Position numbers and translations under genes: made by a program. DNA of 64,000 nucleotides from Bacillus pumilus (GTDB taxonomy: Bacteria; Bacillota; Bacilli; Bacillales; Bacillaceae). Positions 1 to 64,000 of this stretch are shown here, piece by piece (the stretch's first letter is position 1; every line of letters begins with the position of its first letter). The DNA lies in NCBI RefSeq assembly GCF_024498355.1, contig NZ_CP101833.1:973001-1037000 (forward strand), in the 5' to 3' direction. The notes beneath the pieces were generated by a model. The model ran no database searches. It was not told where the DNA came from and saw nothing but the letters and a program-made list of their open reading frames with translations.

Positions 1-1236
1 CCGATTATTTTCCTATGGTCAATGACTTACCGGAAATTTGCATCAGTATACAATCACCGCATTCGTTCTATTATCAGTGAAATCAATGCAAAACTAAATG
101 AAGCAATTCAAGGGATGACGATTATTCAAGCATTTCGCCATGAAAAAGCGACGAAAGAAGAATTCGATGAGCTGAATAACAATCACTTTCGATATCAGCG
201 AAAAATGCTTCATTTAAATTCACTCCTTTCACATAACTTGGTGAACCTGCTGCGTAATTTAGCGTATGTTGCGCTCATTTGGTACTTTGGCGGCGCGTCA
301 TTAGGTGCGTCTGGCATTGTGTCCATTGGCGTACTCTATGCATTTGTCGATTATTTAAATCGATTGTTTCAGCCGATTACAGGCATTGTGAACCAATTTT
401 CTAGATTGGAATTAGCAAGGGTTTCATCGGAAAGGGTCTTCCGATTATTAGATGAGCCAGGAACAAAAGTGGAAGAACCTGATCAGAAGAAAATGGAGGG
501 GTACGTTCAGTTTCAAGATGTAACCTTCGCTTATAATGAAGGGAATAACGTACTAAAGAACATTACGTTTGAAGCAAAAAAGGGCCAAACAGTTGCACTT
601 GTGGGGCATACAGGTTCAGGAAAAAGCTCGATCATGAACTTGCTGCTCCGTTTTTATGACATCCAACAGGGAGATATTCTCATTGATGGAGAAAGTATTT
701 ATCATCAGTCGCGCCAAACTTTGCGTAAACAAATGGGCATTGTTCTGCAAGATCCTTATTTATTTTCTGGAACGATTGCATCCAATGTCAGCTTAGGGAA
801 CGAAGACATCAAAAGAGAAACCATTGAATCCTCATTAAAGCAAGTAGGCGCAGCAGAGTTATTGAGGCACCTTCCACAAGGCTTTGATGAACCAGTGGTT
901 GAAAAGGGAAGTACCCTCTCTTCAGGGGAACGTCAGTTGATTTCATTTGCCCGCGCACTGGCGTACGATCCAGCGATCTTAATTTTAGATGAAGCAACCG
1001 CCAACATCGATACAGAAACAGAGGCCATCATTCAGCGGGCGCTTGATGTAGTCAAAGAAGGACGAACCACCTTTGTTATTGCTCACCGATTATCCACCAT
1101 TAAGAAAGCCGATATGATTTTGGTGTTAGAAAAAGGTGAAATTGTCGAGCGAGGCAGCCATGAACAACTCATGGAGCAAGGTGGGCTGTATGCGCAAATG
1201 TACGAACTGCAAAAAGGTGCTCTTGCAAGCAGCTAA
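1..1236 (+). CDS. bmrD: Multidrug ABC transporter half (BmrD/YheH-like), 5'-truncated by the window edge
   Basis: This is the C-terminal two-thirds of an exporter-type ABC half-transporter. The frame is open from base 1 (PIIFLWSMTYRK), so the true start lies outside the window. The visible 411 residues hold the end of the transmembrane domain, then a complete nucleotide-binding domain: Walker A GHTGSGKSS, signature LSSGERQ, Walker B AILILDEAT and the switch IAHRLST. Its position immediately before yheG/sspB matches B. subtilis yheH (bmrD), which forms the heterodimeric multidrug exporter BmrC/BmrD. The partner gene should lie just upstream, outside the window. Family assignment is secure; the exact symbol rests on synteny. 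Confidence 0.85.
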   Translation, partial: PIIFLWSMTYRKFASVYNHRIRSIISEINAKLNEAIQGMTIIQAFRHEKATKEEFDELNNNHFRYQRKMLHLNSLLSHNLVNLLRNLAYVALIWYFGGASLGASGIVSIGVLYAFVDYLNRLFQPITGIVNQFSRLELARVSSERVFRLLDEPGTKVEEPDQKKMEGYVQFQDVTFAYNEGNNVLKNITFEAKKGQTVALVGHTGSGKSSIMNLLLRFYDIQQGDILIDGESIYHQSRQTLRKQMGIVLQDPYLFSGTIASNVSLGNEDIKRETIESSLKQVGAAELLRHLPQGFDEPVVEKGSTLSSGERQLISFARALAYDPAILILDEATANIDTETEAIIQRALDVVKEGRTTFVIAHRLSTIKKADMILVLEKGEIVERGSHEQLMEQGGLYAQMYELQKGALASS

Positions 1237-1260
1237 AATGAATAGCCGAAGGAAGTAGAA

Positions 1261-1292
1261 AAAGAGCCTCTTTCATGCGAAAGGGGCTCTTA
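1261..1292 (+). terminator. Hairpin after bmrD
   Basis: The inverted repeat AAGAGCCTCTTTC / GAAAGGGGCTCTT (1262-1291) lies 25 bp after the bmrD stop. The run of T after it is poor (TTATGATTC), so it is a weak intrinsic terminator or a 3' processing hairpin. Confidence 0.5.
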
Positions 1293-1362
1293 TGATTCGA
1301 GGATTTATTTCTCATTACCTCGACTTTTTACCGGTTGTATATGGTTTGCACGGGCTACATGA

Positions 1363-1980
1363 TCAATAAGCGATGCCGACTCGCTGATGCATAAATTCCT
1401 TCGAATTTAACTGTTGATATAAAAAGTGGGCGGTATCTTCAACTGAAATTTTCTTTCCGTCTATAGGGAGAAAATCTTTTTCATAGCGATATGACCGTGT
1501 CACTTCTCCATCTGGTAAATAGGTTGGACAAATAATGGTCCAATCTAGTTCAGTTGATTGTAGGATTTCATACGCCTTGGCATGCTCTTTAGCTGCTCGG
1601 GAAGTGGTTCGCCTTGATTCACTTGTTTCAAAGCGGTAAAGCTCCGGCTGCTGCCTTGCTTTTAAGATCCCCGCCGTGCCAATCGTAATAATTCTTGATG
1701 TATTTGTTTGCTTCATGGCTTGTACGATATGTGCCATTGAAACAGATAATGTATCATCACCATCTGTTGATAGACAGCTCACAACAATATCTGATCCTTT
1801 GATCGTCTCAAGCACATCTTCTTGATTTCTTGAATTGCCGGTGACTTGAAACATACCCGCAAGCATTCCTTCCCGGTTTGTCCGAATCAATGAACGAACC
1901 AAGTAACGATCATCTACTTGAACGAAACGAAGAAATGCTTGTCCTACACGTCCATGAGCACCGAAAAGAGCTATTTTCAT
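1363..1980 (-). CDS. yheG: NAD(P)-binding Rossmann-fold protein YheG
   Basis: This 205-residue atypical short-chain dehydrogenase / NAD(P)-binding protein (NmrA-like) has an N-terminal dinucleotide-binding motif MKIALFGAHGRVGQAF. The frame is open upstream, but the start at 1980 is chosen because GGAGGG lies 8 bases before this ATG and the Rossmann strand begins there. The length agrees with B. subtilis YheG (about 206 residues), and the position between yheH and sspB matches. No substrate can be deduced. Confidence 0.85.
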   Translation of the reverse strand: MKIALFGAHGRVGQAFLRFVQVDDRYLVRSLIRTNREGMLAGMFQVTGNSRNQEDVLETIKGSDIVVSCLSTDGDDTLSVSMAHIVQAMKQTNTSRIITIGTAGILKARQQPELYRFETSESRRTTSRAAKEHAKAYEILQSTELDWTIICPTYLPDGEVTRSYRYEKDFLPIDGKKISVEDTAHFLYQQLNSKEFMHQRVGIAY

Positions 1981-2036
1981 CTGTTCGATCCCTCCACTAC
2001 ATACTATAAGTGAAAAGAACACAAAATGGTACAATT

Positions 2037-2153
2037 TTATGTCATGCTTTTTTTATAAAGGTGAAAGGACCGAATACTATGAGCATATTCACATAATAGA
2101 GAAATACCTACAAATTGTAGAAGTTCAAAGTTCATACCGGAAATAATGTCCAT
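2037..2153 (-). CDS. Small hypothetical protein in the yheF position
   Basis: This 38-codon reading frame (MDIISGMNFELLQFVG...) has a well-placed ribosome-binding site: AAAGGAG, 8 bases before the ATG. The frame is open further upstream, but that part overlaps the sspB terminator and has no ribosome-binding site. B. subtilis has a similarly small gene, yheF, at this place; I could not confirm similarity. It lies 56 bp upstream of yheG on the same strand, so the two may be co-transcribed. No known domain is visible. Confidence 0.5.
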   Translation of the reverse strand: MDIISGMNFELLQFVGISLLCEYAHSIRSFHLYKKSMT

Positions 2154-2213
2154 GAAGATCCGCTCCTTTCTACTACATGATATGAGCTGGAAAGGGAATT
2201 GGTGAGGGATAAA

Positions 2214-2248
2214 AGCAAAAAAAGAAGACACCATAAGAGGTGCCTTCT
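2214..2248 (-). terminator. Intrinsic terminator of sspB
   Basis: On the minus strand the stem GAAGGCACC / GGTGTCTTC (2248-2225) is followed directly by seven T. It lies 18 bp after the sspB stop codon. Confidence 0.85.
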
Positions 2249-2265
2249 ATGATCCAGATATGAAA

Positions 2266-2469
2266 TTAAGCTTTTGTTCCACCCATGTGTTGTTGAGCGT
2301 AAGATACAAGACGTTTTGTGATTTCTCCACCAACTGAACCGTTTGCACGAGCTGTCGTTTCTGCTCCAAGGTTTACACCAAATTCAGAAGCGATTTCGTA
2401 TTTCATTTGATCGATTGCTTGCTCTGCTCCTGGAACTAGTAATTGATTTGAACTATTAGAATTTGCCAT
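2266..2469 (-). CDS. sspB: Small acid-soluble spore protein, alpha/beta type (SspB)
   Basis: This 67-residue alpha/beta-type SASP coats and protects spore DNA and is degraded at germination. The GPR protease site is visible as YEIASEFGV, and the family block [22 protein letters not shown] fills the C-terminal half. The ribosome-binding site AAAGGAG lies upstream of the ATG. The gene is monocistronic: a sigma-G-type promoter is about 125-150 bp upstream and a terminator follows at once. The leader between them carries a tRNA-like fold, described separately. Confidence 0.95.
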
Positions 2470-2504
2470 GATGTGAATCTCCTTTATATATATGATTTGT
2501 TTTT

Positions 2505-2568
2505 TGGTTGGGTTTGCTGGAATCGCACCAGCGAAATGATCAAGTCATTTGCCACTTGGCGAAACCCA
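2505..2568 (-). other. tRNA(Gln)-like cloverleaf with encoded CCA in the sspB leader
   Basis: Read on the minus strand, these 64 bases fold as a compact tRNA. The 7-bp acceptor stem TGGGTTT/AAACCCA is perfect. A small D-like arm is GCC-AAGT-GGC. A 5-bp anticodon-like stem AAATG/CATTT closes the seven-base loop ACTTGAT, with TTG in the anticodon place. A one-base variable region precedes a 5-bp T-stem GCTGG/CCAGC with the loop TGCGATT. After the acceptor comes A then CCA. The opening (TGGG...GCCAAG) and the T-arm resemble Bacillus tRNA(Gln) UUG as I remember it. Against a working tRNA: the D-loop is shortened, the variable loop is one base, and T-loop position 55 is G. It lies downstream of the predicted sspB transcription start, so it should be part of the mRNA leader. 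Confidence 0.6.
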
Positions 2569-2592
2569 ATGCAGTAACTGCTTTGTACTATG

Positions 2593-2621
2593 TATTATGG
2601 TTATTTGTGAAGAAAACATAC
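2593..2621 (-). promoter_or_regulatory. Sigma-G-type promoter of sspB
   Basis: On the minus strand, -35 GTATG (2621-2617) and -10 CATAATA (2599-2593) are separated by 17 bp. This fits the forespore sigma-G pattern expected for an alpha/beta SASP gene. Transcription should start near 2585. Confidence 0.6.
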
Positions 2622-2655
2622 GAAAAAAGAACATGGTAAATGTTGTGTCGACATA

Positions 2656-2687
2656 CAAAAACCATCACCCAATAGTGAGTGATGGTG
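2656..2687 (-). terminator. Intrinsic terminator of the msmX-like gene
   Basis: The minus-strand stem ACCATCAC / GTGATGGT is followed by TTTTTG. It begins 16 bp after the stop codon of the ABC ATPase gene. Confidence 0.85.
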
Positions 2688-2702
2688 CTTAAGGATTTCT
2701 CC

Positions 2703-3809
2703 TTATTCAGCTGAGCGAATGCGCAGCTCAGTATCAATATCGAAGAAGTGCGCTTTATTCATATCAATGGCAAGCGGTATAGATTGACCTGCCTGAATAT
2801 CCGTACGAGAATCAACACGTGCAATAAACGATTGACCATCGAGAGAAGAATAAAGCATTGTTTCTGCTCCCATTAATTCGGCCACTTCTACGTTTGCATC
2901 AATTTTTGTTCCTTCAGATGCCTCTATAAACACAGGCTCATCATGGAAGTCTTCTGGCCTTATGCCAAGAATGACATCCTTTCCGATATAGCCTTGACTA
3001 CGTAATACCTTCATCTTTCCTTCGGGTACACGAATGTGCGTTTTTCCAACTGCGATGGCGCCGTCAGAAAGTTTTCCTGTAAAAAAGTTCATCGCAGGAG
3101 AGCCAATGAATCCGCCTACAAACACATTCTCTGGGTTCTCATACACATCCTTCGGCGCGCCCACCTGCTGAATAAAGCCATCTTTCATCACAACAAGGCG
3201 AGTAGCCATTGTCATGGCTTCGGTCTGATCATGTGTGACATAGATAAATGTCGTTTGCAGGCGCTGGTGAAGTTTAGAAATTTCAGCACGCATCTGAACA
3301 CGGAGTTTTGCATCTAAATTTGAGAGCGGCTCATCTAAAAGAAAGACTTTTGCATCGCGCACAATCGCTCGGCCAAGTGCAACACGCTGTCTTTGACCGC
3401 CAGACAGTGCTTTTGGTTTTCTGTCTAAATATTGTTCAAGTCCTAATATTTTAGCCGCATTTCGAACCCGCTCATCAATTTCAGATTTAGGAAACTTCCG
3501 CAGCTTTAATCCAAAAGCCATATTATCGTACACATTCATGTGAGGATATAATGCATAGTTTTGGAAAACCATCGCAATATCCCGGTCTTTTGGCGCTACG
3601 TCATTCATCCGTTTTCCGTCTAACAGAAAGTCCCCTTGTGAAATTTCTTCAAGACCTGCAATCATGCGAAGTGTTGTTGATTTTCCGCAGCCCGATGGAC
3701 CAACAAACACAATAAATTCTTTATCCTGTATATGTAGATTAAAGTTGTCTACTGCTGTTACCTTGTTATCGTACACTTTATAAATTTGATTGAGCATCAT
3801 TTCAGCCAT
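2703..3809 (-). CDS. msmX: Sugar ABC transporter ATPase, MsmX/UgpC type
   Basis: This 368-residue cytoplasmic ATPase energises carbohydrate ABC importers. It shows Walker A GPSGCGKST near residue 38, signature LSGGQRQR near 135, Walker B VFLLDEP, the H-loop YVTHDQ and a C-terminal TOBE-type substrate-regulation domain. It closely resembles B. subtilis MsmX, the shared ATPase of several oligosaccharide importers. No permease genes adjoin it, which fits a stand-alone shared ATPase. A cre site lies between promoter and start, implying CcpA control. In B. subtilis msmX is elsewhere on the chromosome, so this may be the ortholog moved or a second copy. Confidence 0.9.
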   Translation of the reverse strand: MAEMMLNQIYKVYDNKVTAVDNFNLHIQDKEFIVFVGPSGCGKSTTLRMIAGLEEISQGDFLLDGKRMNDVAPKDRDIAMVFQNYALYPHMNVYDNMAFGLKLRKFPKSEIDERVRNAAKILGLEQYLDRKPKALSGGQRQRVALGRAIVRDAKVFLLDEPLSNLDAKLRVQMRAEISKLHQRLQTTFIYVTHDQTEAMTMATRLVVMKDGFIQQVGAPKDVYENPENVFVGGFIGSPAMNFFTGKLSDGAIAVGKTHIRVPEGKMKVLRSQGYIGKDVILGIRPEDFHDEPVFIEASEGTKIDANVEVAELMGAETMLYSSLDGQSFIARVDSRTDIQAGQSIPLAIDMNKAHFFDIDTELRIRSAE

Positions 3810-3834
3810 AGATGATAGCCTCCCAGTCTCCTTT

Positions 3835-3860
3835 TGAAAGCGCTTTACTTATAAGTAAAG
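3835..3860 (-). promoter_or_regulatory. cre site (CcpA) and adjoining palindrome upstream of msmX
   Basis: TGAAAGCGCTTTAC at 3835-3848 matches the catabolite-responsive element closely. Its right edge overlaps a perfect 18-bp palindrome CTTTACTTATAAGTAAAG (3843-3860). On the minus strand a possible sigma-A promoter (TTTACA, 15 bp, TATACA) lies just upstream, so bound CcpA would block the early transcript. The palindrome could bind a second regulator, perhaps the adjacent PucR-type protein. Confidence 0.65.
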
Positions 3861-3948
3861 TGTATAGAATGGGCAAGAGTCTGTAAATGGACAACGTGCA
3901 CAACATCTTATTTTCATTTTTGGGCAGGATGCTCACGTCCTCCGTTAT

Positions 3949-4824
3949 TTATGAAAGGTCGAGAAGACTCATCATAAGGTAAGCAGCCGATGCTTCTGAA
4001 AAATGTCGTATATCTAGACCTGTGCGCTCAATAAATTTATCGATCCGATATTGAAGGCTGTTTCGGTGAACATATAAAGCTTTTGCTGCCTGCGATGCAT
4101 TTAAATTACATTCCATATAGGTCATAAGGGTTCGGTAAACATCCCGATCAAAGACCGTTTCTTTAAAGACATCAGAAATAGCGTCAGAAACCACATAGGC
4201 ATCATAACGAATGAGAGATGGAAGACATTGATAAAATGTAGCAACCCCTGACCTAAGCTTGCCTCGCTGCATATGCCACAAAAAGAGCTGATGTTCATTT
4301 AACAATCTCATCTGTAAATGGTCATTTGGCAAGTGCAGCTGTCCTTGTAAAAAGACAGAGTCTGTTAAAAAATCACTTGTGATGGCCTGAGACAAATCAT
4401 TTAACTGATCTAATTGACCATTTTCTGACGTGGCGTTTGTTTGAATCAGCATAGCTGTATCAGCGCCTGTCCATATGAATTGAGTGCATTCGAGGCTGCT
4501 ATTCACAGCCTCTTTTATTTGCTGTCTTTGTTCTGCTTGATGGTCCATTTTAAAATAATGAACACGGACGGGATGGTGGACGGTTAATGGTTTGTTTTCA
4601 AAAAGATAGCTGTACCATTTCTGTTCATCCTCAGTCTGCTGCGTGTGAGATAGATCAATTGGTGTAAGGAAAGAATTGAGAAGAAGTGTTTCTCTTGCTG
4701 TAAGCGCCGTTTTGTCTACTCCAAATAGTTCGCCTTCGTCCGTTTGATACCAAAGAAACTGTTTGTCATTTGTTGGTGAACTGATGATATGGTGTCCGTA
4801 AACAAGCTTTAACTTTTCTAACAT
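3949..4824 (-). CDS. PucR/CdaR-type transcriptional regulator
   Basis: The 291-residue protein ends in a PucR-type helix-turn-helix (NLNASQAAKALYVHRNSLQYRIDKF..., about residues 238-283), the arrangement seen in CdaR/PucR regulators. The N-terminal 230 residues have no domain that I recognise and no transmembrane segment. It lies upstream of the msmX-like gene on the same strand, with 139 bp between them containing the cre site and palindrome, so it may control its neighbour or itself. The ligand is unknown. Confidence 0.75.
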   Translation of the reverse strand: MLEKLKLVYGHHIISSPTNDKQFLWYQTDEGELFGVDKTALTARETLLLNSFLTPIDLSHTQQTEDEQKWYSYLFENKPLTVHHPVRVHYFKMDHQAEQRQQIKEAVNSSLECTQFIWTGADTAMLIQTNATSENGQLDQLNDLSQAITSDFLTDSVFLQGQLHLPNDHLQMRLLNEHQLFLWHMQRGKLRSGVATFYQCLPSLIRYDAYVVSDAISDVFKETVFDRDVYRTLMTYMECNLNASQAAKALYVHRNSLQYRIDKFIERTGLDIRHFSEASAAYLMMSLLDLS

Positions 4825-4844
4825 GGCGAGGCTCCTTAAATAGT

Positions 4845-5054
4845 TTAATCATAGACATGGAATAGCATTAATTCGTGGATTTCTTCTTTTAGGGTTGGTT
4901 CGACTTCATGAGGCGGAAGCTGGGAGCCCCATTCAATATCACCCGTTTTGTGGTAGATGCCTTCATAGTGCGCACCATTGTGAAAGAAGGATATTTTCCA
5001 GCCTGGCAATTGTGCTTTCTTAAAGAGAGGTTTCCATTGAAAATGAGAAATCAT
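4845..5054 (-). CDS. yheE: YheE family protein
   Basis: This 69-residue cytoplasmic protein of unknown function is similar in sequence, size (B. subtilis YheE is about 72 residues) and position to YheE. It is acidic at the C-terminus and has no signal peptide or metal motif. The ribosome-binding site AAGGAGG lies 11 bases before the ATG. The regulator gene follows 20 bp downstream, so the two may share a transcript. Confidence 0.8.
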   Translation of the reverse strand: MISHFQWKPLFKKAQLPGWKISFFHNGAHYEGIYHKTGDIEWGSQLPPHEVEPTLKEEIHELMLFHVYD

Positions 5055-5203
5055 ATCATCATTGCCTCCTTGCTTTTATTGATGAAACAATAAATAAACA
5101 CGACAATACGGAAACAACCTTGAACTTGATTTTATTGTATCTCATCTGATGAAAAGAGCATAGGAAAAGCATAGATTTCAGAACCGACACGCGACAAAAA
5201 CAA

Positions 5204-6562
5204 TCAATAGACGTTCGCGTGGTCTGTAGTTGTGAGTGCTGTTTGTGAAAGGTAAGACGTGTAATCCACAATTCTTTTCCCGATCAGCCATTCTGATTTT
5301 TTCAAGGACGCATGCTGGAAAATCTCACGGCCTGGGCGAGAATTGGCTTCAAACATCCAGATTGCGCCTGTGTGATCAATGCCTAAGTCAAAACCAATTT
5401 CACCAATATGGCCGGGCATATTTTCGTCTATCACCTGACTAAGCGTGATGGCAGTATGAGAAAGCTGTTGCAAAATCTGCAAACGCTTCTTCTCTTCAGG
5501 AAAGACATCATAGAGTGTTTTGACCGATCCTCCGTGTAACTGATGGGTCGTGACTGTTTGATTTCCTGAAACTTTTGCCGCTGCTGCCGTGACTGTCCAA
5601 TGACCATACTTATTTTTATTCGTATGAACTCTGAAATCCAGCGGTTGATTGTCTATATGCAGAAGTTCAATGCCTTGTTGGGCAATAATTTCATGAATGA
5701 CGCAATCTTTTCGCAGCTGTTTGACGAAATGGTCTACTGAATCATATGAAATGGACTTCCCTTTATTCGAACGTACAATGATTCCGTTATGCACTGATTT
5801 TAATTGATAAATACCGTCTCCATGACTTCCGTTTGTCGGTTTTAAGTAAATGACATGATGCAGATGGAGGAGTGTTTCTATTTTACTTATAGCGTCCACA
5901 GGATCTAATTGTATGGAATGTGGCAGAAAGGACAATGTTCGTTTATCTGTTAATAGTTGCTCATGTATATGCCATTTATTAAAAAAATAAGGGTTGAACC
6001 AAGGGATATCGTAGTCTTGAGTGAGTTTCCGCTTTGTATCTTGAATGAAAGCCGACTGAGCAGCCTTTCTACTTGGAAGCCGGTCATAAACAACTGACGG
6101 CAGAGGGAGTTGTTTTTTAACCCATCTTTCCTCTTGATAGAGCAATCCTTCTACTATTCCTTTTTCCCAATCAATAGAATGAGTACCAAAAACATATGCA
6201 AAACCAGCATGTTGTTTGCAGGATTGCAGCAGCCTGATAAAAAAATCTGATCTTGCTCCTAATGGCTGTGTACTTTGCTCAAAACCTGCGGTGAAAATGC
6301 CAATCAGTGGCCCTATAAAGAGTGTATGGTCAGCGATGATGACATCAGCTTTTGATTGGTAAGGAATCAGTAAATCGATGTATAGATCTTTCGATAATAA
6401 AATTTTATGTGTTTGTTGATGGTAGGTAATGGTGAAGTCATCTACTAAACGAGACCCCAAAGCAAGAGAATAGATTGCATTCTGCTGTTTAAAATGGATG
6501 GGAAGATGAATTGTTTTTTCACTTGTGAGATGAGGGACGATGATGCAGCGATTTCTGTTCAT
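5204..6562 (-). CDS. yheD: Endospore coat-associated ATP-grasp protein YheD
   Basis: This 452-residue protein belongs to the YheC/YheD family, known in B. subtilis as spore-coat-associated ATP-grasp proteins. The C-terminal half has the ATP-grasp features: the glycine-rich lid YLKPTNGSHGDGIYQL and the end block IGEIGFDLGIDHTGAIWMFEANSRPGREIF. The start is supported by AAGGAGG 8 bases upstream. The 5' end overlaps the 3' end of yheC by 44 bp, so the two are translationally linked. The reaction is unknown; ATP-grasp enzymes join a carboxylate to an amine or thiol. Confidence 0.9.
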   Translation of the reverse strand: MNRNRCIIVPHLTSEKTIHLPIHFKQQNAIYSLALGSRLVDDFTITYHQQTHKILLSKDLYIDLLIPYQSKADVIIADHTLFIGPLIGIFTAGFEQSTQPLGARSDFFIRLLQSCKQHAGFAYVFGTHSIDWEKGIVEGLLYQEERWVKKQLPLPSVVYDRLPSRKAAQSAFIQDTKRKLTQDYDIPWFNPYFFNKWHIHEQLLTDKRTLSFLPHSIQLDPVDAISKIETLLHLHHVIYLKPTNGSHGDGIYQLKSVHNGIIVRSNKGKSISYDSVDHFVKQLRKDCVIHEIIAQQGIELLHIDNQPLDFRVHTNKNKYGHWTVTAAAAKVSGNQTVTTHQLHGGSVKTLYDVFPEEKKRLQILQQLSHTAITLSQVIDENMPGHIGEIGFDLGIDHTGAIWMFEANSRPGREIFQHASLKKSEWLIGKRIVDYTSYLSQTALTTTDHANVY

Positions 6563-7625
6563 AAGAAGCCTCCTTCGGCTGAGACATCATAGATTGTGCA
6601 TGTTGAAGAATGAATTGGATCAATTGGTTTTCCTTTTCAGGGTAAGCCTTTATAAGAGCCGATCGTCCTGGCTTTGATCTTATATTTGATATGAAAAGTC
6701 TGCCTTCATTTGTATGAAGTAAATCTACAGCGAACTCAAAGCATGGAGAGTAAGTTTTATCTATATATGCTGGGAGAGATGACTGAATGGATGCAATATC
6801 ATCTAATAGGAGCTCTTTGATGTGTGGCTGCAATGAATGTAAGTAGTGGTCAAAGCCTACCACATGATTTGAATTTTGTGCATTGCTTAAAAGGCTATTT
6901 TCCACAGGTGATTTTGTGTGAATCCCCATGCTATTCCATTGATTTTGTGAATCTTTCATAAGAAAAACTCTAATTTCATTGAATAAAAAATCTTTTTGAT
7001 CACTCGTGTTAAAAAATTGAAGAAAATATCGGCCTACAAACTTTTTGCACCAGCGTTCAACTTCTGATGGACGAGAAAATGTGATGACCTGCTCGGAACT
7101 TAGCTGAACAGTGAATGTTGTTTTGTCTTTTAAAGAAATGAAGTAAGTAGATGCTGCTTGCTGTTGAGAGAGTGACTGCATTTTACAATATCCACCACTC
7201 CTTACCATATTGAGCAGGTCCGAGGGCTCTTTCAATAATGAGCATACAGGTAAATATGGCTGTAAAGAAGGAAGGAGACGGAGCTGCTCAAATAGCACCA
7301 TTTTATTTGGGATTCCAGTATTCAAAAAAATTGTTTTTGGATACATTTTTAGCCATTCCATGATTGGTTTAGCTTGTTTAGATTGTGCGTCATGCTGGTA
7401 AAGACATCGATCGTAAATCAAGTCTGGAATTTGAAATTCTGCTGCTGCAAACCCTTTGTCATTCGTATATTTTTGACCTTGTATCAAATTCGAAGCAGGC
7501 TTTAAATCAAGAGGTGTAAAACGAACAACCTCTAAATCAAAAGATGAGGCAGCTTTGGCGAGCTGACGTGTGAATGCCTCTTCATGCTGCGGAGAAAGGG
7601 CCACAATACCTAACGTTGACGTCAT
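6519..7625 (-). CDS. yheC: Endospore coat-associated ATP-grasp protein YheC
   Basis: A 368-residue paralogue of YheD (B. subtilis YheC is about 363 residues). The C-terminus carries the same closing pattern (FEFAVDLLHTNEGRLFISNIRSKPGRSALIKA). The ATG at 7625 is preferred over one nine codons upstream because AAGAAGGTG stands before it and the upstream ATG has no ribosome-binding site. The glycine-rich ATP lid is much less clear than in YheD, so YheC may be the less active partner. It is the first gene of a yheC-yheD pair. Confidence 0.85.
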   Translation of the reverse strand: MTSTLGIVALSPQHEEAFTRQLAKAASSFDLEVVRFTPLDLKPASNLIQGQKYTNDKGFAAAEFQIPDLIYDRCLYQHDAQSKQAKPIMEWLKMYPKTIFLNTGIPNKMVLFEQLRLLPSLQPYLPVCSLLKEPSDLLNMVRSGGYCKMQSLSQQQAASTYFISLKDKTTFTVQLSSEQVITFSRPSEVERWCKKFVGRYFLQFFNTSDQKDFLFNEIRVFLMKDSQNQWNSMGIHTKSPVENSLLSNAQNSNHVVGFDHYLHSLQPHIKELLLDDIASIQSSLPAYIDKTYSPCFEFAVDLLHTNEGRLFISNIRSKPGRSALIKAYPEKENQLIQFILQHAQSMMSQPKEASYEQKSLHHRPSSHK

Positions 7626-7830
7626 TAAAAAACACCTTCTTTTCAATTTCATTTTTTACCATCAGAAAAACACTTTTTCATGATTTTACAGAAACCTTGC
7701 GCTCCTTTATCATTACGACAGATTGCTTTATCAAATGTCTCGCTGCATGCTTCATTTGCTTGGAATCTTGACAACAACTATAATACGTAGAGATTAAAAC
7801 AATAAACATCGGGTGTTGTTTGAAAGGTAG

Positions 7831-8973
7831 ATGACGACTTTGAATATATTCACAACGTTTATCTTTATGATTGTTATAGGAGCAGTCATAGGAGCAGCGA
7901 CAAACCATCTTGCAATTAAAATGCTTTTTCGTCCTTATAAGCCATATTACTTATTTGGAAAACAGCTCCCATTCACACCAGGGCTCATTCCTAAAAGAAG
8001 AGATGAAGTAGCCAAGCAGGTTGGTGTAATGGTTATGGAGCATTTGCTTACGCCAGAAGGTATTCAAAAACGAATTGAATCATCGGAGGCAAAGCAAGAG
8101 ATCATGTATACAGTCCATCAATATATTGACAGGGGCGCTGATATGGAGATAACAGTGCTCTCCTTGTTAGAAAGATTTGGCGTTCCGCAGGCTGACGTAA
8201 AAGCAGATGAATGGCTCCATCAGTGGTCTGATCAGAAGCTCGGTTCACTGCTTGAAAAATATGATCAGCAAATTTTATCTGAATGGATCCCTTCGGAAGT
8301 GGAAAATAAAATCTCTTCAAAAATTCCAGATGCAGCAGATTATATTTTAAAGAGGGGCATTCATTACTTTGAAAGTGAAGAAGGCAAAGCAAGACTTGGC
8401 AATATGATTGATGATTTCTTAAAGGAACGAGGAATGCTTGGCAGTATGGTCCAAATGTTTCTTGGGAATTCAAGCTTAATTGACCGTGTACATCCTGAAA
8501 TCATCAAGTTTTTAAAAAATGCAGAAACAAAAAGGTTTTTATCAGATTTGCTTGTTCAAGAATGGGACAAGGTAAAGCAGTTTTCTCTTCATGAGCTTGA
8601 TGAAAAATGGAATGTGAAGGAGCTTGTATTTAGTGTGAAAAGACAATTGCTATCCCATTTCTCTACAAAGCTGATGTTAGACCGACCAGTTGGAGCTTAT
8701 GTCAGTGCTGTAGCGGATGATCTCAAAACACAATTTGCGCCAGTGCTGATTGATAAGGGGATTAAAGCGGCATCGAATGCTTTAGAGGGTCTGCTCGCAA
8801 AGCTTCAATTTGAAGAAATCATTCGTGAGCAAATTGAACTTTTCCCACTTGAAAAAATGGAAGAGCTTGTGATCAGCATTTCCAGTAAAGAGCTCAAGAT
8901 GATTACCTTTCTAGGCGGTCTTTTAGGCGGAACGATTGGCGCTATCCAAGCTATTTTTGTCACGCTATTCTAA
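7831..8973 (+). CDS. yheB: DUF445 membrane-anchored protein YheB
   Basis: This 380-residue DUF445 protein has a membrane segment at each end ([28 protein letters not shown] and [24 protein letters not shown]) and a long helical middle. AAAGG is only 4 bases before the ATG at 7831. A TTG at 7840 would have 13-base spacing and give 377 residues, which I recall as the B. subtilis YheB length. The start is therefore uncertain by three codons. It diverges from yheC. The function is unknown; spore-forming Bacillus keep it next to yheA. Confidence 0.88.
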
Positions 8974-9032
8974 GACCAGCTAGAGAAATTTTGATGAATT
9001 CATTGTATATATGTGAAACGAAAGCCATAGTT

Positions 9033-9041
9033 TGTTATAGT
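9033..9041 (+). promoter_or_regulatory. Extended -10 promoter of yheA
   Basis: TGTTATAGT (9033-9041) is an extended -10 element (TGN-TATAGT) with only a weak -35. It lies 54 bp before the yheA start, in the gap after yheB. Confidence 0.5.
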
Positions 9042-9094
9042 GGAGTGGTGTCCGCCGATCATATCGGTGATAACGGATAGAAAGGAGACATAAC

Positions 9095-9451
9095 ATGTCT
9101 GTAAATCTTTATGATGTTGCATATGACCTTGAAAAAGCACTGCGTCATAGCGAAGAATATTCAACTTTAAGAAACCTTTATGATGAGGTAAACGAGGATG
9201 AGTCCTCTAAAAGAATGTTTGAGAACTTTCGTGACATTCAAGTAAACCTTCAACAAAAACAAATGACTGGTCAAGAGATTACACAAGAGGAAGTGGAGCA
9301 AGCTCAAAAAACGGTTGCGCTTGTTCAGCAGCACGATAAAATCTCTCAGTTGATGGAAGCAGAACAACGCGTGAGTGTTCTCATCGGTGAATTAAATAAA
9401 ATTATCATGAAGCCTCTTGAAGAGCTTTATGGAAATGCAGAAGAAAATTAA
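9095..9451 (+). CDS. yheA: YlbF/YmcA-family protein YheA
   Basis: This 118-residue, highly charged, all-helical protein is of the YlbF/YmcA (com_ylbF) family. AAAGGAGA lies 8 bases before the ATG. B. subtilis YheA is 117 residues at the same place. Paralogues YlbF and YmcA work with YaaT to help RNase Y, and in competence and sporulation; YheA itself has no assigned role. Its own promoter and a strong terminator make it monocistronic. Confidence 0.9.
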   Translation: MSVNLYDVAYDLEKALRHSEEYSTLRNLYDEVNEDESSKRMFENFRDIQVNLQQKQMTGQEITQEEVEQAQKTVALVQQHDKISQLMEAEQRVSVLIGELNKIIMKPLEELYGNAEEN

Positions 9452-9454
9452 TTG

Positions 9455-9484
9455 AAAGGGCGATAAAATTCGCCCTTTTTTTAT
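9455..9484 (+). terminator. Intrinsic terminator of yheA
   Basis: The stem AAGGGCGA / TCGCCCTT with a four-base loop is followed by seven T, starting 4 bp after the yheA stop. Confidence 0.9.
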
Positions 9485-9518
9485 TTAACATCTCTTCTGT
9501 ATATCTTTTAAAAAAAGG

Positions 9519-9547
9519 TTGTCGAAGCTCAAAAATTCTGCGATAAT
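9519..9547 (+). promoter_or_regulatory. Sigma-A promoter of an unassigned RNA
   Basis: -35 TTGTCG (9519-9524), a 17-bp spacer and -10 GATAAT (9542-9547) form a good sigma-A promoter. There is no credible reading frame for 350 bp downstream. The predicted start is near 9554. Confidence 0.7.
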
Positions 9548-9553
9548 ATTTAT

Positions 9554-9567
9554 TGAAAGTGCTTTCA
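9554..9567 (+). promoter_or_regulatory. cre-like site at the start of the candidate RNA
   Basis: TGAAAGTGCTTTCA has perfect TGAAAG/CTTTCA arms and differs from the cre consensus only at the central CG (here TG). It covers the predicted transcription start, where bound CcpA would repress. Confidence 0.45.
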
Positions 9568-9762
9568 AAAAAGCACTCTCGTGATCAATTGGGTGCGTTT
9601 CACTTGGGATTTGCGGCGATCAGCCAAATGAGAGAGAAGCGCTTCTGGGAGAAACGCAAAGCATAAGGGGATCTGATATAAGCAATGCTTTGGTGTGTGA
9701 AAGATAAGGGGATCATGGGGAGCTTCATCACCCCATTGTTACGCATCCAAACCATACATAAA

Positions 9763-9788
9763 AAAAAGCCTAGGGGTAGGCTTTTTTT
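9763..9788 (+). terminator. Intrinsic terminator of the candidate RNA
   Basis: A run of A, the stem AGCCTA / TAGGCT with a GGGG-containing loop, then seven T. It stands 110 bp before yhaX. Confidence 0.8.
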
Positions 9789-9897
9789 ATTTATCGTTGA
9801 TTCATCAAGCAGGGGTTGTTTCAACTGCATGTTCTAAAGCACCAAGCTAGGGCATATCCTCATCTTAAGTACAGTCATCAAGAAGGGGGATGCCTCA

Positions 9898-10764
9898 GTG
9901 TCAAAAAAACTACTAGCACTCAATATAGATGGAACGTTACTTCGTTCCAATGGAAAAATTCATTCCGCTACAAAAGAAGCTGTGGAATATGTAAAGAAAA
10001 AAGGGGTTTATGTGACGATTGTCACGAATCGGCATTTTCGGGCAGCACAAAAAATCGCCAAAGCGTTGAAGATTCCAAATTCAACTCTTGTGACGCATAG
10101 TGGTGCTTTTATCGCTGATAAACTTGATGAGCCGCTGCATGTGAAGAAATTAACGGAAGAAAAAACATTTAATCTTGTGCAAATTCTTGAAAGCTTTGAT
10201 TGTAATGTCCGCTTGCTGCATGAAAAATTCTCTATCGGCAACCGGAAAAAAACACAGTCTCAACTGATGGGAAAGACGTTGATCCATCCGTCTGATCCGA
10301 TTTTTTATCCCGTTCAATTTGTAGAATCGTTAAGTGATATGCTGATGGATGAACCGGTCAGCACACCAGTGATTGAAGTATATTCGACCGCAGAGTTTCA
10401 GCCAGAGATTTACAAGACCATTCAACAAGCATTCCCATCTGTCGATCTCATTAAGATCAGTGATGAGAAAATGAATATCGTATGCAAAGGGGTATCAAAA
10501 GAAGCAGGACTTTCTCTTTTAAGCTCAGCGCTAGGTTTTACTTTAGAAGATACGGTCGTCATCGGCCACGGGCCAGATGACATTCCAATGCTTGAGTTAG
10601 CTGGCTTAGGTGTCGCTATGGGAAATGCACCTCATTCGGTCAAGCGTAAAGCCGATTGGGTGACACGGTCTCACGATGAACAGGGCGTCGCTTATATGAT
10701 CAAAGAATACTTTAGAATGCAGCAAAGGGAAGGCTTTTTACATCAATTCGATATTAAACGATAA
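9898..10764 (+). CDS. yhaX: HAD-superfamily (Cof-type) spore protein YhaX, probably catalytically dead
   Basis: This 288-residue Cof-type HAD protein starts at a GTG with AAGGGGG 9 bases upstream. The fold is intact, with motif II threonine in IVTNR and motif III lysine in CKGVSKEAG. Two catalytic positions are altered: motif I is N9-I10-D11-G-T instead of DxDGT, so the nucleophilic aspartate is asparagine. Motif IV is GHGPDD (223-228) instead of GDGxND. A working phosphatase is therefore unlikely. B. subtilis YhaX is a spore-coat-associated protein, which suits a structural role. Confidence 0.88.
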   Translation: MSKKLLALNIDGTLLRSNGKIHSATKEAVEYVKKKGVYVTIVTNRHFRAAQKIAKALKIPNSTLVTHSGAFIADKLDEPLHVKKLTEEKTFNLVQILESFDCNVRLLHEKFSIGNRKKTQSQLMGKTLIHPSDPIFYPVQFVESLSDMLMDEPVSTPVIEVYSTAEFQPEIYKTIQQAFPSVDLIKISDEKMNIVCKGVSKEAGLSLLSSALGFTLEDTVVIGHGPDDIPMLELAGLGVAMGNAPHSVKRKADWVTRSHDEQGVAYMIKEYFRMQQREGFLHQFDIKR

Positions 10765-10770
10765 TACGGT

Positions 10771-10805
10771 GAAGACCCTGTCCATCAAGAAATGACAGGG
10801 TCTTC
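10771..10805 (+). terminator. Hairpin after yhaX
   Basis: A 12-bp perfect stem GAAGACCCTGTC / GACAGGGTCTTC lies 7 bp after the stop. No strong T run follows, so termination may be partial. Confidence 0.6.
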
Positions 10806-10877
10806 ATCTGTTCCCTTCATTGCTTTTCCTAGATGAATTTTGTAAAATGAAACAAGTTTGAAGATAAAGGTGATACG

Positions 10878-12377
10878 ATGCGAATTTTAATTAAAGGGCT
10901 GTCAGATGAGCGATTTCATCGCCCGCTTGTCAATATAGCAAACTTATTTGAAGAAGATAGTGAAGTGCTGTTTGATCTAGACGAACTGGATGATGGTTTA
11001 GTGATGGTGTTTAGCTGGAAAGAAGAACGAGGAATGATTGAAGCATCTGGCCATATCGCTGGATCAGAAATAAACAGTCGTTTTTCAAGAGATGTGCCAG
11101 AGGGCTTAAGCGATAAGGACCGCTGGAAGCAAATCAAAAACACAGTGCTCTCTGTTTATTTACACCTGCTTCAGGAGCATACAGGAATGACACAAAAATG
11201 GGGGATTCTCACCGGGATACGCCCTACGAAATTACTTCACAAGATGCTAAGAGAAGGCATGACAAAGGAAGAAGCACATGCGGCGTTAAAGCGTGATTAC
11301 TTGATTCATGATGAAAAAATTGATTTGATGCAGGAGATTGTCGACCGTCAGCTTCAAGCGATTCCAGATTTGTATGACCTTCAGCAGGAAGTGAGTATTT
11401 ATATTGGCATTCCTTTTTGCCCAACAAAATGTGCTTATTGCACGTTCCCTGCTTATGCCATTAAAGGACAAGCTGGAAGAGTGGGAACGTTTCTGTTCGG
11501 TCTGCATTATGAGATGCAAAAAATGGGCGCATGGTTAAAAGAACACGGGATCAAAGTGACGACCGTTTATTTTGGCGGAGGCACGCCAACGAGTATCACA
11601 GCGGAAGAAATGGATTTACTGTATGAAGAAATGTATCGCTCTTTTCCTGATGTGAAACATATTCGAGAAATTACTGTAGAAGCAGGACGTCCTGATACGA
11701 TTTCGCCTGATAAGCTAGAGGTGCTAAACCGCTACAATATTGACCGGATTAGCATCAACCCGCAATCATATGAGAATGAAACACTGAAAGCCATTGGCCG
11801 GCATCATAGTGTGGAAGAAACGATTGAAAAGTATCATTTATCAAGACAGTACGGCATGAATAATATTAACATGGACTTAATCATTGGTTTACCTGGAGAA
11901 GGGCTAAAGGAATTTCAGCACTCCTTGCAGCAGACCGAAGAACTAAGGCCTGAATCTTTAACTGTGCATACACTTTCCTTTAAAAGAGCGTCTGAGATGA
12001 CGCGCAATAAGGAGAAATATCAAGTGGCAGACCGTGAAGAAATCACACGTATGATGGATGAAGCGGTCGCTTGGACGAAAGCACATAAATATCATCCATA
12101 TTATTTATATAGACAAAAAAACATCTTAGGGAATCTCGAAAATGTCGGGTATTCATTAGATGGACAGGAAAGTTTGTATAATATCATCATTATGGAAGAA
12201 GTCCAGACGATCATTGGCATTGGATGCGGCGCAGCCAGTAAATTTATTGATCCGCGATCAGGAAAAATTACGCAGTATGCCAATCCAAAAGATCCAAAAT
12301 CGTATAATGATCGCTATGAGCACTATACGGAAGAGAAAATTCGATTCCTTGAGTCATTATTTGTTTCTCACGTTTAA
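10878..12377 (+). CDS. hemZ: Oxygen-independent coproporphyrinogen dehydrogenase-like radical SAM protein HemZ
   Basis: This 499-residue radical SAM protein of the HemN family has the cluster-binding motif CPTKCAYC after about residue 175, preceded by a 170-residue N-terminal domain, as in B. subtilis HemZ (about 501 residues). It continues with the HemN pattern YFGGGTPTS and ISINPQSYENETLKAIGRHHS. HemZ-type proteins have been assigned to anaerobic haem or iron metabolism; the precise reaction of HemZ is not firmly settled. AAGGTG precedes the ATG. The region after the stop has been occupied by a dispersed repeat. Confidence 0.9.
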   Translation: MRILIKGLSDERFHRPLVNIANLFEEDSEVLFDLDELDDGLVMVFSWKEERGMIEASGHIAGSEINSRFSRDVPEGLSDKDRWKQIKNTVLSVYLHLLQEHTGMTQKWGILTGIRPTKLLHKMLREGMTKEEAHAALKRDYLIHDEKIDLMQEIVDRQLQAIPDLYDLQQEVSIYIGIPFCPTKCAYCTFPAYAIKGQAGRVGTFLFGLHYEMQKMGAWLKEHGIKVTTVYFGGGTPTSITAEEMDLLYEEMYRSFPDVKHIREITVEAGRPDTISPDKLEVLNRYNIDRISINPQSYENETLKAIGRHHSVEETIEKYHLSRQYGMNNINMDLIIGLPGEGLKEFQHSLQQTEELRPESLTVHTLSFKRASEMTRNKEKYQVADREEITRMMDEAVAWTKAHKYHPYYLYRQKNILGNLENVGYSLDGQESLYNIIIMEEVQTIIGIGCGAASKFIDPRSGKITQYANPKDPKSYNDRYEHYTEEKIRFLESLFVSHV

Positions 12378-12402
12378 ACAATGCGGTGACGCAGTGTCTC
12401 AG

Positions 12403-12576
12403 ATTGTTGACAAAGGGCTAAAATGATCTTTATTTTAGCCCTTTGTCTTCTTTTCAGCGTGATATGAAAACCCTTGAAGTCTAGGAAGGACGAGTACCGG
12501 AGCGGAGCGAATTTGACATTCGTGAGCACCGGAACGCAGGACTGACACCGAATACGAGGGTTTGTCTACAAGCTGA
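12403..12576 (+). repeat. Dispersed terminator-associated repeat, copy 1
   Basis: This 174-bp copy of an element found four times in the window begins ATTGTTGACAAAGGGC and ends TTTGTCTACAAGCTGA. It has two modules. One is a 13-bp hairpin AAAGGGCTAAAAT/ATTTTAGCCCTTT. The other is a longer imperfect hairpin running from TCAGCGTG to the CTGA end, with AAACCC/GGGTTT and CCGGAGC/GAGCACCGG pairings. The CTGA end abuts the khtU terminator hairpin. No duplicate of that hairpin is seen on the hemZ side in this copy. Confidence 0.9.
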
Positions 12577-12602
12577 AAGGGTCCTTTATTCGGGACCCTT
12601 TT
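12577..12602. terminator. Bidirectional terminator between hemZ and khtU
   Basis: AAGGGTCC / GGGACCCTT with T runs on the plus side (CTTTTT). On the minus strand the T run after the hairpin is replaced by the repeat end (CTTTCAGCTTG). Confidence 0.75.
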
Positions 12603-12605
12603 TGG

Positions 12606-13829
12606 TTAAATGGTTGTTTCTTTTTTCACTTTTGGTTTTTCTGTTTTCCATTTGAAAATTTTGTTTAGGATGTGATAGATGCGCTTAGATTCTTTCGTTA
12701 CAAGGGGTCCTAAAATCGCAAGGATTAAGACATATAATGCAGCAAATGGCTTCAATGTAGCGGCAAGCCCGCCTGCAATGCCAAGCTCAGCTACGATGAT
12801 TGAAAACTCTCCTCTTGAGACGATGGTTAATCCAATATTAGAAGAGGCTTTATGAGAAAAACCAGCTCTCCTTCCAGCGAACATACCGGCAGTGAAGTTC
12901 CCAATTAAGGTGAGAATCACAGCGCCGATCGCAAGCCAGAAGGCGTCTCCTAATGTAAATGGATCAATACTCAGACCGAAGCTGAAGAAGAACATCGCCC
13001 CAAAGAAATCTCTAAATGGAACAACGAGATGTTCGATGCGGTCAGAATGCTCTGTTTCTGAGAAAACAAGACCAAGTAAGAGAGCACCAATTGCCTCTGC
13101 TACATGGATCGTCTCTGAGAAACCAGCGACAAAGAACAAAGCGGCGAAAATCACAATGATGAACACTTCGTTTGAACGGATATCGAAAAGCTTGTTTAAT
13201 CGTTTTGGCAGCTTACGCGCGATGATAAAGAAAAGCATCATATAACCAAAAGCGATTAAAATAGATAATAAGGCACCGCCAACAGATGTGGCATCTCCAA
13301 GGACAAGACCTGATACGACGGATAAATAAACGGCAAGGAAAATATCCTCAAACATAATAATCCCAAGAATTAATTCTGTTTCAGGGTTCGCTGTCCGTTT
13401 CAAATCCACAAGGACTTTGGCAACAATAGCACTAGATGAAATAGTGATAACCCCTGCCATAATGAGAACCTCGAGGAATCCAAATCCTGTCATAAAACCA
13501 TAAAGCAGTCCTAGGCTAAAGTTGATCAAAATGTAAATAGTTCCGCCGACTGCAATGGATTTGCCCGATTTTATGAGCTTTCCGACAGAGAACTCAAGTC
13601 CAAGGTAGAAAAGAAGGAACAAGACACCCATTCTACCAAAAAACGAAATAATTTCCGTGCTTTCGATAAATTTCAAATCAATGATCCCGATGGTCGGAGC
13701 GTGCGGACCAACAATCATTCCGAGAATGATGAGAAAAGGAATGATAGAGAATTTAATTTTATTGGCAATTAAGCTGGCAATGGCGATGAGAATCAGCGCC
13801 GTCCCAACTTCAAAGACTAAATGATCCAT
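12606..13829 (-). CDS. khtU: K+/H+ antiporter membrane subunit KhtU
   Basis: This 407-residue integral membrane protein has about a dozen hydrophobic segments and a short charged C-terminus, typical of CPA2/Kef-type antiporters. It matches B. subtilis KhtU (YhaU), the pore of a potassium exporter gated by KhtT and nucleotides. GGGGGAG precedes the ATG. Only 3 bp separate it from khtT, so the pair is translationally coupled. There is no RCK domain on this protein; that function is in KhtT. Confidence 0.92.
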   Translation of the reverse strand: MDHLVFEVGTALILIAIASLIANKIKFSIIPFLIILGMIVGPHAPTIGIIDLKFIESTEIISFFGRMGVLFLLFYLGLEFSVGKLIKSGKSIAVGGTIYILINFSLGLLYGFMTGFGFLEVLIMAGVITISSSAIVAKVLVDLKRTANPETELILGIIMFEDIFLAVYLSVVSGLVLGDATSVGGALLSILIAFGYMMLFFIIARKLPKRLNKLFDIRSNEVFIIVIFAALFFVAGFSETIHVAEAIGALLLGLVFSETEHSDRIEHLVVPFRDFFGAMFFFSFGLSIDPFTLGDAFWLAIGAVILTLIGNFTAGMFAGRRAGFSHKASSNIGLTIVSRGEFSIIVAELGIAGGLAATLKPFAALYVLILAILGPLVTKESKRIYHILNKIFKWKTEKPKVKKETTI

Positions 13830-13832
13830 TCA

Positions 13833-14330
13833 TCACTCTCCCCCTCTAGAAAGAAAATCACGTATCAATCGCTTCAAGTGTTTTCTTTCGCCTGAAATGA
13901 CCATCGTATCATTTGCTTGAATAATCGAATCAGCGCCCGGGTTGAGTAATTTTTCATTTGTATGTTTAATGATTGCAATCACGGTTACTTCATAATTTTG
14001 TCTCACATCTAAATCACCGAGTGTATGTCCAACCGCTTTTGCGCCTTTTTCCACCTTAAACCATTCAATGATCAAGTCATTGAAGGCCATTTCAATGGTT
14101 TCAAGTGCCTGCGGCTTATACACCATACCGCCGATAATCGCAGCGATTTGCCGGGATTCAGCATCATCGAGAGAAATGGTGGACAGAACTTCCTCTGGAT
14201 CATCATCGTCAAAGCGATAAATCTCCCGTCTGCCATCATCATGAATCACAATCGTCATCTTTTCTCTATTTCTCGTTTCAATTTCAAATTTCTTTCCGAT
14301 CCCTGGAAGATCATTTTCTTTAATGTTCAT
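13833..14330 (-). CDS. khtT: K+/H+ antiporter regulatory subunit KhtT (RCK_C domain)
   Basis: This 165-residue soluble subunit has a C-terminal TrkA-C (RCK_C) domain (GHTLGDLDVRQNYEVTVIAIIKH...). The frame is open 35 codons further up, but the start at 14330 has GGAGGG 6 bases before the ATG and gives the known KhtT length. In B. subtilis KhtT binds c-di-AMP and is pH-sensitive, controlling KhtU. It is the middle gene of khtS-khtT-khtU. Confidence 0.92.
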   Translation of the reverse strand: MNIKENDLPGIGKKFEIETRNREKMTIVIHDDGRREIYRFDDDDPEEVLSTISLDDAESRQIAAIIGGMVYKPQALETIEMAFNDLIIEWFKVEKGAKAVGHTLGDLDVRQNYEVTVIAIIKHTNEKLLNPGADSIIQANDTMVISGERKHLKRLIRDFLSRGGE

Positions 14331-14394
14331 TTTATCCCTCCGAATATGATAGGTTGTGTTTTTCATATAGTGAATACGGATGAAATAAAATGAA

Positions 14395-14721
14395 TCAGTA
14401 GAGGTAATTTGATTGACACATAATGGGGATCGCACACTTCATTTCCAAAAAACATAGATCAATGGATAATGCTGTTGATGGAGCTCGCTTTAAAAGAAAA
14501 GCTTTTGGATCAACCATTGATAATCTGTGCTTTAACAGAGTAGATGAGGCATGTTTTTTTGAAAATGGAGGTGTCTTCACTGCGTTTATTTCTTCATCAT
14601 AGATGGATGGAGAAATAAAATGGGATGTGCTCGCTTCTGCCTGTGAAGCAAAAACGACATTTGAAAAGGGAGAAAACATGACGATGAAGCTAACCAATAT
14701 GAGTATGGAACACCTTATCAA
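14395..14721 (-). CDS. khtS: Exported protein KhtS (YhaS-like)
   Basis: This 108-residue protein has an N-terminal signal peptide (MIRCSILILVSFIVMFSPFSNVVFA) and no recognisable domain after it. It starts at a TTG with GGGAGG about 4 bases upstream; an ATG two bases earlier is out of frame. Position and size match B. subtilis khtS (yhaS), first gene of the potassium exporter operon. The rest of the protein is poorly conserved, so the symbol rests mostly on synteny. Confidence 0.7.
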   Translation of the reverse strand: MIRCSILILVSFIVMFSPFSNVVFASQAEASTSHFISPSIYDEEINAVKTPPFSKKHASSTLLKHRLSMVDPKAFLLKRAPSTALSIDLCFLEMKCAIPIMCQSNYLY

Positions 14722-14902
14722 TCATCCTCCCCCTTTCAAATCATTTTTTCTTTCTCATTTTACTATATAAAAATATATTTCTTGTTTCAACAATTATGCT
14801 TATTTTAGTATCAATTGATCTTGAAATTTTTTATTCAGAGGAAAAGGAATTATTCGATGGAAAGGGAAGTAAGTTATAAGCTGATAAGAAAGAGGGGAAT
14901 GG

Positions 14903-15661
14903 ATGTTGACATATATCAATTGTCAGTTAGACGGGGATATTTTTGAAATCGTTTTCAATAGGCCTGAAGCTTATAATTCATTTCATGTTGACATGTTTGC
15001 TGAATTGAAGGAAGCATGTGATACAGCGGGGGAAAGCAGTGCAAAAATCGTTGTAATCAAGGGAATGGGAAAAGGGTTTTCGGCCGGCGGAGATATTGGA
15101 ATGATGCTGAAGCAGGATCGTGAAGAAGATTTTCATCGTGTGATGGATTTGATCGAGGGAATTACACTATCTCTAGCCCGAATGAAAAAAGTGACGATTG
15201 CGCTTGTCCACGGGGCAGCGGCGGGCCTTGCTTTTAGCTTTGCTCTAAGCTGTGATTATTTGTTTATGCATCAGGATGCAAAACTCGCCATGAATTTTAA
15301 TGGAATAGGGTTAATTCCAGATGGCGGAGGACATTTTTTCCTCACAAAAAGAGTAAGTGAACAAACTGCCAAACAATTGATTTGGAGGGGACAAAAGCTG
15401 TCGGCTCAAGAAGCGCTCGAGCTTCGTCTCGCAGATGGCGTGTTTCAGGATGAGGTCGATACGTATCAAAAAATGTGTGTGAAGCCGTTTATAAACATGC
15501 CGCTTCAAGCTTTTATTGAAACAAAGATGATCTATTTCCAGCAGTCAGAATCACAGCTGTTAGCAGTTCTTCAAAAGGAGCGGGCGGCACAGGCAAGATT
15601 GAGGCAAAGTCATGATCACAAGGAAGGCATCCAGGCCTTTTTAGAAAAAAGACGAGTATAA
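14903..15661 (+). CDS. yhaR: Enoyl-CoA hydratase/isomerase family protein YhaR
   Basis: This 252-residue crotonase-fold protein resembles B. subtilis YhaR (about 255). Oxyanion-hole segments are visible in FSAGGDIGMML and HGAAAGLAFSFALSCDYLF. The catalytic glutamates of true hydratases are not clearly placed, so the reaction on the acyl-CoA is open. It diverges from khtS and has an overlapping ATG in another frame four bases upstream, but AGGGG and the crotonase start favour 14903. Confidence 0.85.
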   Translation: MLTYINCQLDGDIFEIVFNRPEAYNSFHVDMFAELKEACDTAGESSAKIVVIKGMGKGFSAGGDIGMMLKQDREEDFHRVMDLIEGITLSLARMKKVTIALVHGAAAGLAFSFALSCDYLFMHQDAKLAMNFNGIGLIPDGGGHFFLTKRVSEQTAKQLIWRGQKLSAQEALELRLADGVFQDEVDTYQKMCVKPFINMPLQAFIETKMIYFQQSESQLLAVLQKERAAQARLRQSHDHKEGIQAFLEKRRV

Positions 15662-15670
15662 ACGAATGTG

Positions 15671-15696
15671 AGGCCGGCGAATGCCGGCTTTTTTAA
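15671..15696. terminator. Terminator between yhaR and yhzD
   Basis: The stem GGCCGGC / GCCGGC with a GAAT loop is followed by six T on the plus strand. It terminates yhaR; the T run overlaps the yhzD stop codon. Confidence 0.85.
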
Positions 15697-15881
15697 CGTT
15701 CAAATAAAAGCAGCTTGCCTGCATCATTAACGAGCCGATGAGAATGCTTCGTGTATTGCTGTTCGATTAAGCGATGACGCCCTAATTCCTTCGCCTTTTC
15801 ATCACTATCTGTTGTGATTTTTTCATTTAATAAGGTCTCACCTGACCGATCAAATACGGTTAAAAAGTATGCTTTTTCCAT
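15693..15881 (-). CDS. yhzD: YhzD family small protein
   Basis: This 62-residue charged cytoplasmic protein is of the YhzD-like family (B. subtilis YhzD is about 61). A start-proximal AAGGAAG serves as ribosome-binding site. It converges on yhaR and shares the hairpin between them. The function is unknown; no cysteines, signal peptide or membrane segment. Confidence 0.75.
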   Translation of the reverse strand: MEKAYFLTVFDRSGETLLNEKITTDSDEKAKELGRHRLIEQQYTKHSHRLVNDAGKLLLFER

Positions 15882-16052
15882 TCTTCATCTTCCTTTCCTC
15901 TGTTTTTTAATGTAATTAAACAAGGGATAAGACAAAACCTCTTTTTTGCCTTTAAAAATGTGTTTTTTAGAAAGAGAGTGATAGAACGTGCATTCGTAAA
16001 AATGGCGTGATAAAATATGGACAACTACAGTATCGGACAAGGAGATAGACGT

Positions 16053-17267
16053 TTGACTAAGCTCACCTTTATTCATGCCGCAGATCTTCATTTAGACAGT
16101 CCATTTGCGGGAATGTCGCATATACCAAGCCAAATATTTAAGCGGCTCAAAGAAAGTACATTTCAAAGTGCCAAGAACATGTTTGAACTCGCTATTGATC
16201 GAGCAGTAGACTTTGTGCTGCTGAGCGGAGATTTATTTGATGAATCAAATCGCAGCCTGAAAGCACAGCTTTTTTTAAGACAGCAGTTTCTAAGGCTGCA
16301 AACACACGGGATTGAAGTCTTTATTATTTACGGTAACCATGATCATTTAGGCGGTGAATGGACACCGATTGAGTGGCCAGAGAATGTTCACGTTTTCTCG
16401 AGTCATACGCCAAGTGAGCAATCTTTTTATAGAGGGGATCAGCTTGTCGCAAGTATTTATGGGTTTAGCTACAAAGAGCGGGCTGTCTATGAAAATATGA
16501 CATCTCATTACGTTAAAACGACAGATGCTGCCTATCACATCGCCATGCTTCACGGCACATTAGCGGGTCAAGAAGGACATGATGCGTATGCGCCATTTCA
16601 GCTTCAGCAGCTCCTTTCGCGGGATCTCGATTATTGGGCGCTTGGACATATTCATAAGAGAGCCCTTCTCCATGAAGACCCATTTATTATTTACCCTGGG
16701 AACATGCAGGGCAGACATATAAAAGAAACGGGAGAGAAAGGCTGTTACTTTGTTCACCTCTCCGAAGATTCTGAGACAGCGGAGTTTATTGGGTGTGCAG
16801 ATGTCATCTTTGAGACATTGACAATAGACATCACAGAAACGGTTCATATGACGGACTTGGTGACGCTTGTAGAAAGAAAGATCAATGAACTGAAAGCGCA
16901 GGGTGTTCCTCATTTTGTGAAAATTGAATTGACTGGTGATGCGCCTGCTTACTTTGAGCACACGCAGCTTGAGGTGCTCGAGGAGCTGATGGCTGTTCTT
17001 CATGAGCAAGAAGAAGATGAAGACGTGTTCGTTTGGGTGATGTCTATTGACTGCCGAACAAACGAGGATGTCGTCTATCCAGAAGATTCCTTTTTGAAAG
17101 AACTGACATCAGAAATTGCACAGTTTGAGGCATATGAAGAGCTGCTCTCACCGATCAAGCGTCACCCAACCTATAGGAAGTCAGGGAAAGTTCTCACAAA
17201 AGAGGACGAAGTGGATATAAAAGAAGAAGCACAAAGATTGCTGACAGAACAGCTGAAGCAATTATGA
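16053..17267 (+). CDS. yhaO: Mre11/SbcD-like metallophosphoesterase YhaO
   Basis: A 404-residue calcineurin-fold nuclease with all phosphoesterase motifs in order: HAADLHLDSPF, LLSGDLFDES, IYGNHDHLGG, MLHGTLAG and ALGHIHKRA. The TTG start at 16053 is chosen because AAGGAGA lies 7 bases before it; an ATG twelve codons earlier has no ribosome-binding site. It pairs with yhaN 13 bp downstream, the same relation as SbcD-SbcC or Mre11-Rad50. A role in DNA end processing is inferred from the family. Confidence 0.9.
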   Translation: MTKLTFIHAADLHLDSPFAGMSHIPSQIFKRLKESTFQSAKNMFELAIDRAVDFVLLSGDLFDESNRSLKAQLFLRQQFLRLQTHGIEVFIIYGNHDHLGGEWTPIEWPENVHVFSSHTPSEQSFYRGDQLVASIYGFSYKERAVYENMTSHYVKTTDAAYHIAMLHGTLAGQEGHDAYAPFQLQQLLSRDLDYWALGHIHKRALLHEDPFIIYPGNMQGRHIKETGEKGCYFVHLSEDSETAEFIGCADVIFETLTIDITETVHMTDLVTLVERKINELKAQGVPHFVKIELTGDAPAYFEHTQLEVLEELMAVLHEQEEDEDVFVWVMSIDCRTNEDVVYPEDSFLKELTSEIAQFEAYEELLSPIKRHPTYRKSGKVLTKEDEVDIKEEAQRLLTEQLKQL

Positions 17268-17280
17268 GAAAAGGAGAGGC

Positions 17281-20070
17281 ATGATGAAAATACGTTCACT
17301 CCATATTGCGAATTTCGGGAAATTTTCAAATCGAACCTTTCACTTTTCTGGCGACGGTTTTCAGCTAGTTTATGGCCTGAATGAATCGGGGAAAACGACA
17401 TTGAAGGCGTTTATTGAATCGATGTTATTTGGTTTTTCAAAAAGCAAGATGTATAAGCCGAAGCAGGGGTCTTTTTATGGTGGATCTCTCACTTGTGTAG
17501 ATGAGGAGTTAGGTGTCATTCATATTGAGAGAACGTCCGATCAAGGCGGTCAAGCACAGGTGTTATTACCAAATGGTGAAGTGAAAGGCGAAGCTTTTCT
17601 ACGCACTATTTTAAAGGGAACGGACCGCAGATTATTCCAATCAATTTATTCATTTGATGTGTTTGGACTGCAAAATGTCCAAGCCTTAAGCCAAGATCAA
17701 ATCGGTGAATTTCTACTCTTTTCAAGTTTATTTGGTTCAGATGCGGCCTCAAAGATGGATAGCAGGCTGCTAAAGCTGCAGGAGCAGCTATTTAAACCAA
17801 ATGGACGCAAGCCGGAATTAAACCAGCAGCTTGATCGTTTAAAAGAGCTGACAGGCCAGCTGAAACAAGCCAAATTGGTAGAAGGCCGTTATGCCGAAAA
17901 GAAACGGGAGCATTCTGAATTAACGGAGAGTATAGAAAAGCTTCAAAATGAAATGAAACAGGTAGAAGAAAATATTCATCAACTGACGGAACACATTCGA
18001 CTGTATCCCATGATAGAGAACAAGGTGGAGCTAAAAAAAGAATTGGGGCATTATCCAGAACGAGTCAAACGATTTAAACAAGAAACAGAGCATGAACTTG
18101 ATAAACTAGAATCACACCTTCACCCGAAAAAAGCGCAATTGACGGCACTGAAGCAGAAATTAGATCAATTGCAAACCTCGCTGGCCCAAATGCAACCACT
18201 CTATGAAAATGATACGTTAATGGAGATGAAACATGTCGTCGATGAATCGTCTGAGGCTGAGCTTGTGATGAAGCGCTTAGCAGAAGGTAAAGCAGAGCGT
18301 GAGTCACTGAAACAAAAAATAGAAGAAGCGACAGCGAAGCTGAGGTGGCAGCGTCCAATTAAGCTGGATCAGATTGATGACTCACTTGATTTTGAGTGGG
18401 AATTAAAGGAGGCTGTCAGCCAATACGTTCGTTTAATGGATAGAAAAGCGCAGCTGGATGACCGATTTGATCAAGCAAGACATGAGCTAGAAGAAGCGGA
18501 AACCGCTCTAAAAGGATTAAAGGAACAGCAGGTCAGGCAGCAGGGCACAGAAGATGTCAGAGGAACAAGAACGAAAGAGAAACAGGTTCATTCCCGGGCG
18601 TGGTTACTCCCGGTCATGTTTATGTTTGATGCGGTGATCCTGCTCGTATTATTTTTTTTAGCAGAGTGGTGGGTGACATTCCTCTTTGCAGTGTTTTCTG
18701 TTTTTGTCTTCATTGCCATTTATCCATTCATTAAACTTTCTCAAATGAGGCGAGGAAGCGGCGGAGAGACCTCTGATTCCTTTCAGGTCCAAGCAGCTTC
18801 AGCTGAAACGCTTGTGAGGCAAAAGGAGCTTCTGTACGAAAGAATCATCCGGCAATATGAAGACTGGGAGCTAGAGCTGGAACCGGTCCAACAGCAAGTA
18901 GAGGAAATGAAAAGACAGCTGGGCTTGTCCTCAGAGCTCTCTTTCCTCGTAGAAGCCTTCCATATCCTGAAACAATTAAAAACGAACACAGCAGCATATG
19001 AGGAGCTTACTCGGGAAATAGACGTGCTCGCCGACCAGCATTCAATCTACGAGCGTAGAGTGTTAGCGTTAAGCAGCATACTTCAAAGAAATGAAGGAAC
19101 CATTCAAAAGAACATCTCAGCCTTTCAAGAGATATTGAAAGATGAGGCGAAAAGAGAAAAAGAACGCCAGGCATTGAACGTATCCATTCAACATGTGGAG
19201 CAGCAGCTGACAACGCTAGAAGGGGAAATTCAATATTACGAAAAACAAATTGGCGAGCTTTTTCGTCAAGTAGAAGCGGAGTCAAAAGAAGATTACCAAG
19301 TACTTTCCCATCTATCTAAAGAATACCGGGAGCGGCTGTACAATTTGCAGCAGCTGAACCAAGAGCTGCATAGAAGCGGCAGTTTTAATGAGGAAGAATG
19401 GATTGCTCGGAAAGGATTACGCCTCCTTGAGGAGGAATGCGCAGAAGCGAAGCAGCATCTACATGACATTCAACTGAACTTGAGGAATATGGAAAAGCGC
19501 TTAGCAGAACTAGCAGTGGACATCCGGCAAATAGAAGCATCAGGTACGGTGTCTGATTTGACTCATCAGCTTGCAGCCGAGCAGGAACATGCAAAGCACC
19601 TTGCGAAAAAATGGGCAGCTATTCAGCTTGTCCGCTCCGTCATTCGAGAAAAATTGAATGAACATAAAGAAACAAGGCTGCCAGCGCTCCTTCAAAGAGC
19701 TTCCAGCTTTATTCAGCCGTTAACAAATGATCGATATGAAGCCATTTTATTTTCAACTGAAGATGACCGGCTGATTGTAAAAAGGGTGGATGGACGAATA
19801 TTCCGCCCAGAGGAGCTTTCGCAGGCAACATGTGAACAAATCTATCTCGCGATTCGTTTTGCGCTCGCTTTGTCTCATCAGCAAGATTGTCAGCTCCCAT
19901 TTATGATGGATGACAGCTTCGTTCATTTTGATCATGTTCGCCTAGGAAGAGTGCTGGAGATGATGAATAAAATGACTCGTTTTGAGACACAGCTGTTTTA
20001 TTTCACCTGTCATCATCATATGAAGCAAGCAGCAGAAGAGAGCCAGATTACGAGTTTAGCAGTTGAATGA
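17281..20070 (+). CDS. yhaN: Rad50/SbcC-like ATPase with a membrane hairpin, YhaN
   Basis: This 929-residue SMC-like ATPase has N-terminal Walker A GLNESGKTT (about residues 33-41), long coiled coils, and C-terminal Walker B LPFMMDDSFVHFD. In the centre, where Rad50/SbcC has a zinc hook, there is no CxxC. Instead two hydrophobic segments occur at about residues 440-485 (WLLPVMFMFDAVILLVLFFL and WWVTFLFAVFSVFVFIAIYPF), so the coiled-coil apex is probably in the membrane. AAAGGAG precedes the start. It forms an operon with yhaO. Confidence 0.9.
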   Translation: MMKIRSLHIANFGKFSNRTFHFSGDGFQLVYGLNESGKTTLKAFIESMLFGFSKSKMYKPKQGSFYGGSLTCVDEELGVIHIERTSDQGGQAQVLLPNGEVKGEAFLRTILKGTDRRLFQSIYSFDVFGLQNVQALSQDQIGEFLLFSSLFGSDAASKMDSRLLKLQEQLFKPNGRKPELNQQLDRLKELTGQLKQAKLVEGRYAEKKREHSELTESIEKLQNEMKQVEENIHQLTEHIRLYPMIENKVELKKELGHYPERVKRFKQETEHELDKLESHLHPKKAQLTALKQKLDQLQTSLAQMQPLYENDTLMEMKHVVDESSEAELVMKRLAEGKAERESLKQKIEEATAKLRWQRPIKLDQIDDSLDFEWELKEAVSQYVRLMDRKAQLDDRFDQARHELEEAETALKGLKEQQVRQQGTEDVRGTRTKEKQVHSRAWLLPVMFMFDAVILLVLFFLAEWWVTFLFAVFSVFVFIAIYPFIKLSQMRRGSGGETSDSFQVQAASAETLVRQKELLYERIIRQYEDWELELEPVQQQVEEMKRQLGLSSELSFLVEAFHILKQLKTNTAAYEELTREIDVLADQHSIYERRVLALSSILQRNEGTIQKNISAFQEILKDEAKREKERQALNVSIQHVEQQLTTLEGEIQYYEKQIGELFRQVEAESKEDYQVLSHLSKEYRERLYNLQQLNQELHRSGSFNEEEWIARKGLRLLEEECAEAKQHLHDIQLNLRNMEKRLAELAVDIRQIEASGTVSDLTHQLAAEQEHAKHLAKKWAAIQLVRSVIREKLNEHKETRLPALLQRASSFIQPLTNDRYEAILFSTEDDRLIVKRVDGRIFRPEELSQATCEQIYLAIRFALALSHQQDCQLPFMMDDSFVHFDHVRLGRVLEMMNKMTRFETQLFYFTCHHHMKQAAEESQITSLAVE

Positions 20071-20097
20071 TTGACAAATAATGACTTATGTTATACT
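20071..20097 (+). promoter_or_regulatory. Likely promoter of yhaM
   Basis: TTGACA overlaps the yhaN stop (20071-20076) and TATACT lies at 20092-20097. The spacer is only 15 bp, but the -10 is extended (TGTTATACT). Confidence 0.5.
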
Positions 20098-20132
20098 TAT
20101 ATGAGCAGAAATATGGAAGGAGCTTTTATTGA

Positions 20133-21080
20133 ATGGCTAAAGGGATCATGACCTATGATGTCGGCGAACAAGTTGACCTGCATTTATTAATTAAATCATC
20201 TACTAAAGGGATTGCAAGTAATGGCAAACCATTTTTAACATTAATTCTTCAAGATCAAAGTGGGGATATTGAGGCGAAGCTATGGGATGCAAAGCAGAAT
20301 GATGAACTCACATATGCCGCGCAAACCATCGTGAAGGTAGTAGGTGACATTCATCATTATCGCGGGAGGAATCAGCTGAAGCTTAGGAATATACGCCCTG
20401 TTGCTGAAAACGAGCAAATTCGAATTGATGATTTTCTCGAAACAGCTCCTATTCCAAAACACGATATGATGGATACGATTATGCAATATATCTTTGATAT
20501 GAAAAACCCTAATATTCAGCGTGTCACACGGCATTTGCTGAAGAAATACGGACAGGAATTTGCTGATTATCCAGCAGCGACAAAAAATCATCACGAATTT
20601 GTCTCAGGTCTCGCCTATCACGTGGTGTCCATGCTGCATTTAGCGAAATCAATTGTTGACCTATACCCATCACTTGATCGAGATCTTTTATATTCTGGCA
20701 TCATTCTTCATGATTTAGGGAAAGTAAAAGAGCTTTCGGGTCCAGTCTCAACCACATATACAGTTGAAGGGAATTTAATTGGACATATTTCGATTATGGT
20801 GACAGAAATTGCGAAAGCTGCAGAAGAGCTTGGCATTGATTCAGAAGAAATTCTGATTTTACAGCACTTAGTACTGAGTCATCACGGAAAAGGAGAGTGG
20901 GGCAGCCCGAAACCACCAATGGTGAAGGAAGCCGAAATTCTCCACTATATTGATAATTTAGATGCGAAGATGAATATGATGGATCGTGCGCTTGAGCATG
21001 TGAAGCCAGGAGAATATACAGAACGTATTTTTGCTCTAGAGAATCGTTCATTTTATAAACCAACCTTTCATGATCAATAA
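20133..21080 (+). CDS. yhaM: 3'-5' exoribonuclease YhaM
   Basis: This 315-residue enzyme has an N-terminal OB-fold (about 15-100) and a C-terminal HD domain with [26 protein letters not shown] and [13 protein letters not shown]. The length equals that of B. subtilis YhaM (about 314), which removes short 3' tails and also degrades single-stranded DNA. It uses divalent metal bound by the HD residues. A promoter before it allows expression separate from yhaN. Confidence 0.95.
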
Positions 21081-21088
21081 CAATGTCA

Positions 21089-21116
21089 AAACGTCCGTTT
21101 ATGCGGGCGTTTTTTT
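21089..21116 (+). terminator. Intrinsic terminator of yhaM
   Basis: AACGTCCG / CGGGCGTT with one G-T wobble, followed by seven T. Confidence 0.85.
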
Positions 21117-21194
21117 CATAACTTGTCTTCTTCTCGCATAAGCATGTAACACAAAGGAAGAGAGAGCTGTTCTGAAAAAAGGAGGCGATAAAAA

Positions 21195-21425
21195 ATGTTG
21201 TTTTTTCCATGGTGGGTGTATGCATGTATCATTGGCATTATTTTCTGTGCGTATAAATTAATGACAACGGCCAAAGAGGAGCAAGAAATTGATCAATCCT
21301 TTATTGAAAAGGAAGGAGAAATTTTTATCGAGCGAATGGAACAAGAAAGAGAGCGCAGACGTCAAGATCAGCAAGTGAAAAGATCACAGGATACGGCGGC
21401 ACATGAAGATCACTCGATTGCTTAA
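21195..21425 (+). CDS. yhaL: Sporulation protein YhaL
   Basis: This 76-residue protein has one N-terminal membrane segment (MLFFPWWVYACIIGIIFCAY) and a charged, arginine-rich helical tail (MEQERERRRQDQQ). It is similar to B. subtilis YhaL, annotated as sporulation-associated. The ribosome-binding site AAAAGGAGG is strong. It lies between yhaM and prsA, converging on prsA. The molecular role is unknown. Confidence 0.85.
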   Translation: MLFFPWWVYACIIGIIFCAYKLMTTAKEEQEIDQSFIEKEGEIFIERMEQERERRRQDQQVKRSQDTAAHEDHSIA

Positions 21426-21436
21426 TCAGGTCATAT

Positions 21437-21474
21437 AAAAACCCCTCTGCACGATCACGGCAGAGGGGTTTTTT
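21437..21474. terminator. Bidirectional terminator between yhaL and prsA
   Basis: AAAACCCCTCTGC / GCAGAGGGGTTTT has A/T runs on both sides and serves both convergent genes. Confidence 0.9.
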
Positions 21475-21478
21475 GTGA

Positions 21479-22363
21479 TTACTGGTTTTGTTGAGGTTGT
21501 TGATTTTGTGCGGGTTGTTGAGACTTTTCTTTGAATGTGTTTTCAAGTTCTTTATCTTTTACTTTCACATCGGCATCTTTCACCAATTTGTTTAAGATCG
21601 TTTGGATTTCATTTGTGTCTGCTTGTTTTTGATTAAGTAGTTCTTTTTTCAAGTCTGCTTTCATGTCATCGTATTTACCGCGTTCTTCGGTCTTTTTAAT
21701 GATATGGTAGCCGAATTGTGATTTCACTGGTTTGCTGATTTCATTCACCTTTAGTTTGAAAGCAGCTTTACTGAAGTTCTCGTCCATTTGACCTTCTTTT
21801 GCGAACCAGCCTACATCGCCGCCTTGTGCTGCTGAAGCCGTGTCAGTTGAATATTCAGACACAAGGGCATCCCATTTTTCACCTTTATCTAATTTCTTTT
21901 CCACTTCGTCAGCTGTTTTCTTATCAGCTACTAAAATGTGGCTCGCGCGGATTTTTCCTTTTAGGTCATCGTAATACGCTTTTACTTCTTTATCAGTGAT
22001 TTTGATGTTAGCTTTGGCAGCCTTTTGAGTCAGCAGCTCATATTTTACTTGATCTTTGATGTAATCTTTTCCGAATTCATCTTGAAGTTGTTTTAAACGA
22101 TCTTCACCAAGTGTCTTTTTATATTCTTCCATTTTCTTATCAATTTCTTTATCTGATACTTTGTATTTGTCAGCAAGAACCTTTTGTTGAACAAGTAGGT
22201 TTAAAGCATCTCCACCTGCTTGTTTCTTAAGAGTTGTATAAAGCTCTTCTTTTGTGACATCTCCTGATTTTGTTGTTGCGATTACATCTTTATCACCGCT
22301 ACTGCATGCGCCAAGAGTTAAAACACTTACTGCTGTTACAGCTGCTAAAGCCATTTTTTTCAT
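21479..22363 (-). CDS. prsA: Foldase lipoprotein PrsA (peptidyl-prolyl isomerase)
   Basis: This 294-residue lipoprotein has a signal peptide ending in the lipobox LTLGAC (lipidated Cys20). A SurA-like N-terminal region is followed by a parvulin-type isomerase domain (IRASHILVADK... to FGYHIIKK, about residues 138-232) and a charged tail rich in glutamine. It is anchored on the outer face of the membrane and folds exported proteins, including alkaline protease; aprE lies in this window. B. subtilis PrsA is about 292 residues. Confidence 0.95.
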   Translation of the reverse strand: MKKMALAAVTAVSVLTLGACSSGDKDVIATTKSGDVTKEELYTTLKKQAGGDALNLLVQQKVLADKYKVSDKEIDKKMEEYKKTLGEDRLKQLQDEFGKDYIKDQVKYELLTQKAAKANIKITDKEVKAYYDDLKGKIRASHILVADKKTADEVEKKLDKGEKWDALVSEYSTDTASAAQGGDVGWFAKEGQMDENFSKAAFKLKVNEISKPVKSQFGYHIIKKTEERGKYDDMKADLKKELLNQKQADTNEIQTILNKLVKDADVKVKDKELENTFKEKSQQPAQNQQPQQNQ

Positions 22364-22524
22364 TCAAAAAACACTCCTAATCTTTCCAATTTATTTATCA
22401 TTGCTTGTATCATAACATATTGTGACACGCTGTAAAAAGAAATGCAAATGGGAGGGCATTCGTCTAGTCAAAAATTTGCGCGCCACATACACATATAGTG
22501 ATCACAAAAAGGAGGCTGAATTAT

Positions 22525-22611
22525 ATGGGAGCAGGATATTCTAATGGGTTTGCTTTATTGGTCGTGCTATTCATTTTGCTGATCATCGTTGGTGCAGCAT
22601 ATCTTTACTAA
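22525..22611 (+). CDS. sscA: SscA-like small spore coat assembly protein (YjcZ family)
   Basis: This 28-residue protein (MGAGYSNGFALLVVLFILLI...) is one glycine-rich stretch followed by a single hydrophobic helix, the YjcZ/SscA form. The ribosome-binding site AAAAGGAGG is strong. B. subtilis sscA (yhzE), a 28-residue spore coat assembly protein, is in the same neighbourhood. Upstream CATATAGTGA (22493-22502) resembles a mother-cell -10. A close paralogue follows 145 bp downstream. Confidence 0.75.
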   Translation: MGAGYSNGFALLVVLFILLIIVGAAYLY

Positions 22612-22629
22612 TTAAATCGCTGTTACAGA

Positions 22630-22668
22630 AAGGAGCCGTCCTGCCATGCGTGCGGGCGGTTCTTTTTT
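22630..22668 (+). terminator. Intrinsic terminator between the two sscA-like genes
   Basis: GAGCCGTCCTGC / GCGGGCGGTTC followed by six T. Confidence 0.8.
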
Positions 22669-22756
22669 CAAACGATGACAGGTGCCTAAACGTTTTCAAT
22701 TTTTCTGCATACACTGTGCTTAGAACAGAGGAAGAACTGGCAGGAGGTGTTTTCAC

Positions 22757-22846
22757 ATGGGAGGAGAAGTCTTTGCTGGCGGTTTTGCACTAGTCGTCGT
22801 GTTATTCATCTTATTGATCATTATCGGTGCATCTTGGATTTGCTAA
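22757..22846 (+). CDS. Second SscA-like (YjcZ family) small spore protein
   Basis: This 29-residue paralogue of the preceding gene (MGGEVFAGGFALVVVLFILL...) shares the core FALxVVLFILLII. CAGGAGG lies 10 bases before the ATG. It has its own terminator and probably its own promoter, so the pair looks like a tandem duplication. It ends in an unusual Trp-Ile-Cys. Confidence 0.75.
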   Translation: MGGEVFAGGFALVVVLFILLIIIGASWIC

Positions 22847-22860
22847 TAGATCATAGAATA

Positions 22861-22890
22861 CAAAAAGCTGCCCTCAAACTGGCAGCTTTT
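22861..22890. terminator. Bidirectional terminator
   Basis: AAAAGCTGCC / GGCAGCTTTT; on the minus strand five T follow, serving the small membrane-protein frame at 22900. Confidence 0.8.
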
Positions 22891-22899
22891 GCTTTGATC

Positions 22900-23085
22900 T
22901 TAAATAGAAATGGTAATTTCAACAAATGATGAGATAAGTAAGATCAGTATCGATACATTGATAAAGCGAAACACCTTATCTTGCCGTTCTTCAGGAATCT
23001 CTCTGACAAGGCATAATGTATTAGTAAGCCTGTTTATTGAATACACAATAAACGCGGCAAAGACGATGAAGTAAAATAAAACTAT
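22900..23085 (-). pseudogene. Small two-helix membrane protein frame with no ATG/GTG/TTG start
   Basis: An open frame of 61 codons on the minus strand encodes a plausible small membrane protein: a hydrophobic segment (IVLFYFIVFAAFIVYSINR), a charged loop (REIPEERQDK) and a second hydrophobic segment (FINVSILILLISSF). A very strong ribosome-binding site, GAGGGGGG, stands 7 bases before the codon ATA, exactly where a start is expected. No ATG, GTG or TTG occurs in frame between the upstream stop and this point. Either ATA is used as the start, or an ATG has mutated to ATA and the gene is decaying. The next in-frame GTG has no ribosome-binding site. Confidence 0.45.
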
Positions 23086-23167
23086 CGGAGATCCCCCCTC
23101 TCTATGCTATTCCCATACTACATTACCAAATTTTTTATGAAAAAGATAGAAGTTGGCTTTAAAAACC

Positions 23168-23686
23168 TCATGATGAGGAAGTTTGGTCAACTAAAATATC
23201 AAACTCGTCTTGGGCTTGATCAATGATACAGGATTTTGGTGCTTTTAGCAGTTTCCATGCAAATAAAAAATCAGGCAAACAATAGCCTGCATGAATACTT
23301 GCGATGATGATAAAATAGTGTGCGTACATTGGAAACGCCATGCCTAAAAAAAAGTAAACAGGTGAGATGACACAAAACGGGCTGAGCAGTGAGAAAAGCA
23401 TCACTCTCTTTGGCACGCGCTGCCAGCAATTTCGTTTAAATAACGTCATTTTTTTCTTGTTTTTCATCACTGGAATCAAGTGAACCACACGGTGGACAAG
23501 CAATGTCGCAAGTAAAAGCACAGCAAAAAGCGGTGCATTGTGACTGCTTAGTCTCGTTTCAGGATGAGTCAGTTGAAAACATAAAAAAGCCATAATGAAA
23601 AAAAGTACAGCAAGACTTATAGCTGAAATCACCATTCTCGTATAACCATAATCCTTTTCAAGATTAATGGTCTTCCAACAATTCAT
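23168..23686 (-). CDS. yhaJ: DUF3267 membrane protein, YhaJ-like
   Basis: This 172-residue polytopic membrane protein (about four helices) is of the DUF3267 type, with LVHRVVHLIPV in the place of the family's metal-binding HExxH-like motif. GGAAGG lies 6 bases before the ATG at 23686. The size and position before yhaI agree with B. subtilis YhaJ. Function unknown. A glutamate is missing from the HRVVH motif, so protease activity is doubtful. Confidence 0.65.
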   Translation of the reverse strand: MNCWKTINLEKDYGYTRMVISAISLAVLFFIMAFLCFQLTHPETRLSSHNAPLFAVLLLATLLVHRVVHLIPVMKNKKKMTLFKRNCWQRVPKRVMLFSLLSPFCVISPVYFFLGMAFPMYAHYFIIIASIHAGYCLPDFLFAWKLLKAPKSCIIDQAQDEFDILVDQTSSS

Positions 23687-23916
23687 TTTCATCCTTCCAA
23701 TCTAAAATCTAATTGAATATCTCCAGATAATTTACTCTTCCTGAGGATAAAAATCAATGGTTTTTATGAAAAAAAATAAAATGTTGCATTCATATGGAAT
23801 AAAGAGAGGAAACTTTGGATTTTTCAAGAAAAAAAGACATAAGGGGGAGGTTCGTCTCTTTCGTCAATGAGTCATTTCGGCTAAAATAGAAAGACTAAGA
23901 GAAAGAGGGAACGTAC

Positions 23917-24261
23917 ATGAGTATTGAGGAACGAATGAGCCAACTCGAATATTATATGGAACTTTTACTGACGGCGACAGATATGAGCCGTTATCCATAT
24001 TATGCGCTATTGATCCGGCAGCGTGTATCGAAAGAAGAAGCAGAGGATATTGAGCGTATTTGTGCTGAGCTTTCAGATGAAATGGACAAGCAAAAAGCAC
24101 AAGGCTATGTCATGTTTGACGATCTCCTTGCGCTTTTTGCGGGACAGTTAATTGAAAAGCTGGATGTTCATGAGACAATATTTGCTTTACATGATCAAGG
24201 GCTGTTTCAGCCGTTAATGAATGAATTTATAAAGATCATTAAACAATTTGATTTGATTTAG
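23917..24261 (+). CDS. yhaI: DUF1878 protein YhaI
   Basis: This 114-residue acidic, helical cytoplasmic protein of DUF1878 is about as long as B. subtilis YhaI. AGAGGGA precedes the ATG. Its last 23 bp overlap the 3' end of scoC, which runs the other way. No catalytic motif is visible and no function is known. Confidence 0.85.
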
Positions 24262-24859
24262 CCGCTTTTTCTGCTGCCTCAGCTGAGTCTTCGAGTTCCT
24301 CAGGCTTTTTCGTGATTTTTCCACGCTCATTCAAAAAGTCCTTCTCAATGTTTGAAAACGATTTCTCAAAAATCTCCATGAAGTCCTCACCATAAATGTT
24401 TCGGATAATACACATCATTTCTAAAATTTCAGGGAACTTTCCGTAAATGTCATGAAGCGGCTGTGCGCCTTTGACAATACCAGTTCGGGCCGGGTCGAAA
24501 TCTTCGAGTAGTTTATGGAATGTCTCTTCGCCTTTTGGCGTTAGCTCAATATACGTATTGCGTTTATCGTTTAACTTTTTAGAAAATTTCAAAAATCCTC
24601 TTTCTTCCAGTTTTTTGGAGAAGTTAAACGCAGTTGATACATGCATGACGCCAAACTTTGCAATTTCTGATATTGAAGCTCCTTTTAATTGATACGCAAT
24701 CCACAAAATATGATGTTCATTAATATTCAGGTTATACGGTTTGATCCACTGCTGCCAGTCTTTCTCAATGGATTTCCAAAGAGCTTTGCTCAATTGGGCC
24801 ATTCTTTGACTGAATAAAAGTGCTTCTTTTACATCGAAAGGCTGTTCCGAATGATTCAT
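24239..24859 (-). CDS. scoC: MarR-family transition-state regulator ScoC (Hpr)
   Basis: This 206-residue MarR-type repressor of protease production and sporulation genes has the winged helix ([45 protein letters not shown]...), nearly identical to B. subtilis ScoC. The start at 24859 ([16 protein letters not shown]) is aligned with the B. subtilis N-terminus and has AGGTG 6 bases before it. In B. subtilis it represses aprE and nprE; aprE lies 27 kb away in this window. The C-terminal tail is charged and variable. Confidence 0.95.
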
Positions 24860-24984
24860 CCATTTCACCTACTTCTCTTTTTCTTGTAATTCTATTATGC
24901 CAATAAAATAAAGATTAATAAAGCTGAAAATTCAAGAATTTTTAAAAGTCATGAAAAACATTGACAAAATAACCTTTTTTCAAC

Positions 24985-25019
24985 AAAAAAAGTGCGGGAT
25001 ACGCACCCCGCACACTTTT
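24985..25019 (-). terminator. Intrinsic terminator of yhaH
   Basis: On the minus strand GTGCGGGG / CCCGCAC is followed by seven T. Confidence 0.85.
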
Positions 25020-25046
25020 GTAAACGAATATTTATTTGTGAGTATA

Positions 25047-25403
25047 TTAGTTTTGTAAGGTTTTCTCCAGTTGTTTAAGCTTTTCCTCAATTTCCTGAAT
25101 TTCCTTTTGTAAGTCCTGCTGATGAGGTTTGATTTCTTCGCGCCATTGCTGAATAGATGTTTGCAATTCAGTCCCAACCTCTTTAATGACTTCTGCACTT
25201 TCTTTTGCCGTTGCAACAATTTGCTCTTTTAAAGCTTGTCCGTCTCTTTTTAATCTTGTCAGCGTATCTTCGAATTTGTCATAGCTGTCTTTCATCTTTC
25301 CGCGTACATCTCTGCCAGAAGAGGGAGTCGTCAGGAGCACTGCCGCACCTCCGAGGAGACCGCCTACAAATAATCCTGTTAATAAAGAACGTCCACTAGC
25401 CAT
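25047..25403 (-). CDS. yhaH: YtxH-like protein YhaH
   Basis: This 118-residue protein has an N-terminal glycine-rich membrane segment (SLLTGLFVGGLLGGAAVLLTTP) and a long coiled-coil tail ending EKLKQLEKTLQN, the YtxH arrangement. The length equals B. subtilis YhaH. Related genes are general-stress or sporulation controlled. The tail probably faces the cytoplasm. Confidence 0.85.
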   Translation of the reverse strand: MASGRSLLTGLFVGGLLGGAAVLLTTPSSGRDVRGKMKDSYDKFEDTLTRLKRDGQALKEQIVATAKESAEVIKEVGTELQTSIQQWREEIKPHQQDLQKEIQEIEEKLKQLEKTLQN

Positions 25404-25531
25404 TCAAATCACCTCTAGTCAAATTTTACACATTCGCATGTTCTCTCTTAGCTGATGATCAGCTTCATTGAACTTCCATACATAGCTTGCTTTATTTTAG
25501 CATACTTTTGAAGAAAAGGGAGGGGAGAAGG

Positions 25532-25723
25532 TTGTCTGTCTTTCTGTTCGTTTTTACGTGTATCGGTGTCGTTTTCACAGGTGGTTCCATTCATTATGCA
25601 AGACAGCTTGGGTATGCAGGGTCTTATCCGCCAAAACATGTATTAAAGCAAAAAGCACTTGTGTGTGCGGCAGGTGCAGGGATTTCGCTTCTCGTTTTGC
25701 TGCTTACCCTTTTTCTTTTATAA
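25532..25723 (+). CDS. Small two-helix membrane protein
   Basis: This 63-residue protein has two hydrophobic segments (VFLFVFTCIGVVFTGG and GISLLVLLLTLFLL) joined by a basic loop. The TTG at 25532 is chosen since GGAGGGG stands about 6 bases upstream; an ATG 45 bases earlier lacks a ribosome-binding site. It lies between yhaH and trpP, where B. subtilis also has a small gene (possibly yhzF); I could not verify the match. Function unknown. Confidence 0.6.
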   Translation: MSVFLFVFTCIGVVFTGGSIHYARQLGYAGSYPPKHVLKQKALVCAAGAGISLLVLLLTLFLL

Positions 25724-25730
25724 AAGCATG

Positions 25731-25762
25731 AAAAAACCTCTTCATCTGACATGAAGAGGTTC
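25731..25762 (-). terminator. Intrinsic terminator of trpP
   Basis: AACCTCTTCAT / ATGAAGAGGTT with six T on the minus side, 9 bp after the trpP stop. Confidence 0.85.
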
Positions 25763-25770
25763 GTTATGCG

Positions 25771-26289
25771 TTATGCAACTTCTATCATTCTTGCACGCCT
25801 TAGAATGGACTGAGCAATTGGGAAGACAAATACCATGGCAATGGTATTAATCACAACTGCTGGCAGGACAACACCCACAAGAAGTGCTGGTAATGCAGCT
25901 GGCAGTCCTGTGATCAGTAAAGCGGCAGATAGGAAAATCACGCCGGATACGGCGGTTCCAATAGCTGTTAGCACAGCGGTCAGCACGATTTTGTTCTTCA
26001 TCTTCTGGCAAGATAAGAAAAGGGCTAGGAAGATAAAGGCTGTCACTGGTTTATCAATCATATTTGGAATTTGTCCGCCTGGGAAACCCGTTGTCAAAGC
26101 GGAAATGACACCAGTCACTAGGGCAATCACGACTACATGCTGTACCTTAGGGAAAAGGATGATGCTTAAAAACATCATGACCAGCATCATATCAGGTTTC
26201 ATTCCGAAAAAGATGGGCGGGAAAATCGTATGCAAAACAGCTCCCATTGCTGCAAGCAATGACATAATCACTAATTCTTTTGTTTTCAT
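25771..26289 (-). CDS. trpP: Probable tryptophan transporter TrpP
   Basis: This 172-residue integral membrane protein has about five helices and matches B. subtilis TrpP (YhaG, 172 residues). The ATG at 26289 is selected because GAGGAG stands 9 bases upstream; the longer frame begins inside the leader. The leader is full of GAG/TAG triplets that overlap the ribosome-binding site, so translation should be shut off by tryptophan-bound TRAP. Confidence 0.9.
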   Translation of the reverse strand: MKTKELVIMSLLAAMGAVLHTIFPPIFFGMKPDMMLVMMFLSIILFPKVQHVVVIALVTGVISALTTGFPGGQIPNMIDKPVTAFIFLALFLSCQKMKNKIVLTAVLTAIGTAVSGVIFLSAALLITGLPAALPALLVGVVLPAVVINTIAMVFVFPIAQSILRRARMIEVA

Positions 26290-26291
26290 TT

Positions 26292-26341
26292 CTATGCTCT
26301 CCTCTGCTAAGCTCTTATAGGACTCTCCAATAATATGGCTC
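26292..26341 (-). promoter_or_regulatory. TRAP (MtrB) binding site in the trpP leader
   Basis: Reading the minus strand toward the start codon, eight GAG/TAG triplets occur within 50 bases: GATGAG, TGGAG, AAGAG, CTTAG, CAGAG, GAG and CATAG among them. The last ones lie in the GAGGAG ribosome-binding site. This matches the known TRAP-controlled trpP leader of B. subtilis, in which bound TRAP blocks ribosomes. Confidence 0.75.
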
Positions 26342-26380
26342 ATCATTTATTGCAAGAGTCATCATTTGATAGTTCTCGTT

Positions 26381-26389
26381 ATTATAACA
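26381..26389 (-). promoter_or_regulatory. Extended -10 promoter of trpP
   Basis: On the minus strand, TGTTATAAT is a perfect extended -10, about 40 bases before the first TRAP triplet. The -35 is weak. Confidence 0.6.
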
Positions 26390-26416
26390 AATTGATTTCA
26401 TGATAGAAAAGCCTTT

Positions 26417-27496
26417 TTACTCATTTTCTTGCTGGAACTTTTTCATAAAGTCCGCAAGCTTTTGGCAGTCTTCAATTGAAACCGCATTGTAAATAGATGC
26501 TCTGCATCCACCGACAGAACGGTGTCCTGCAAGTCCAACCATTTGTTCTTGTTTGGCTTTCTCCACAAATGATGCGGTGAGTGTGTCATCACGAAGGGTA
26601 AACGTGACATTCATATGAGAACGGCTGTCAGCGCGGGCATGCCCTTTGTAAAAGCCGCCACTTTGATCAATCGCCTCATAGAGAATGCCCGCTTTTTGTT
26701 CATTGCGTTTTTCCGCTGCTTCTACGCCGCCAGCGTTTTTGACATGCTCAAGGACAAGAGACAGCATATAAATCGCAAAAGTCGGTGGTGTGTGATAAAG
26801 AGAGTTGGCTTTTGCGTGTGTTGAATATTTTAATATTTTAGGCGTGCCGCTTTTTTCTTTCTCTAAAAAACGTTTGCGCGCGATCACAATCGTGATACCA
26901 GAAGGTCCTAGGTTTTTTTGTGCACCGGCGTAAATGAAATCAAATGAAGAAACGTCTATTTGTTTGCTGAGAATATCGCTGGACATGTCCGCAATGAGCG
27001 GCAATGAATTGTCCGGGAACGTTTTCCACTGTGTGCCGAAGATCGTATTGTTCGATGTGATGTGCAAGTAAGCACCGTCTGTTAAACCGGAAGCATCTAC
27101 ATCTGGAATATACGAATAATTGTCATCTTCACTTGAGGCAAACACAGACGTTTCACCAAATCCTTTTGCTTCTGACAATGCTTTTTCTGACCAAGCGCCT
27201 GTTTGAATGAAATGAGCGGTTTCACCTTCATGTAAGAAGTTCATTGGAATCATCGCAAATTGAAGACTAGCTCCGCCTTGTAAAAAGAGGATCTCATAAT
27301 CTTCTGGAATGTCCATCAGCTCCACTAAAAGCGCTTTTGCTTTATTGTGGACTTCTTCATATTCACCGCTGCGATGAGAAAGCTCCATCACAGACATCCC
27401 AGTTTGTTTAAAATCAACAAGTTCTTCCTGTGCTTTTTGAAGCACTTCTAGCGGCAGTGCCGCCGGACCAGCATTAAAATTCGTCGTTCGCTTCAT
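26417..27496 (-). CDS. serC: Phosphoserine aminotransferase SerC
   Basis: This 359-residue PLP enzyme of serine (and pyridoxal) biosynthesis transfers the amino group of glutamate to 3-phosphohydroxypyruvate. The PLP lysine lies in FIYAGAQKNLGPSG, and the family start TTNFNAGPAALP is intact. ATG at 27496 follows a GTG; GGGAGAG suits the ATG and gives the B. subtilis length of 359. It is convergent with nothing and apparently monocistronic. Confidence 0.95.
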   Translation of the reverse strand: MKRTTNFNAGPAALPLEVLQKAQEELVDFKQTGMSVMELSHRSGEYEEVHNKAKALLVELMDIPEDYEILFLQGGASLQFAMIPMNFLHEGETAHFIQTGAWSEKALSEAKGFGETSVFASSEDDNYSYIPDVDASGLTDGAYLHITSNNTIFGTQWKTFPDNSLPLIADMSSDILSKQIDVSSFDFIYAGAQKNLGPSGITIVIARKRFLEKEKSGTPKILKYSTHAKANSLYHTPPTFAIYMLSLVLEHVKNAGGVEAAEKRNEQKAGILYEAIDQSGGFYKGHARADSRSHMNVTFTLRDDTLTASFVEKAKQEQMVGLAGHRSVGGCRASIYNAVSIEDCQKLADFMKKFQQENE

Positions 27497-27644
27497 CACA
27501 ATCTCTCCCTATTTCTCGCGTTAATGGATCAAAAGATAAAACCATCCTATCACAAATTTGAAGCATTTGGACAAAAAATTTGAATCGTCCTAAATATCTT
27601 ACTATTAGGAGATGTAAGCTTTAAGAAGTGGCAGAAATAAGAAA

Positions 27645-27668
27645 AACCTCATCTTTTAAGATGAGGTA
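27645..27668 (-). repeat. Distal copy of the duplicated hit terminator
   Basis: AACCTCATCTTTTAAGATGA plus GGTA. On the minus strand this copy of the hairpin is followed by TTTTTC, so it keeps the T run of an intact terminator. A near-identical 24-bp copy stands at 27844-27867 on the other side of the repeat element. Confidence 0.8.
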
Positions 27669-27672
27669 TAGT

Positions 27673-27844
27673 CTGTTGACAAAGGGCTAAAATGAACTTT
27701 ATTTTAGCCCTTTGTCTTCTTTTCAGCGTGATAGAAAACCTTTGAAGTCTAGGAAGGACGAGTACCGGAGCGGAGCGAATTTGTCATTCGTGAGCACCGG
27801 CACGCAGACCTGACAACGAATGCGAGGGTTTGTCTACACGCTGA
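27673..27844 (+). repeat. Dispersed terminator-associated repeat, copy 2
   Basis: This 172-bp copy is about as long as copy 1 and very similar: TCTGTTGACAAAGGGC at the left, TTTGTCTACACGCTGA at the right, and the same two hairpin modules. It is inserted directly after the hit gene. The CTGA end touches the proximal hairpin, which overlaps the hit stop codon. A 24-bp hairpin sequence flanks both sides with one mismatch. Confidence 0.92.
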
Positions 27845-27867
27845 ACCTCATCTATTAAGATGAGGTA
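27844..27867 (-). repeat. Proximal copy of the duplicated hit terminator
   Basis: AACCTCATCTATTAAGATGA plus GGTA includes the hit stop codon (27855-27857). On the minus strand no T run follows; the repeat element begins at once with TCAGCGTG. Confidence 0.8.
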
Positions 27868-28283
27868 AGCCGCGTGTGGATGGCAGAAGAAATCTCTTTT
27901 AAATCCTCTGACGTGTATTGGTCTTGATGTGATTTCCATACGGCACCAAAGCCATCGCCTTTGCCGTAACGCGGAATGATATGCATGTGGTAATGGAACA
28001 CAGATTGTCCGGCTTTTTCGCCGTTGTTGTTCAGGAGGTTTAAACCAATTGGTTCAAATTCCTGTTTGATCGCCCTTGCAATTTTCGGAATCGCTTGGAA
28101 GTAGTGATTAGACACTTCTGGTGTCATGTCATAGATGTTTTCTTTATGTATTTTCGGGATAACAAGGGTATGCCCTTTTGTTACTTGGCTAATATCAAGA
28201 AAAGCCAATACATGCTCGTCTTCATATACTTTTGCACATGGAATGTCTCCATCAATGATCTTGCAAAAAATGCAGTCGCTCAC
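27855..28283 (-). CDS. hit: HIT-family nucleotide hydrolase Hit
   Basis: This 142-residue histidine-triad protein starts at GTG with GGAGTG upstream. The triad HYHMHIIPR is present, as are CIFCKI and CAKVYEDEHVLAFLDI near the N-terminus. It hydrolyses phosphoramidate or nucleotide substrates; the physiological substrate is unknown. As in B. subtilis it lies back-to-back with ecsABC. The last codons form part of the terminator hairpin described above. Confidence 0.93.
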   Translation of the reverse strand: MSDCIFCKIIDGDIPCAKVYEDEHVLAFLDISQVTKGHTLVIPKIHKENIYDMTPEVSNHYFQAIPKIARAIKQEFEPIGLNLLNNNGEKAGQSVFHYHMHIIPRYGKGDGFGAVWKSHQDQYTSEDLKEISSAIHTRLTSS

Positions 28284-28750
28284 GCCGTGTCACTCCTCAT
28301 TATTTTTTCCTTTATCGTATCACAAAAAGAAGCAAAAAAGAAAACAGGACAAGCGAACTCCTTTGGTCGCTCATCCTGCTCCTGCAGAAGAAATGCTGAT
28401 GCTTTCATTCGATATGCCTTTTGAATTCTCTATTTACTGAAATAAAGAATTCATATGCCTGCTATTTCTGCCGTAAACACCTCATTTGACGATTGTATAG
28501 GACACAAAAATCAAGAATCAGTGAAGCAAAACAGAAGCTAAGGTTTTTAGATGAAAAACCAACTTGTCATGCGGTACTTTGCCTTTAACAAACACCTCAT
28601 TTACTTATTGGTCATCAAGTTCATTTCTTCTACATACATTATGATGACCAATGCGCCTATTTTTTATTCAGGCTCGTCTATAGGTAAACATTTCAAATTA
28701 CCTTTCGTTTTTGGTACTATAAAGGAAAAAAGAAAGAAAGGAACGAACTC
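28284..28750. other. Divergent hit/ecsA intergenic region
   Basis: This 467-bp region has no convincing gene. It holds a minus-strand hairpin at 28346-28378 (AGGATGAGCGA / TCGCTTGTCCT with two G-T pairs) followed by GTTTTCTTTTTT, resembling a terminator. An inverted repeat GAATTCTCTATTT / AAATAAAGAATTC lies at 28425-28454. A likely ecsA -10 (TACTATAAAG) lies near 28710. Short plus-strand frames here lack ribosome-binding sites. Confidence 0.45.
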
Positions 28751-29491
28751 ATGTCCCTTTTAACTGTAAAAGATGTAACGGGTGGATATACGAAGAATCC
28801 CGTTCTAAAAAATATTTCATTTGAATTAGAAAGAAATCAAATCGTCGGTCTCATTGGCTTAAATGGAGCGGGGAAAAGTACAACCATTCGTCATATCATC
28901 GGTCTGATGAAACCACATAAAGGTGTCATTGAACTGAATGGACGAACATTACAAGAAGATCAAGAGGCGTATCGTTCGCAATTCACCTTTATTCCGGAAA
29001 CACCTGTCTTATATGAAGAGTTAACACTAAAAGAGCATTTAGAGCTGACAGCGATGGCTTACGGTCTTTCAAAGGAACAACTAGAAGAACGTCTACCATC
29101 ATTGCTGAAAGAATTTCGAATGGAGAAACGGTTGAAATGGTTCCCTGCTCATTTTTCTAAGGGTATGAAGCAGAAGGTCATGATTATGTGTGCGTTCCTT
29201 GTTGAACCAGAGCTGTATATCATCGATGAACCGTTTTTAGGGCTTGATCCTCTTGCGATAAATGCACTATTAGAACGAATGAATGCTGCAAAGACAAGCG
29301 GCGCTAGTGTCCTGATGTCAACGCATATTTTGGCGACAGCTGAACGTTATTGTGATTCCTTTATTATTTTGCATGAAGGTGAAATCAGAGCGAAAGGAAC
29401 ACTGACAGAGCTAAGAGAGCAGTTCAACATGAGAGATGCGACACTCGATGATCTTTATTTGGAATTAACAAAGGAAGAAAACTATGAGTAA
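28751..29491 (+). CDS. ecsA: ABC transporter ATPase EcsA
   Basis: This 246-residue ABC ATPase has Walker A GLNGAGKST, a signature-like SKGMKQKV and Walker B LYIIDEPFLGLDP. It is very similar to B. subtilis EcsA (247). With EcsB it forms a transporter needed for regulated proteolysis by RasP, competence, sporulation and secretion of exoenzymes. AAAGGAACG precedes the ATG. It overlaps ecsB by 8 bp. Confidence 0.95.
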   Translation: MSLLTVKDVTGGYTKNPVLKNISFELERNQIVGLIGLNGAGKSTTIRHIIGLMKPHKGVIELNGRTLQEDQEAYRSQFTFIPETPVLYEELTLKEHLELTAMAYGLSKEQLEERLPSLLKEFRMEKRLKWFPAHFSKGMKQKVMIMCAFLVEPELYIIDEPFLGLDPLAINALLERMNAAKTSGASVLMSTHILATAERYCDSFIILHEGEIRAKGTLTELREQFNMRDATLDDLYLELTKEENYE

Positions 29492-30704
29492 AACAACGCA
29501 AACCATTTGGAAATCACGATTAGAGGAACACATGCAAGACACAAGAAAATATTTAAAATACATGTTCAATGATCATCTTGTCATTGTGCTGATTTTTTTC
29601 CTTGCAGGCGGGGCGAGCTGGTATAGCGGCTGGCTCAAACATATTCCAACTCACTTCCCTTCGTACTGGGTCATGGCAGTTGTTTTCTCATTGGTGCTGA
29701 CAAGCTCTTACGTACGTACGTTGATCAAAGAGGCAGATCTCGTGTTTTTGCTTCCTCTGGAAGCGAAGATGGAGCCTTATTTAAAAAACGCTTTTAACTT
29801 TAGCTTCCTTTCTCAGCTGTTTCCTTTGATTGCCGTATCGATTATCGCACTCCCGCTTTATTCGGCTGTATCTTCAGGAGATCTCATGCTTTATGTGCTG
29901 GTTTTGGCGCAAATGATCTTGATAAAGGGCCTGAATACAGCGATTCAATGGAGAATCACTTATTTTCAAGGAAAGCATGTCAGATGGCTTGATGCAGTGT
30001 TTCGTTTTCTATTGAATACATTTCTGATGTATACCGTTTTACAGGCAGCCTATGCGATTGCAATCGTTCTTTATCTTATATATGCCGTCTATCTTATTTA
30101 CTTAACAAATGCAGTGAAAAAACAGCCTTTTCAATGGGAATTGCATATTTCTGATGAATTAAAACGGAAACAGCGCTTTTATCGCTTGGCAAACTTATTT
30201 ACAGATGTGCCTCATTTAAAGAAACAGGTGAAAAGAAGAGCGTACATGGACTGGATCTTGCAGTTTGTTCCTTACGAGCAGCGTAAAACTTTTTCTTACA
30301 TGTATGTGAGGGCGTTTTTACGTTCAAATGATTATTTTGGTCTTGTGTTTAGATTAACGGTCGTGTTTGTGCTGATTATTCTGTATACAGGCGCAGCAGA
30401 CTGGGTGGGCGCGTTACTTGTCTTGTTCACAGTATTTATCACTGGTGTACAGCTTGTTCCGTTAACGAAGCACTTTGCGCATCTTTCGTTACAGGCACTA
30501 TATCCAGTTTCTCAGCAAGAAAAGGATCGTAGCTTCTTTGTTCTCGTCCGTAATGTGCTCATCATTCAATCGATTTTGCTGAGCTGCGCGGTACTCCCAG
30601 CAGGAGGATGGAAGGGAAGTGGACTTGCTCTTCTCATTTCATTGACATTTGTGCTTGTTCTATTCAAGCCTTACGTCCAAAGTCGATTAAAAAAGATGAG
30701 ATAA
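29484..30704 (+). CDS. ecsB: ABC transporter permease EcsB
   Basis: This 406-residue membrane protein has about nine to ten helices (for example VIVLIFFLAGGASWYSG and FLMYTVLQAAYAIAIVLYLIYAVYLIYL) with a basic cytoplasmic loop (KRKQRFYRLANLF). It matches B. subtilis EcsB (408), the membrane partner of EcsA. Translation is coupled to ecsA through the 8-bp overlap. Confidence 0.95.
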   Translation: MSKTTQTIWKSRLEEHMQDTRKYLKYMFNDHLVIVLIFFLAGGASWYSGWLKHIPTHFPSYWVMAVVFSLVLTSSYVRTLIKEADLVFLLPLEAKMEPYLKNAFNFSFLSQLFPLIAVSIIALPLYSAVSSGDLMLYVLVLAQMILIKGLNTAIQWRITYFQGKHVRWLDAVFRFLLNTFLMYTVLQAAYAIAIVLYLIYAVYLIYLTNAVKKQPFQWELHISDELKRKQRFYRLANLFTDVPHLKKQVKRRAYMDWILQFVPYEQRKTFSYMYVRAFLRSNDYFGLVFRLTVVFVLIILYTGAADWVGALLVLFTVFITGVQLVPLTKHFAHLSLQALYPVSQQEKDRSFFVLVRNVLIIQSILLSCAVLPAGGWKGSGLALLISLTFVLVLFKPYVQSRLKKMR

Positions 30705-30757
30705 GTGGAAATCTATTTTTTACAGCGAGCGTATGATGACATCAAGGAGGGAACCGG

Positions 30758-31459
30758 ATGAATGCAGCTGAACGGGAGTTGTATGATGAGGCCATTCTTT
30801 TTCAAACGCGATTTTTAAGAAAACCTTCAAAGATCGAACGATTTTCAAAAGGAGTTCAGCAGCAAGTGAATCGCCGAATACCTGCGAGATTTCATCAAGT
30901 CATCACAAGTGCGGTGAAATCAATGGTCGAATCCACCGTATCAGGGACGCACTTCACTTCATTTTCAGTGATCGATGAACAATTAACGATCGTAGAGCGA
31001 AATGAGCTGGCAAAGGATAAAGTGAAGTATTATCAAAAGGCGGCGGCGATCGAAGGAATTGGAACAGGGGCAGGCGGTTTATTCCTTGGAATGGCGGACT
31101 TTCCGTTGCTGCTGAGCATTAAAATGAAATGTCTTTATGAGCTGGCATGTATTTATGGCTTTGATTTGTCTCAAAAAGAGGAAAGACTCTTTTTGCTCTG
31201 TATTTTTCAACTCGCCTTTTCAAGCAGTGCACATCGTCAAAAGATGATGAAGGTCATTGATGATTGGGAAACAAGCCGGGAGGAAATGGATTGGTACAGC
31301 TTTCAGCAGGAGTACCGAGATTACATTGACCTTGTGAAGCTGTTTCAATTAATGCCAGTCGTCGGTGCGGCTGTTGGCGGGGTCGCCAATCATCAGCTGA
31401 CAGGACAGCTCGGAGATGTTGCACGCCATGTGTTTCACTTACGAGTATTGAAGAAATGA
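30758..31459 (+). CDS. ecsC: EcsC family protein
   Basis: This 233-residue EcsC-family protein has a glycine-rich hydrophobic stretch (IEGIGTGAGGLFLGMADFPLLLSIKMKCLYELACIYG) and another at the C-terminus (MPVVGAAVGGVANHQLTG). Third gene of ecsABC; AAGGAGG lies before the ATG. Unlike EcsA and EcsB it is not essential for the Ecs phenotypes in B. subtilis. Function unknown. Confidence 0.92.
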   Translation: MNAAERELYDEAILFQTRFLRKPSKIERFSKGVQQQVNRRIPARFHQVITSAVKSMVESTVSGTHFTSFSVIDEQLTIVERNELAKDKVKYYQKAAAIEGIGTGAGGLFLGMADFPLLLSIKMKCLYELACIYGFDLSQKEERLFLLCIFQLAFSSSAHRQKMMKVIDDWETSREEMDWYSFQQEYRDYIDLVKLFQLMPVVGAAVGGVANHQLTGQLGDVARHVFHLRVLKK

Positions 31460-31464
31460 AGTGA

Positions 31465-31488
31465 AAAAGCCGCTGATCAGCGGCTTTT
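31465..31488. terminator. Bidirectional terminator between ecsC and yhaA
   Basis: A perfect 24-bp palindrome with AAAAGCCGCTGA / TCAGCGGCTTTT serves both convergent genes. Confidence 0.9.
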
Positions 31489-31490
31489 CT

Positions 31491-32678
31491 TCATTCATCA
31501 TAGTAAAGAACGGCGTGAGCGAGTACCTTTGCTGCGACTGGCATTGCTTTTTCGTTGATATCGAATTTCGGATGATGATGTGGATACATATCCTGGCTGT
31601 TTTCTGGCATGGCTCCTGTGTAGAAGAAGGTGCCAGGAACATGCTGTAGGTAGTAAGCGAAATCTTCTCCGCCCATTTGGGTTTCCGCTTCTTTTACTTC
31701 TATGACACCTTCTGTCTGTCTTGCTATTTCAGCAATATATTCAGTTGGCTTTGGGTGATTTTTGACAGCAGGATATCCTCTCACATATTTATATGTGTAC
31801 GATGCATCATGCATGTGGCAAACCCCTTTCACCACCTGTTCAATTTCACGTTCAATGATATGACGTGCATTTTCTTCAAAGGATCGTGCAGTGCCGGTTA
31901 AAACTGCTGAATCTGCAATGACGTTAAAGGCATTCTCAGCCACAAAACCTCCTACCGATACAACAGCTGAATCAATTGGATTGACTTTACGGGCGACGAC
32001 CTGCTGCAAGTTTGCGACAATTTGTGAACCGATGAGTACAGCATCTTTTGTTAGATGAGGCTGGGCGCCGTGTCCGCCTTTACCTTGGACTTGAATAGAG
32101 AAACGGTCGGCGGCTGCCATAAAGTTCCCGCTTTTATACAGAACGGTGCCACAAGGCTCTGATGACCAAAGGTGAGTACCGAATATGACATCGACTCCGT
32201 CTAAACAGCCGTCTTCAATCATCGGCTTAGCACCGCCTGGAGCATATTCTTCAGCGTGCTGATGAATGAGGACGATTTTCCCTTTTAATTGTTCACGAAG
32301 CGCATGTAAGATCTTTGCTAATACAAGAAGGGTCGCTGTGTGCCCGTCGTGACCGCATGCATGCATCACACCTGGTTTTGTCGATCGATAAGGCACATCC
32401 TTTTCATCGTGGATGGGCAGTGCATCAAAATCAGCTCTGAGGGCAATGGTCGGCCCTGGGGAAGCTCCTTCAATAAAAGCAAGAACACCATGACCGCCCA
32501 CCTGAGTACGTGTAGGTATATGTAATGTTTCATAGTAATTCGCGATGAAAGCGGCTGTTTCTTCTTCCTGAAAAGAAAGTTCTGGATTCATATGGAGATG
32601 GCGTCTAATTTCAACCATTTCCTCATAATGTTCATCAAGACGTTCATTGATGCTTTTTTGTAAAGTGGATATTGACAT
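31491..32678 (-). CDS. yhaA: M20-family amidohydrolase YhaA
   Basis: This 395-residue M20 metallohydrolase (N-acyl-amino acid amidohydrolase type) has ALRADFDALPI, HACGHDGH, QHAEE and the late metal ligand region EDFAYYLQHVPGTFFYTG. The ATG at 32678 follows AAGGAGG by 11 bases and gives about the B. subtilis length (396); an ATG seven codons earlier overlaps the ribosome-binding site. The substrate is probably an N-acylated amino acid; not settled from sequence. Confidence 0.9.
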   Translation of the reverse strand: MSISTLQKSINERLDEHYEEMVEIRRHLHMNPELSFQEEETAAFIANYYETLHIPTRTQVGGHGVLAFIEGASPGPTIALRADFDALPIHDEKDVPYRSTKPGVMHACGHDGHTATLLVLAKILHALREQLKGKIVLIHQHAEEYAPGGAKPMIEDGCLDGVDVIFGTHLWSSEPCGTVLYKSGNFMAAADRFSIQVQGKGGHGAQPHLTKDAVLIGSQIVANLQQVVARKVNPIDSAVVSVGGFVAENAFNVIADSAVLTGTARSFEENARHIIEREIEQVVKGVCHMHDASYTYKYVRGYPAVKNHPKPTEYIAEIARQTEGVIEVKEAETQMGGEDFAYYLQHVPGTFFYTGAMPENSQDMYPHHHPKFDINEKAMPVAAKVLAHAVLYYDE

Positions 32679-32828
32679 TGATCCGAAAACCTCCTTCATG
32701 CTCTTTTACTGATTGTATGGTAATTGTTAGAATCTTTCAACAGAAGAGGATTTCGTGTTCAACATCAAAAGGTCATTTTACATAAAAGTCGAAGGTTGAT
32801 ATGAAACTGGAAAAAGGGGGAAGTGGCA

Positions 32829-33107
32829 TTGGGGAGCTGTCCAAATTGTTCAAAAGCATTTTCTTTCGTTGAAAAGTTTCATTTATCACATACGAGAATG
32901 ATGATGTGTCCAAGCTGTCGGCACCAAATCAAAGAAACGTTTGTCTCAAAGATGAGTTTTTTCATGATCTGCTTGATTCCGCTATTGGTGCTGCTTATTC
33001 AGTTGAAAGGCGCTTCACCTATGTTGAAGTGGCCGATCTTATTAGGGTGGATATTGCTGAATTTCTATGTGCTTCAGCCTATCATTCATCGGTACGAGCT
33101 TAAGTGA
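32829..33107 (+). CDS. CXXC-20-CXXC-type small zinc-ribbon membrane protein
   Basis: This 92-residue protein starts at TTG 32829, with GGGGG about 8 bases upstream; the GTG six bases earlier is too close to the ribosome-binding site. Two CxxC pairs separated by 19 residues (CPNC...CPSC) form a likely zinc ribbon, followed by two membrane helices (FFMICLIPLLVLLIQL and WPILLGWILLNFYVL). This is the cxxc_20_cxxc family seen in many Bacillus. The function is unknown. Confidence 0.75.
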   Translation: MGSCPNCSKAFSFVEKFHLSHTRMMMCPSCRHQIKETFVSKMSFFMICLIPLLVLLIQLKGASPMLKWPILLGWILLNFYVLQPIIHRYELK

Positions 33108-33121
33108 AGATAATGAAAAGA

Positions 33122-33147
33122 AGAGCCCGGCTAATGGGCTTTTTTTT
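33122..33147 (+). terminator. Intrinsic terminator of the zinc-ribbon gene
   Basis: Short stem AGCCC / GGGCT with a seven-base loop, followed by eight T. Confidence 0.75.
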
Positions 33148-33149
33148 AT

Positions 33150-33180
33150 GAAAAAAGAAGTGCTAAAAGCAGCACTTCCT
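33150..33180 (-). terminator. Intrinsic terminator of hmoB
   Basis: On the minus strand AAGTGCT / AGCACTT is followed by CTTTTTT, just after the hmoB stop codon. Confidence 0.85.
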
Positions 33181-33665
33181 TAATTGTCTGTGACGGCATG
33201 GTAGGATGTGAGATAGGCAGGACGAGAGAAGATGGAGCCTGTATCCTCGTGCGGCTGAAAGAACGCTTCTGATTCTTGAAAGTCTTGAAATAAATCCTCT
33301 GATTCCCAAAGTGTCAAAATCAGATAGACCTCTTCATCTTTTTGTGGTCTTAAGACACGCAGAGCCTTGAAGCCGCGCTGATGCTCTGAGATGTTTGTTT
33401 TCTTCTGAAAGGTGGATTCAAAAAGTGCTCTGCTTTCAAGCTTAACAGGGATATGATTCAAGGTGACGAAGCCAGATTGGACAAGCTCGCCTTTCGCATA
33501 AATCACATCATAGGCATGAGGGGCTTTAAATACGGTCTCTCCCTCGGTTTCATGAAAAAGAGCCGCTTGTTCTTTTCCAACCATATAAAGTAGATTTTCC
33601 AGATGGTGTTTCTTTGCGATTTTATGCAAGAAATCTGCTGTTCCATATGTAATATAGACATTCAT
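33180..33665 (-). CDS. hmoB: Haem-degrading monooxygenase HmoB
   Basis: This 161-residue protein with a C-terminal ABM-type (IsdG-like) monooxygenase domain (FKALRVLRPQKDEEVYLILTLWESEDLFQDFQESEAF) resembles B. subtilis HmoB (YhgC, about 166). It opens haem to release iron. GGAGGCGG lies before the ATG. Its closeness to hemEHY is conserved and puts haem breakdown beside haem synthesis. Confidence 0.88.
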   Translation of the reverse strand: MNVYITYGTADFLHKIAKKHHLENLLYMVGKEQAALFHETEGETVFKAPHAYDVIYAKGELVQSGFVTLNHIPVKLESRALFESTFQKKTNISEHQRGFKALRVLRPQKDEEVYLILTLWESEDLFQDFQESEAFFQPHEDTGSIFSRPAYLTSYHAVTDN

Positions 33666-33792
33666 CTAAACCGCCTCCTGCTTGATAGTATAACAAAAGA
33701 ATGATATATAATTCTTTGGTAGTCAATCCATAAAACATATTATGAAGCAATACATCCCATACTATCCGTATAAAGGAATGAGGTGACCTAAT

Positions 33793-35928
33793 GTGAAGAA
33801 AAAGAAGATAATCATTCCGTTAGTCATTGCAGGAAGCACACTCGTGCTTTCATTTATTGGCTATCTGACCATTTTATTTTTAGGACATTATGTCATAGAT
33901 GAGAAGAAGCTTGTTTTTCACGCTTCCTCAAAAATCATTGATCAGAATGGAAAAGAACTCACAAGTATGTATTCAGAAAATCGGGACCCTGTGTCATTAA
34001 AGGAGATACCTGATAAAGTAGCGAAAGCTTTTGTTGCTGTCGAGGACAAGCGTTTTTATGAGCATCATGGAATTGATGCACAATCTATTTCAAGGGCGGT
34101 TTATCGAGATATATTAGCAGGAGGAAAAGTAGAGGGCGGCAGTACGATTACCCAACAGCTCGCAAAAAATATTTTTCTCACAAACGATAAAACCTTTCTT
34201 CGAAAAACAAAAGAAGTCATTATTGCTATTAATTTAGAAAGAGATTATTCAAAGGATAAACTGCTTGAGATGTATTTGAATCAGCTTTACTTCGGCCATG
34301 GCGTCTATGGGATTCAGGCGGCAGCCAATTATTATTTTAGTAAAGATGTCAAAGATTTAACTGTCAGCGAAGGTGCTACACTTGCTGCTATGCCAAAGGC
34401 ACCGTCTTCTTACTCGCCTGTTTTACATCCTGATAAAAATAAAAAAAGGCGAGATACCATCCTGAATTTAATGAATGAACAAGGATATTTGTCATCCACA
34501 GAAACAGTAGAAGCAAAAGGGAGGACACTAGGTATCCATTTGAAAAAGAAATCAGAAACGCCTTGGGTGGACAGCTATGTCGATCTCATCATTAAAGAAG
34601 CGGAATCAGAGTATGCCATTTCACATGAGCAATTGCTTCAAGGCGGCTATACCATTACCGTCCCGATTGATATGAATTTGCAAAAAGTTGCCTATGATGC
34701 GATGAAAAACAACCGTTATTTCCCGGGAAAAAGCGGGTCTCCGGAAAGCAGCGCCGTGTTTATTGATAACGAGTCTGGTGGAGTAAAAGCAGCCATTGGA
34801 GGACGAGAATATCAGGCAAGGGGCTATAACAGGGTAACGGCTGTTAGACAGCCTGGATCTGTTTTCAAGCCGATTGCGGTGTATGGTCCGGCGATGCAGG
34901 AGAAAAAATTCAGACCTTATTCACTGCTTGAAGACAAAGAAAAAAGCTATGACGGCTATTCACCAAAGAATTACGATGGGCAGTATGAAGGCAGGGTCAC
35001 GATGGTGGATGCCCTGATGAAGAGTAAAAATACAGCTGCTGTGTGGACGTTAAGTCAGCTTGGCATTGACACCTCTAAATCTTATCTTGAAAAAATGGGA
35101 ATGGAGATTTCGGATAAAGGACTTGCCATGGCACTTGGCGGCTTAGAAAAAGGGGTTTCTCCATTGCAGATCGCTGGAGCCTTCCATACATTTGCAAATG
35201 AAGGCGTGTATAAAAAGCCTTTCTTTATTCAGAAAATCACCAATGATGAAGGGGAAACTGTTGAGAAGAATCGAAACAAACAAGAGCGAGTGTTTAGTGT
35301 GCAAAACGCATGGAATATGACGAGAATGCTTCAGCAAGTCGTCAAAGGCGGGACAGCTCAGAGCGGTTCATATGCTGGAGATTTAGCAGGTAAAACAGGA
35401 ACAACCACCTATTCAGGTGTGAAAGGTGCAACAAAAGATGCTTGGTTTGCCGGCTATACGCCTAGTACAACGGGTGCGATTTGGATGGGATATGACAAAA
35501 CTGATAACAGCCACTATTTAACTGGCGGCAGTCAGTATCCAGTGCAGCTGTTTAAAGATATTTTAACGACAGCCCAAATCACCAATGAAACATTCAAAAA
35601 GCCAGAGGGGATTAAAGAACTTCAATCACCGATCCATTTAGAAGGGCTATCAGGATTTGAAGCCCGCTATGCCTTTAAAATCAAAGGATTGTTTACATTG
35701 GAGCTGTCTTGGGACGAACAGGAGGATAAACGGGTTGAATATCGCATCTATGAAAAGAGAAATGGAAGCGAGACGCTGATCGACTCAGTGACAGGCGTGG
35801 GCAGCTACACAATGCCGTATGCCAATGTGTTTTCAGATGCGCAGTATAAGGTTGTTCCATACAATACCCAAACAAAAGAAGAAGGCGAAGGCAGTTCTTA
35901 TGTCAAGCCAGAGACTTTTGGACGTTAA
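33793..35928 (+). CDS. pbpF: Class A penicillin-binding protein PBP2c (PbpF)
   Basis: This 711-residue bifunctional peptidoglycan synthase starts at GTG with AGGTG upstream; an overlapping ATG is followed at once by a stop. It has an N-terminal membrane anchor, a glycosyltransferase-51 domain (VEDKRFYEHHGID, GGSTITQQLAKN) and a transpeptidase domain with SVFK, SKN and KTGT. B. subtilis PBP2c (714) acts in vegetative growth and in the forespore. The gene is upstream of hemE as in B. subtilis. Confidence 0.95.
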   Translation: MKKKKIIIPLVIAGSTLVLSFIGYLTILFLGHYVIDEKKLVFHASSKIIDQNGKELTSMYSENRDPVSLKEIPDKVAKAFVAVEDKRFYEHHGIDAQSISRAVYRDILAGGKVEGGSTITQQLAKNIFLTNDKTFLRKTKEVIIAINLERDYSKDKLLEMYLNQLYFGHGVYGIQAAANYYFSKDVKDLTVSEGATLAAMPKAPSSYSPVLHPDKNKKRRDTILNLMNEQGYLSSTETVEAKGRTLGIHLKKKSETPWVDSYVDLIIKEAESEYAISHEQLLQGGYTITVPIDMNLQKVAYDAMKNNRYFPGKSGSPESSAVFIDNESGGVKAAIGGREYQARGYNRVTAVRQPGSVFKPIAVYGPAMQEKKFRPYSLLEDKEKSYDGYSPKNYDGQYEGRVTMVDALMKSKNTAAVWTLSQLGIDTSKSYLEKMGMEISDKGLAMALGGLEKGVSPLQIAGAFHTFANEGVYKKPFFIQKITNDEGETVEKNRNKQERVFSVQNAWNMTRMLQQVVKGGTAQSGSYAGDLAGKTGTTTYSGVKGATKDAWFAGYTPSTTGAIWMGYDKTDNSHYLTGGSQYPVQLFKDILTTAQITNETFKKPEGIKELQSPIHLEGLSGFEARYAFKIKGLFTLELSWDEQEDKRVEYRIYEKRNGSETLIDSVTGVGSYTMPYANVFSDAQYKVVPYNTQTKEEGEGSSYVKPETFGR

Positions 35929-36052
35929 TATTCGGCGATTTTTTGAACATTGAGCCGCTTTAGTATACCGTGCCTTGAAAAAGCGGTATAGTAAAAGCAG
36001 TGTTTGAGCCTTATACAAAGAGAGTGTGGGGCGAAAGGTGGAATGAAAGGTA

Positions 36053-37111
36053 ATGGGAAAAACGAAAGCTTTTAATGACACGTTCTTAAAGGCGTGCAAA
36101 GGGGAAAAAACAGACCATGTACCTGTTTGGTACATGAGACAGGCAGGACGCTCGCAGCCTGAATATCGTGCCCTCAAAGAAAAATACGGGCTATTTGAAA
36201 TTACGCATCAGCCAGAGCTATGTGCTTATGTAACAAGACTTCCTGTAGAACAATATGGTGTAGATGCCGCTATTTTATATAAAGATATTATGACCCCGCT
36301 TCCGGCTATTGGAGTGGACGTTGAAATTAAAAATGGAATTGGACCTGTGATTGATTCACCCATTCGGACAAAAGCAGATATAGAACGTCTTGGAGAACTT
36401 CATCCTGAAGAAGACCTGCCATATGTGCTTGATACAATCAAGCTTTTGACGAAGGAGCAGCTAAATGTTCCGCTCATTGGTTTTGCCGGTGCACCATTTA
36501 CGATGGCAAGCTATATGATTGAAGGCGGTCCATCTAAAAATTATCATAAAACGAAGGCACTCATGTACAGTGAGCCAGAGACATGGATGATATTAATGAA
36601 TAAATTAGCTGATATGACGATCACGTACATACGGGCGCAGGTAAAAGCAGGAATCAGTGCATTTCAAATCTTCGACTCTTGGGTTGGCGCTTTAAATGCA
36701 GCAGATTACCGGACATTCATTAAGCCTGTCATGCAGCGTATTTTCACAGAGCTGAAGTCTGAAAACGTACCGATGATCATGTACGGAGTTGGTGCGAGTC
36801 ATCTGGTGAAAGATTGGCATGACCTGCCGCTTGATGTCGTTGGACTTGATTGGCGTATGAGTGTAGACGAAGCGCGAAAAGAAGGACTCACAAAAACGAT
36901 ACAAGGAAACCTTGATCCAACCATCTTACTTTCTCCATGGGAAGTCATTGAAGAAAGAGCAAAAGACATTTTAGATCAAGGGATGAAATCAGATCACTTC
37001 ATCTTTAACTTAGGTCATGGGGTATTTCCTGATGTTTCACCAGAAACGTTAAAGAAGCTGACAAGTTTTATTCACGACTATTCGGCTAAACATAAAAAAA
37101 CATCCATTTAA
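36053..37111 (+). CDS. hemE: Uroporphyrinogen III decarboxylase HemE
   Basis: This 352-residue enzyme converts uroporphyrinogen III to coproporphyrinogen III. The family signature [16 protein letters not shown] is intact. AAAGGTGGA stands about 10 bases before the ATG. First gene of hemEHY: 32 bp to hemH and 22 bp from hemH to hemY. B. subtilis HemE is 353 residues. Confidence 0.97.
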
Positions 37112-37143
37112 ACTATTTCAAATGATCTGAAGGAGTGTTGGTT

Positions 37144-38082
37144 GTGGAGAAAAAGAAAATGGGACTTCTTGTCATGGCATATGGCACCCCATATAAAGAA
37201 GAAGACATTGAGCGTTACTATACACATATCCGTAGAGGCAGAAAGCCGGAGCCAGAGATGCTGCAAGATTTGAAGGACCGCTACAAGGCAATCGGCGGTA
37301 TATCTCCTTTATCAAAAATTACAGAACAGCAGGCAAATGGTTTGTGTGATCATTTGAATGACATCCAAGAGGACATTGAATTTCATGTCTACATTGGCTT
37401 AAAACATATCGAGCCTTTCATTGAGGATGCGGTTGCTGAAATGCATCGAGACGGCATCACAGAAGCTGTGAGTATCGTCCTTGCGCCGCACTTCTCAACA
37501 TTTAGTGTGAAATCGTATAACAAACGTGCACAAGATGAGGCAGATAAGCTTGGAAATCTGAAGATCACTTCTGTTGAAAGCTGGTATGATGAACCGAAGT
37601 TTGTGGACTATTGGGTGAAACAAGTGAAAGATACGTATGCATCCATGAGTCAAGAAGAAAGAGAATCGGCTGTGCTTATTGTGTCTGCACACAGCCTTCC
37701 TGAAAAAATTATTGCAGCAGGGGATCCATATCCTGATCAATTAGCACAATCTGCAAAGATGATTGCAGAGGGAGCAGGAATTGAACATTATGAAATTGGC
37801 TGGCAAAGTGAGGGTAATACGCCTGATCCGTGGCTTGGACCAGACGTGCAAGACCTAACCCGGGATCTATTCGAACAAAAAGGCTATAAAACGTTCGTAT
37901 ATGTGCCTGTTGGATTTGTCGCTGATCATCTGGAAGTGTTATACGACAACGATTATGAATGTAAAGTCGTAACAGATGAAATCGGTGCAGCCTACTATCG
38001 TCCAGAAATGCCAAATGCGAAACCAGCATTTATTGATGCGCTGGCAACAGTCGTGTTAAAGAAGCTTGACGAAAGCAAGTAA
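37144..38082 (+). CDS. hemH: Coproporphyrin ferrochelatase HemH (CpfC)
   Basis: A 312-residue soluble ferrochelatase. In Gram-positive bacteria it inserts iron into coproporphyrin III. The GTG at 37144 is selected over an earlier GTG (37135), which overlaps the AAGGAG ribosome-binding site. Family residues are seen in [18 protein letters not shown] and [18 protein letters not shown]. Cytoplasmic; second gene of the operon. Confidence 0.95.
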
Positions 38083-38104
38083 TCATATAAAAGAAGGCGA
38101 TCCT

Positions 38105-39517
38105 ATGCATGACAATCAAAAACACCTTGTCATCATTGGCGGTGGCATCACTGGTTTAGCCGCCGCCTTCTATTTGGAAAAGGAGATTGAAGAAAAAGGT
38201 CTCCCTATCCAAATATCTCTTATTGAAGCAAGTCCTAGGCTGGGTGGAAAAATACAAACATTATATAAAGATGGCTACATTATTGAACGTGGTCCTGATT
38301 CATTTTTGGAAAGAAAGGTCAGTGGACCGCAGCTGGCAAAGGATGTCGGTCTGTCCGATCAGCTCGTCAATAATGAAACGGGGCAAGCATATGTATTAGT
38401 CAATGAAACCCTTCATCCGATGCCAAAGGGCGCTGTCATGGGCATTCCAACTCAAATCAGCCCTTTCATTACAACTGGTCTTTTTTCAGTAGCAGGAAAA
38501 GCGAGAGCGGCGATGGATTTCGTTTTACCAAAAAGCAAGCAAACAGAAGATCAGTCGCTTGGTAAATTTTTTAGAAGACGTGTGGGCGATGAAGTCGTTG
38601 AGAATTTAATCGAGCCTCTTCTATCAGGTATTTATGCAGGTGACATTGACCGCCTTAGCTTAATGTCTACCTTCCCGCAGTTTTATCAAACGGAACAAAA
38701 GCATCGCAGTTTGATTCTTGGGATGAAAAAATCACAGCAGCATGCGAAAGCGCAGCAAGTGACAGCGAAAAAACAAGGACAGTTCCAAACAATCAATCAA
38801 GGACTGCAAGCCCTTGTTGAAGCGGTAGAAAGTAAGCTCAAGCTGACGACGATTTATAAAGGGACAAAAGTGAAGCAGATTGAAAAAACAGATGGAGGCT
38901 ATGGCGTACAATTAGACAGCGGTCAAACGCTTTTTGCAGATTCAGCTATTGTCACTACGCCGCATCAATCGATCTATTCCATGTTTCCAAAAGAAGCAGG
39001 GCTTGATTACTTGCATGACATGACATCTACTTCTGTTGCAACAGTTGCACTTGGCTTTAAAGAAGAGGATGTTCATAATGAATATGATGGGACAGGTTTT
39101 GTCATCTCAAGAAACAGTGATTTCTCTATTACAGCCTGTACGTGGACGAATAAAAAATGGCCGCATACAGCTCCTAAAGGAAAAACGCTATTGCGTGCGT
39201 ATGTAGGGAAAGCTGGTGACGAATCGATTGTCGAGCAGTCTGATCATCAAATCGTCAGCATCGTGCTGGAAGATTTAAAAAAAATCATGGATATTAAAGC
39301 AGATCCAGAACTGACAACGGTGACTCGCTGGAAAACCAGTATGCCGCAATATCACGTTGGTCACCAACAGCAGATTTCGAATATGCGTGAAACGTTTAAG
39401 CAATCATATCCTGGTGTTTATATCACAGGTGCTGCTTTTGAAGGTGTCGGAATCCCTGATTGTATTGATCAAGGAAAAGCCGCCATCTCTGAGGCAGTAT
39501 CTTACCTATTTTCATAA
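38105..39517 (+). CDS. hemY: Coproporphyrinogen III oxidase HemY (CgoX)
   Basis: This 470-residue FAD enzyme begins with the dinucleotide motif IIGGGITGLAAAFYLE and ends GVGIPDCIDQGKAAI. It oxidises coproporphyrinogen III to coproporphyrin III before iron insertion. The ATG at 38105 (470 residues, as in B. subtilis) has GAAGG upstream; the longer frame reaches back into hemH. Last gene of hemEHY. Confidence 0.95.
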   Translation: MHDNQKHLVIIGGGITGLAAAFYLEKEIEEKGLPIQISLIEASPRLGGKIQTLYKDGYIIERGPDSFLERKVSGPQLAKDVGLSDQLVNNETGQAYVLVNETLHPMPKGAVMGIPTQISPFITTGLFSVAGKARAAMDFVLPKSKQTEDQSLGKFFRRRVGDEVVENLIEPLLSGIYAGDIDRLSLMSTFPQFYQTEQKHRSLILGMKKSQQHAKAQQVTAKKQGQFQTINQGLQALVEAVESKLKLTTIYKGTKVKQIEKTDGGYGVQLDSGQTLFADSAIVTTPHQSIYSMFPKEAGLDYLHDMTSTSVATVALGFKEEDVHNEYDGTGFVISRNSDFSITACTWTNKKWPHTAPKGKTLLRAYVGKAGDESIVEQSDHQIVSIVLEDLKKIMDIKADPELTTVTRWKTSMPQYHVGHQQQISNMRETFKQSYPGVYITGAAFEGVGIPDCIDQGKAAISEAVSYLFS

Positions 39518-39519
39518 AA

Positions 39520-39556
39520 ATAAACTCCCTTTTCTGTCATGGAAAGGGAGTTTTTC
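39520..39556 (+). terminator. Intrinsic terminator of hemEHY
   Basis: AAACTCCCTTT / GGAAAGGGAGTTT followed by T. Confidence 0.88.
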
Positions 39557-39607
39557 ATGTTCGTATGATAAGAAAAGAGTTGTGAATAATAAAAGTGAAC
39601 AAAGTAG

Positions 39608-39637
39608 TTGCATCTGTAGAAAAGGATATGGTATATT
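39608..39637 (+). promoter_or_regulatory. Sigma-A promoter of yhgD
   Basis: -35 TTGCAT (39608-39613), 18-bp spacer, -10 TATATT (39632-39637). The operator follows 13 bp downstream. Confidence 0.55.
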
Positions 39638-39650
39638 ACTTTCTGTACTT

Positions 39651-39677
39651 AATGACCAAAACGTTCAAATAGTCATT
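39651..39677. promoter_or_regulatory. Putative YhgD operator 1 (upstream of yhgD)
   Basis: A 27-bp site with ends AATGACCAAA and AGTCATT. The AATGAC/GTCATT arms are a perfect inverted repeat. The same site with a different centre stands before yhgE (40287-40313). Its location just after the promoter fits autorepression by the TetR-type YhgD. Confidence 0.7.
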
Positions 39678-39692
39678 TTCGGGAGTGAGATC

Positions 39693-40271
39693 ATGAGTGT
39701 TGATAGGAGACAAATGATTTTAGATGGGGCCACGAAGGCATTTACTCAATTCGGGTATAAAGCCACGACAATGGACCTTGTAGCGAAGCTTGCTAACGTC
39801 GGAAAAGGAACCATTTATACCTTTTTCAAAAACAAAGAAGAGCTGTTTGATGAAATTTTCACTTCCCTTTTAATGGAGATGAGAAAAATTGCTGATGATG
39901 CAATTGATGAGAAGAATAGTTTCTCTGAAAACCTTCACTTAGCACTCTTTGCAATATTGGAATTTCGAAAAAACCACCAGCTCACAATAAAAATCTTTCA
40001 GGAAAATGCGGAGCTTGGCACGTCCGCGGTCAAGGAAATGATTGAAAAAATGGAGCAAATGATCATTCGCTATATTAAAACAAAAGTAAAAGAAGCGATT
40101 GATAAAGGCGACATTAAGCCTTGTGATCCTGAATTGACTGCATTTGTGATGGTGAAACTATATATTGCACTTATTTTTGATTGGGAAAAGCGATACGAGC
40201 CTTTAACAAAAGAAGAAGTAGCCGAATCGCTCGAGCTTTATGTACTAAAAGGGCTTTCTACAACAGCGTAA
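39693..40271 (+). CDS. yhgD: TetR/AcrR-family regulator YhgD
   Basis: This 192-residue TetR-type repressor has its N-terminal helix-turn-helix at about residues 22-45 (TTMDLVAKLANVGKGTIYTFFKNK). The frame is open far upstream, but the start at 39693 has GGGAG 7 bases before it and lies after the operator. B. subtilis YhgD is 191. It precedes yhgE with a matching operator, so it probably controls both. Confidence 0.92.
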   Translation: MSVDRRQMILDGATKAFTQFGYKATTMDLVAKLANVGKGTIYTFFKNKEELFDEIFTSLLMEMRKIADDAIDEKNSFSENLHLALFAILEFRKNHQLTIKIFQENAELGTSAVKEMIEKMEQMIIRYIKTKVKEAIDKGDIKPCDPELTAFVMVKLYIALIFDWEKRYEPLTKEEVAESLELYVLKGLSTTA

Positions 40272-40286
40272 TTTTTTTTGAGTTCA

Positions 40287-40313
40287 AATGACCAAATTGT
40301 CAATTTAGTCATT
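40287..40313. promoter_or_regulatory. Putative YhgD operator 2 (upstream of yhgE)
   Basis: 27 bp with the same ends as operator 1 (AATGACCAAA ... AGTCATT); only the ten central bases differ. It lies 22 bp before the yhgE start, where binding would block transcription initiation. Confidence 0.7.
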
Positions 40314-40335
40314 CATCTATGGGAGGAAAACAGCA

Positions 40336-42645
40336 ATGAATTTAATTCGGAATCAATGGAAAGACATTGTGACGAGCAAAAAACTACTGATCCCGATTTT
40401 AGCTGTCTTATTTATTCCGCTGATTTATAGTGGTGTATTTTTAAAGGCTTACTGGGATCCATATGGTACAGTTGATCAATTACCTGTAGCGGTTGTCAAC
40501 TTGGATGAAGGCAGTCATTATGATGGCAAAACACTTCAAGTCGGCGATGATTTGGTGAAGGAATTGAAGAAGAACGATAGTTTTAAATGGCACTTTGTCG
40601 ATAGTGAAGAAAAGGCCGTCAAGGGATTAAATAACGAGGACTATTATCTCGTCGTAGAAATACCGAAAGATTTCTCTAAAAATGCAAGTACAGTGCTAGA
40701 CAAACATCCGAAAAAATCGAATTTGAAATATTATACGAATCCAGGCGCAAACTATGCTGCGTCACAAATTGCGAATAATGCCATTATCAAATTAAAAGAT
40801 TCGGTTTCAAAGGAAGTCACAGAAAACTATGCAGAGGTCATCTTTGATAACTTCAAAACCATTGCAAAAGGATTAGATCAAGCAAGCGATGGTGCGAAGA
40901 AAATTGATGACGGAACAAAAAGCGCAAAAGATGGCAGTAAAAAGTTAAAAGACAATCTGGCGAAATTGGCTGAAGGAACGTTAACATATAGTGAAGGCGT
41001 TCATCAGTTCGCAGGGAAAATGGGTGAACTGAACACAGGGATTCATTCTCTTGACAGCGGGCTTGGTCAGCTCTTAACGGGCTATCAAACCATCGATCAG
41101 AAATTTGGAGAGCTTGGCACAGGGATTGATACGTTGACCGAAGGGTTAAACACAAGCCTTGAAGGACATCAGCAGCTTGCTTCTAAAATGCCGCAATTCA
41201 CAGCAGGCATTGAGCAGCTAAACAATAAAGCACAGTCATTTTCGGAAAAAATTGCAGGAGTAGAAAAAGTATTGTCTTCACCAGAATTAGCGAATCTTGA
41301 AAAGATGGCGCCTAAACTAGATCAGGTGAAAAAAGACGCACAAACGTTCAATACAAAACTTGCTTCATTAAAAGAAGCACTGTCTAATCGAGATGCAAAA
41401 GTGAAAAGCATTATTCAAAACAGCTCAATGACAGACGAAGAGAAAAAGGCGGCAATGGATCAGCTCGAAAGCCTTCCTAAAATTGATCTGCCTGACCTTT
41501 CTGGACTTGAGCAAAGCTTAGCAGCCTTGCAGGAACTACCCGATGCTAGTGAAGTTCAATCTGCGGTTGCTTCGGCAAAAGCACAGCTGCAGCAAGTAAA
41601 ACAGCTGCCAAAGAAAACAGAACAGCTATACACATCTACAGTCGCGATACAAAATGCCATTGATCAAATGACATCTGGTACGAATAAATTGTATCAAGGT
41701 GCACTTAAGCTTCAAACAGGTCAAGGGCAATTACAAGAAGGCCTGCAAACAGCAAATGGAAAGCTTGATACAGCGAAAAGTGGTGCGGATAAGCTTGCAA
41801 ATGGTTCAAGCCAGCTTAGCGCAGCGTTAAATAAGCTAGAAAGTGGTTCAACGAGTATCCAAAGCAACTCATCTAAACTTGCTGAAGGCTCAAAATCGCT
41901 TGATAAAGGATTAGGCGACTTAAAGAGCGGTACAGGGAAGCTGTCCGATAAATTGAAAAGCGCCGCGGATGAAACAGGTGAAATTGATGCGGATCAGGAC
42001 AATTACAATATGATTGCGAGTCCAGTCAAAACAGAAAACGATACAGCAAAAAAGATTGATAATTACGGAACAGGGCTCACGCCTTATATCTTATCCATGG
42101 GACTCTTTGTAGGGGCTCTCATGCTCACCGTTGTATTCCCAATGAAAGACCCTGCTGGACGCCCTAGAAATGCGTTTGAATGGTTTGTCAGCAAATATAG
42201 TGTGCTCCTGCTTGTCGGTATCTTACAGGCAGTCATTGCAAGCTCCATGCTCATCTTTGGACTTGGTCTTGAGGTGGAGAGTCTCTGGCGCTTCTATCTC
42301 TTTGCGATCGTCGTCAGTCTGACGTTCCTAGCGATCATTCAGCTTCTGGCGACAACAATGGGGAACCCAGGGCGCTTCATCGCTGTCATTATCTTGGTTC
42401 TTCAGCTTGCAGCAAGTGCGGGTACATTCCCGCTTGAGCTCGTCCCAAAATTCTTCCAAGTCATTCATAGTCTGCTTCCAATGACGTATACAATCAACGG
42501 ATTTAGAACGATCATTGCAAGCGGTGATGACAGCTATTTATGGCACCAAGCAGCGATCCTTGGAACAGTTGCCATCATCATGATGGCCGCAACAACAGCA
42601 TACTTTGCTTGGAACGTGAGAAAAATGAAACAAGAAGAAGCTTAA
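40336..42645 (+). CDS. yhgE: YhgE/Pip-family membrane protein
   Basis: This 769-residue protein has one N-terminal membrane helix, a long extracellular region of degenerate 7-11-residue repeats (KLADGSSQLSAALNKL-type), then six C-terminal helices of the ABC-2 permease type. This is the YhgE/Pip (phage infection protein) family; B. subtilis YhgE is 775 residues. Relatives include the Lactococcus phage receptor Pip and YueB, the SPP1 receptor. The native role is unknown. Controlled, by inference, by YhgD. Confidence 0.9.
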   Translation: MNLIRNQWKDIVTSKKLLIPILAVLFIPLIYSGVFLKAYWDPYGTVDQLPVAVVNLDEGSHYDGKTLQVGDDLVKELKKNDSFKWHFVDSEEKAVKGLNNEDYYLVVEIPKDFSKNASTVLDKHPKKSNLKYYTNPGANYAASQIANNAIIKLKDSVSKEVTENYAEVIFDNFKTIAKGLDQASDGAKKIDDGTKSAKDGSKKLKDNLAKLAEGTLTYSEGVHQFAGKMGELNTGIHSLDSGLGQLLTGYQTIDQKFGELGTGIDTLTEGLNTSLEGHQQLASKMPQFTAGIEQLNNKAQSFSEKIAGVEKVLSSPELANLEKMAPKLDQVKKDAQTFNTKLASLKEALSNRDAKVKSIIQNSSMTDEEKKAAMDQLESLPKIDLPDLSGLEQSLAALQELPDASEVQSAVASAKAQLQQVKQLPKKTEQLYTSTVAIQNAIDQMTSGTNKLYQGALKLQTGQGQLQEGLQTANGKLDTAKSGADKLANGSSQLSAALNKLESGSTSIQSNSSKLAEGSKSLDKGLGDLKSGTGKLSDKLKSAADETGEIDADQDNYNMIASPVKTENDTAKKIDNYGTGLTPYILSMGLFVGALMLTVVFPMKDPAGRPRNAFEWFVSKYSVLLLVGILQAVIASSMLIFGLGLEVESLWRFYLFAIVVSLTFLAIIQLLATTMGNPGRFIAVIILVLQLAASAGTFPLELVPKFFQVIHSLLPMTYTINGFRTIIASGDDSYLWHQAAILGTVAIIMMAATTAYFAWNVRKMKQEEA

Positions 42646-42650
42646 TGAAT

Positions 42651-42684
42651 GAATCCTTTCTCTTCATAGAGAAAGGGTTTTTTC
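42651..42684 (+). terminator. Intrinsic terminator of yhgE
   Basis: CCTTTCTC / GAGAAAGG followed by GTTTTTT. Confidence 0.88.
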
Positions 42685-42790
42685 TATTAGAAATTAGACA
42701 TCAGGAACCCGAAGCGATATATTTTAAGAAGAGATGCTGAAAAAGGCATACATGGAAAGAATTGCTTTCAGACAAAGGAGGAAATGCCGA

Positions 42791-43840
42791 ATGACGACTG
42801 AAGTAAACGAAACAATTCAACTTATTCAAAAGCTCGTATCGATCCCAAGTCCATCAGGGAATACAGAAAAGGTGATCGGCTTTGTTGAACGTTTTTTACA
42901 AGATCTGAATATTGAGACAAAGCGTAATCGAAAAGGCGGATTAATTGCCACAATAAAAGGAGCAGATGACGAGGAACACCGTATGCTGACAGCGCATGTC
43001 GATACGCTCGGTGCAATGGTAAAGGAAATTAAATCAAATGGCCGAATTCGTCTTGCACTCATCGGGGGCTTTCAGTATAACTCAATCGAAGGCGAGTATT
43101 GTGAAATTGAAACAGCATCAGGTCGTACATATACAGGAACAATCCTCATGCATCAAACGTCAGTTCACGTATATGAGGATGCTGGAAAAGCGAAACGAAA
43201 CCAAGAAAATATGGAGATTCGTCTCGATGAAAAGGTGAAAAAGGCAGACGATGTCAAAGCACTTGGGATTCAAGTAGGGGACTTTATCTCGTTTGACCCT
43301 AGAGTAGAAGTGACGTCTTCAGGCTTTATTAAATCAAGACACCTTGATGACAAGGCAAGTGTGGCGTTATTGCTGCGTTTAATTCACCGGATTCAAACGG
43401 AAAACATCACTTTGCCACATACGACACACTTCTTAATTTCAAATAATGAAGAAATTGGATACGGTGGAAATTCGAATATTCCAGAAGAAACGGTGGAATA
43501 TCTAGCTGTCGATATGGGAGCGATCGGTGATGGTCAATCAACAGATGAATATAGTGTGTCGATTTGTGTGAAGGATTCAAGCGGTCCTTATCATTATGGT
43601 TTACGCAAGCATTTAGCAGCATTAGCTGAAGCAAATGAAATTGATTACCGTCTTGATATTTACCCTTATTATGGCTCTGATGCATCAGCAGCGATTAGAG
43701 CAGGGCATGATATCATTCATGGACTGATTGGACCTGGCATTGACTCTTCACATGCTTTTGAAAGAACCCATGAAGATTCACTGATTCATACAGCCAATCT
43801 CCTTTACGACTATGTTCAATCCAAATTAATCACAGCATAA
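42791..43840 (+). CDS. yhfE: M42-family aminopeptidase YhfE
   Basis: This 349-residue M42 metallo-aminopeptidase shows the metal-ligand segments TAHVDTLGAMV, RHLDDKASVALLL, LISNNEEIGYGG and YYGSDASAAI. AAAGGAGG stands 9 bases before the ATG at 42791. B. subtilis YhfE is about 346 residues. M42 enzymes form large tetrahedral shells that trim peptides from the N-terminus; specificity is not known. Its terminator has been disrupted by a repeat element. Confidence 0.92.
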   Translation: MTTEVNETIQLIQKLVSIPSPSGNTEKVIGFVERFLQDLNIETKRNRKGGLIATIKGADDEEHRMLTAHVDTLGAMVKEIKSNGRIRLALIGGFQYNSIEGEYCEIETASGRTYTGTILMHQTSVHVYEDAGKAKRNQENMEIRLDEKVKKADDVKALGIQVGDFISFDPRVEVTSSGFIKSRHLDDKASVALLLRLIHRIQTENITLPHTTHFLISNNEEIGYGGNSNIPEETVEYLAVDMGAIGDGQSTDEYSVSICVKDSSGPYHYGLRKHLAALAEANEIDYRLDIYPYYGSDASAAIRAGHDIIHGLIGPGIDSSHAFERTHEDSLIHTANLLYDYVQSKLITA

Positions 43841-43844
43841 AAAA

Positions 43845-43867
43845 AGAACCTCGACTATTGGGGTTCT
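43845..43867 (+). repeat. Proximal, degenerate copy of the yhfE/gltT terminator
   Basis: AGAACCTCGACTATTGGGGT plus TCT, with no T run after it because the repeat element begins at once (CAGCGTG). It resembles the intact hairpin at 44031-44056. Confidence 0.7.
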
Positions 43868-44025
43868 CAGCGTGTAGACAAACCCTCGCATTCTGTGTCA
43901 GTCCTGCGTACTGGTACTCACGAATGTCAAATTCGCTCCGCACCCTAGACTTCAAAGGTTTTCTATCACGCTGAACAGAAGACAAAGGGCTAAAATAAAG
44001 ATCATTTCAGCCCTTTGTCAACAAT
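43867..44025 (-). repeat. Dispersed terminator-associated repeat, copy 3
   Basis: This 159-bp copy is in reverse orientation relative to copies 1 and 2 and lacks about 14 bp between CTAGG and GCGGAGCG. On the plus strand it starts TCAGCGTGTAGACAAACCC and ends TTTGTCAACAAT. It lies between yhfE and gltT, flanked by two versions of the same terminator hairpin. Confidence 0.9.
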
Positions 44026-44030
44026 CAAAA

Positions 44031-44056
44031 AGAACCCCTTCTATCGGGGTTCTTTT
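44031..44056. terminator. Bidirectional terminator between yhfE and gltT
   Basis: AGAACCCC / GGGGTTCT with A run before and T run after. Confidence 0.88.
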
Positions 44057-44059
44057 TGA

Positions 44060-45349
44060 TTAGCTTGAAAGCTGTGTTGGCTCAGGAACATCTTGTCCAG
44101 TCATCACACGATGTCCTTTTTCAGGGTCATATTGCCCTTCCCATTTAGACATCACGACAGCTGCAAGTGCATTACCTGTTAAGTTGACAACAGTTCGCGC
44201 CATATCCATGATACGGTCAACACCTGCAATAAATGCAAGACCTTCAGCAGGTACACCGATCGTTCCTAGTGTTGCGAGTAATACGACAAATGAAGTACCA
44301 GGAACGGCAGCCATTCCCTTTGATGTCACCATCAGCACAAGAACAAGTGTGAGCTGCTGTACGATCGTGAGGTCAATGCCATATACCTGTGCAAGGAAAA
44401 GCGCAGCGATGGCTTGATACAAGACGGAGCCGTCCAGGTTAAACGTATAACCGATTGGGATAACGAAAGAGACAATTCCTTTTGGACATCCGATGCGCTC
44501 CATTTTATCCATGACTCTTGGTAAAACTGTTTCAGAGCTTGATGTACTAAAGGCAAGAAGCATTTCGTCTTTCATGTAAGCAAGAAATCTGAAAATATTG
44601 ACGCCGATCATCTTTCCAATAATTCCGAATACAACGATAAGGAAGAGAGCCAGCGCAAAATAAACAAGACCTACAAGCTTACCTAATGAAATAAGAGATT
44701 CAAGACCAAATTTTGAAACTGTTACACCAATGAGTGCGAAGACACCAAATGGTGCAGCTTTCATCACAACATTGACGACATGGAACATGGCATGTGATAC
44801 ACCTTCAAAGAAGGCGAGCACTGGTTTACCGCGTTCACCAATGGCTGAAACGCCGAGTGCAAATAAGACAGTGAAGAAAATAATCGCAAGCAAATCACCT
44901 TCCGCCAATGATTGGAAGAAGTTCGTTGGAACGATATGAAGGAACGTATCAGCAACTGATTTACTGCTTTGCTCTTTTTCCGTTTCAACATACTGGCTAA
45001 TATCTTGTTTTTCCGTATGTCCAAAGTCAACGCCCGCACCAGGTTGAACAAAGTTAGCAAGTACAAGACCAAGGATAATCGCAAATGTTGTGATAATTTC
45101 AAAATAAAGAATGGTTCTAAAACCGAGCTTCCCTACTTTTTTACCATCACCGGCACCTGCAACACCTAAAATTAAGCTAGAGACGACAATCGGTATGACA
45201 ATCATCTTAATGAGTCTTAAGAAGAAGTCTCCAATTGGTTTTAAGTATGTCTCAACACCTGGGTTACCGAAAAAGATCGCACCAACAACGACGCCGAGAA
45301 TAAGACCGATTAGGATTTGTGTAGCTAATCCGAATTTTAATTTTTTCAT
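44060..45349 (-). CDS. gltT: Glutamate/aspartate:proton symporter GltT
   Basis: This 429-residue DAACS-family symporter has the conserved serine-rich loop AFSTSSSETVLP, the reentrant/TM7 region NLDGSVLYQAIAALFLAQ and TM8 motif MDMARTVVNLTGNALA. The ATG at 45349 has GGGAGG upstream and gives the B. subtilis length of 429. It imports aspartate and glutamate with protons; in B. subtilis GltT is the main aspartate carrier and also lets in glyphosate-like analogues. Confidence 0.94.
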   Translation of the reverse strand: MKKLKFGLATQILIGLILGVVVGAIFFGNPGVETYLKPIGDFFLRLIKMIVIPIVVSSLILGVAGAGDGKKVGKLGFRTILYFEIITTFAIILGLVLANFVQPGAGVDFGHTEKQDISQYVETEKEQSSKSVADTFLHIVPTNFFQSLAEGDLLAIIFFTVLFALGVSAIGERGKPVLAFFEGVSHAMFHVVNVVMKAAPFGVFALIGVTVSKFGLESLISLGKLVGLVYFALALFLIVVFGIIGKMIGVNIFRFLAYMKDEMLLAFSTSSSETVLPRVMDKMERIGCPKGIVSFVIPIGYTFNLDGSVLYQAIAALFLAQVYGIDLTIVQQLTLVLVLMVTSKGMAAVPGTSFVVLLATLGTIGVPAEGLAFIAGVDRIMDMARTVVNLTGNALAAVVMSKWEGQYDPEKGHRVMTGQDVPEPTQLSS

Positions 45350-45688
45350 AGATTTCCTCCCTAACTTATTCATTAAAGGAATATTCCCATCATATTAAGT
45401 TTTAATATATGAATTAAAGTATAACTAAAATTAAAGAGGTTCGTCCATGATTAAATTATATTGAGAAAATACAAAATTGTTTGAAAAAATGAACACTTCG
45501 AACCTCCTCCGTTGTTTTAAGTCAATAAAAAGTGTCTTCAGAACTAAAAGTCATCATATGAAAATACTAAAAAACCCTTTTGTGACAAGGGTTTTACCTT
45601 TTTACCTATTTTTCTGAAAAAATAAAAAGCACTTTTGACTCCAACTGACGACGGAGAAAAAAAGTGCTTTTTTATTCAATTTATTCCC
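45350..45688. other. gltT upstream region with two terminator hairpins
   Basis: 339 bp without a gene. Hairpin AAAACCCTT / AAGGGTTTT lies at 45571-45594. The larger hairpin AAAAAGCACTTTT / AAAAAGTGCTTTTTT (45624-45673) is the terminator of yhfH on the minus strand and has T on both sides. The gltT promoter should lie between 45380 and 45480; no clear -35/-10 pair stands out. Confidence 0.6.
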
Positions 45689-45826
45689 TTATTTAAGATA
45701 ACTTACTTGTGAGCATTCCTCACATTCATTACCGTAACACTCGTGCTGTTCCATTAAATCATTTCCACATTTTGTGCATTTCTTTGAGGGCAAATTTCTA
45801 AAAAACTCAGTGATTTTTCCTAGCAT
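45689..45826 (-). CDS. yhfH: YhfH family small zinc-ribbon protein
   Basis: This 45-residue protein (MLGKITEFFRNLPSKKCTKC...) has four to five cysteines in CTKCG and CYGNECEEC, a likely zinc ribbon. It is the YhfH family; the B. subtilis gene lies between gltT and yhfI too. GGAGG stands 7 bases before the ATG. It is too short for many gene finders. Function unknown. Confidence 0.85.
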   Translation of the reverse strand: MLGKITEFFRNLPSKKCTKCGNDLMEQHECYGNECEECSQVSYLK

Positions 45827-45976
45827 TTGTCATCCTCCAATACATTTTGTTGCTATCATTGTATTATAACAGATTAATAATTGTCAATCTGTTTTGTAAC
45901 AATAGGCAAGAAGAATGCTTTTTTCATGAAAAATGGGTATATTGTAAGAAGGGGATTTTTACAAAAGGAGGGAAGA

Positions 45977-46726
45977 ATGACGATGAAATTAACCGTGATT
46001 GGATGCTACGGAGGGTTTCCAGCAGCCGGTGAGGCGACATCAGGTTATCTTTTTGAATCAGATGGTTTCCGGCTGCTTGTAGACTGCGGGAGCGGTGTTC
46101 TTTCTAAGCTTCAGCAAACCATTGATATAGAAGAACTAGATGCTGTTCTCCTTTCTCATTATCATCACGATCATATTGCTGATATAGGACCTCTCCAATA
46201 TGCGAAATTAGTGGGTTATCATTTAGGGAAAAGCAGCGGTCCGCTTCCGATCTATGGACATAATGGTGATCAAGAGGCATTTGATCGGCTTTCTGATCAT
46301 GTACATACAAAAGCAAAGCCTTATCATCCGGCAGAAGGCATGCAAATCGGCCCATTTCAAATTTATTTTTTGAAAACGGTTCATCCGGCAGAATGCTATG
46401 CTATGAGAATTGAGACAGATGATGCTGTGGTGATGTATACAGCAGATTCAAGCTATCAGGACGCTTTTATCCCGTTTAGTAAAAATGCAGATCTACTGAT
46501 CGCCGAAAGCAATTTTTACGCAGGACAAGACGGATCAGGTGCAGGACATATGAACAGTACAGAAGTGGGGAAGATTGCAAATGAAGCAAAGGTTGGGGAG
46601 CTCATCATCACTCATCTCCCTCATTTCGGACGGCATAAAGACCTAGTCAATGAAGCGCAGACACTATATACTGGCAGTATACAGCTTGCCCATTCAGGGC
46701 TTAGATGGAACAAGGAAGGAAGATAG
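45977..46726 (+). CDS. yhfI: Metallo-beta-lactamase-fold hydrolase YhfI
   Basis: This 249-residue MBL-fold enzyme has the HxHxDH motif in LLSHYHHDHIADIGP and further ligands in VMYTADSSY and IITHLPHFGRH. This arrangement is close to RNase Z and cyclic-nucleotide phosphodiesterase relatives. GGAGG is 5 bases before the ATG at 45977; a second ATG at 45983 has 11-base spacing and is possible. It is 2 bp from lplJ, so the two are coupled. Confidence 0.9.
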   Translation: MTMKLTVIGCYGGFPAAGEATSGYLFESDGFRLLVDCGSGVLSKLQQTIDIEELDAVLLSHYHHDHIADIGPLQYAKLVGYHLGKSSGPLPIYGHNGDQEAFDRLSDHVHTKAKPYHPAEGMQIGPFQIYFLKTVHPAECYAMRIETDDAVVMYTADSSYQDAFIPFSKNADLLIAESNFYAGQDGSGAGHMNSTEVGKIANEAKVGELIITHLPHFGRHKDLVNEAQTLYTGSIQLAHSGLRWNKEGR

Positions 46727-46728
46727 AG

Positions 46729-47718
46729 ATGCTGTTTATCGATAACGAACAACATGTTGACCCAATGATTAATCTGGCAATTGAAGAGTATTGCTTAAAA
46801 TATTTAGATCCAGAAGAAACGTATTTGCTGTTTTACATCAACCAGCCGTCGATTATCATTGGAAAGAACCAAAATACAATAGAAGAAATCAATACAAAGT
46901 ATGTGGAAGATAATGGAATTAAAGTCGTTCGCCGCCTATCCGGCGGTGGTGCAGTTTACCATGACAAAGGAAACTTAAACTTCAGCTTTATTACAAAAGA
47001 TGACGGGGACAGCTTCCATAACTTTAAAAAGTTCACGGAGCCAGTCATCAAAGCACTTGAAAAGCTAGGAGTCAAAGCTGAATTAAGCGGCAGAAATGAC
47101 ATCATGGCAGATGGACGCAAAATTTCTGGAAATGCCCAGTTCGCCACACGAGGACGTATTTTCAGTCATGGCACACTGCTATTTGATTCAGAAATTGAAC
47201 ATGTCGTCTCTGCATTAAATGTGAAAAAAGAAAAGATTGAATCTAAAGGCATTAAATCCATTAGAAGCAGGGTCGCGAATATTAGCGAACTAATGGATCA
47301 AAAAATGACAACAGAGGAATTTAGAAAAATTCTTTTAAGCTACATTTTTGATACGGATGGGGACGTGCCTCGATATCAACTGACTGAAAAGGATTGGCAA
47401 AAGATCCATGAAATTTCCCAGGATCGATATCAAAAATGGGAATGGAACTACGGCCGTTCACCTAAGTTTAATTTGCAGCACTCTAAGCGGTTCTCAGCTG
47501 GCTCGATCGATCTGCGTTTAGAGGTGAAAAAAGGCATGATCCAAGACTGCAAGATCTTTGGTGACTTCTTTGGTGTGGGGGATATTGCCGATATTGAAAA
47601 AAGACTGATCGGACAGCAATATGATCGTAAAACCATCAGCGACGTATTAGAAGATATGGATATGCGCCACTATTTCGGCAACGTATCGAAAGAAGATTTT
47701 CTTGATTTGATTTATTAA
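46729..47718 (+). CDS. lplJ: Lipoate-protein ligase LplJ
   Basis: This 329-residue ligase attaches lipoate to the E2 and GcvH proteins using ATP. It shows RRLSGGGAVYHDKGNLNFSF and the catalytic-lysine segment GRKISGNAQF. The ATG at 46729 has AAGGAAG upstream and follows the yhfI stop by two bases. B. subtilis LplJ (YhfJ) is 331. Operon with yhfI; a strong terminator follows. Confidence 0.95.
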   Translation: MLFIDNEQHVDPMINLAIEEYCLKYLDPEETYLLFYINQPSIIIGKNQNTIEEINTKYVEDNGIKVVRRLSGGGAVYHDKGNLNFSFITKDDGDSFHNFKKFTEPVIKALEKLGVKAELSGRNDIMADGRKISGNAQFATRGRIFSHGTLLFDSEIEHVVSALNVKKEKIESKGIKSIRSRVANISELMDQKMTTEEFRKILLSYIFDTDGDVPRYQLTEKDWQKIHEISQDRYQKWEWNYGRSPKFNLQHSKRFSAGSIDLRLEVKKGMIQDCKIFGDFFGVGDIADIEKRLIGQQYDRKTISDVLEDMDMRHYFGNVSKEDFLDLIY

Positions 47719-47726
47719 GCGGGGGA

Positions 47727-47757
47727 CAAGCACGGCTAGAGATAGCGGTGCTTTTTT
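47727..47757 (+). terminator. Intrinsic terminator of lplJ
   Basis: AAGCACGGCTA / TAGCGGTGCTT followed by T. Confidence 0.88.
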
Positions 47758-47791
47758 GATTAAAAGAAATGAAAGCGATTAACATTTGATC

Positions 47792-47821
47792 TTGTGGATT
47801 TTTTCGATTGTCTATTATAAT
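47792..47821 (+). promoter_or_regulatory. Sigma-A promoter of lcfB
   Basis: -10 TATAAT (47816-47821), preceded by TTGTGG at 18-bp spacing. The FadR box starts 27 bp downstream. Confidence 0.6.
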
Positions 47822-47848
47822 AGAAAGGAGGAATGCTTGGCCATAAAA

Positions 47849-47866
47849 TGAATGGCTATTCATTCA
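47849..47866. promoter_or_regulatory. FadR operator upstream of lcfB
   Basis: TGAATGGCTATTCATTCA matches the Bacillus FadR box (TGAATGAnTAnTCATTCA) with one base out. It lies between promoter and start codon. FadR releases this site when long-chain acyl-CoA builds up. Confidence 0.8.
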
Positions 47867-47891
47867 TTGACGACGCATAAGGGGTGGGAGA

Positions 47892-49445
47892 ATGGAATTG
47901 ATCAAAAATCTTGAGCAGACTGCGATGACCAAGGGAGAAAGTATCGCACTGGTCTTTGAAGGAAAGAAGTGGACCTATCGAGAGCTGATGACAAGTGTCG
48001 AGCGTTTTGCAGATGGCTTAGTCAACGAAGGGTTTCAAGCTGGGGAACATATCGCGCTTATTTTAGGAAATTCACCGCATTTCGTCATTTCTTTTTTTGG
48101 TGCATTGAAGGCAGGGCTTGTCGTTGTACCTGTCAATCCAACATACACGCCAAGTGAAATTGGATATATGCTGATCACAGGAGATGTAAAAGGCATTGTT
48201 GCACCTGATCAGCTTTTGCCAGTATACGAGCAGGTGTATGAACAGCTTCCGGCTATTGAACGAGTGATAATTTGTGCAGAAAATGAATCGGCGTGCAGAT
48301 CAAGTTTTAAGGAAGTATCTGATCGTCTTGTCTTCTTTGGAAAGCTTGTGTCTGGACATGCGCCAGAAACGACACATCCTTCCAATCAGCCTGACGATAC
48401 TGCGGTTATTTTATTTACATCTGGCACGACAGGAAAACCAAAGGGTGCGATGCTGACTCATTTCAACCTTTATTCAAATGCCAGAGACATTGCTGAGTAC
48501 CTATCGATTGATGAAAGGGACAAGGTCATTGCTGCTTTGCCCATGTTCCATGTATTTTGTTTAACGGTCTGTATGAATGCACCGTTGATTCATGGCGCGA
48601 CCATTTATGTCCTGCCGCATTTCAGCCCATCTGAGCTTTTGCGCATGATGGAAAAAGAAAAACCCACGCTATTTGTTGGTGTTCCAACCATGTATAACTA
48701 TTTATACCGCCAAGACGGTCATGATGAAGCGATGACATCAGTGAGGATTTGTATATCAGGTGGTGCTTCGATGCCTGTTGCTTTACTACACGGTTTTGAG
48801 AAAAAGTTCGGTGTCACGGTGCTGGAGGGCTATGGATTATCAGAGGCTTCCCCAGTGACTGCTTTCAATCCTCTTGATGGAAAAAGAAAACCGGGTTCAG
48901 TCGGGACCGACATTATGAATGTGAAGAATAAGATCGTGAATGAGCTTGGAGAGGAAGTCGGTCCGAATGAAGTCGGAGAACTCATTGCAAAAGGGCCAAA
49001 CATCATGAAAGGCTATTATCAAATGCCAGAAGATACTGAAGCTGCATTGCGGGACGGGTGGCTGTATACAGGTGATCTGGCGAGAAGAGATGAAGATGGA
49101 TATATTTATATTGTCGATCGAAAAAAGGATATGATTCTCGTTGGCGGTTATAATGTCTATCCAAGAGAAGTAGAAGAAGTGCTTTATCAACATGAAGCTG
49201 TAGCAGAAGCCGTCGTCATCGGTGTGCCAGATCCAAACACAGGTGAGGCTGTCGTGTGTTACATTTCCCCTAAGAAACATGCTCACATCAATCAAGAAGA
49301 CATCATCGTACATTGTTCACGCTATTTAGCGAAATATAAGCAGCCCCAAACGATCCATTTCATAGATGATATTCCAAAGAACACAACAGGTAAAATTTTA
49401 AGAAGAGCGCTAAAGGACAAGTATCAAACAGAAGAAAGTAAATAA
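47892..49445 (+). CDS. lcfB: Long-chain fatty acid-CoA ligase LcfB
   Basis: This 517-residue ANL-superfamily ligase activates fatty acids to acyl-CoA. It shows the P-loop [22 protein letters not shown], the hinge [20 protein letters not shown] and the C-terminal catalytic lysine in [21 protein letters not shown] precedes the ATG. B. subtilis LcfB (YhfL) is about 513 residues. Regulated by FadR, as the operator shows. Confidence 0.93.
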
Positions 49446-49450
49446 AAAAG

Positions 49451-49468
49451 GGGAGTCTCTTATGAAGA
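49451..49468 (+). repeat. Proximal copy of the duplicated lcfB/yhfM terminator
   Basis: GGGAGTCTCTTATGAAGA is an exact 18-bp match to 49651-49668. Here the right arm of the hairpin has degraded to AGTTCCT, and the repeat element begins next. Confidence 0.85.
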
Positions 49469-49474
49469 AGTTCC

Positions 49475-49648
49475 TCAGCGTGAAGACAAACCCTCGCATT
49501 CGGTGTCAGTTCTGCGTGCTGGTGCTCACGAATATCAAATTCGCTCCGCGCCAGTACTCGGCCTTCCTAGACTTCAAGGGTTTTCATATCACGCTGAAAA
49601 GAAGACAAAGGGCTAAAATCAAGATCATTTTAGCCCTTTGTCAACAAT
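49475..49648 (-). repeat. Dispersed terminator-associated repeat, copy 4
   Basis: 174 bp, same orientation as copy 3. It starts TCAGCGTGAAGACAAACCC and ends CCTTTGTCAACAAT. Nearly identical to copy 1 over its whole length. Flanked by an exact 18-bp direct repeat taken from the terminator hairpin that overlaps the yhfM stop codon. Confidence 0.92.
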
Positions 49649-49675
49649 CTGGGAGTCTCTTATGAAGAGACTCCC
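49649..49675. terminator. Terminator between lcfB and yhfM
   Basis: GGGAGTCTC / GAGACTCCC with T after it on the plus strand (CTTTTG). It contains the yhfM stop codon at 49660. Confidence 0.8.
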
Positions 49676-50076
49676 TTTTGAATGGCTTCTTTTAACTGTT
49701 TCTGAAAAGAATTTGACTGTTTTTGATTCAGTTCATAATACGTGCCATCTACTAAAAAAACGACCTGAGAACGGTTGGTCCATAGCTGAAAGGTGGTGCC
49801 GTTTGTTCGTCCAAACATCACCTTGGCAATATAATCAGGTTTTTTTATATTTTTCTTAAGATGATTGCTTGTTTGTTTGCCTTTGTTTAATTCTTCAATT
49901 AAATCTTCAGCTGTGTCTTTATCATCTATTTCATAAGAAATGGACTGATTCGACGGTGAAAGCAATAATTTTTCTGCTCGATTCTCATCGAAAATGTCAC
50001 TAGTCCTGCTGAACACATAAAAGAAGGTGATCAGTAAAAGTCCAAAGATCACAATTCCTGCAAGAATTTTCTTCAT
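49660..50076 (-). CDS. yhfM: Hypothetical membrane-anchored protein YhfM
   Basis: This 138-residue protein has one N-terminal membrane helix (KKILAGIVIFGLLLITFFYVF) and an extracellular region without a named domain. GGAGG before the ATG at 50076 decides the start. The position before yhfN matches B. subtilis yhfM (about 131 residues). Function unknown. Its last codons are part of the terminator hairpin, and a copy of them survives at 49451 on the other side of the repeat. Confidence 0.78.
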   Translation of the reverse strand: MKKILAGIVIFGLLLITFFYVFSRTSDIFDENRAEKLLLSPSNQSISYEIDDKDTAEDLIEELNKGKQTSNHLKKNIKKPDYIAKVMFGRTNGTTFQLWTNRSQVVFLVDGTYYELNQKQSNSFQKQLKEAIQKGVSS

Positions 50077-50253
50077 TTTGATCCTCCAACTCACTGTTTT
50101 ACCTATAGCTTCCCCGGTTTTTTAGAAGCATAATCATTTTTTCCGCTCAAGCTTTTGCAGATGGGGCATGCTATGATGGAGGCAAATGAGACAGGTTCTA
50201 AACAAAAGTGTGCGTGATTAGAATAAAGAGAGGGATGGAAAGGAGGCTGACCT

Positions 50254-51540
50254 GTGCGTGTACGTAAATGGGTAGCTCTTGCAACGTTAGCATACATATT
50301 GTACGGTCTGTTTATTTATTTTTATTTGTTTCTAATGGGTGATTCATCTGTTCCTGAAAGTGTGAAAGGGACAAGTGCAGACCCGCATACCTTTATGACA
50401 AGCCATGAGCTTGTCATCAGCGAGAATTTCTCGAAAATACGTAACCTGCTGTACTTTATGACAATCCCGTTAGATTGGTACGTCTTTTTCCTTTTGCTCA
50501 TTTCAGGGTTTTCACGGAAATTAGCAGACTGGAGCTTTGCAGCAGCTCGTTTCACATTCTTAAGTAAACTTGTTTATGTCTTCGTGCTGTCACTTCTAAC
50601 AATGCTGGTTTCATTGCCGATCAAGTGGATTGGCTATCAGCTGTCTTTACACTACGGAATATCTGCTCAAAGCACAGCAAGCTGGTTAAAGGATCAAACG
50701 CTGGATTTCTGGATTGAATATCCGCTCCTTTCCCTATGTGCCCTTGTGTTCTTTTGGCTTATTCAAAAGAGAAGGAAGTTATGGTGGCTGTATGGCTGGT
50801 GTTTGACAGTCCCAGTCACACTCTTCCTCTTCTTTATACAACCGGTCGTCATTGATCCGCTATACAACGATTTTTACCCATTAAAGGATCAAGCACTTGA
50901 GAAAAAGATATTAACGCTTGCAGAAAAAGCGCATATCCCGGCAGATCATGTATATGAGGTCAATATGTCTGAGAAAACAAACACGATGAACGCTTATGTA
51001 ACAGGGATTGGTGAAAATAAACGCATTGTCTTATGGGACACGACGCTGCAAAAGCTAAAGGATCAGGAAATTTTATTTATCATGGCGCATGAAATGGGCC
51101 ATTACGTCATGAAGCATGTCTATATTGGCCTAGCTGGATATTTAGTGCTGTCACTAGCAGGATTTTTTGCAATGGACCGCCTTTATTTTTACCTTCATCA
51201 AAAGGGAGCTGCCTCATTTCGGCTGAAGGGACCACAGGATGTCGCTGCTCTTCCGCTTCTTTTGATCATTGTATCCATGCTGTCATTTGCAGCTTCCCCT
51301 TTTACAAATGCTGTTTCAAGGCATCAAGAACGGGCAGCTGATGAATATGCAGTGAACCTGACAAAAGATGGGGAGGCGGGGGTGACATCTTTTCAAAAAC
51401 TTGCAAAATCAGGTCTGTCCCAAGTCAATCCGCCGCTTCTAGTGAAAATATTCCGCTATGGACATCCTACGATGATGGACAGAATCACGGATATGGAAAA
51501 GGCAGCAAAAAAAGAGGGAACGTCAAATAGCAGTAAATAA
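50254..51540 (+). CDS. yhfN: M48-family (Ste24-like) membrane metalloprotease YhfN
   Basis: This 428-residue integral membrane protease begins at GTG with GGAGG upstream. Multiple helices surround the zinc motif AHEMGHYVMKH, with a third ligand in RHQERAADEYAV. It resembles CAAX prenyl protease 1 (Ste24) and B. subtilis YhfN (426). Such proteins cut membrane or membrane-near substrates; its own substrate is unknown. Confidence 0.9.
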   Translation: MRVRKWVALATLAYILYGLFIYFYLFLMGDSSVPESVKGTSADPHTFMTSHELVISENFSKIRNLLYFMTIPLDWYVFFLLLISGFSRKLADWSFAAARFTFLSKLVYVFVLSLLTMLVSLPIKWIGYQLSLHYGISAQSTASWLKDQTLDFWIEYPLLSLCALVFFWLIQKRRKLWWLYGWCLTVPVTLFLFFIQPVVIDPLYNDFYPLKDQALEKKILTLAEKAHIPADHVYEVNMSEKTNTMNAYVTGIGENKRIVLWDTTLQKLKDQEILFIMAHEMGHYVMKHVYIGLAGYLVLSLAGFFAMDRLYFYLHQKGAASFRLKGPQDVAALPLLLIIVSMLSFAASPFTNAVSRHQERAADEYAVNLTKDGEAGVTSFQKLAKSGLSQVNPPLLVKIFRYGHPTMMDRITDMEKAAKKEGTSNSSK

Positions 51541-51542
51541 AT

Positions 51543-51572
51543 AAAATCCGGCTGGGTCAGCCGGATTTTTTG
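51543..51572. terminator. Bidirectional terminator between yhfN and aprE
   Basis: AAAATCCGGCTG / CAGCCGGATTTT followed by T on the plus strand; A on the other side gives T on the minus strand. Confidence 0.88.
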
Positions 51573-51581
51573 CACACTTGT

Positions 51582-52733
51582 TTAGTTAGAAGCCGCTTGA
51601 ACGTTAATTAACCCTTTTCCGTAATAGAAGGAGTTACCAAGCGGTGTTGCCGTGTTTTCTAAGCGCTGGCGAACCTGTGAATTTGATAGATTCGGGTTCT
51701 TAGAAAGAATAAGCGCTGCTGCTCCTGCTACATGAGGAGAAGCCATAGACGTTCCAGTATAAGAGGTGTATCCACTGCTTGGTACTGTACTTAAAATGGA
51801 AGTACCAGGTGCGGAAACATCTAATTCAGGACCTGCGCTAGAAGATGAGTTTCTTACATTGCTGCTGTTCACATTGGCAACGGCAATTGTAGAATCATAT
51901 TTTGCTGGATAGCCAACAGTACTTGTAGAGCCAGTGGAGCCTGAATTACCTGCAGCAGCAACAACAACGATTCCGCGGTTGTTTGCTGTATCAACAGCAT
52001 TTTTAAGCGCTGTTGAACCGCTTGGTCCGCCTAAGCTCATATTGATGACATCCATGTTATTGGCAACAGCCCATTCAATACCGCTAATAATCCAGCTGTA
52101 TTGTCCATCGCCATAACGGTCTAACACTTTAACAGCATACAAGGAAGCGCTTGGAGCGACACCAAGAACACCAATTGTATTATCAAGAGCAGCAATGGTT
52201 CCGGCTACGTGAGTTCCGTGTGATTGAAAGTCTTGGGTGGCATTTGGCTCTGAAGGGACGAAGCTAGCACCGCCTGCAACATTTAAGTCAGGGTGTGCAG
52301 CGTGGATACCAGTATCAAGGACAGCTACTTTGACGTTAGCACCTTTATAACCTTGAGCGTGTACAGCTGGAGCTTTGATTTGAGGGATACCATAAGGGAC
52401 GGTTTGTGCATATGCTTCTGCTTTGTGGTCTTCTTCTACATAAGCAATGCTAGGGTCATGCTCAAGTTTTTTTGCGGCTTGTTCGGACATCTTCACTTGT
52501 GCAGCATTAATGAGCCGATATTGCTTTTCTAGTTTTCCACCATTTTGAGTCACCGCTTGTTTTTTAGAGCTGTTTGTGGTGGCAGAAGCTTTAAAGCCAA
52601 CGATATAGCTTTTTTCACTTTCTGACTTTGAGGCAGTCTCGGCATTTGCCATCGTGCCTCCAAACCCTGATGAAAACAGAAGAGGGACAGCCAATAAAAC
52701 ACTTGTCATCACATTTTTCTTTTTCACGCACAT
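51582..52733 (-). CDS. aprE: Subtilisin-type alkaline serine protease AprE
   Basis: This 383-residue preproprotease consists of a signal peptide (about 1-31), a propeptide (to 108) and a 275-residue mature enzyme starting [10 protein letters not shown]. The catalytic triad is D140 (VLDTGIH), H172 (SHGTHVAG) and S329 (GTSMASPH), which is 32/64/221 in the mature enzyme. Secreted; the main extracellular protease. The sequence is of the B. pumilus type, not B. subtilis. It may start at the ATG at 52733 or at a GTG two codons later. ScoC and PrsA, both encoded here, control and fold the enzyme. Confidence 0.97.
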
Positions 52734-52757
52734 TCCACATCCCTTTTTTCTTATTTC

Positions 52758-52803
52758 AGAATAATCATCCGTAGTCTATAAGAATGAAACGTTTGATTAT
52801 TCT
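52758..52803 (-). promoter_or_regulatory. aprE 5' leader stem-loop
   Basis: On the minus strand AGAATAATC (52803-52795) pairs perfectly with GATTATTCT (52766-52758). In B. subtilis the aprE mRNA begins with a stem of nearly the same sequence that makes the message extremely stable. Here the loop is much longer (28 bases). Confidence 0.7.
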
Positions 52804-53083
52804 GTATTTTCAGTTTAATAGAGGTAGGCAAATAAGAGTAGACCTGAATTTTTGTGAAAGTCCTAGCGGAAATTAGGTAATTAAGTCGCTTGTAATAGGT
52901 AGTGAATTATGTTTATTTTAGTTTTTCTGCGTTTTCCTATTAAAAAGGAAGTGTGCTTTTTTTCTCATGATCAATTTCAGGACAAACATTCGATACCCGA
53001 AAGGTCATTAAATAGGTAGAAAAGGCTAGCATCTATTTCGAATTTCGATATAAAAAAATATTATTTTATCATTGTTTCTGTCA
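52804..53083. other. aprE upstream regulatory region
   Basis: About 280 bp of AT-rich sequence without a gene, the usual place for AbrB, ScoC, SinR and DegU control. AATATTATT at 53057-53065 matches the ScoC consensus RATANTATY, about 320 bp before the gene, but such words are common in AT-rich DNA. No clear -35/-10 pair could be assigned. Confidence 0.5.
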
Positions 53084-53116
53084 TAAAAAAAGAACCTGCT
53101 AAGATCACAGGTTCTT
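53084..53116 (-). terminator. Intrinsic terminator of yhfR
   Basis: On the minus strand AAAGAACCTG / CAGGTTCTTT is followed by six T; it begins at the yhfR stop codon. Confidence 0.87.
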
Positions 53117-53700
53117 TAAGAAGGAGAAGATTGAGTTAAATGGCTGACCACGTTGTAATCACGAACCTTCCATTTACCATCTTTCCATTCAACATAATTT
53201 AAGCAAGCATTGACAAGTCTCGTGTTCTGAAGACCCATATGTTCGTCAGCTAAAGCGGTGAGTAAGGCGTGGATGGCAGCACCGTGCGCCACGATCAGGA
53301 CATGTTGATCTGGATAGGCTGCTTTGACCTTTTCAATCCCTTCTAACATTCGATCTTGAATCGTCTCAAGTGGTTCCATATTTGGATACTGCTTATCTGG
53401 AAACAGCTTCTGGCGCTCCTCAATCGACATGCCTTCAGCGTCACCATAATCACGTTCAATGAAATCGTCCATGATGACGAGAGGTGCGTGTACATGTTTT
53501 AAAATCAAATGAGCTGTTTCTTTAGCCCTTGATAATGGACTGGAAATGACAACATCCCAATGGACATCCTTTAAGTAAAGTCCAGTTTGTTCAGCCTGCC
53601 ATTTACCTGTGTCGTTTAAAGGGATATCTGTTCGCCCTTGAATTCGTTTCGCTGCATTCCAATCTGTTTCCCCGTGTCTGACTAGGCAAATTGTTGTCAA
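53116..53700 (-). CDS. yhfR: Histidine phosphatase family protein YhfR
   Basis: This 194-residue phosphoglycerate-mutase-like phosphatase has the catalytic histidine in LVRHGETDWN, the second histidine in IVAHGAAIHALL and the acid pocket IERDYGDAEG. It starts at TTG with GGCGGG upstream. B. subtilis YhfR is about 193 residues. Substrate not settled (a broad-range phosphatase is likely). Confidence 0.88.
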   Translation of the reverse strand: MTTICLVRHGETDWNAAKRIQGRTDIPLNDTGKWQAEQTGLYLKDVHWDVVISSPLSRAKETAHLILKHVHAPLVIMDDFIERDYGDAEGMSIEERQKLFPDKQYPNMEPLETIQDRMLEGIEKVKAAYPDQHVLIVAHGAAIHALLTALADEHMGLQNTRLVNACLNYVEWKDGKWKVRDYNVVSHLTQSSPS

Positions 53701-53761
53701 TCAAATCCCGCCTTTTCTATCTTTTCTTCTATTATACTAAAGCAGAAGAAAAATGACTGGA

Positions 53762-55057
53762 TTAGCGATTTGTCAGACTCGTTAAGGATTCGACTGAGCT
53801 GGCCACTTGGGAAACCGTTTGTTTGACTTCCTTCAACTCGTTTAGGAATGTTTGGAGATCTATTTCAATTTTTCCGTTTTGGTTCTTACTTAAGTTCATG
53901 CTGCTCACGATATCATCGAAAAGAGAATTGATTTGAGTCATTTTTTCTTTACTGTCAGTCACAAGTAAATTCACGTCCGCAATATGCTGTGACACAATGG
54001 CGATTTGTGAATTTGTGTTGTTGACAAGCTCTGACACAGTTGAAACCGTTTTCTTTGTGTCCTCTGATAATTTGCGAACCTCGTTTGCGACGACAGCGAA
54101 CCCTTTTCCATGTTCACCTGCTCGAGCAGATTCGATTGAGGCATTTAAAGATAACAAATTCGTTTGCTCTGCTATGCCTGTGACGATCCCGAAAATTTGT
54201 TCAATTTGTTTTGCAATTTCTTCTAAGCGTTTAATTTCAGTTTCAATCTTTGTCATGCTGCCATCAATTTGATTCATTTGTGTTTGCTGAATTTCTAATT
54301 CTTTTTTACCGCCGATTGATTTTTCTTCGACCTGTGCTGATATTTTCGTTCCAGCCTGTGACATATCCGCCATCTCATCAGATTTTGATACAAGCTTGTC
54401 CACTGCACTTGTTGTGTTGGAGAAGAGAGAAGCAAGCGAATTTGAGGTTTCTGTAATTTTTGTATGAAGCTCTTGCTGTTGTTCTTCCGCTTCATCACGA
54501 ATTTTAGAATATTCATTTTGGAACGTATCTAGGACAAGCTGCTGCTCTAAATTTAAGATTTTCGTCGTCGCTTTGACTGCCGTCTGATATTCTTTGAAAT
54601 CTTGGATATGCTGTGCAAATAAATCCATAATTGAAAGCAAAAGGTCTTGGAATGCCGCCATATACCATTTAGGCTGGAGGCCAATCCGTAAATGAACTTG
54701 TGCAATTTTAATTCTTTTTGCCACGTAGGCATCGTCAATCACACCTGCAAACATTTCGCTAATATGAATGCGGAGTGTTTTTTTCAAACGTTCGACAGAA
54801 CTATTATCTTGAATAATATGCATCAAGGAAGACTCTACTTCTAAATTTTTATAAAATTTATCAACGATATGTGCAATATCATCTTGAACGATTGGATTCA
54901 GCTGTTTCAATATAAAAAGGTCTTGCTGCGTCAAATCAATCATTTTAATTTGCTTGGCAATGTCCGTATTCTCCGAAAAGTTGATTCTTTTTATCCCATC
55001 ATCCTGCTGTGTGAAAAAAGCAGTGTTTTTTCTTTTAGTATCTTTTTTAAATAACAA
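53762..55057 (-). CDS. hemAT: Haem-based aerotactic transducer HemAT
   Basis: This 431-residue soluble oxygen sensor for aerotaxis has an N-terminal globin domain with proximal haem histidine H122 ([15 protein letters not shown]) and a C-terminal chemoreceptor signalling domain. The kinase-control tip [38 protein letters not shown] is highly conserved. It starts at TTG with GGGGGA upstream. B. subtilis HemAT is 432 residues. No membrane segments. Confidence 0.95.
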
Positions 55058-55104
55058 TGTTATTGTCCCCCTATAATCATCACAAATATCAGACTTTATG
55101 TTTT

Positions 55105-55129
55105 TTATCGGATAATATTGGATTTTTTA
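55105..55129 (-). promoter_or_regulatory. Possible sigma-D promoter of hemAT
   Basis: On the minus strand TAAA (55129-55126) and TCCGATAA (55112-55105) are 13 bp apart. The -10 matches six of eight bases of GCCGATAT. Chemoreceptor genes usually use sigma-D. The spacing is 1-2 bp short. Confidence 0.42.
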
Positions 55130-55148
55130 AAGGGGAAACAGTGAAATT

Positions 55149-56681
55149 TTACTGTTCTTTATATGACCTTTTTAGTGGTTTCTTTGCTGGGCCTTCTACT
55201 ACTTCTCCAGTAATTGAAAAACGTGAACCGTGGCAAGGGCAATCCCAGGTGCGGTCACTATTATTCCAAGCGACTTCACAGCCTAGGTGAGTACATGTTG
55301 TATCGACAAAAAAGACATTCCCATCCTCTGATTTAAAGGCACCGCATTTCTTATGTTCATAAGATACAATGCCGCCTTCGCCTGGTTTTAAATCATCAAT
55401 GGTTTGATCAGTTCGTTTTAATTTACCGCTGATCAGCTTGGCAGCGACATTGGTATTTTCTTTCATAAAATCTTTGATGAATGAGTCAGAAACAAGTCTT
55501 GATGGTGTAAAGATCGATTCGTAGGGATTCGATTTCTCCTCAATTAAATCACCGATAAGAGTCGCTGCGACATGGCTTGTGGTCATGCCCCATTTTCTAA
55601 AGCCGGTAGCAACAAAGATATTCGGATGATGCTTGGTCAGGTGGCCAATGTAAGGGATTTGATCCATTGTGACCATATCGTGCGTCGACCAGCGATAAAG
55701 AACCTCCTCAATTCCAAGTGTATCGTTTCCGAACTTTTCTAGTGATTCATAGTGTGCGGATTCATCACCGCCTTGTCCGGTTTTATGGCCTTCTCCTCCG
55801 ATGAGAACCACTTCTTCACCGTGAAGTTCTGCCGTTCTTAAAGAGTGAGCGGGCTGGTCGATTCCTAAGTACATGCCGTTTGGAAGCGGCTTGGTTGTTT
55901 TGGCTGCTACTACATAAGATTGCTCGGGATGAATTCGAGTGAAATAAAGTCCTTTGCCATCATAAAAAGGAAAGTGTGAACAGGTAATGATATAGCGGCC
56001 TATCAGATGATGCCCACTTTTTGTGACGACAGCAGGCCGTTTCCCTTCTTTAACATCGACTGCGGTTGTCTGTTCAAAAATACGCACACCTCGCTCAATG
56101 AGCTGGTCGATCAGTGCATTTAGATAATGAAGGGGATGAAACTGTGCCTGCTGCGTCATCGCAAGGGCAGCTTTTATGTCAGTGTCAAAAGGAAGCTCTG
56201 TTTTCCATTCTCGGTCAATGCCTAGCTGTTTGTAGGCATCTAATTCCTTTTTTAACTTTTTTATGCCGCTTTCTTCCTTTGTATAAAGGTAAGCATCTTT
56301 TACCTCTAGCTGACAATCGATTTCGTGCTCTTTAACACGTGCTTGAATGAGATCTTTTGCTTTCTCATTTGCTTCTACATACAAACGGGCTTTTGGCATG
56401 CCAATTTGCTGAATCAGCTCATGATAGTACACATCGTGCTGTGAGGTGATTTTAGCTGTCGTGTGTCCGGTCGTGCCTTGCAGTAATTGATCCGCATCAA
56501 TGATGATGACATCGAGCCCGCGTTCTGTCATTTCAAACGCAGTAGCGATACCGGTGATACCGCCGCCTACAATAATCACATCTGCTGTGAGATCCTCACT
56601 TGCAGAAGGAAAAGAATGCTTCTGACTCTCCGCTAACCATAACGATTTTGCCTGCTTCATTCCTTTATGTTCTTCTTCCAT
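55149..56681 (-). CDS. yhfW: FAD-dependent oxidoreductase with C-terminal Rieske domain, YhfW
   Basis: This 510-residue fusion has an N-terminal DAO-type FAD domain (IIVGGGITGIATAFEM near residue 33) and a C-terminal Rieske [2Fe-2S] domain with CTHLGC and CPCHGSRF (last 60 residues). The ATG at 56681 has GGAGG upstream and agrees with B. subtilis YhfW (509). Probably oxidises an amine or similar substrate and passes electrons on through the cluster; the substrate is unknown. Divergent from yhxC. Confidence 0.92.
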   Translation of the reverse strand: MEEEHKGMKQAKSLWLAESQKHSFPSASEDLTADVIIVGGGITGIATAFEMTERGLDVIIIDADQLLQGTTGHTTAKITSQHDVYYHELIQQIGMPKARLYVEANEKAKDLIQARVKEHEIDCQLEVKDAYLYTKEESGIKKLKKELDAYKQLGIDREWKTELPFDTDIKAALAMTQQAQFHPLHYLNALIDQLIERGVRIFEQTTAVDVKEGKRPAVVTKSGHHLIGRYIITCSHFPFYDGKGLYFTRIHPEQSYVVAAKTTKPLPNGMYLGIDQPAHSLRTAELHGEEVVLIGGEGHKTGQGGDESAHYESLEKFGNDTLGIEEVLYRWSTHDMVTMDQIPYIGHLTKHHPNIFVATGFRKWGMTTSHVAATLIGDLIEEKSNPYESIFTPSRLVSDSFIKDFMKENTNVAAKLISGKLKRTDQTIDDLKPGEGGIVSYEHKKCGAFKSEDGNVFFVDTTCTHLGCEVAWNNSDRTWDCPCHGSRFSITGEVVEGPAKKPLKRSYKEQ

Positions 56682-56822
56682 GTTGTCGCCTCCAGTTACT
56701 TGTTGTGTATAATTTTTCCACAATGCAGAAAATCATACATCTGAAAGGAAACAAGCATGACATACATAAAAAAATAGCCAACACATAAAAATAAACAAGA
56801 TAAAAGGAAGGAGTGGACTGAC

Positions 56823-57683
56823 GTGTCAACAAAGCAGCCGAAGAAAACATTGCCGCCTCAGCATCAGAATGAACGTCCGGGTCTTGAATATAAAATGAAC
56901 CCTAGACCTATTTTTGATCGAGAGGTGCAGAATAAAAAGCTAGCGGGGAAAACGGCCATTGTGACAGGTGGAGATAGCGGGATCGGAAGAGCAGTCTCTG
57001 TTTTATTTGCAAAGGAAGGAGCCAATGTAGCCATTGTTTACTTGAGTGAACATCGTGATGCAGAGGAAACGAAGGACTATATTGAAAAGGCGGGAGGCCG
57101 CGTCATCTTAATTGCAGGTGACTTAGGGGATGAGGCTTTTTCAAATGAGGTCGTTAAAAAAACAAAAGATGCTTTCGGTTCCATTGATATTTTGGTAAAC
57201 AATGCAGCAGAACAGCATCCGCAAAAAAGCATTGAACAGATTACCTCGCATCAGCTTCTTCGGACATTTCAAACGAATATTTTTGCCTTGTTTTATTTAA
57301 CAAAGGCTGTGCTCCCTCATTTAAAGAAAGGAAGCAGTATCATTAATACAACCTCCGTCACAGCCTATAAAGGGCATGAAACCTTAATCGATTATTCATC
57401 GACGAAAGGGGCGGTTGTGACATTTACTAGATCATTATCCTTATCGCTCATTAAACAAGGGATTCGAGTGAATGGGGTCGCTCCGGGGCCTATTTGGACG
57501 CCGCTGATTCCATCAACTTTTACGGAAAAGGAAGTCTCTGAATTTGGTGGAGATGTCCCAATGGAACGGCCTGGTGAGCCAGTAGAGCTTGCGCCAAGTT
57601 ATTTATTTTTAGCGAGTGAAGACTCGTCTTACATGAATGGACAAATCCTGCATGTGAATGGCGGAACCATTTTAAATGGGTAA
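56823..57683 (+). CDS. yhxC: Short-chain dehydrogenase/reductase YhxC
   Basis: This 286-residue classical SDR has the cofactor motif TGGDSGIGRAVS, the NNAA motif, and the active-site serine with YSSTK. A 45-residue N-terminal extension (rich in lysine and proline) is typical of the YhxC/YhdF group. It starts at GTG with AAGGAG upstream. NAD(P)-dependent alcohol or aldehyde oxidoreductase; physiological substrate unknown. B. subtilis YhxC is 285. Confidence 0.92.
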   Translation: MSTKQPKKTLPPQHQNERPGLEYKMNPRPIFDREVQNKKLAGKTAIVTGGDSGIGRAVSVLFAKEGANVAIVYLSEHRDAEETKDYIEKAGGRVILIAGDLGDEAFSNEVVKKTKDAFGSIDILVNNAAEQHPQKSIEQITSHQLLRTFQTNIFALFYLTKAVLPHLKKGSSIINTTSVTAYKGHETLIDYSSTKGAVVTFTRSLSLSLIKQGIRVNGVAPGPIWTPLIPSTFTEKEVSEFGGDVPMERPGEPVELAPSYLFLASEDSSYMNGQILHVNGGTILNG

Positions 57684-57688
57684 ACAAA

Positions 57689-57733
57689 AAACTTGCGGTA
57701 AAGAGACGAGTTGCTGTCTCTCTGCCGCAAGTA
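57689..57733. terminator. Terminator between yhxC and yhzC
   Basis: Long stem ACTTGCGG..AGAGAC / GTCTCT..CCGCAAGT with A on the left and weak T on the right; acts on the minus strand (TTTTTTG after it) and probably for both genes. Confidence 0.75.
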
Positions 57734-57745
57734 AAATCATCATGA

Positions 57746-57976
57746 TTAATGTAAGCAGTGTTCTGCATATTGAGCTGAAAGGTCATTGAATCGCTTTTCA
57801 TCTCGCTGATCCAGTGCCTTATCAATCTCTTCTCTAAGGAAGGTTAAGCGCTGTTTATAAAGCGCCTCATCTAAAACCATTTGAATATAGATGTCTAAAA
57901 TAGTGACGCCGTTTTCTTCGGTTTTTTGGGTGTTGCGGGACTTCATGAGCTCAGCGTACGTTTTTTTCTCTTTCAT
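57746..57976 (-). CDS. yhzC: IDEAL-domain protein YhzC
   Basis: This 76-residue acidic protein has the IDEAL domain (LDIYIQMVLDEALYKQRLTFLREEIDKALDQRDEKRF). The position beside comK matches B. subtilis yhzC (about 77 residues). IDEAL domains also occur in ComK-related adaptors and UPF0302 proteins, so a regulatory binding role is possible. Function unknown. Confidence 0.85.
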   Translation of the reverse strand: MKEKKTYAELMKSRNTQKTEENGVTILDIYIQMVLDEALYKQRLTFLREEIDKALDQRDEKRFNDLSAQYAEHCLH

Positions 57977-58114
57977 AAAGAATCCCCCCGATGCCTTTTT
58001 TATAGTATATGGATTGGCAGAGAAAAAATCAACAAGAATTTATAATTTTTAGACAATTTATTTTTGAGCAAAATCGACACCTCTTGTCCAATCGACAGGA
58101 TATGATATACCTTT

Positions 58115-58171
58115 AAAAATGACTTTTAGATAGATCGAATGTACTAAAAAATATGATAAAAAGATGATTTT
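58115..58171 (+). promoter_or_regulatory. Two ComK boxes (autoregulation site) of comK
   Basis: AAAA-ATGAC-TTTT at 58115-58127 and AAAA-GATGA-TTTT at 58159-58171 are both perfect AAAA-N5-TTTT K-boxes, 31 bp apart. That is one of the spacings known for ComK tetramer sites. They end 9 bp before the -35. Confidence 0.85.
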
Positions 58172-58180
58172 AAATAAATT

Positions 58181-58208
58181 TTGAAAAAATCCTGTCGTTT
58201 CTTATACG
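58181..58208 (+). promoter_or_regulatory. Sigma-A promoter of comK
   Basis: TTGAAA (58181-58186), 16-bp spacer, TATACG (58203-58208). About 58 bp before the GTG start. Confidence 0.65.
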
Positions 58209-58265
58209 TTGGTGATAGATTAATAGTATCTAAAATAACCAAAAATTAACACAGGAGGAAATGAA

Positions 58266-58844
58266 GTGTCAGGAATTAGCGAAACACCTTTAGATTCATA
58301 CGTCATTAATCAAACAACGATGGCGGTCCTTCCAATTGAAGAAGGAAAAAGAGTATATTCAAAAGTCATAGAAAGAGAGACAAGCTTTTACGTCGAATTA
58401 AAGCCGCTGCAAATCATTGAGCGCAGCTGCAGATTCTTCGGCTCAAGCTATGCAGGCAGAAAGGCGGGAACATACGAAGTAACAGGTATTTCTCACAAGC
58501 CTCCGATCGTGATTGACTCATCCAATCATCTGTATTTCTTCCCAACCTATTCATCCAATCGTCCTCAGTGCGGCTGGATCTCCCACAAATATATTCATAC
58601 CTTCCAAGAATCATCCCTCGGGGACACGATGGTCACGTTTACAAATGAGCAAACGGTCAAATTAGATGTCTCATATAAATCATTTGAGAGTCAGGTACAC
58701 CGGACAGCGTATCTCCGAACGAAATTTCAAGATCGTCTTGATGGAGGTCTTCCTAAAAAACAAGAATTTATGCTGTATCCAAAGGAACAGCAGCTCAATC
58801 TTGTATACGATTTTATTTTAAGAGAACTTCGTAACAGATATTAA
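58266..58844 (+). CDS. comK: Competence transcription factor ComK
   Basis: This 192-residue master activator of competence has the highly conserved blocks RSCRFFGSSYAGRKAGTYEV, RPQCGWISH and RTKFQDRLDG..PKKQEFMLYPKE. It has the same length as B. subtilis ComK. It starts at GTG with CAGGAGG upstream; an ATG five bases earlier is out of frame. It activates its own promoter through the K-boxes. The gene is intact, so natural competence is possible. Confidence 0.97.
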   Translation: MSGISETPLDSYVINQTTMAVLPIEEGKRVYSKVIERETSFYVELKPLQIIERSCRFFGSSYAGRKAGTYEVTGISHKPPIVIDSSNHLYFFPTYSSNRPQCGWISHKYIHTFQESSLGDTMVTFTNEQTVKLDVSYKSFESQVHRTAYLRTKFQDRLDGGLPKKQEFMLYPKEQQLNLVYDFILRELRNRY

Positions 58845-58850
58845 CCAAAA

Positions 58851-58873
58851 ACCAGCGGCAGAAAGCCGCTGGA
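58851..58873 (+). terminator. Hairpin after comK
   Basis: CCAGCGGC / GCCGCTGG with a five-base loop; no T run follows, so it may be a stability hairpin or a weak terminator. Confidence 0.5.
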
Positions 58874-58929
58874 CTCCTCAACCTTCGCGAGCTTAGCACA
58901 TCGTCATTTCTTCCTTGTAGAAAAAACAA

Positions 58930-58957
58930 TTGATATTCGTATAAAAAATTATATAAT
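58930..58957 (+). promoter_or_regulatory. Sigma-A promoter of the PLP-enzyme operon
   Basis: TTGATA (58930-58935), 16-bp spacer, TATAAT (58952-58957). Confidence 0.7.
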
Positions 58958-58985
58958 TTAACTGTATCGTATAAAATTTTATATA
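58938..58985. promoter_or_regulatory. Tandem operator-like repeats upstream of the PLP-enzyme operon
   Basis: CGTATAAAAAATTATATA (58938-58955) and CGTATAAAATTTTATATA (58968-58985) are almost the same and exactly 30 bp apart, about three helical turns. The first overlaps the promoter. They are likely sites for the operon's own regulator. Confidence 0.55.
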
Positions 58986-59015
58986 TATCTAATGGCAGTG
59001 AAAGGGGATATGATG

Positions 59016-60122
59016 ATGACTTATGATGAACTGGATACGCCGGCGCTATTAATTGATAAACGGGTGATGATGGAGAATATAGCCGTTATGCAGCAATATG
59101 CTGATGGTCAGCAAGTAAAACTGCGTCCTCACACGAAAACGCATAAAACGCCTAGGCTTGCCAAAGTGCAGGAGGAGATGGGCGCATCTGGCATGACCGT
59201 GGCGAAAGTAGGAGAAGCTGAAGTGATGGCATCTCATGGGCTGACAGATATTTTTATCGCAAATCAAATTGTAGGCGAGACAAAACTAAAGCGAATTCGA
59301 AAGCTGGCAGAGTCAATACATATCTCCTTCGGTATTGATTGTGTAGAGCATGTTCATCAAATTGAAGATGTCTTTCGCAAAGCAGAGAAAAAAGCTCAGG
59401 TTTTAATTGAGATAGAGGTTGGAGAAGAAAGGTCTGGTGTCATTGAAGAGAGTGATTTCCGTCAAATCTTACAAGCCATTCAGACATGTGAATTCGTTCA
59501 TTTAAAGGGAATTTTCTCTCATGACGGACATACATACAAGGCGGAAAGTAAAGCACATTGTCAGGCATTATACGAAGATGCTGTGAATCGAACGCTTCAG
59601 TTTGCACAGATAGCAGAAGAAGCAGGCATGGTGCTAGAGGTAGTGAGCATTGGGTCAACACCTCCATTCTTATTTCAATTTGATATTCCAAAGGGAGTAA
59701 CGGAAATCAGACCAGGCACGTATATCTTGATGGATGCTTCCCAGTCCAATGTGCTCGGCACATTTTCACATTGTGCGGCAACCGTGCTGACGACGGTGAT
59801 CAGTAAACCGACAAAGTCCCGGGTCATTACAGATGTTGGAGCAAAAGGGCTGACGGCTCAAACTCGTACAAAAGGGCTGACCAAAACAAAAGGATTAGGC
59901 AAAGTGAAAGAATATGATGATGTATTTGTTTCAAGTGTATTTGACGAGCATGCCATCATCTATCATGAAGACTTCCGCCAAAGTGTAGAGATCGGTGAGA
60001 AGGTACAAATTATTCCGAATCACATTTGCCCTGTGGTCAATCTTCATGAAAAAGCATACCTCATTCAAGATGGTGAAGTGGTAGAAGAGCTTGTGGTTGC
60101 TTGCAAAGGAAAACTTCAATAA
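59016..60122 (+). CDS. D-threonine aldolase/D-serine dehydratase-like PLP enzyme (fold type III)
   Basis: This 368-residue alanine-racemase-fold (type III) PLP enzyme has the PLP lysine region RPHTKTHKTP near residue 43, and a C-terminal domain of the D-serine dehydratase-like kind (NHICPVVNL). The third of three consecutive ATGs (59016) fits the AAAGGGG ribosome-binding site with 8-base spacing. Family members cleave D-threonine or other D-3-hydroxy amino acids, or dehydrate D-serine; which one is not clear. First gene of a four-gene operon. Confidence 0.82.
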   Translation: MTYDELDTPALLIDKRVMMENIAVMQQYADGQQVKLRPHTKTHKTPRLAKVQEEMGASGMTVAKVGEAEVMASHGLTDIFIANQIVGETKLKRIRKLAESIHISFGIDCVEHVHQIEDVFRKAEKKAQVLIEIEVGEERSGVIEESDFRQILQAIQTCEFVHLKGIFSHDGHTYKAESKAHCQALYEDAVNRTLQFAQIAEEAGMVLEVVSIGSTPPFLFQFDIPKGVTEIRPGTYILMDASQSNVLGTFSHCAATVLTTVISKPTKSRVITDVGAKGLTAQTRTKGLTKTKGLGKVKEYDDVFVSSVFDEHAIIYHEDFRQSVEIGEKVQIIPNHICPVVNLHEKAYLIQDGEVVEELVVACKGKLQ

Positions 60123-60152
60123 ATCAACTGATAGAACAATGGAGTGAAAGAA

Positions 60153-60824
60153 ATGTCAGAAGTGAAATATCAATTCAATCGCTACATACCAATCGCTAAA
60201 ACGATTGCGCATATGTTTGGCCCTTCTTGTGAAGTGGTCATTCATGATCTGACCCAGCCGCAATCGTCTGTCATTTTTACGATCAACAATCATGTAACAG
60301 GGAGAGAGATCGGACAGTCCTTTGATCATCTAGTGAAACAGGTCCTCTTGTCGGATGAATTTGGCGAAGATTATTTAGCCGGCTATGAAATAAAAACAGA
60401 GGATGGAAGAACCATCAAAGCGTCTACAACGCTGCTCCGTGATGACAAGGAGCAGGTGATTGGTGCGCTGTGTATCAATTACGACATGAGTGCAGTCAGT
60501 CATGTGAAAGAATTGATTGAAGAGCTCGTCCCTGGCTTATCAAAAAAGGTGCCGGCAACGCAGCGTAATGAAGACAAGGATTCACTGCAAAGTGTAGATG
60601 AAATTGCGGATCGCCTCATCGAACAAATTATTTCTCATCAAAAAGGATCATTAAAAAAACGTCAAGAAAAAATTGAACTCATACGTTTTATGGATGAGAA
60701 AGGTATTTTCCTCATGAAAGGCTCTGTGGATAAAGTAGCGGAGCGTTTAGGTATATCAAAGGTGACAGTTTACAGCTATTTAGACGAATTGAAGAAAATA
60801 AAAGAATCAGAGGAAACATCGTAA
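60153..60824 (+). CDS. YheO-type PAS/HTH regulator (DauR-like)
   Basis: This 223-residue regulator has an N-terminal YheO-like PAS domain (about 10-125) and a C-terminal helix-turn-helix (FLMKGSVDKVAERLGISKVTVYSYLDE). The ATG at 60153 has GGAG upstream. In Pseudomonas, DauR of this family controls D-arginine use. Being inside the operon suggests that it senses a substrate of these enzymes and acts at the tandem repeats before the first gene. Confidence 0.82.
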   Translation: MSEVKYQFNRYIPIAKTIAHMFGPSCEVVIHDLTQPQSSVIFTINNHVTGREIGQSFDHLVKQVLLSDEFGEDYLAGYEIKTEDGRTIKASTTLLRDDKEQVIGALCINYDMSAVSHVKELIEELVPGLSKKVPATQRNEDKDSLQSVDEIADRLIEQIISHQKGSLKKRQEKIELIRFMDEKGIFLMKGSVDKVAERLGISKVTVYSYLDELKKIKESEETS

Positions 60825-60851
60825 AGCTTTGAATTCAGTAGGGGGCTGGCT

Positions 60852-61961
60852 ATGTTAAAAGAAACCTATGTTTGTGCTTCATGTCACGCAGTCTATCCAA
60901 GTACACCTGATATTTGGAGATGTCCGTGTGGCGGTTTATTGAATGTAGACTGGGAGAGGCCAGCATTTTCAAAGGAACATATTCGAAGTGAATGGCCTGG
61001 GATGTGGAGGTATGCGGGCGCACTGCCTTTTCATTCTGAAAACAGTGTGTGGAAAGAGATCACAATGGGAGAAGGATATACGCCGCTTGTGCCGTTATCC
61101 CAAGAAGATCCGCATACATTTGTGAAAGTCGATTACATGATGCCTACGCTTTCTTTTAAAGATCGAGGAGCAGCTGTCCTGATCGCAAAGGCGAAAGAGT
61201 GGGGCGTCAAAAAGGTCATTGCTGATAGCAGCGGAAACGCAGGAACATCTATTGCCGCCTATGCGAAGCGTGCTCAGGTGGAATGTGATATTTTCCTAGG
61301 GGCAGGCACTTCACCGAAAAAAATCGCTCAAATAAAGGCACATGAAGCGAATATTCGTATGGTAGATGGAACCCGCGAGGATGTGGCAAAGGCAGCGCAG
61401 CTCGCAGTTCAGCAAGAAGGTACGTTTTATGCTAGTCATGTATTTAATCCGTACTTTTATGAGGGAACAAAAACGTACGCTTACGAAATATGGGAACAGC
61501 TTAGAGGCGTGCCGGATACCCTGATCATTCCTGCCGGTAATGGTACACTCTTATTAGGTGTGTACCAAGGTTTCTGTGAACTGTTAGCGGAAGGTCTCAT
61601 AGAGGTTTTGCCAAAAATCGTCGCGGTTCAAGCAGAAAACTGTGCTCCACTTGCACAAGCTTTTCATGAGCAGTGTCTTGAGAAAGTAACGGTTCAAAAT
61701 AAAGGAACGATCGCTGAGGGCATTGCGATTGCAGCACCTGAACGTGCAACACAAATCCTTCACGCCATCAAGCAGACAAATGGATATATCGTGACAGCAA
61801 ACGAGAAAGAAATCAAAGCGGCGCACACAGCACTTGCGGCAAAAGGGTTTTACGTTGAACCGACAACAGCTGCCAATTATGCTGGCTATTTGAAGCATGA
61901 AAAAGCGGCACATGAACTGATTGTGATGCCACTATGCGGAGCGGGTTTAAAAGCAGTTTAA
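60852..61961 (+). CDS. Threonine synthase-like PLP lyase (fold type II) with zinc-ribbon N-terminus
   Basis: This 369-residue type II PLP enzyme has the catalytic lysine in LSFKDRGAA, a phosphate-binding loop in DSSGNAGTS, and a late AGNGTLLLG loop. The first 30 residues hold a CxxC...CxC zinc-ribbon-like motif ([20 protein letters not shown]), as in archaeal-type threonine synthases. In this operon it is more likely a catabolic beta/gamma-elimination enzyme than the biosynthetic ThrC. GGGGG precedes the ATG. Confidence 0.8.
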
Positions 61962-61980
61962 ATCAAAGGGGGATCACAGA

Positions 61981-62340
61981 TTGAAATCAATTCATCTAAA
62001 AGACAAACTCACAACATTTACTGAGCACTGGTCACCGAAGGTCATCGCAGAGATGAATGATGTGCAATTTAAGCTAGTGAAAATACAAGGGGAATTCGTT
62101 TGGCATCAGCATGATGATACGGACGAAGTGTTTCTCGTCATTGATGGCCAGATGGGAATTGAGTTTAGAGATGGCAAGGTCGAACTGCATGCAGGAGAAA
62201 TGTTCGTGATCCCAAAAGGAAAAGAACACAAACCATACGCCAAAGAAGAATGTCATGTCATGCTGGTTGAACCGCGGGGAGTTGTCAATACAGGGGATGC
62301 CTCTTCTAAGCTGACAGCAGAAAATGATGTGTGGATTTAA
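61981..62340 (+). CDS. Cupin-domain protein
   Basis: This 119-residue single cupin has metal-binding residues in [16 protein letters not shown] (HxH...E) and a second motif [17 protein letters not shown] start with GGGGG upstream. Last gene of the operon, 19 bp after the PLP lyase. May be a metal-dependent isomerase, dioxygenase or ligand-binding protein; role not determined. Confidence 0.82.
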
Positions 62341-62345
62341 TGCAA

Positions 62346-62380
62346 AGCGAAAAGACGCCGAAAGGGGTCTTTTTTTTTAG
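62346..62380 (+). terminator. Intrinsic terminator of the PLP-enzyme operon
   Basis: AAAAGACgCC / GGgGTCTTTT followed by a long T run. Confidence 0.82.
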
Positions 62381-62641
62381 AAAAAATCATGAAAATGACA
62401 TACACTGAAACCAAATATATCTCTCTAGTCGTCTATTGACTGTATCGGCAGGATGTCAATGAAATGACAGGGAAATGTGGATCATTCGACGTCTTTTCAT
62501 CCATTTGCTCATAAATCACAGAAGTGACACGAGCCGTCTGTTACAATAAAAGAAATCATTTCTTAAAAGTGTTCGTATGAGGTAAAGGATACTCATAGTT
62601 GACCGATATGAACGAATGGGAATTAGAAATGGAGGCTCTGT
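62381..62641 (+). other. Upstream region of the lipoprotein gene
   Basis: 261 bp without a gene. TACAAT near 62543 could be a -10. Between it and the gene lies a leader hairpin TATGAG / CTCATA (62576-62600) inside an outer TTCGT/ACGAA pair. GGAGG stands before the start codon. Confidence 0.4.
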
Positions 62642-63121
62642 ATGAAAAAACGATTGCATTTGATGCTGCTATTCACCGTGACAGTGACATTACTAGCAGC
62701 CTGCCATGAAGCAGGTCAGTCGCCTTCAAAACAAGACACAAAAGAAGCTGCGTATGAACAATGGGTTCAGCGTTATATGGATGAGTTAAATGAAGCATAT
62801 GAAAACATGACAGACCAATTCATTTCAGATGGACATGGAAAGATTCAAGCAAATGGAAAATTGGCAAAAGCGACGAAAGCATTTGATCGTGTGATTCAAA
62901 AAGGACTTGCTCATCAAGAAGTTCCAGCTGCGTACAAACAGGCTGACAAACAATTAAAGACAGGCCTTGCTTCATTTGAAAAAGGGATCGATAAGGTGGA
63001 GCAGCTGTTGAAGCATCCTGATCACGAAAAGCTGTTTATTTCCGCTACCCATCATTTACAAGATGGTTTGCAACAGATAGCTGCATTTATTGAAGAAGTA
63101 GGTCACATACAGCAATCATGA
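62642..63121 (+). CDS. Putative lipoprotein of unknown function
   Basis: This 159-residue lipoprotein has a signal peptide (MKKRLHLMLLFTVTVTLLAAC) and lipobox LLAAC; Cys21 should be lipidated. The rest is helical and charged (YMDELNEAYENMTDQF...), without a domain I recognise. Anchored on the outer face of the membrane. It has its own promoter region and a terminator. Confidence 0.75.
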   Translation: MKKRLHLMLLFTVTVTLLAACHEAGQSPSKQDTKEAAYEQWVQRYMDELNEAYENMTDQFISDGHGKIQANGKLAKATKAFDRVIQKGLAHQEVPAAYKQADKQLKTGLASFEKGIDKVEQLLKHPDHEKLFISATHHLQDGLQQIAAFIEEVGHIQQS

Positions 63122-63154
63122 AAAAAGCTTGGAAGTTCACTTCCAGGCTTTTTT
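63121..63154. terminator. Bidirectional terminator
   Basis: AAAAAAGCTTGGAAGT / ACTTCCAGGCTTTTTT serves the lipoprotein and the convergent MocR-type gene. Confidence 0.88.
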
Positions 63155-64000
63155 AGATGTGAAGTGTTTGCTTTAAACGGCGCACGCCCTCTTGAATCAT
63201 TTCTTCATCTGTACAGGCGAAACCAAGCAGCAATCCCTTTCTATTGCTTTGATAACAATAGGGGCTTAATGGATAAATTCCGACACCAGCGTCTTTAGCA
63301 GCCGCAATACTGCCTTTTTCATCAAAGTGTGGCGCTCCTTCTAAAAAGACATGAAGGCCAGTATCGGTTCCATATAAGTGGAAGTGTTTGTCAAATTGAT
63401 GTATCAAAAGGGCTTCCATCATAGCCGCCTGCCTTTTTTTATAAAGCTGTCTCATTCGCCTGACATATCGCGTGAATTCTCCTTCTCTGAAGAATGAAGC
63501 AAGTGTAATTTGTTCCATGATCGGCAGCTGTCTTTGGATGAGTGATTGCAGCGCAGCGATTTCTTTGATGACAGCTTTGGAGCCGATGATTGCAGCAAGG
63601 CGTATGCCGGGTGCCAGCACCTTTGAAAAGCTTAAGATGTATAACACATGATCGGGTGCTTCTGAAAATAAGGAAGGAAGCGGCCCGCCATGATAACGAT
63701 AATCCCCATCAAAATCATCCTCTAATATATAAGACTGGTGGCTGACAGCAAACTGTATCAATTGCTGTCTTCTGTTTACACTCATACATACACCTGTTGG
63801 ACGCTGATGGGAAGGCGTCACTGCGATCAGCTTGGTTCGTCCGGGCAGTGCGTTCACAATCATTCCTTCTTCATCTACTGGTGCGGGGTGAATGTTCATT
63901 TCACGATGTAAAAACGAAAGCCTTGCCCCAGGAAAACCTGGATCTTCAACAGCGACCGTATCGCCTTTTTTGAGCAGGACTTGTGAAATCAAGTCAATGG
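63153..64000 (-). CDS. MocR-type (GntR/aminotransferase) regulator, 5'-truncated by the window edge
   Basis: The visible 282 codons are the aminotransferase-like domain of a MocR/GabR-type regulator, reading on without a stop to base 64000. PLP-binding segments: [24 protein letters not shown] and the lysine in [14 protein letters not shown]. The N-terminal winged-helix part must lie beyond the window. Such proteins sense PLP-bound ligands and control genes of amino-acid or vitamin B6 metabolism. The target is unknown. Confidence 0.8.

Follow-up and report, generated by a model that had tools for sequence, protein, structure and literature searches.

What is a short sequence that stands four times within 64 kb of a Bacillus pumilus chromosome, and how did its copies get there? 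The window, that is the whole stretch of 64,000 nucleotides that was analysed, comprises positions 973001-1037000 of a 3.65 Mb contig (G000:C1), G000 being the window's own genome. The initial annotation had described four copies with shared ends, two hairpin modules and near-perfect terminal inverted repeats, and it had seen no coding capacity in them. All four copies exist, with coordinates off by just 1-4 bases, and the shared ends and both hairpins are correct. So are the terminal inverted repeats (near-terminal GTTGACAAA / TTTGTCTAC), and the copies hold no open reading frame (ORF) of 100 amino acids or more. While the copies themselves were recognised correctly, the terminator stem-loops that flank them, the duplication of these stem-loops and the relation to the IS1182 family were missed. 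In our judgement it is very probable that the repeat is a non-autonomous mini-transposon of the IS1182 type, which is mobilised in trans and inserts into the stem-loops of intrinsic transcription terminators.

Two copies, c1 and c2, lie on the plus strand and two, c3 and c4, on the minus strand; where two of them form an inverted pair, complementarity is 85-96% over 65-229 nt. End comparison of genomic copies places the ends of the repeat, about 175 bp long, at CAG...CTG, with TAG as first triplet in c2 and TTG in c3. The terminal inverted repeat CAGnnTGTnGACAAA is present at each end of intact copies. Named according to the reading given above, the features of the four loci are the following.

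12400..12575, plus strand: c1, full mini-transposon, CAG...CTG, delimited by copy-end comparison
12409..12447, plus strand: c1 hairpin 1, terminator-like, TTCTTTT following an 18-pair stem
12455..12575, plus strand: c1 hairpin 2, right-end inverted repeat around a conserved structured interior
12378..12397, plus strand: c1 left terminator stem-loop, directly 3' of the upstream gene 10878-12377, unlike the right-hand one
12576..12601, plus strand: c1 right terminator stem-loop; in the related genome G003 such a stem-loop follows a gene that is absent here
27669..27843, plus strand: c2, full mini-transposon
27645..27668, plus strand: c2 duplicated terminator stem-loop, left copy, single in empty sites
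27844..27867, plus strand: c2 duplicated terminator stem-loop, right copy
43868..44028, minus strand: c3, mini-transposon from which a short piece inside hairpin 2 is deleted
44030..44054, minus strand: c3 preceding terminator stem-loop (in the element's orientation)
43844..43867, minus strand: c3 following terminator stem-loop, a diverged duplicate, single in empty sites
49476..49651, minus strand: c4, full mini-transposon
49652..49677, minus strand: c4 preceding terminator stem-loop (in the element's orientation)
49450..49475, minus strand: c4 following stem-loop, diverged, a duplicate matching over 18 nt only

Another inverted repeat pair in the window, 28297-28343 / 28691-28737, is 47 nt long and 72% complementary.

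The suggestion that many more copies would be found genome-wide was right. A pattern for hairpin 1 (up to 3 mismatches) matches 83 places in the window's own genome and a pattern for hairpin 2 gives 36+35 = 71 matches, as against none for the reversed control of the first and none for the control of the second. Besides the four copies in the window there are about 80 further ones in this chromosome. Our copy set comprises at least 86 loci of the own genome holding at least 87 copies. Ten of the 87 are short, eight keeping little beyond hairpin 1 and two being without much of hairpin 2; the remaining 77 copies, left-truncated ones included, were analysed. At eight loci (L067, L072, L092, L103, L107, L115, L117 and L147) hairpin 1 is kept and little or nothing is left of hairpin 2, with cut points that differ, as though hairpin 1 had been retained as a terminator.

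Copies typically follow one order: A-tract, stem-loop, CAG...CTG, the stem-loop again, T-tract. For each of the 77 copies, 50 bases of left flank were aligned with 50 bases of right flank, and 5,852 mismatched flank pairs served as control (median score 12, 99.9th percentile 25, which was taken as the limit). True pairs have a median score of 40, and 56 of the 77 copies reach the limit and thus carry the target site duplication expected of a MITE. Judged by eye, the match spans a whole stem-loop in 51 of the 56 copies and part of one in five (L085, which is c4, L088, L100, L111 and L137). After insertion the stem-loop, together with about one further base, stands on both sides of the element. 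The other 21 copies, c1 included, show no duplication above the limit. Twelve of them start at query position 4 or later, as though the left end had been lost, L108 is without a right end, and L077 and L133, with scores of 19 and 23, resemble diverged duplications; in the rest, c1 among them, the flanks differ. By simple ORF calling, 39 of the 77 copies lie between converging genes, 22 between genes of the same direction and none between diverging genes, a single gene having been called at 16. Dozens of copies can accumulate in this way without breaking genes, since the element enters hairpin terminators where genes end and, as a rule, the hairpin is then present on both sides.

Comparison with related genomes demonstrates that the repeat moved in the past. 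We rebuilt seven pre-insertion sites by joining the flanks with one stem-loop and sought them in seven relatives, which amounts to 49 site-genome pairs. At six of the seven sites, 27 alignments cross the junction with a single stem-loop: six at the c2 site (one of them at 71% identity), five each at c3, L118, L113 and L143 (at L143 the stem is partly deleted in L227), and one at L127. Match coordinates point to two further unbroken matches. Four site-genome pairs are filled and have the stem-loop doubled, namely two sites in G003, one in G008 and the c2 site in G043; the element itself was detected at the filled sites of G003 and G008, and at G043 its presence is deduced from a 175-base gap. 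In the remaining 16 pairs, which were left uncounted, a contig end split the site, divergence was too great or other sequence lay in between. Among relatives the same sites are thus empty with one stem-loop or filled with two, and the repeat is not at identical places throughout, the arrangement that the initial annotation had set against its own reading. The MITE-like element first proposed is borne out by inverted repeats at its termini, by duplicated targets, by a copy number in the dozens and by sites both empty and filled.

A structured RNA element had been offered as the alternative, and it has some merit of its own. Folding of c1 as RNA gives two hairpins with a z-score of -6.7 (-6.2 when folded as DNA). 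For a covariation alignment, 27 copies were hand-picked from 53 representatives whose mutual similarity is below about 93%. RNAalifold assigns 54 pairs, 16 of which are changed on both sides; 97.6% of cells are paired, and none of 500 shuffles is as good in any of five measures, a control weakened by the relatedness of the copies and by the structure having been taken from the same alignment. Of the 93 cells in which both sides are changed, 78 belong to two helices, helix 2, which is hairpin 1, and helix 6, within hairpin 2. A stretch of 13 bases, ATTCGTGAGCACC, is invariant across the 27 aligned copies; this invariance is partly selected, as 13 of them were found by a pattern within hairpin 2 that contains it, and the 14 copies that were found otherwise, which are the ones that count, also have it. 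Hairpin 1 is terminator-like (one such structure found, 0.4 expected in shuffles). A promoter-like hexamer pair (TTGACA, 18, TATTTT; 10 of 12) overlaps it at 12407-12436, where 0.6 are expected by chance in the region. In a second subfamily, about 72 bases replace 17 in the middle of hairpin 2. Rfam gives no match at gathering score in the window, and the matches at a relaxed threshold are all far below gathering scores.

The covariation and the invariant stretch would be expected if the repeat were a structured RNA gene or a 3'-UTR regulatory RNA kept by the host and copied by ordinary duplication. Yet target duplications, sites empty in relatives, near-identical copies at unrelated genes and the lack of an Rfam match at cut-off in the window all speak against it, and we consider it very unlikely. 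A host RNA without any mobility is ruled out by the empty sites. Structure in RNA is conceivable as an added property, both hairpins covarying across species, but not as the origin of the repeat. As for the interior of hairpin 2, it may be an RNA module carried along as a passenger, or it may serve as a second site for protein binding.

The repeat was found in 21 of 41 genomes, that is in 21 of 25 genomes of its own genus (G000 included) and in none of 16 others. In the named collection at least 80 repeat loci are listed, with representatives in B. altitudinis, B. pumilus, B. safensis, B. zhangzhouensis, B. xiamenensis, B. australimaris, B. stratosphericus, B. inaquosorum, B. tequilensis, B. 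spizizenii, B. swezeyi, B. haynesii, B. paralicheniformis, B. glycinifermentans, B. sonorensis and unnamed Bacillus. Phage records gave no match to the repeat. Four matches were obtained in plasmid records, one from Bacillus, two from Stutzerimonas and one from Klebsiella. The Stutzerimonas and Klebsiella records (L060, L061; H1-H3) have one or no listed feature, which for Stutzerimonas rests on one of the two records, and are probably misassigned Bacillus DNA.

Which enzyme may have moved the repeat? The initial annotation had supposed a protein coded elsewhere, and this is the best reading, as the same genome codes for IS1182 transposases whose elements have similar ends and make a similar duplication. 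Of 44 genomes of the genus, 37 have genes matching NF033551 (IS1182), and 13 of these have matches over the cut-off. G000 has four intact transposase genes of this family and a decayed one of another type (type 2) with five stops. The type-2 transposase reaches 478 bits against NF033551, at a cut-off of 270. Around three of the four intact copies the terminator stem-loop is doubled in full; at the fourth (L181) just 14 nt of it are doubled. In most cases read, with L181 as an exception, the IS1182 elements of the genus behave like the repeat in both target and duplication.

In this bacterial order, 57 IS loci were tried for duplications; 44 gave distinct ones, ten gave none and three were skipped as repeats. 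The 44 distinct duplications are 13-42 nt long, as delimited by an end finder that picks the best of many end pairs by match length, not by palindrome, and that had no shuffled control. A target duplication of fixed length is ruled out by this range. ISfinder gives 0-60 bp for duplications of IS1182. Stem length and duplication length correlate with r = 0.67 for the IS and r = 0.43 for the repeat, but the stem finder ran into A/T tracts, which blurred it, and we therefore used a register test, asking how many of the seven outermost bases at the two ends of a duplication pair with each other. It was applied to 43 IS, L152 having been dropped as its left end is a neighbouring repeat copy. The duplication ends pair in register (at least 6 of 7) in 36 of the 43, and no shifted register exceeds 2 of 43; the means are 6.28 in register and at most 2.51 shifted. 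For the repeat, in the 46 of 77 copies with an ungapped match, the ends pair in register in 31 of 46 and in at most 7 of 46 when shifted (means 5.52 and at most 2.87). The duplication is thus as a rule the target palindrome itself, whatever its length, and in most IS cases its centre coincides with the dyad of that palindrome.

The repeat and the IS1182-family transposons of the same genome and order have a terminal motif in common, CAGnnYGTnGASAAA. More narrowly, CAGnnYGTnGACAAA is found in the repeat and in IS types 2 and 3 (one type-3 left end starts with CGG), and the own intact IS, of type 1, have CAGnnTGTnGAGAAA. The ends are CAGATTGTTGACAAAG / CAGCGTGTAGACAAAC in the repeat, CAGCTTGTAGACAAAG / CAGACCGTAGACAAAC in type 2 and CAGGCTGTCGAGAAAA / CAGATTGTAGAGAAAC in the own intact IS; the elements of the own intact transposases hence have GAG where the repeat has GAC. 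Among the IS loci read, none has exactly the two ends of the repeat, and the motif is common to three Bacillus IS1182 types. The Bacillus members of the family (NF033551) and the repeat are alike in end motif, in CAG...CTG termini, in a hairpin inside each end, in the terminator target and in the duplication of the stem-loop. Unlike them, the repeat has no transposase. When 80 IS loci were searched with BLAST for the interior of its hairpin 2, no IS body contained it, and the matches were adjoining or fused repeat copies. A simple derivation of the repeat from an IS by internal deletion is therefore unsupported. At L152 (G049) one terminator houses a repeat copy and, next to it, a full IS1182 element; the stem-loop occurs three times, ahead of the two, between them and behind them, so that one site was hit twice. 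L241 (G021) shows a fusion in which the right arm of the repeat joins the left end of a gene region of IS1182 type 2, apparently via the common end sequence GTAGAC.

We propose the following mechanism. A DDE transposase of the IS1182 family would act in trans on the repeat, as the likeness of ends and duplications suggests. Judging from the insertion product, it would read the stem-loop as a structure, either an extruded cruciform or a single-strand hairpin, and would measure no fixed stagger. On either strand the transposon ends would be joined to the foot of the stem, and fill-in would thereby copy the whole hairpin. The left terminator copy keeps its A-tract and loses its T-tract, CAG intervening, whereas the original T-tract stays with the right copy; hairpin 1, which with its T-rich tail TTCTTTT comes directly after the left copy, could take over as terminator there. 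As hairpin 1 may substitute and the right copy retains the T-tract, termination may be preserved and the site may be a safe one. The fuller proposal covers this clade of IS1182 transposons together with their mini-derivatives: target structure, not the enzyme, would set the duplication length, the enzyme would recognise an extruded terminator hairpin or its four-way junction and cut at the two feet, every insertion would copy a complete working hairpin, and the conserved structured RNA module of the mini-element would not stem from an IS. It strikes us as an even bet.

Another hairpin-reading enzyme, for instance the protein of a group IIC intron or a tyrosine transposase of the REP type, might instead move the repeat, the likeness of its ends to IS1182 then being a convergence on the same target. 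Group IIC introns insert beside terminators and REP-type transposases read hairpins. Against the presumed replication fork, 53 of the 77 copies are oriented (p = 0.0013), which could suggest a single-strand step; the same holds for 27 of the 39 copies between converging genes (p = 0.024) and for 10 of 11 places in G004, on the assumption that replication starts at coordinate 1 and ends near 1.85 Mb, with a like assumption for G004. Under the fuller proposal given above, such a bias would fit hairpins exposed on the lagging-strand template. However, the repeat has both the terminal motif and the stem-loop duplication in common with IS1182 elements, and to our knowledge neither REP-type tyrosine transposases nor group II introns make target duplications. 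We hold this explanation, too, to be very unlikely. Identity with a group IIC intron was rejected, as a target duplication is present and no group II intron model is among the Rfam matches in the window. That the flanking stem-loops are terminators carried by the element and not a duplication might be suspected as four IS1182 ends fold as hairpins, three of which run directly into a T-run, but the flanking stem-loop differs between sites and agrees within a site, and the empty site holds it once, so that this idea is already refuted and retains practically no probability.

Copy c1 is flanked by two different terminator stem-loops. In G003, a gene of 424 amino acids lies between two such terminators; its product, which is monooxygenase-like, gives a sub-threshold match to TIGR04439 (372 bits, cut-off 700). 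The start of the same gene follows the left terminator in G008 and G016, and G017 and G043 have a similar spacing. No ortholog of this gene was found in G000, only a 43% paralog. The different flanking terminators, and the absence from G000 of a gene that lies between such terminators in G003, suggest that c1 probably marks a gene deletion. Recombination between two repeat copies, one in each terminator, is probably what deleted the gene and is the simplest assumption; a deletion beside a single copy is a possible alternative. In G021 most of that gene was lost without a repeat being there.

Some features of this element have counterparts in known systems. Furi et al. 2016 (PMC4923244) describe IS1272 and TnSha1 of staphylococci, elements of the IS1182 family that target hairpins with little primary sequence preference, many of these being terminators (5 of 7 S. 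aureus sites were confirmed as such). Insertion is described there as involving partial deletion of the hairpin, blunt cuts and no target duplication. The same source cites Siguier et al. 2015 for palindromes as targets of some IS1182 members. In contrast to IS1272 and TnSha1, which delete part of the hairpin, the Bacillus repeat and IS1182 elements duplicate it. The pneumococcal BOX, RUP and SPRITE (PMC3049150) are small structured repeats that their authors think to be parasitic elements; compared by description only, they differ in belonging to another genus and to named families, and the abstract gives no terminator rule.

The initial annotation had recognised no known element in the repeat. 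This holds for Rfam and for the literature found, but the repeat is probably identical with an unnamed one from the genome of B. subtilis 168. The 1997 genome paper of Kunst et al. reportedly mentions a 190-bp repeat with ten copies in two subfamilies, confined to the origin half of the chromosome with five on each side, and is said to note it in B. licheniformis as well. The paper reportedly treats it simply as a repeat and mentions neither a transposon nor a terminator target nor a duplication. In G004, which we take to be B. subtilis 168, the repeat occurs whole or partial at 11 places, all at 0.32-0.74 or 3.11-4.14 Mb and two of them with a different central piece; this distribution agrees with the pattern of about ten copies, two subfamilies and the origin half that the paper reportedly describes. 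The subfamily with the different central piece is seen at about 319 and 515 kb of G004 (L384, L387-L389); L177 and L175 hold it as well. In the part of the literature that was covered, we found no paper linking the repeat to IS1182 or stating a rule of whole-palindrome duplication. New here are the likely IS1182 parentage of the repeat and its target rule.

An anonymous repeat of many Bacillus species, probably including B. subtilis 168, thereby becomes a mobile element with a clear target rule. Duplication of an entire palindrome of variable length would be an unusual product for a DDE transposase, and it offers a direct test of whether, inside the living cell, intrinsic terminators are extruded in the form of cruciforms or hairpins. 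If insertion leaves working terminators, this would be a transposon fitted to a safe harbour. Its copies may still reshape genomes, as c1, which probably marks the loss of one gene, illustrates.
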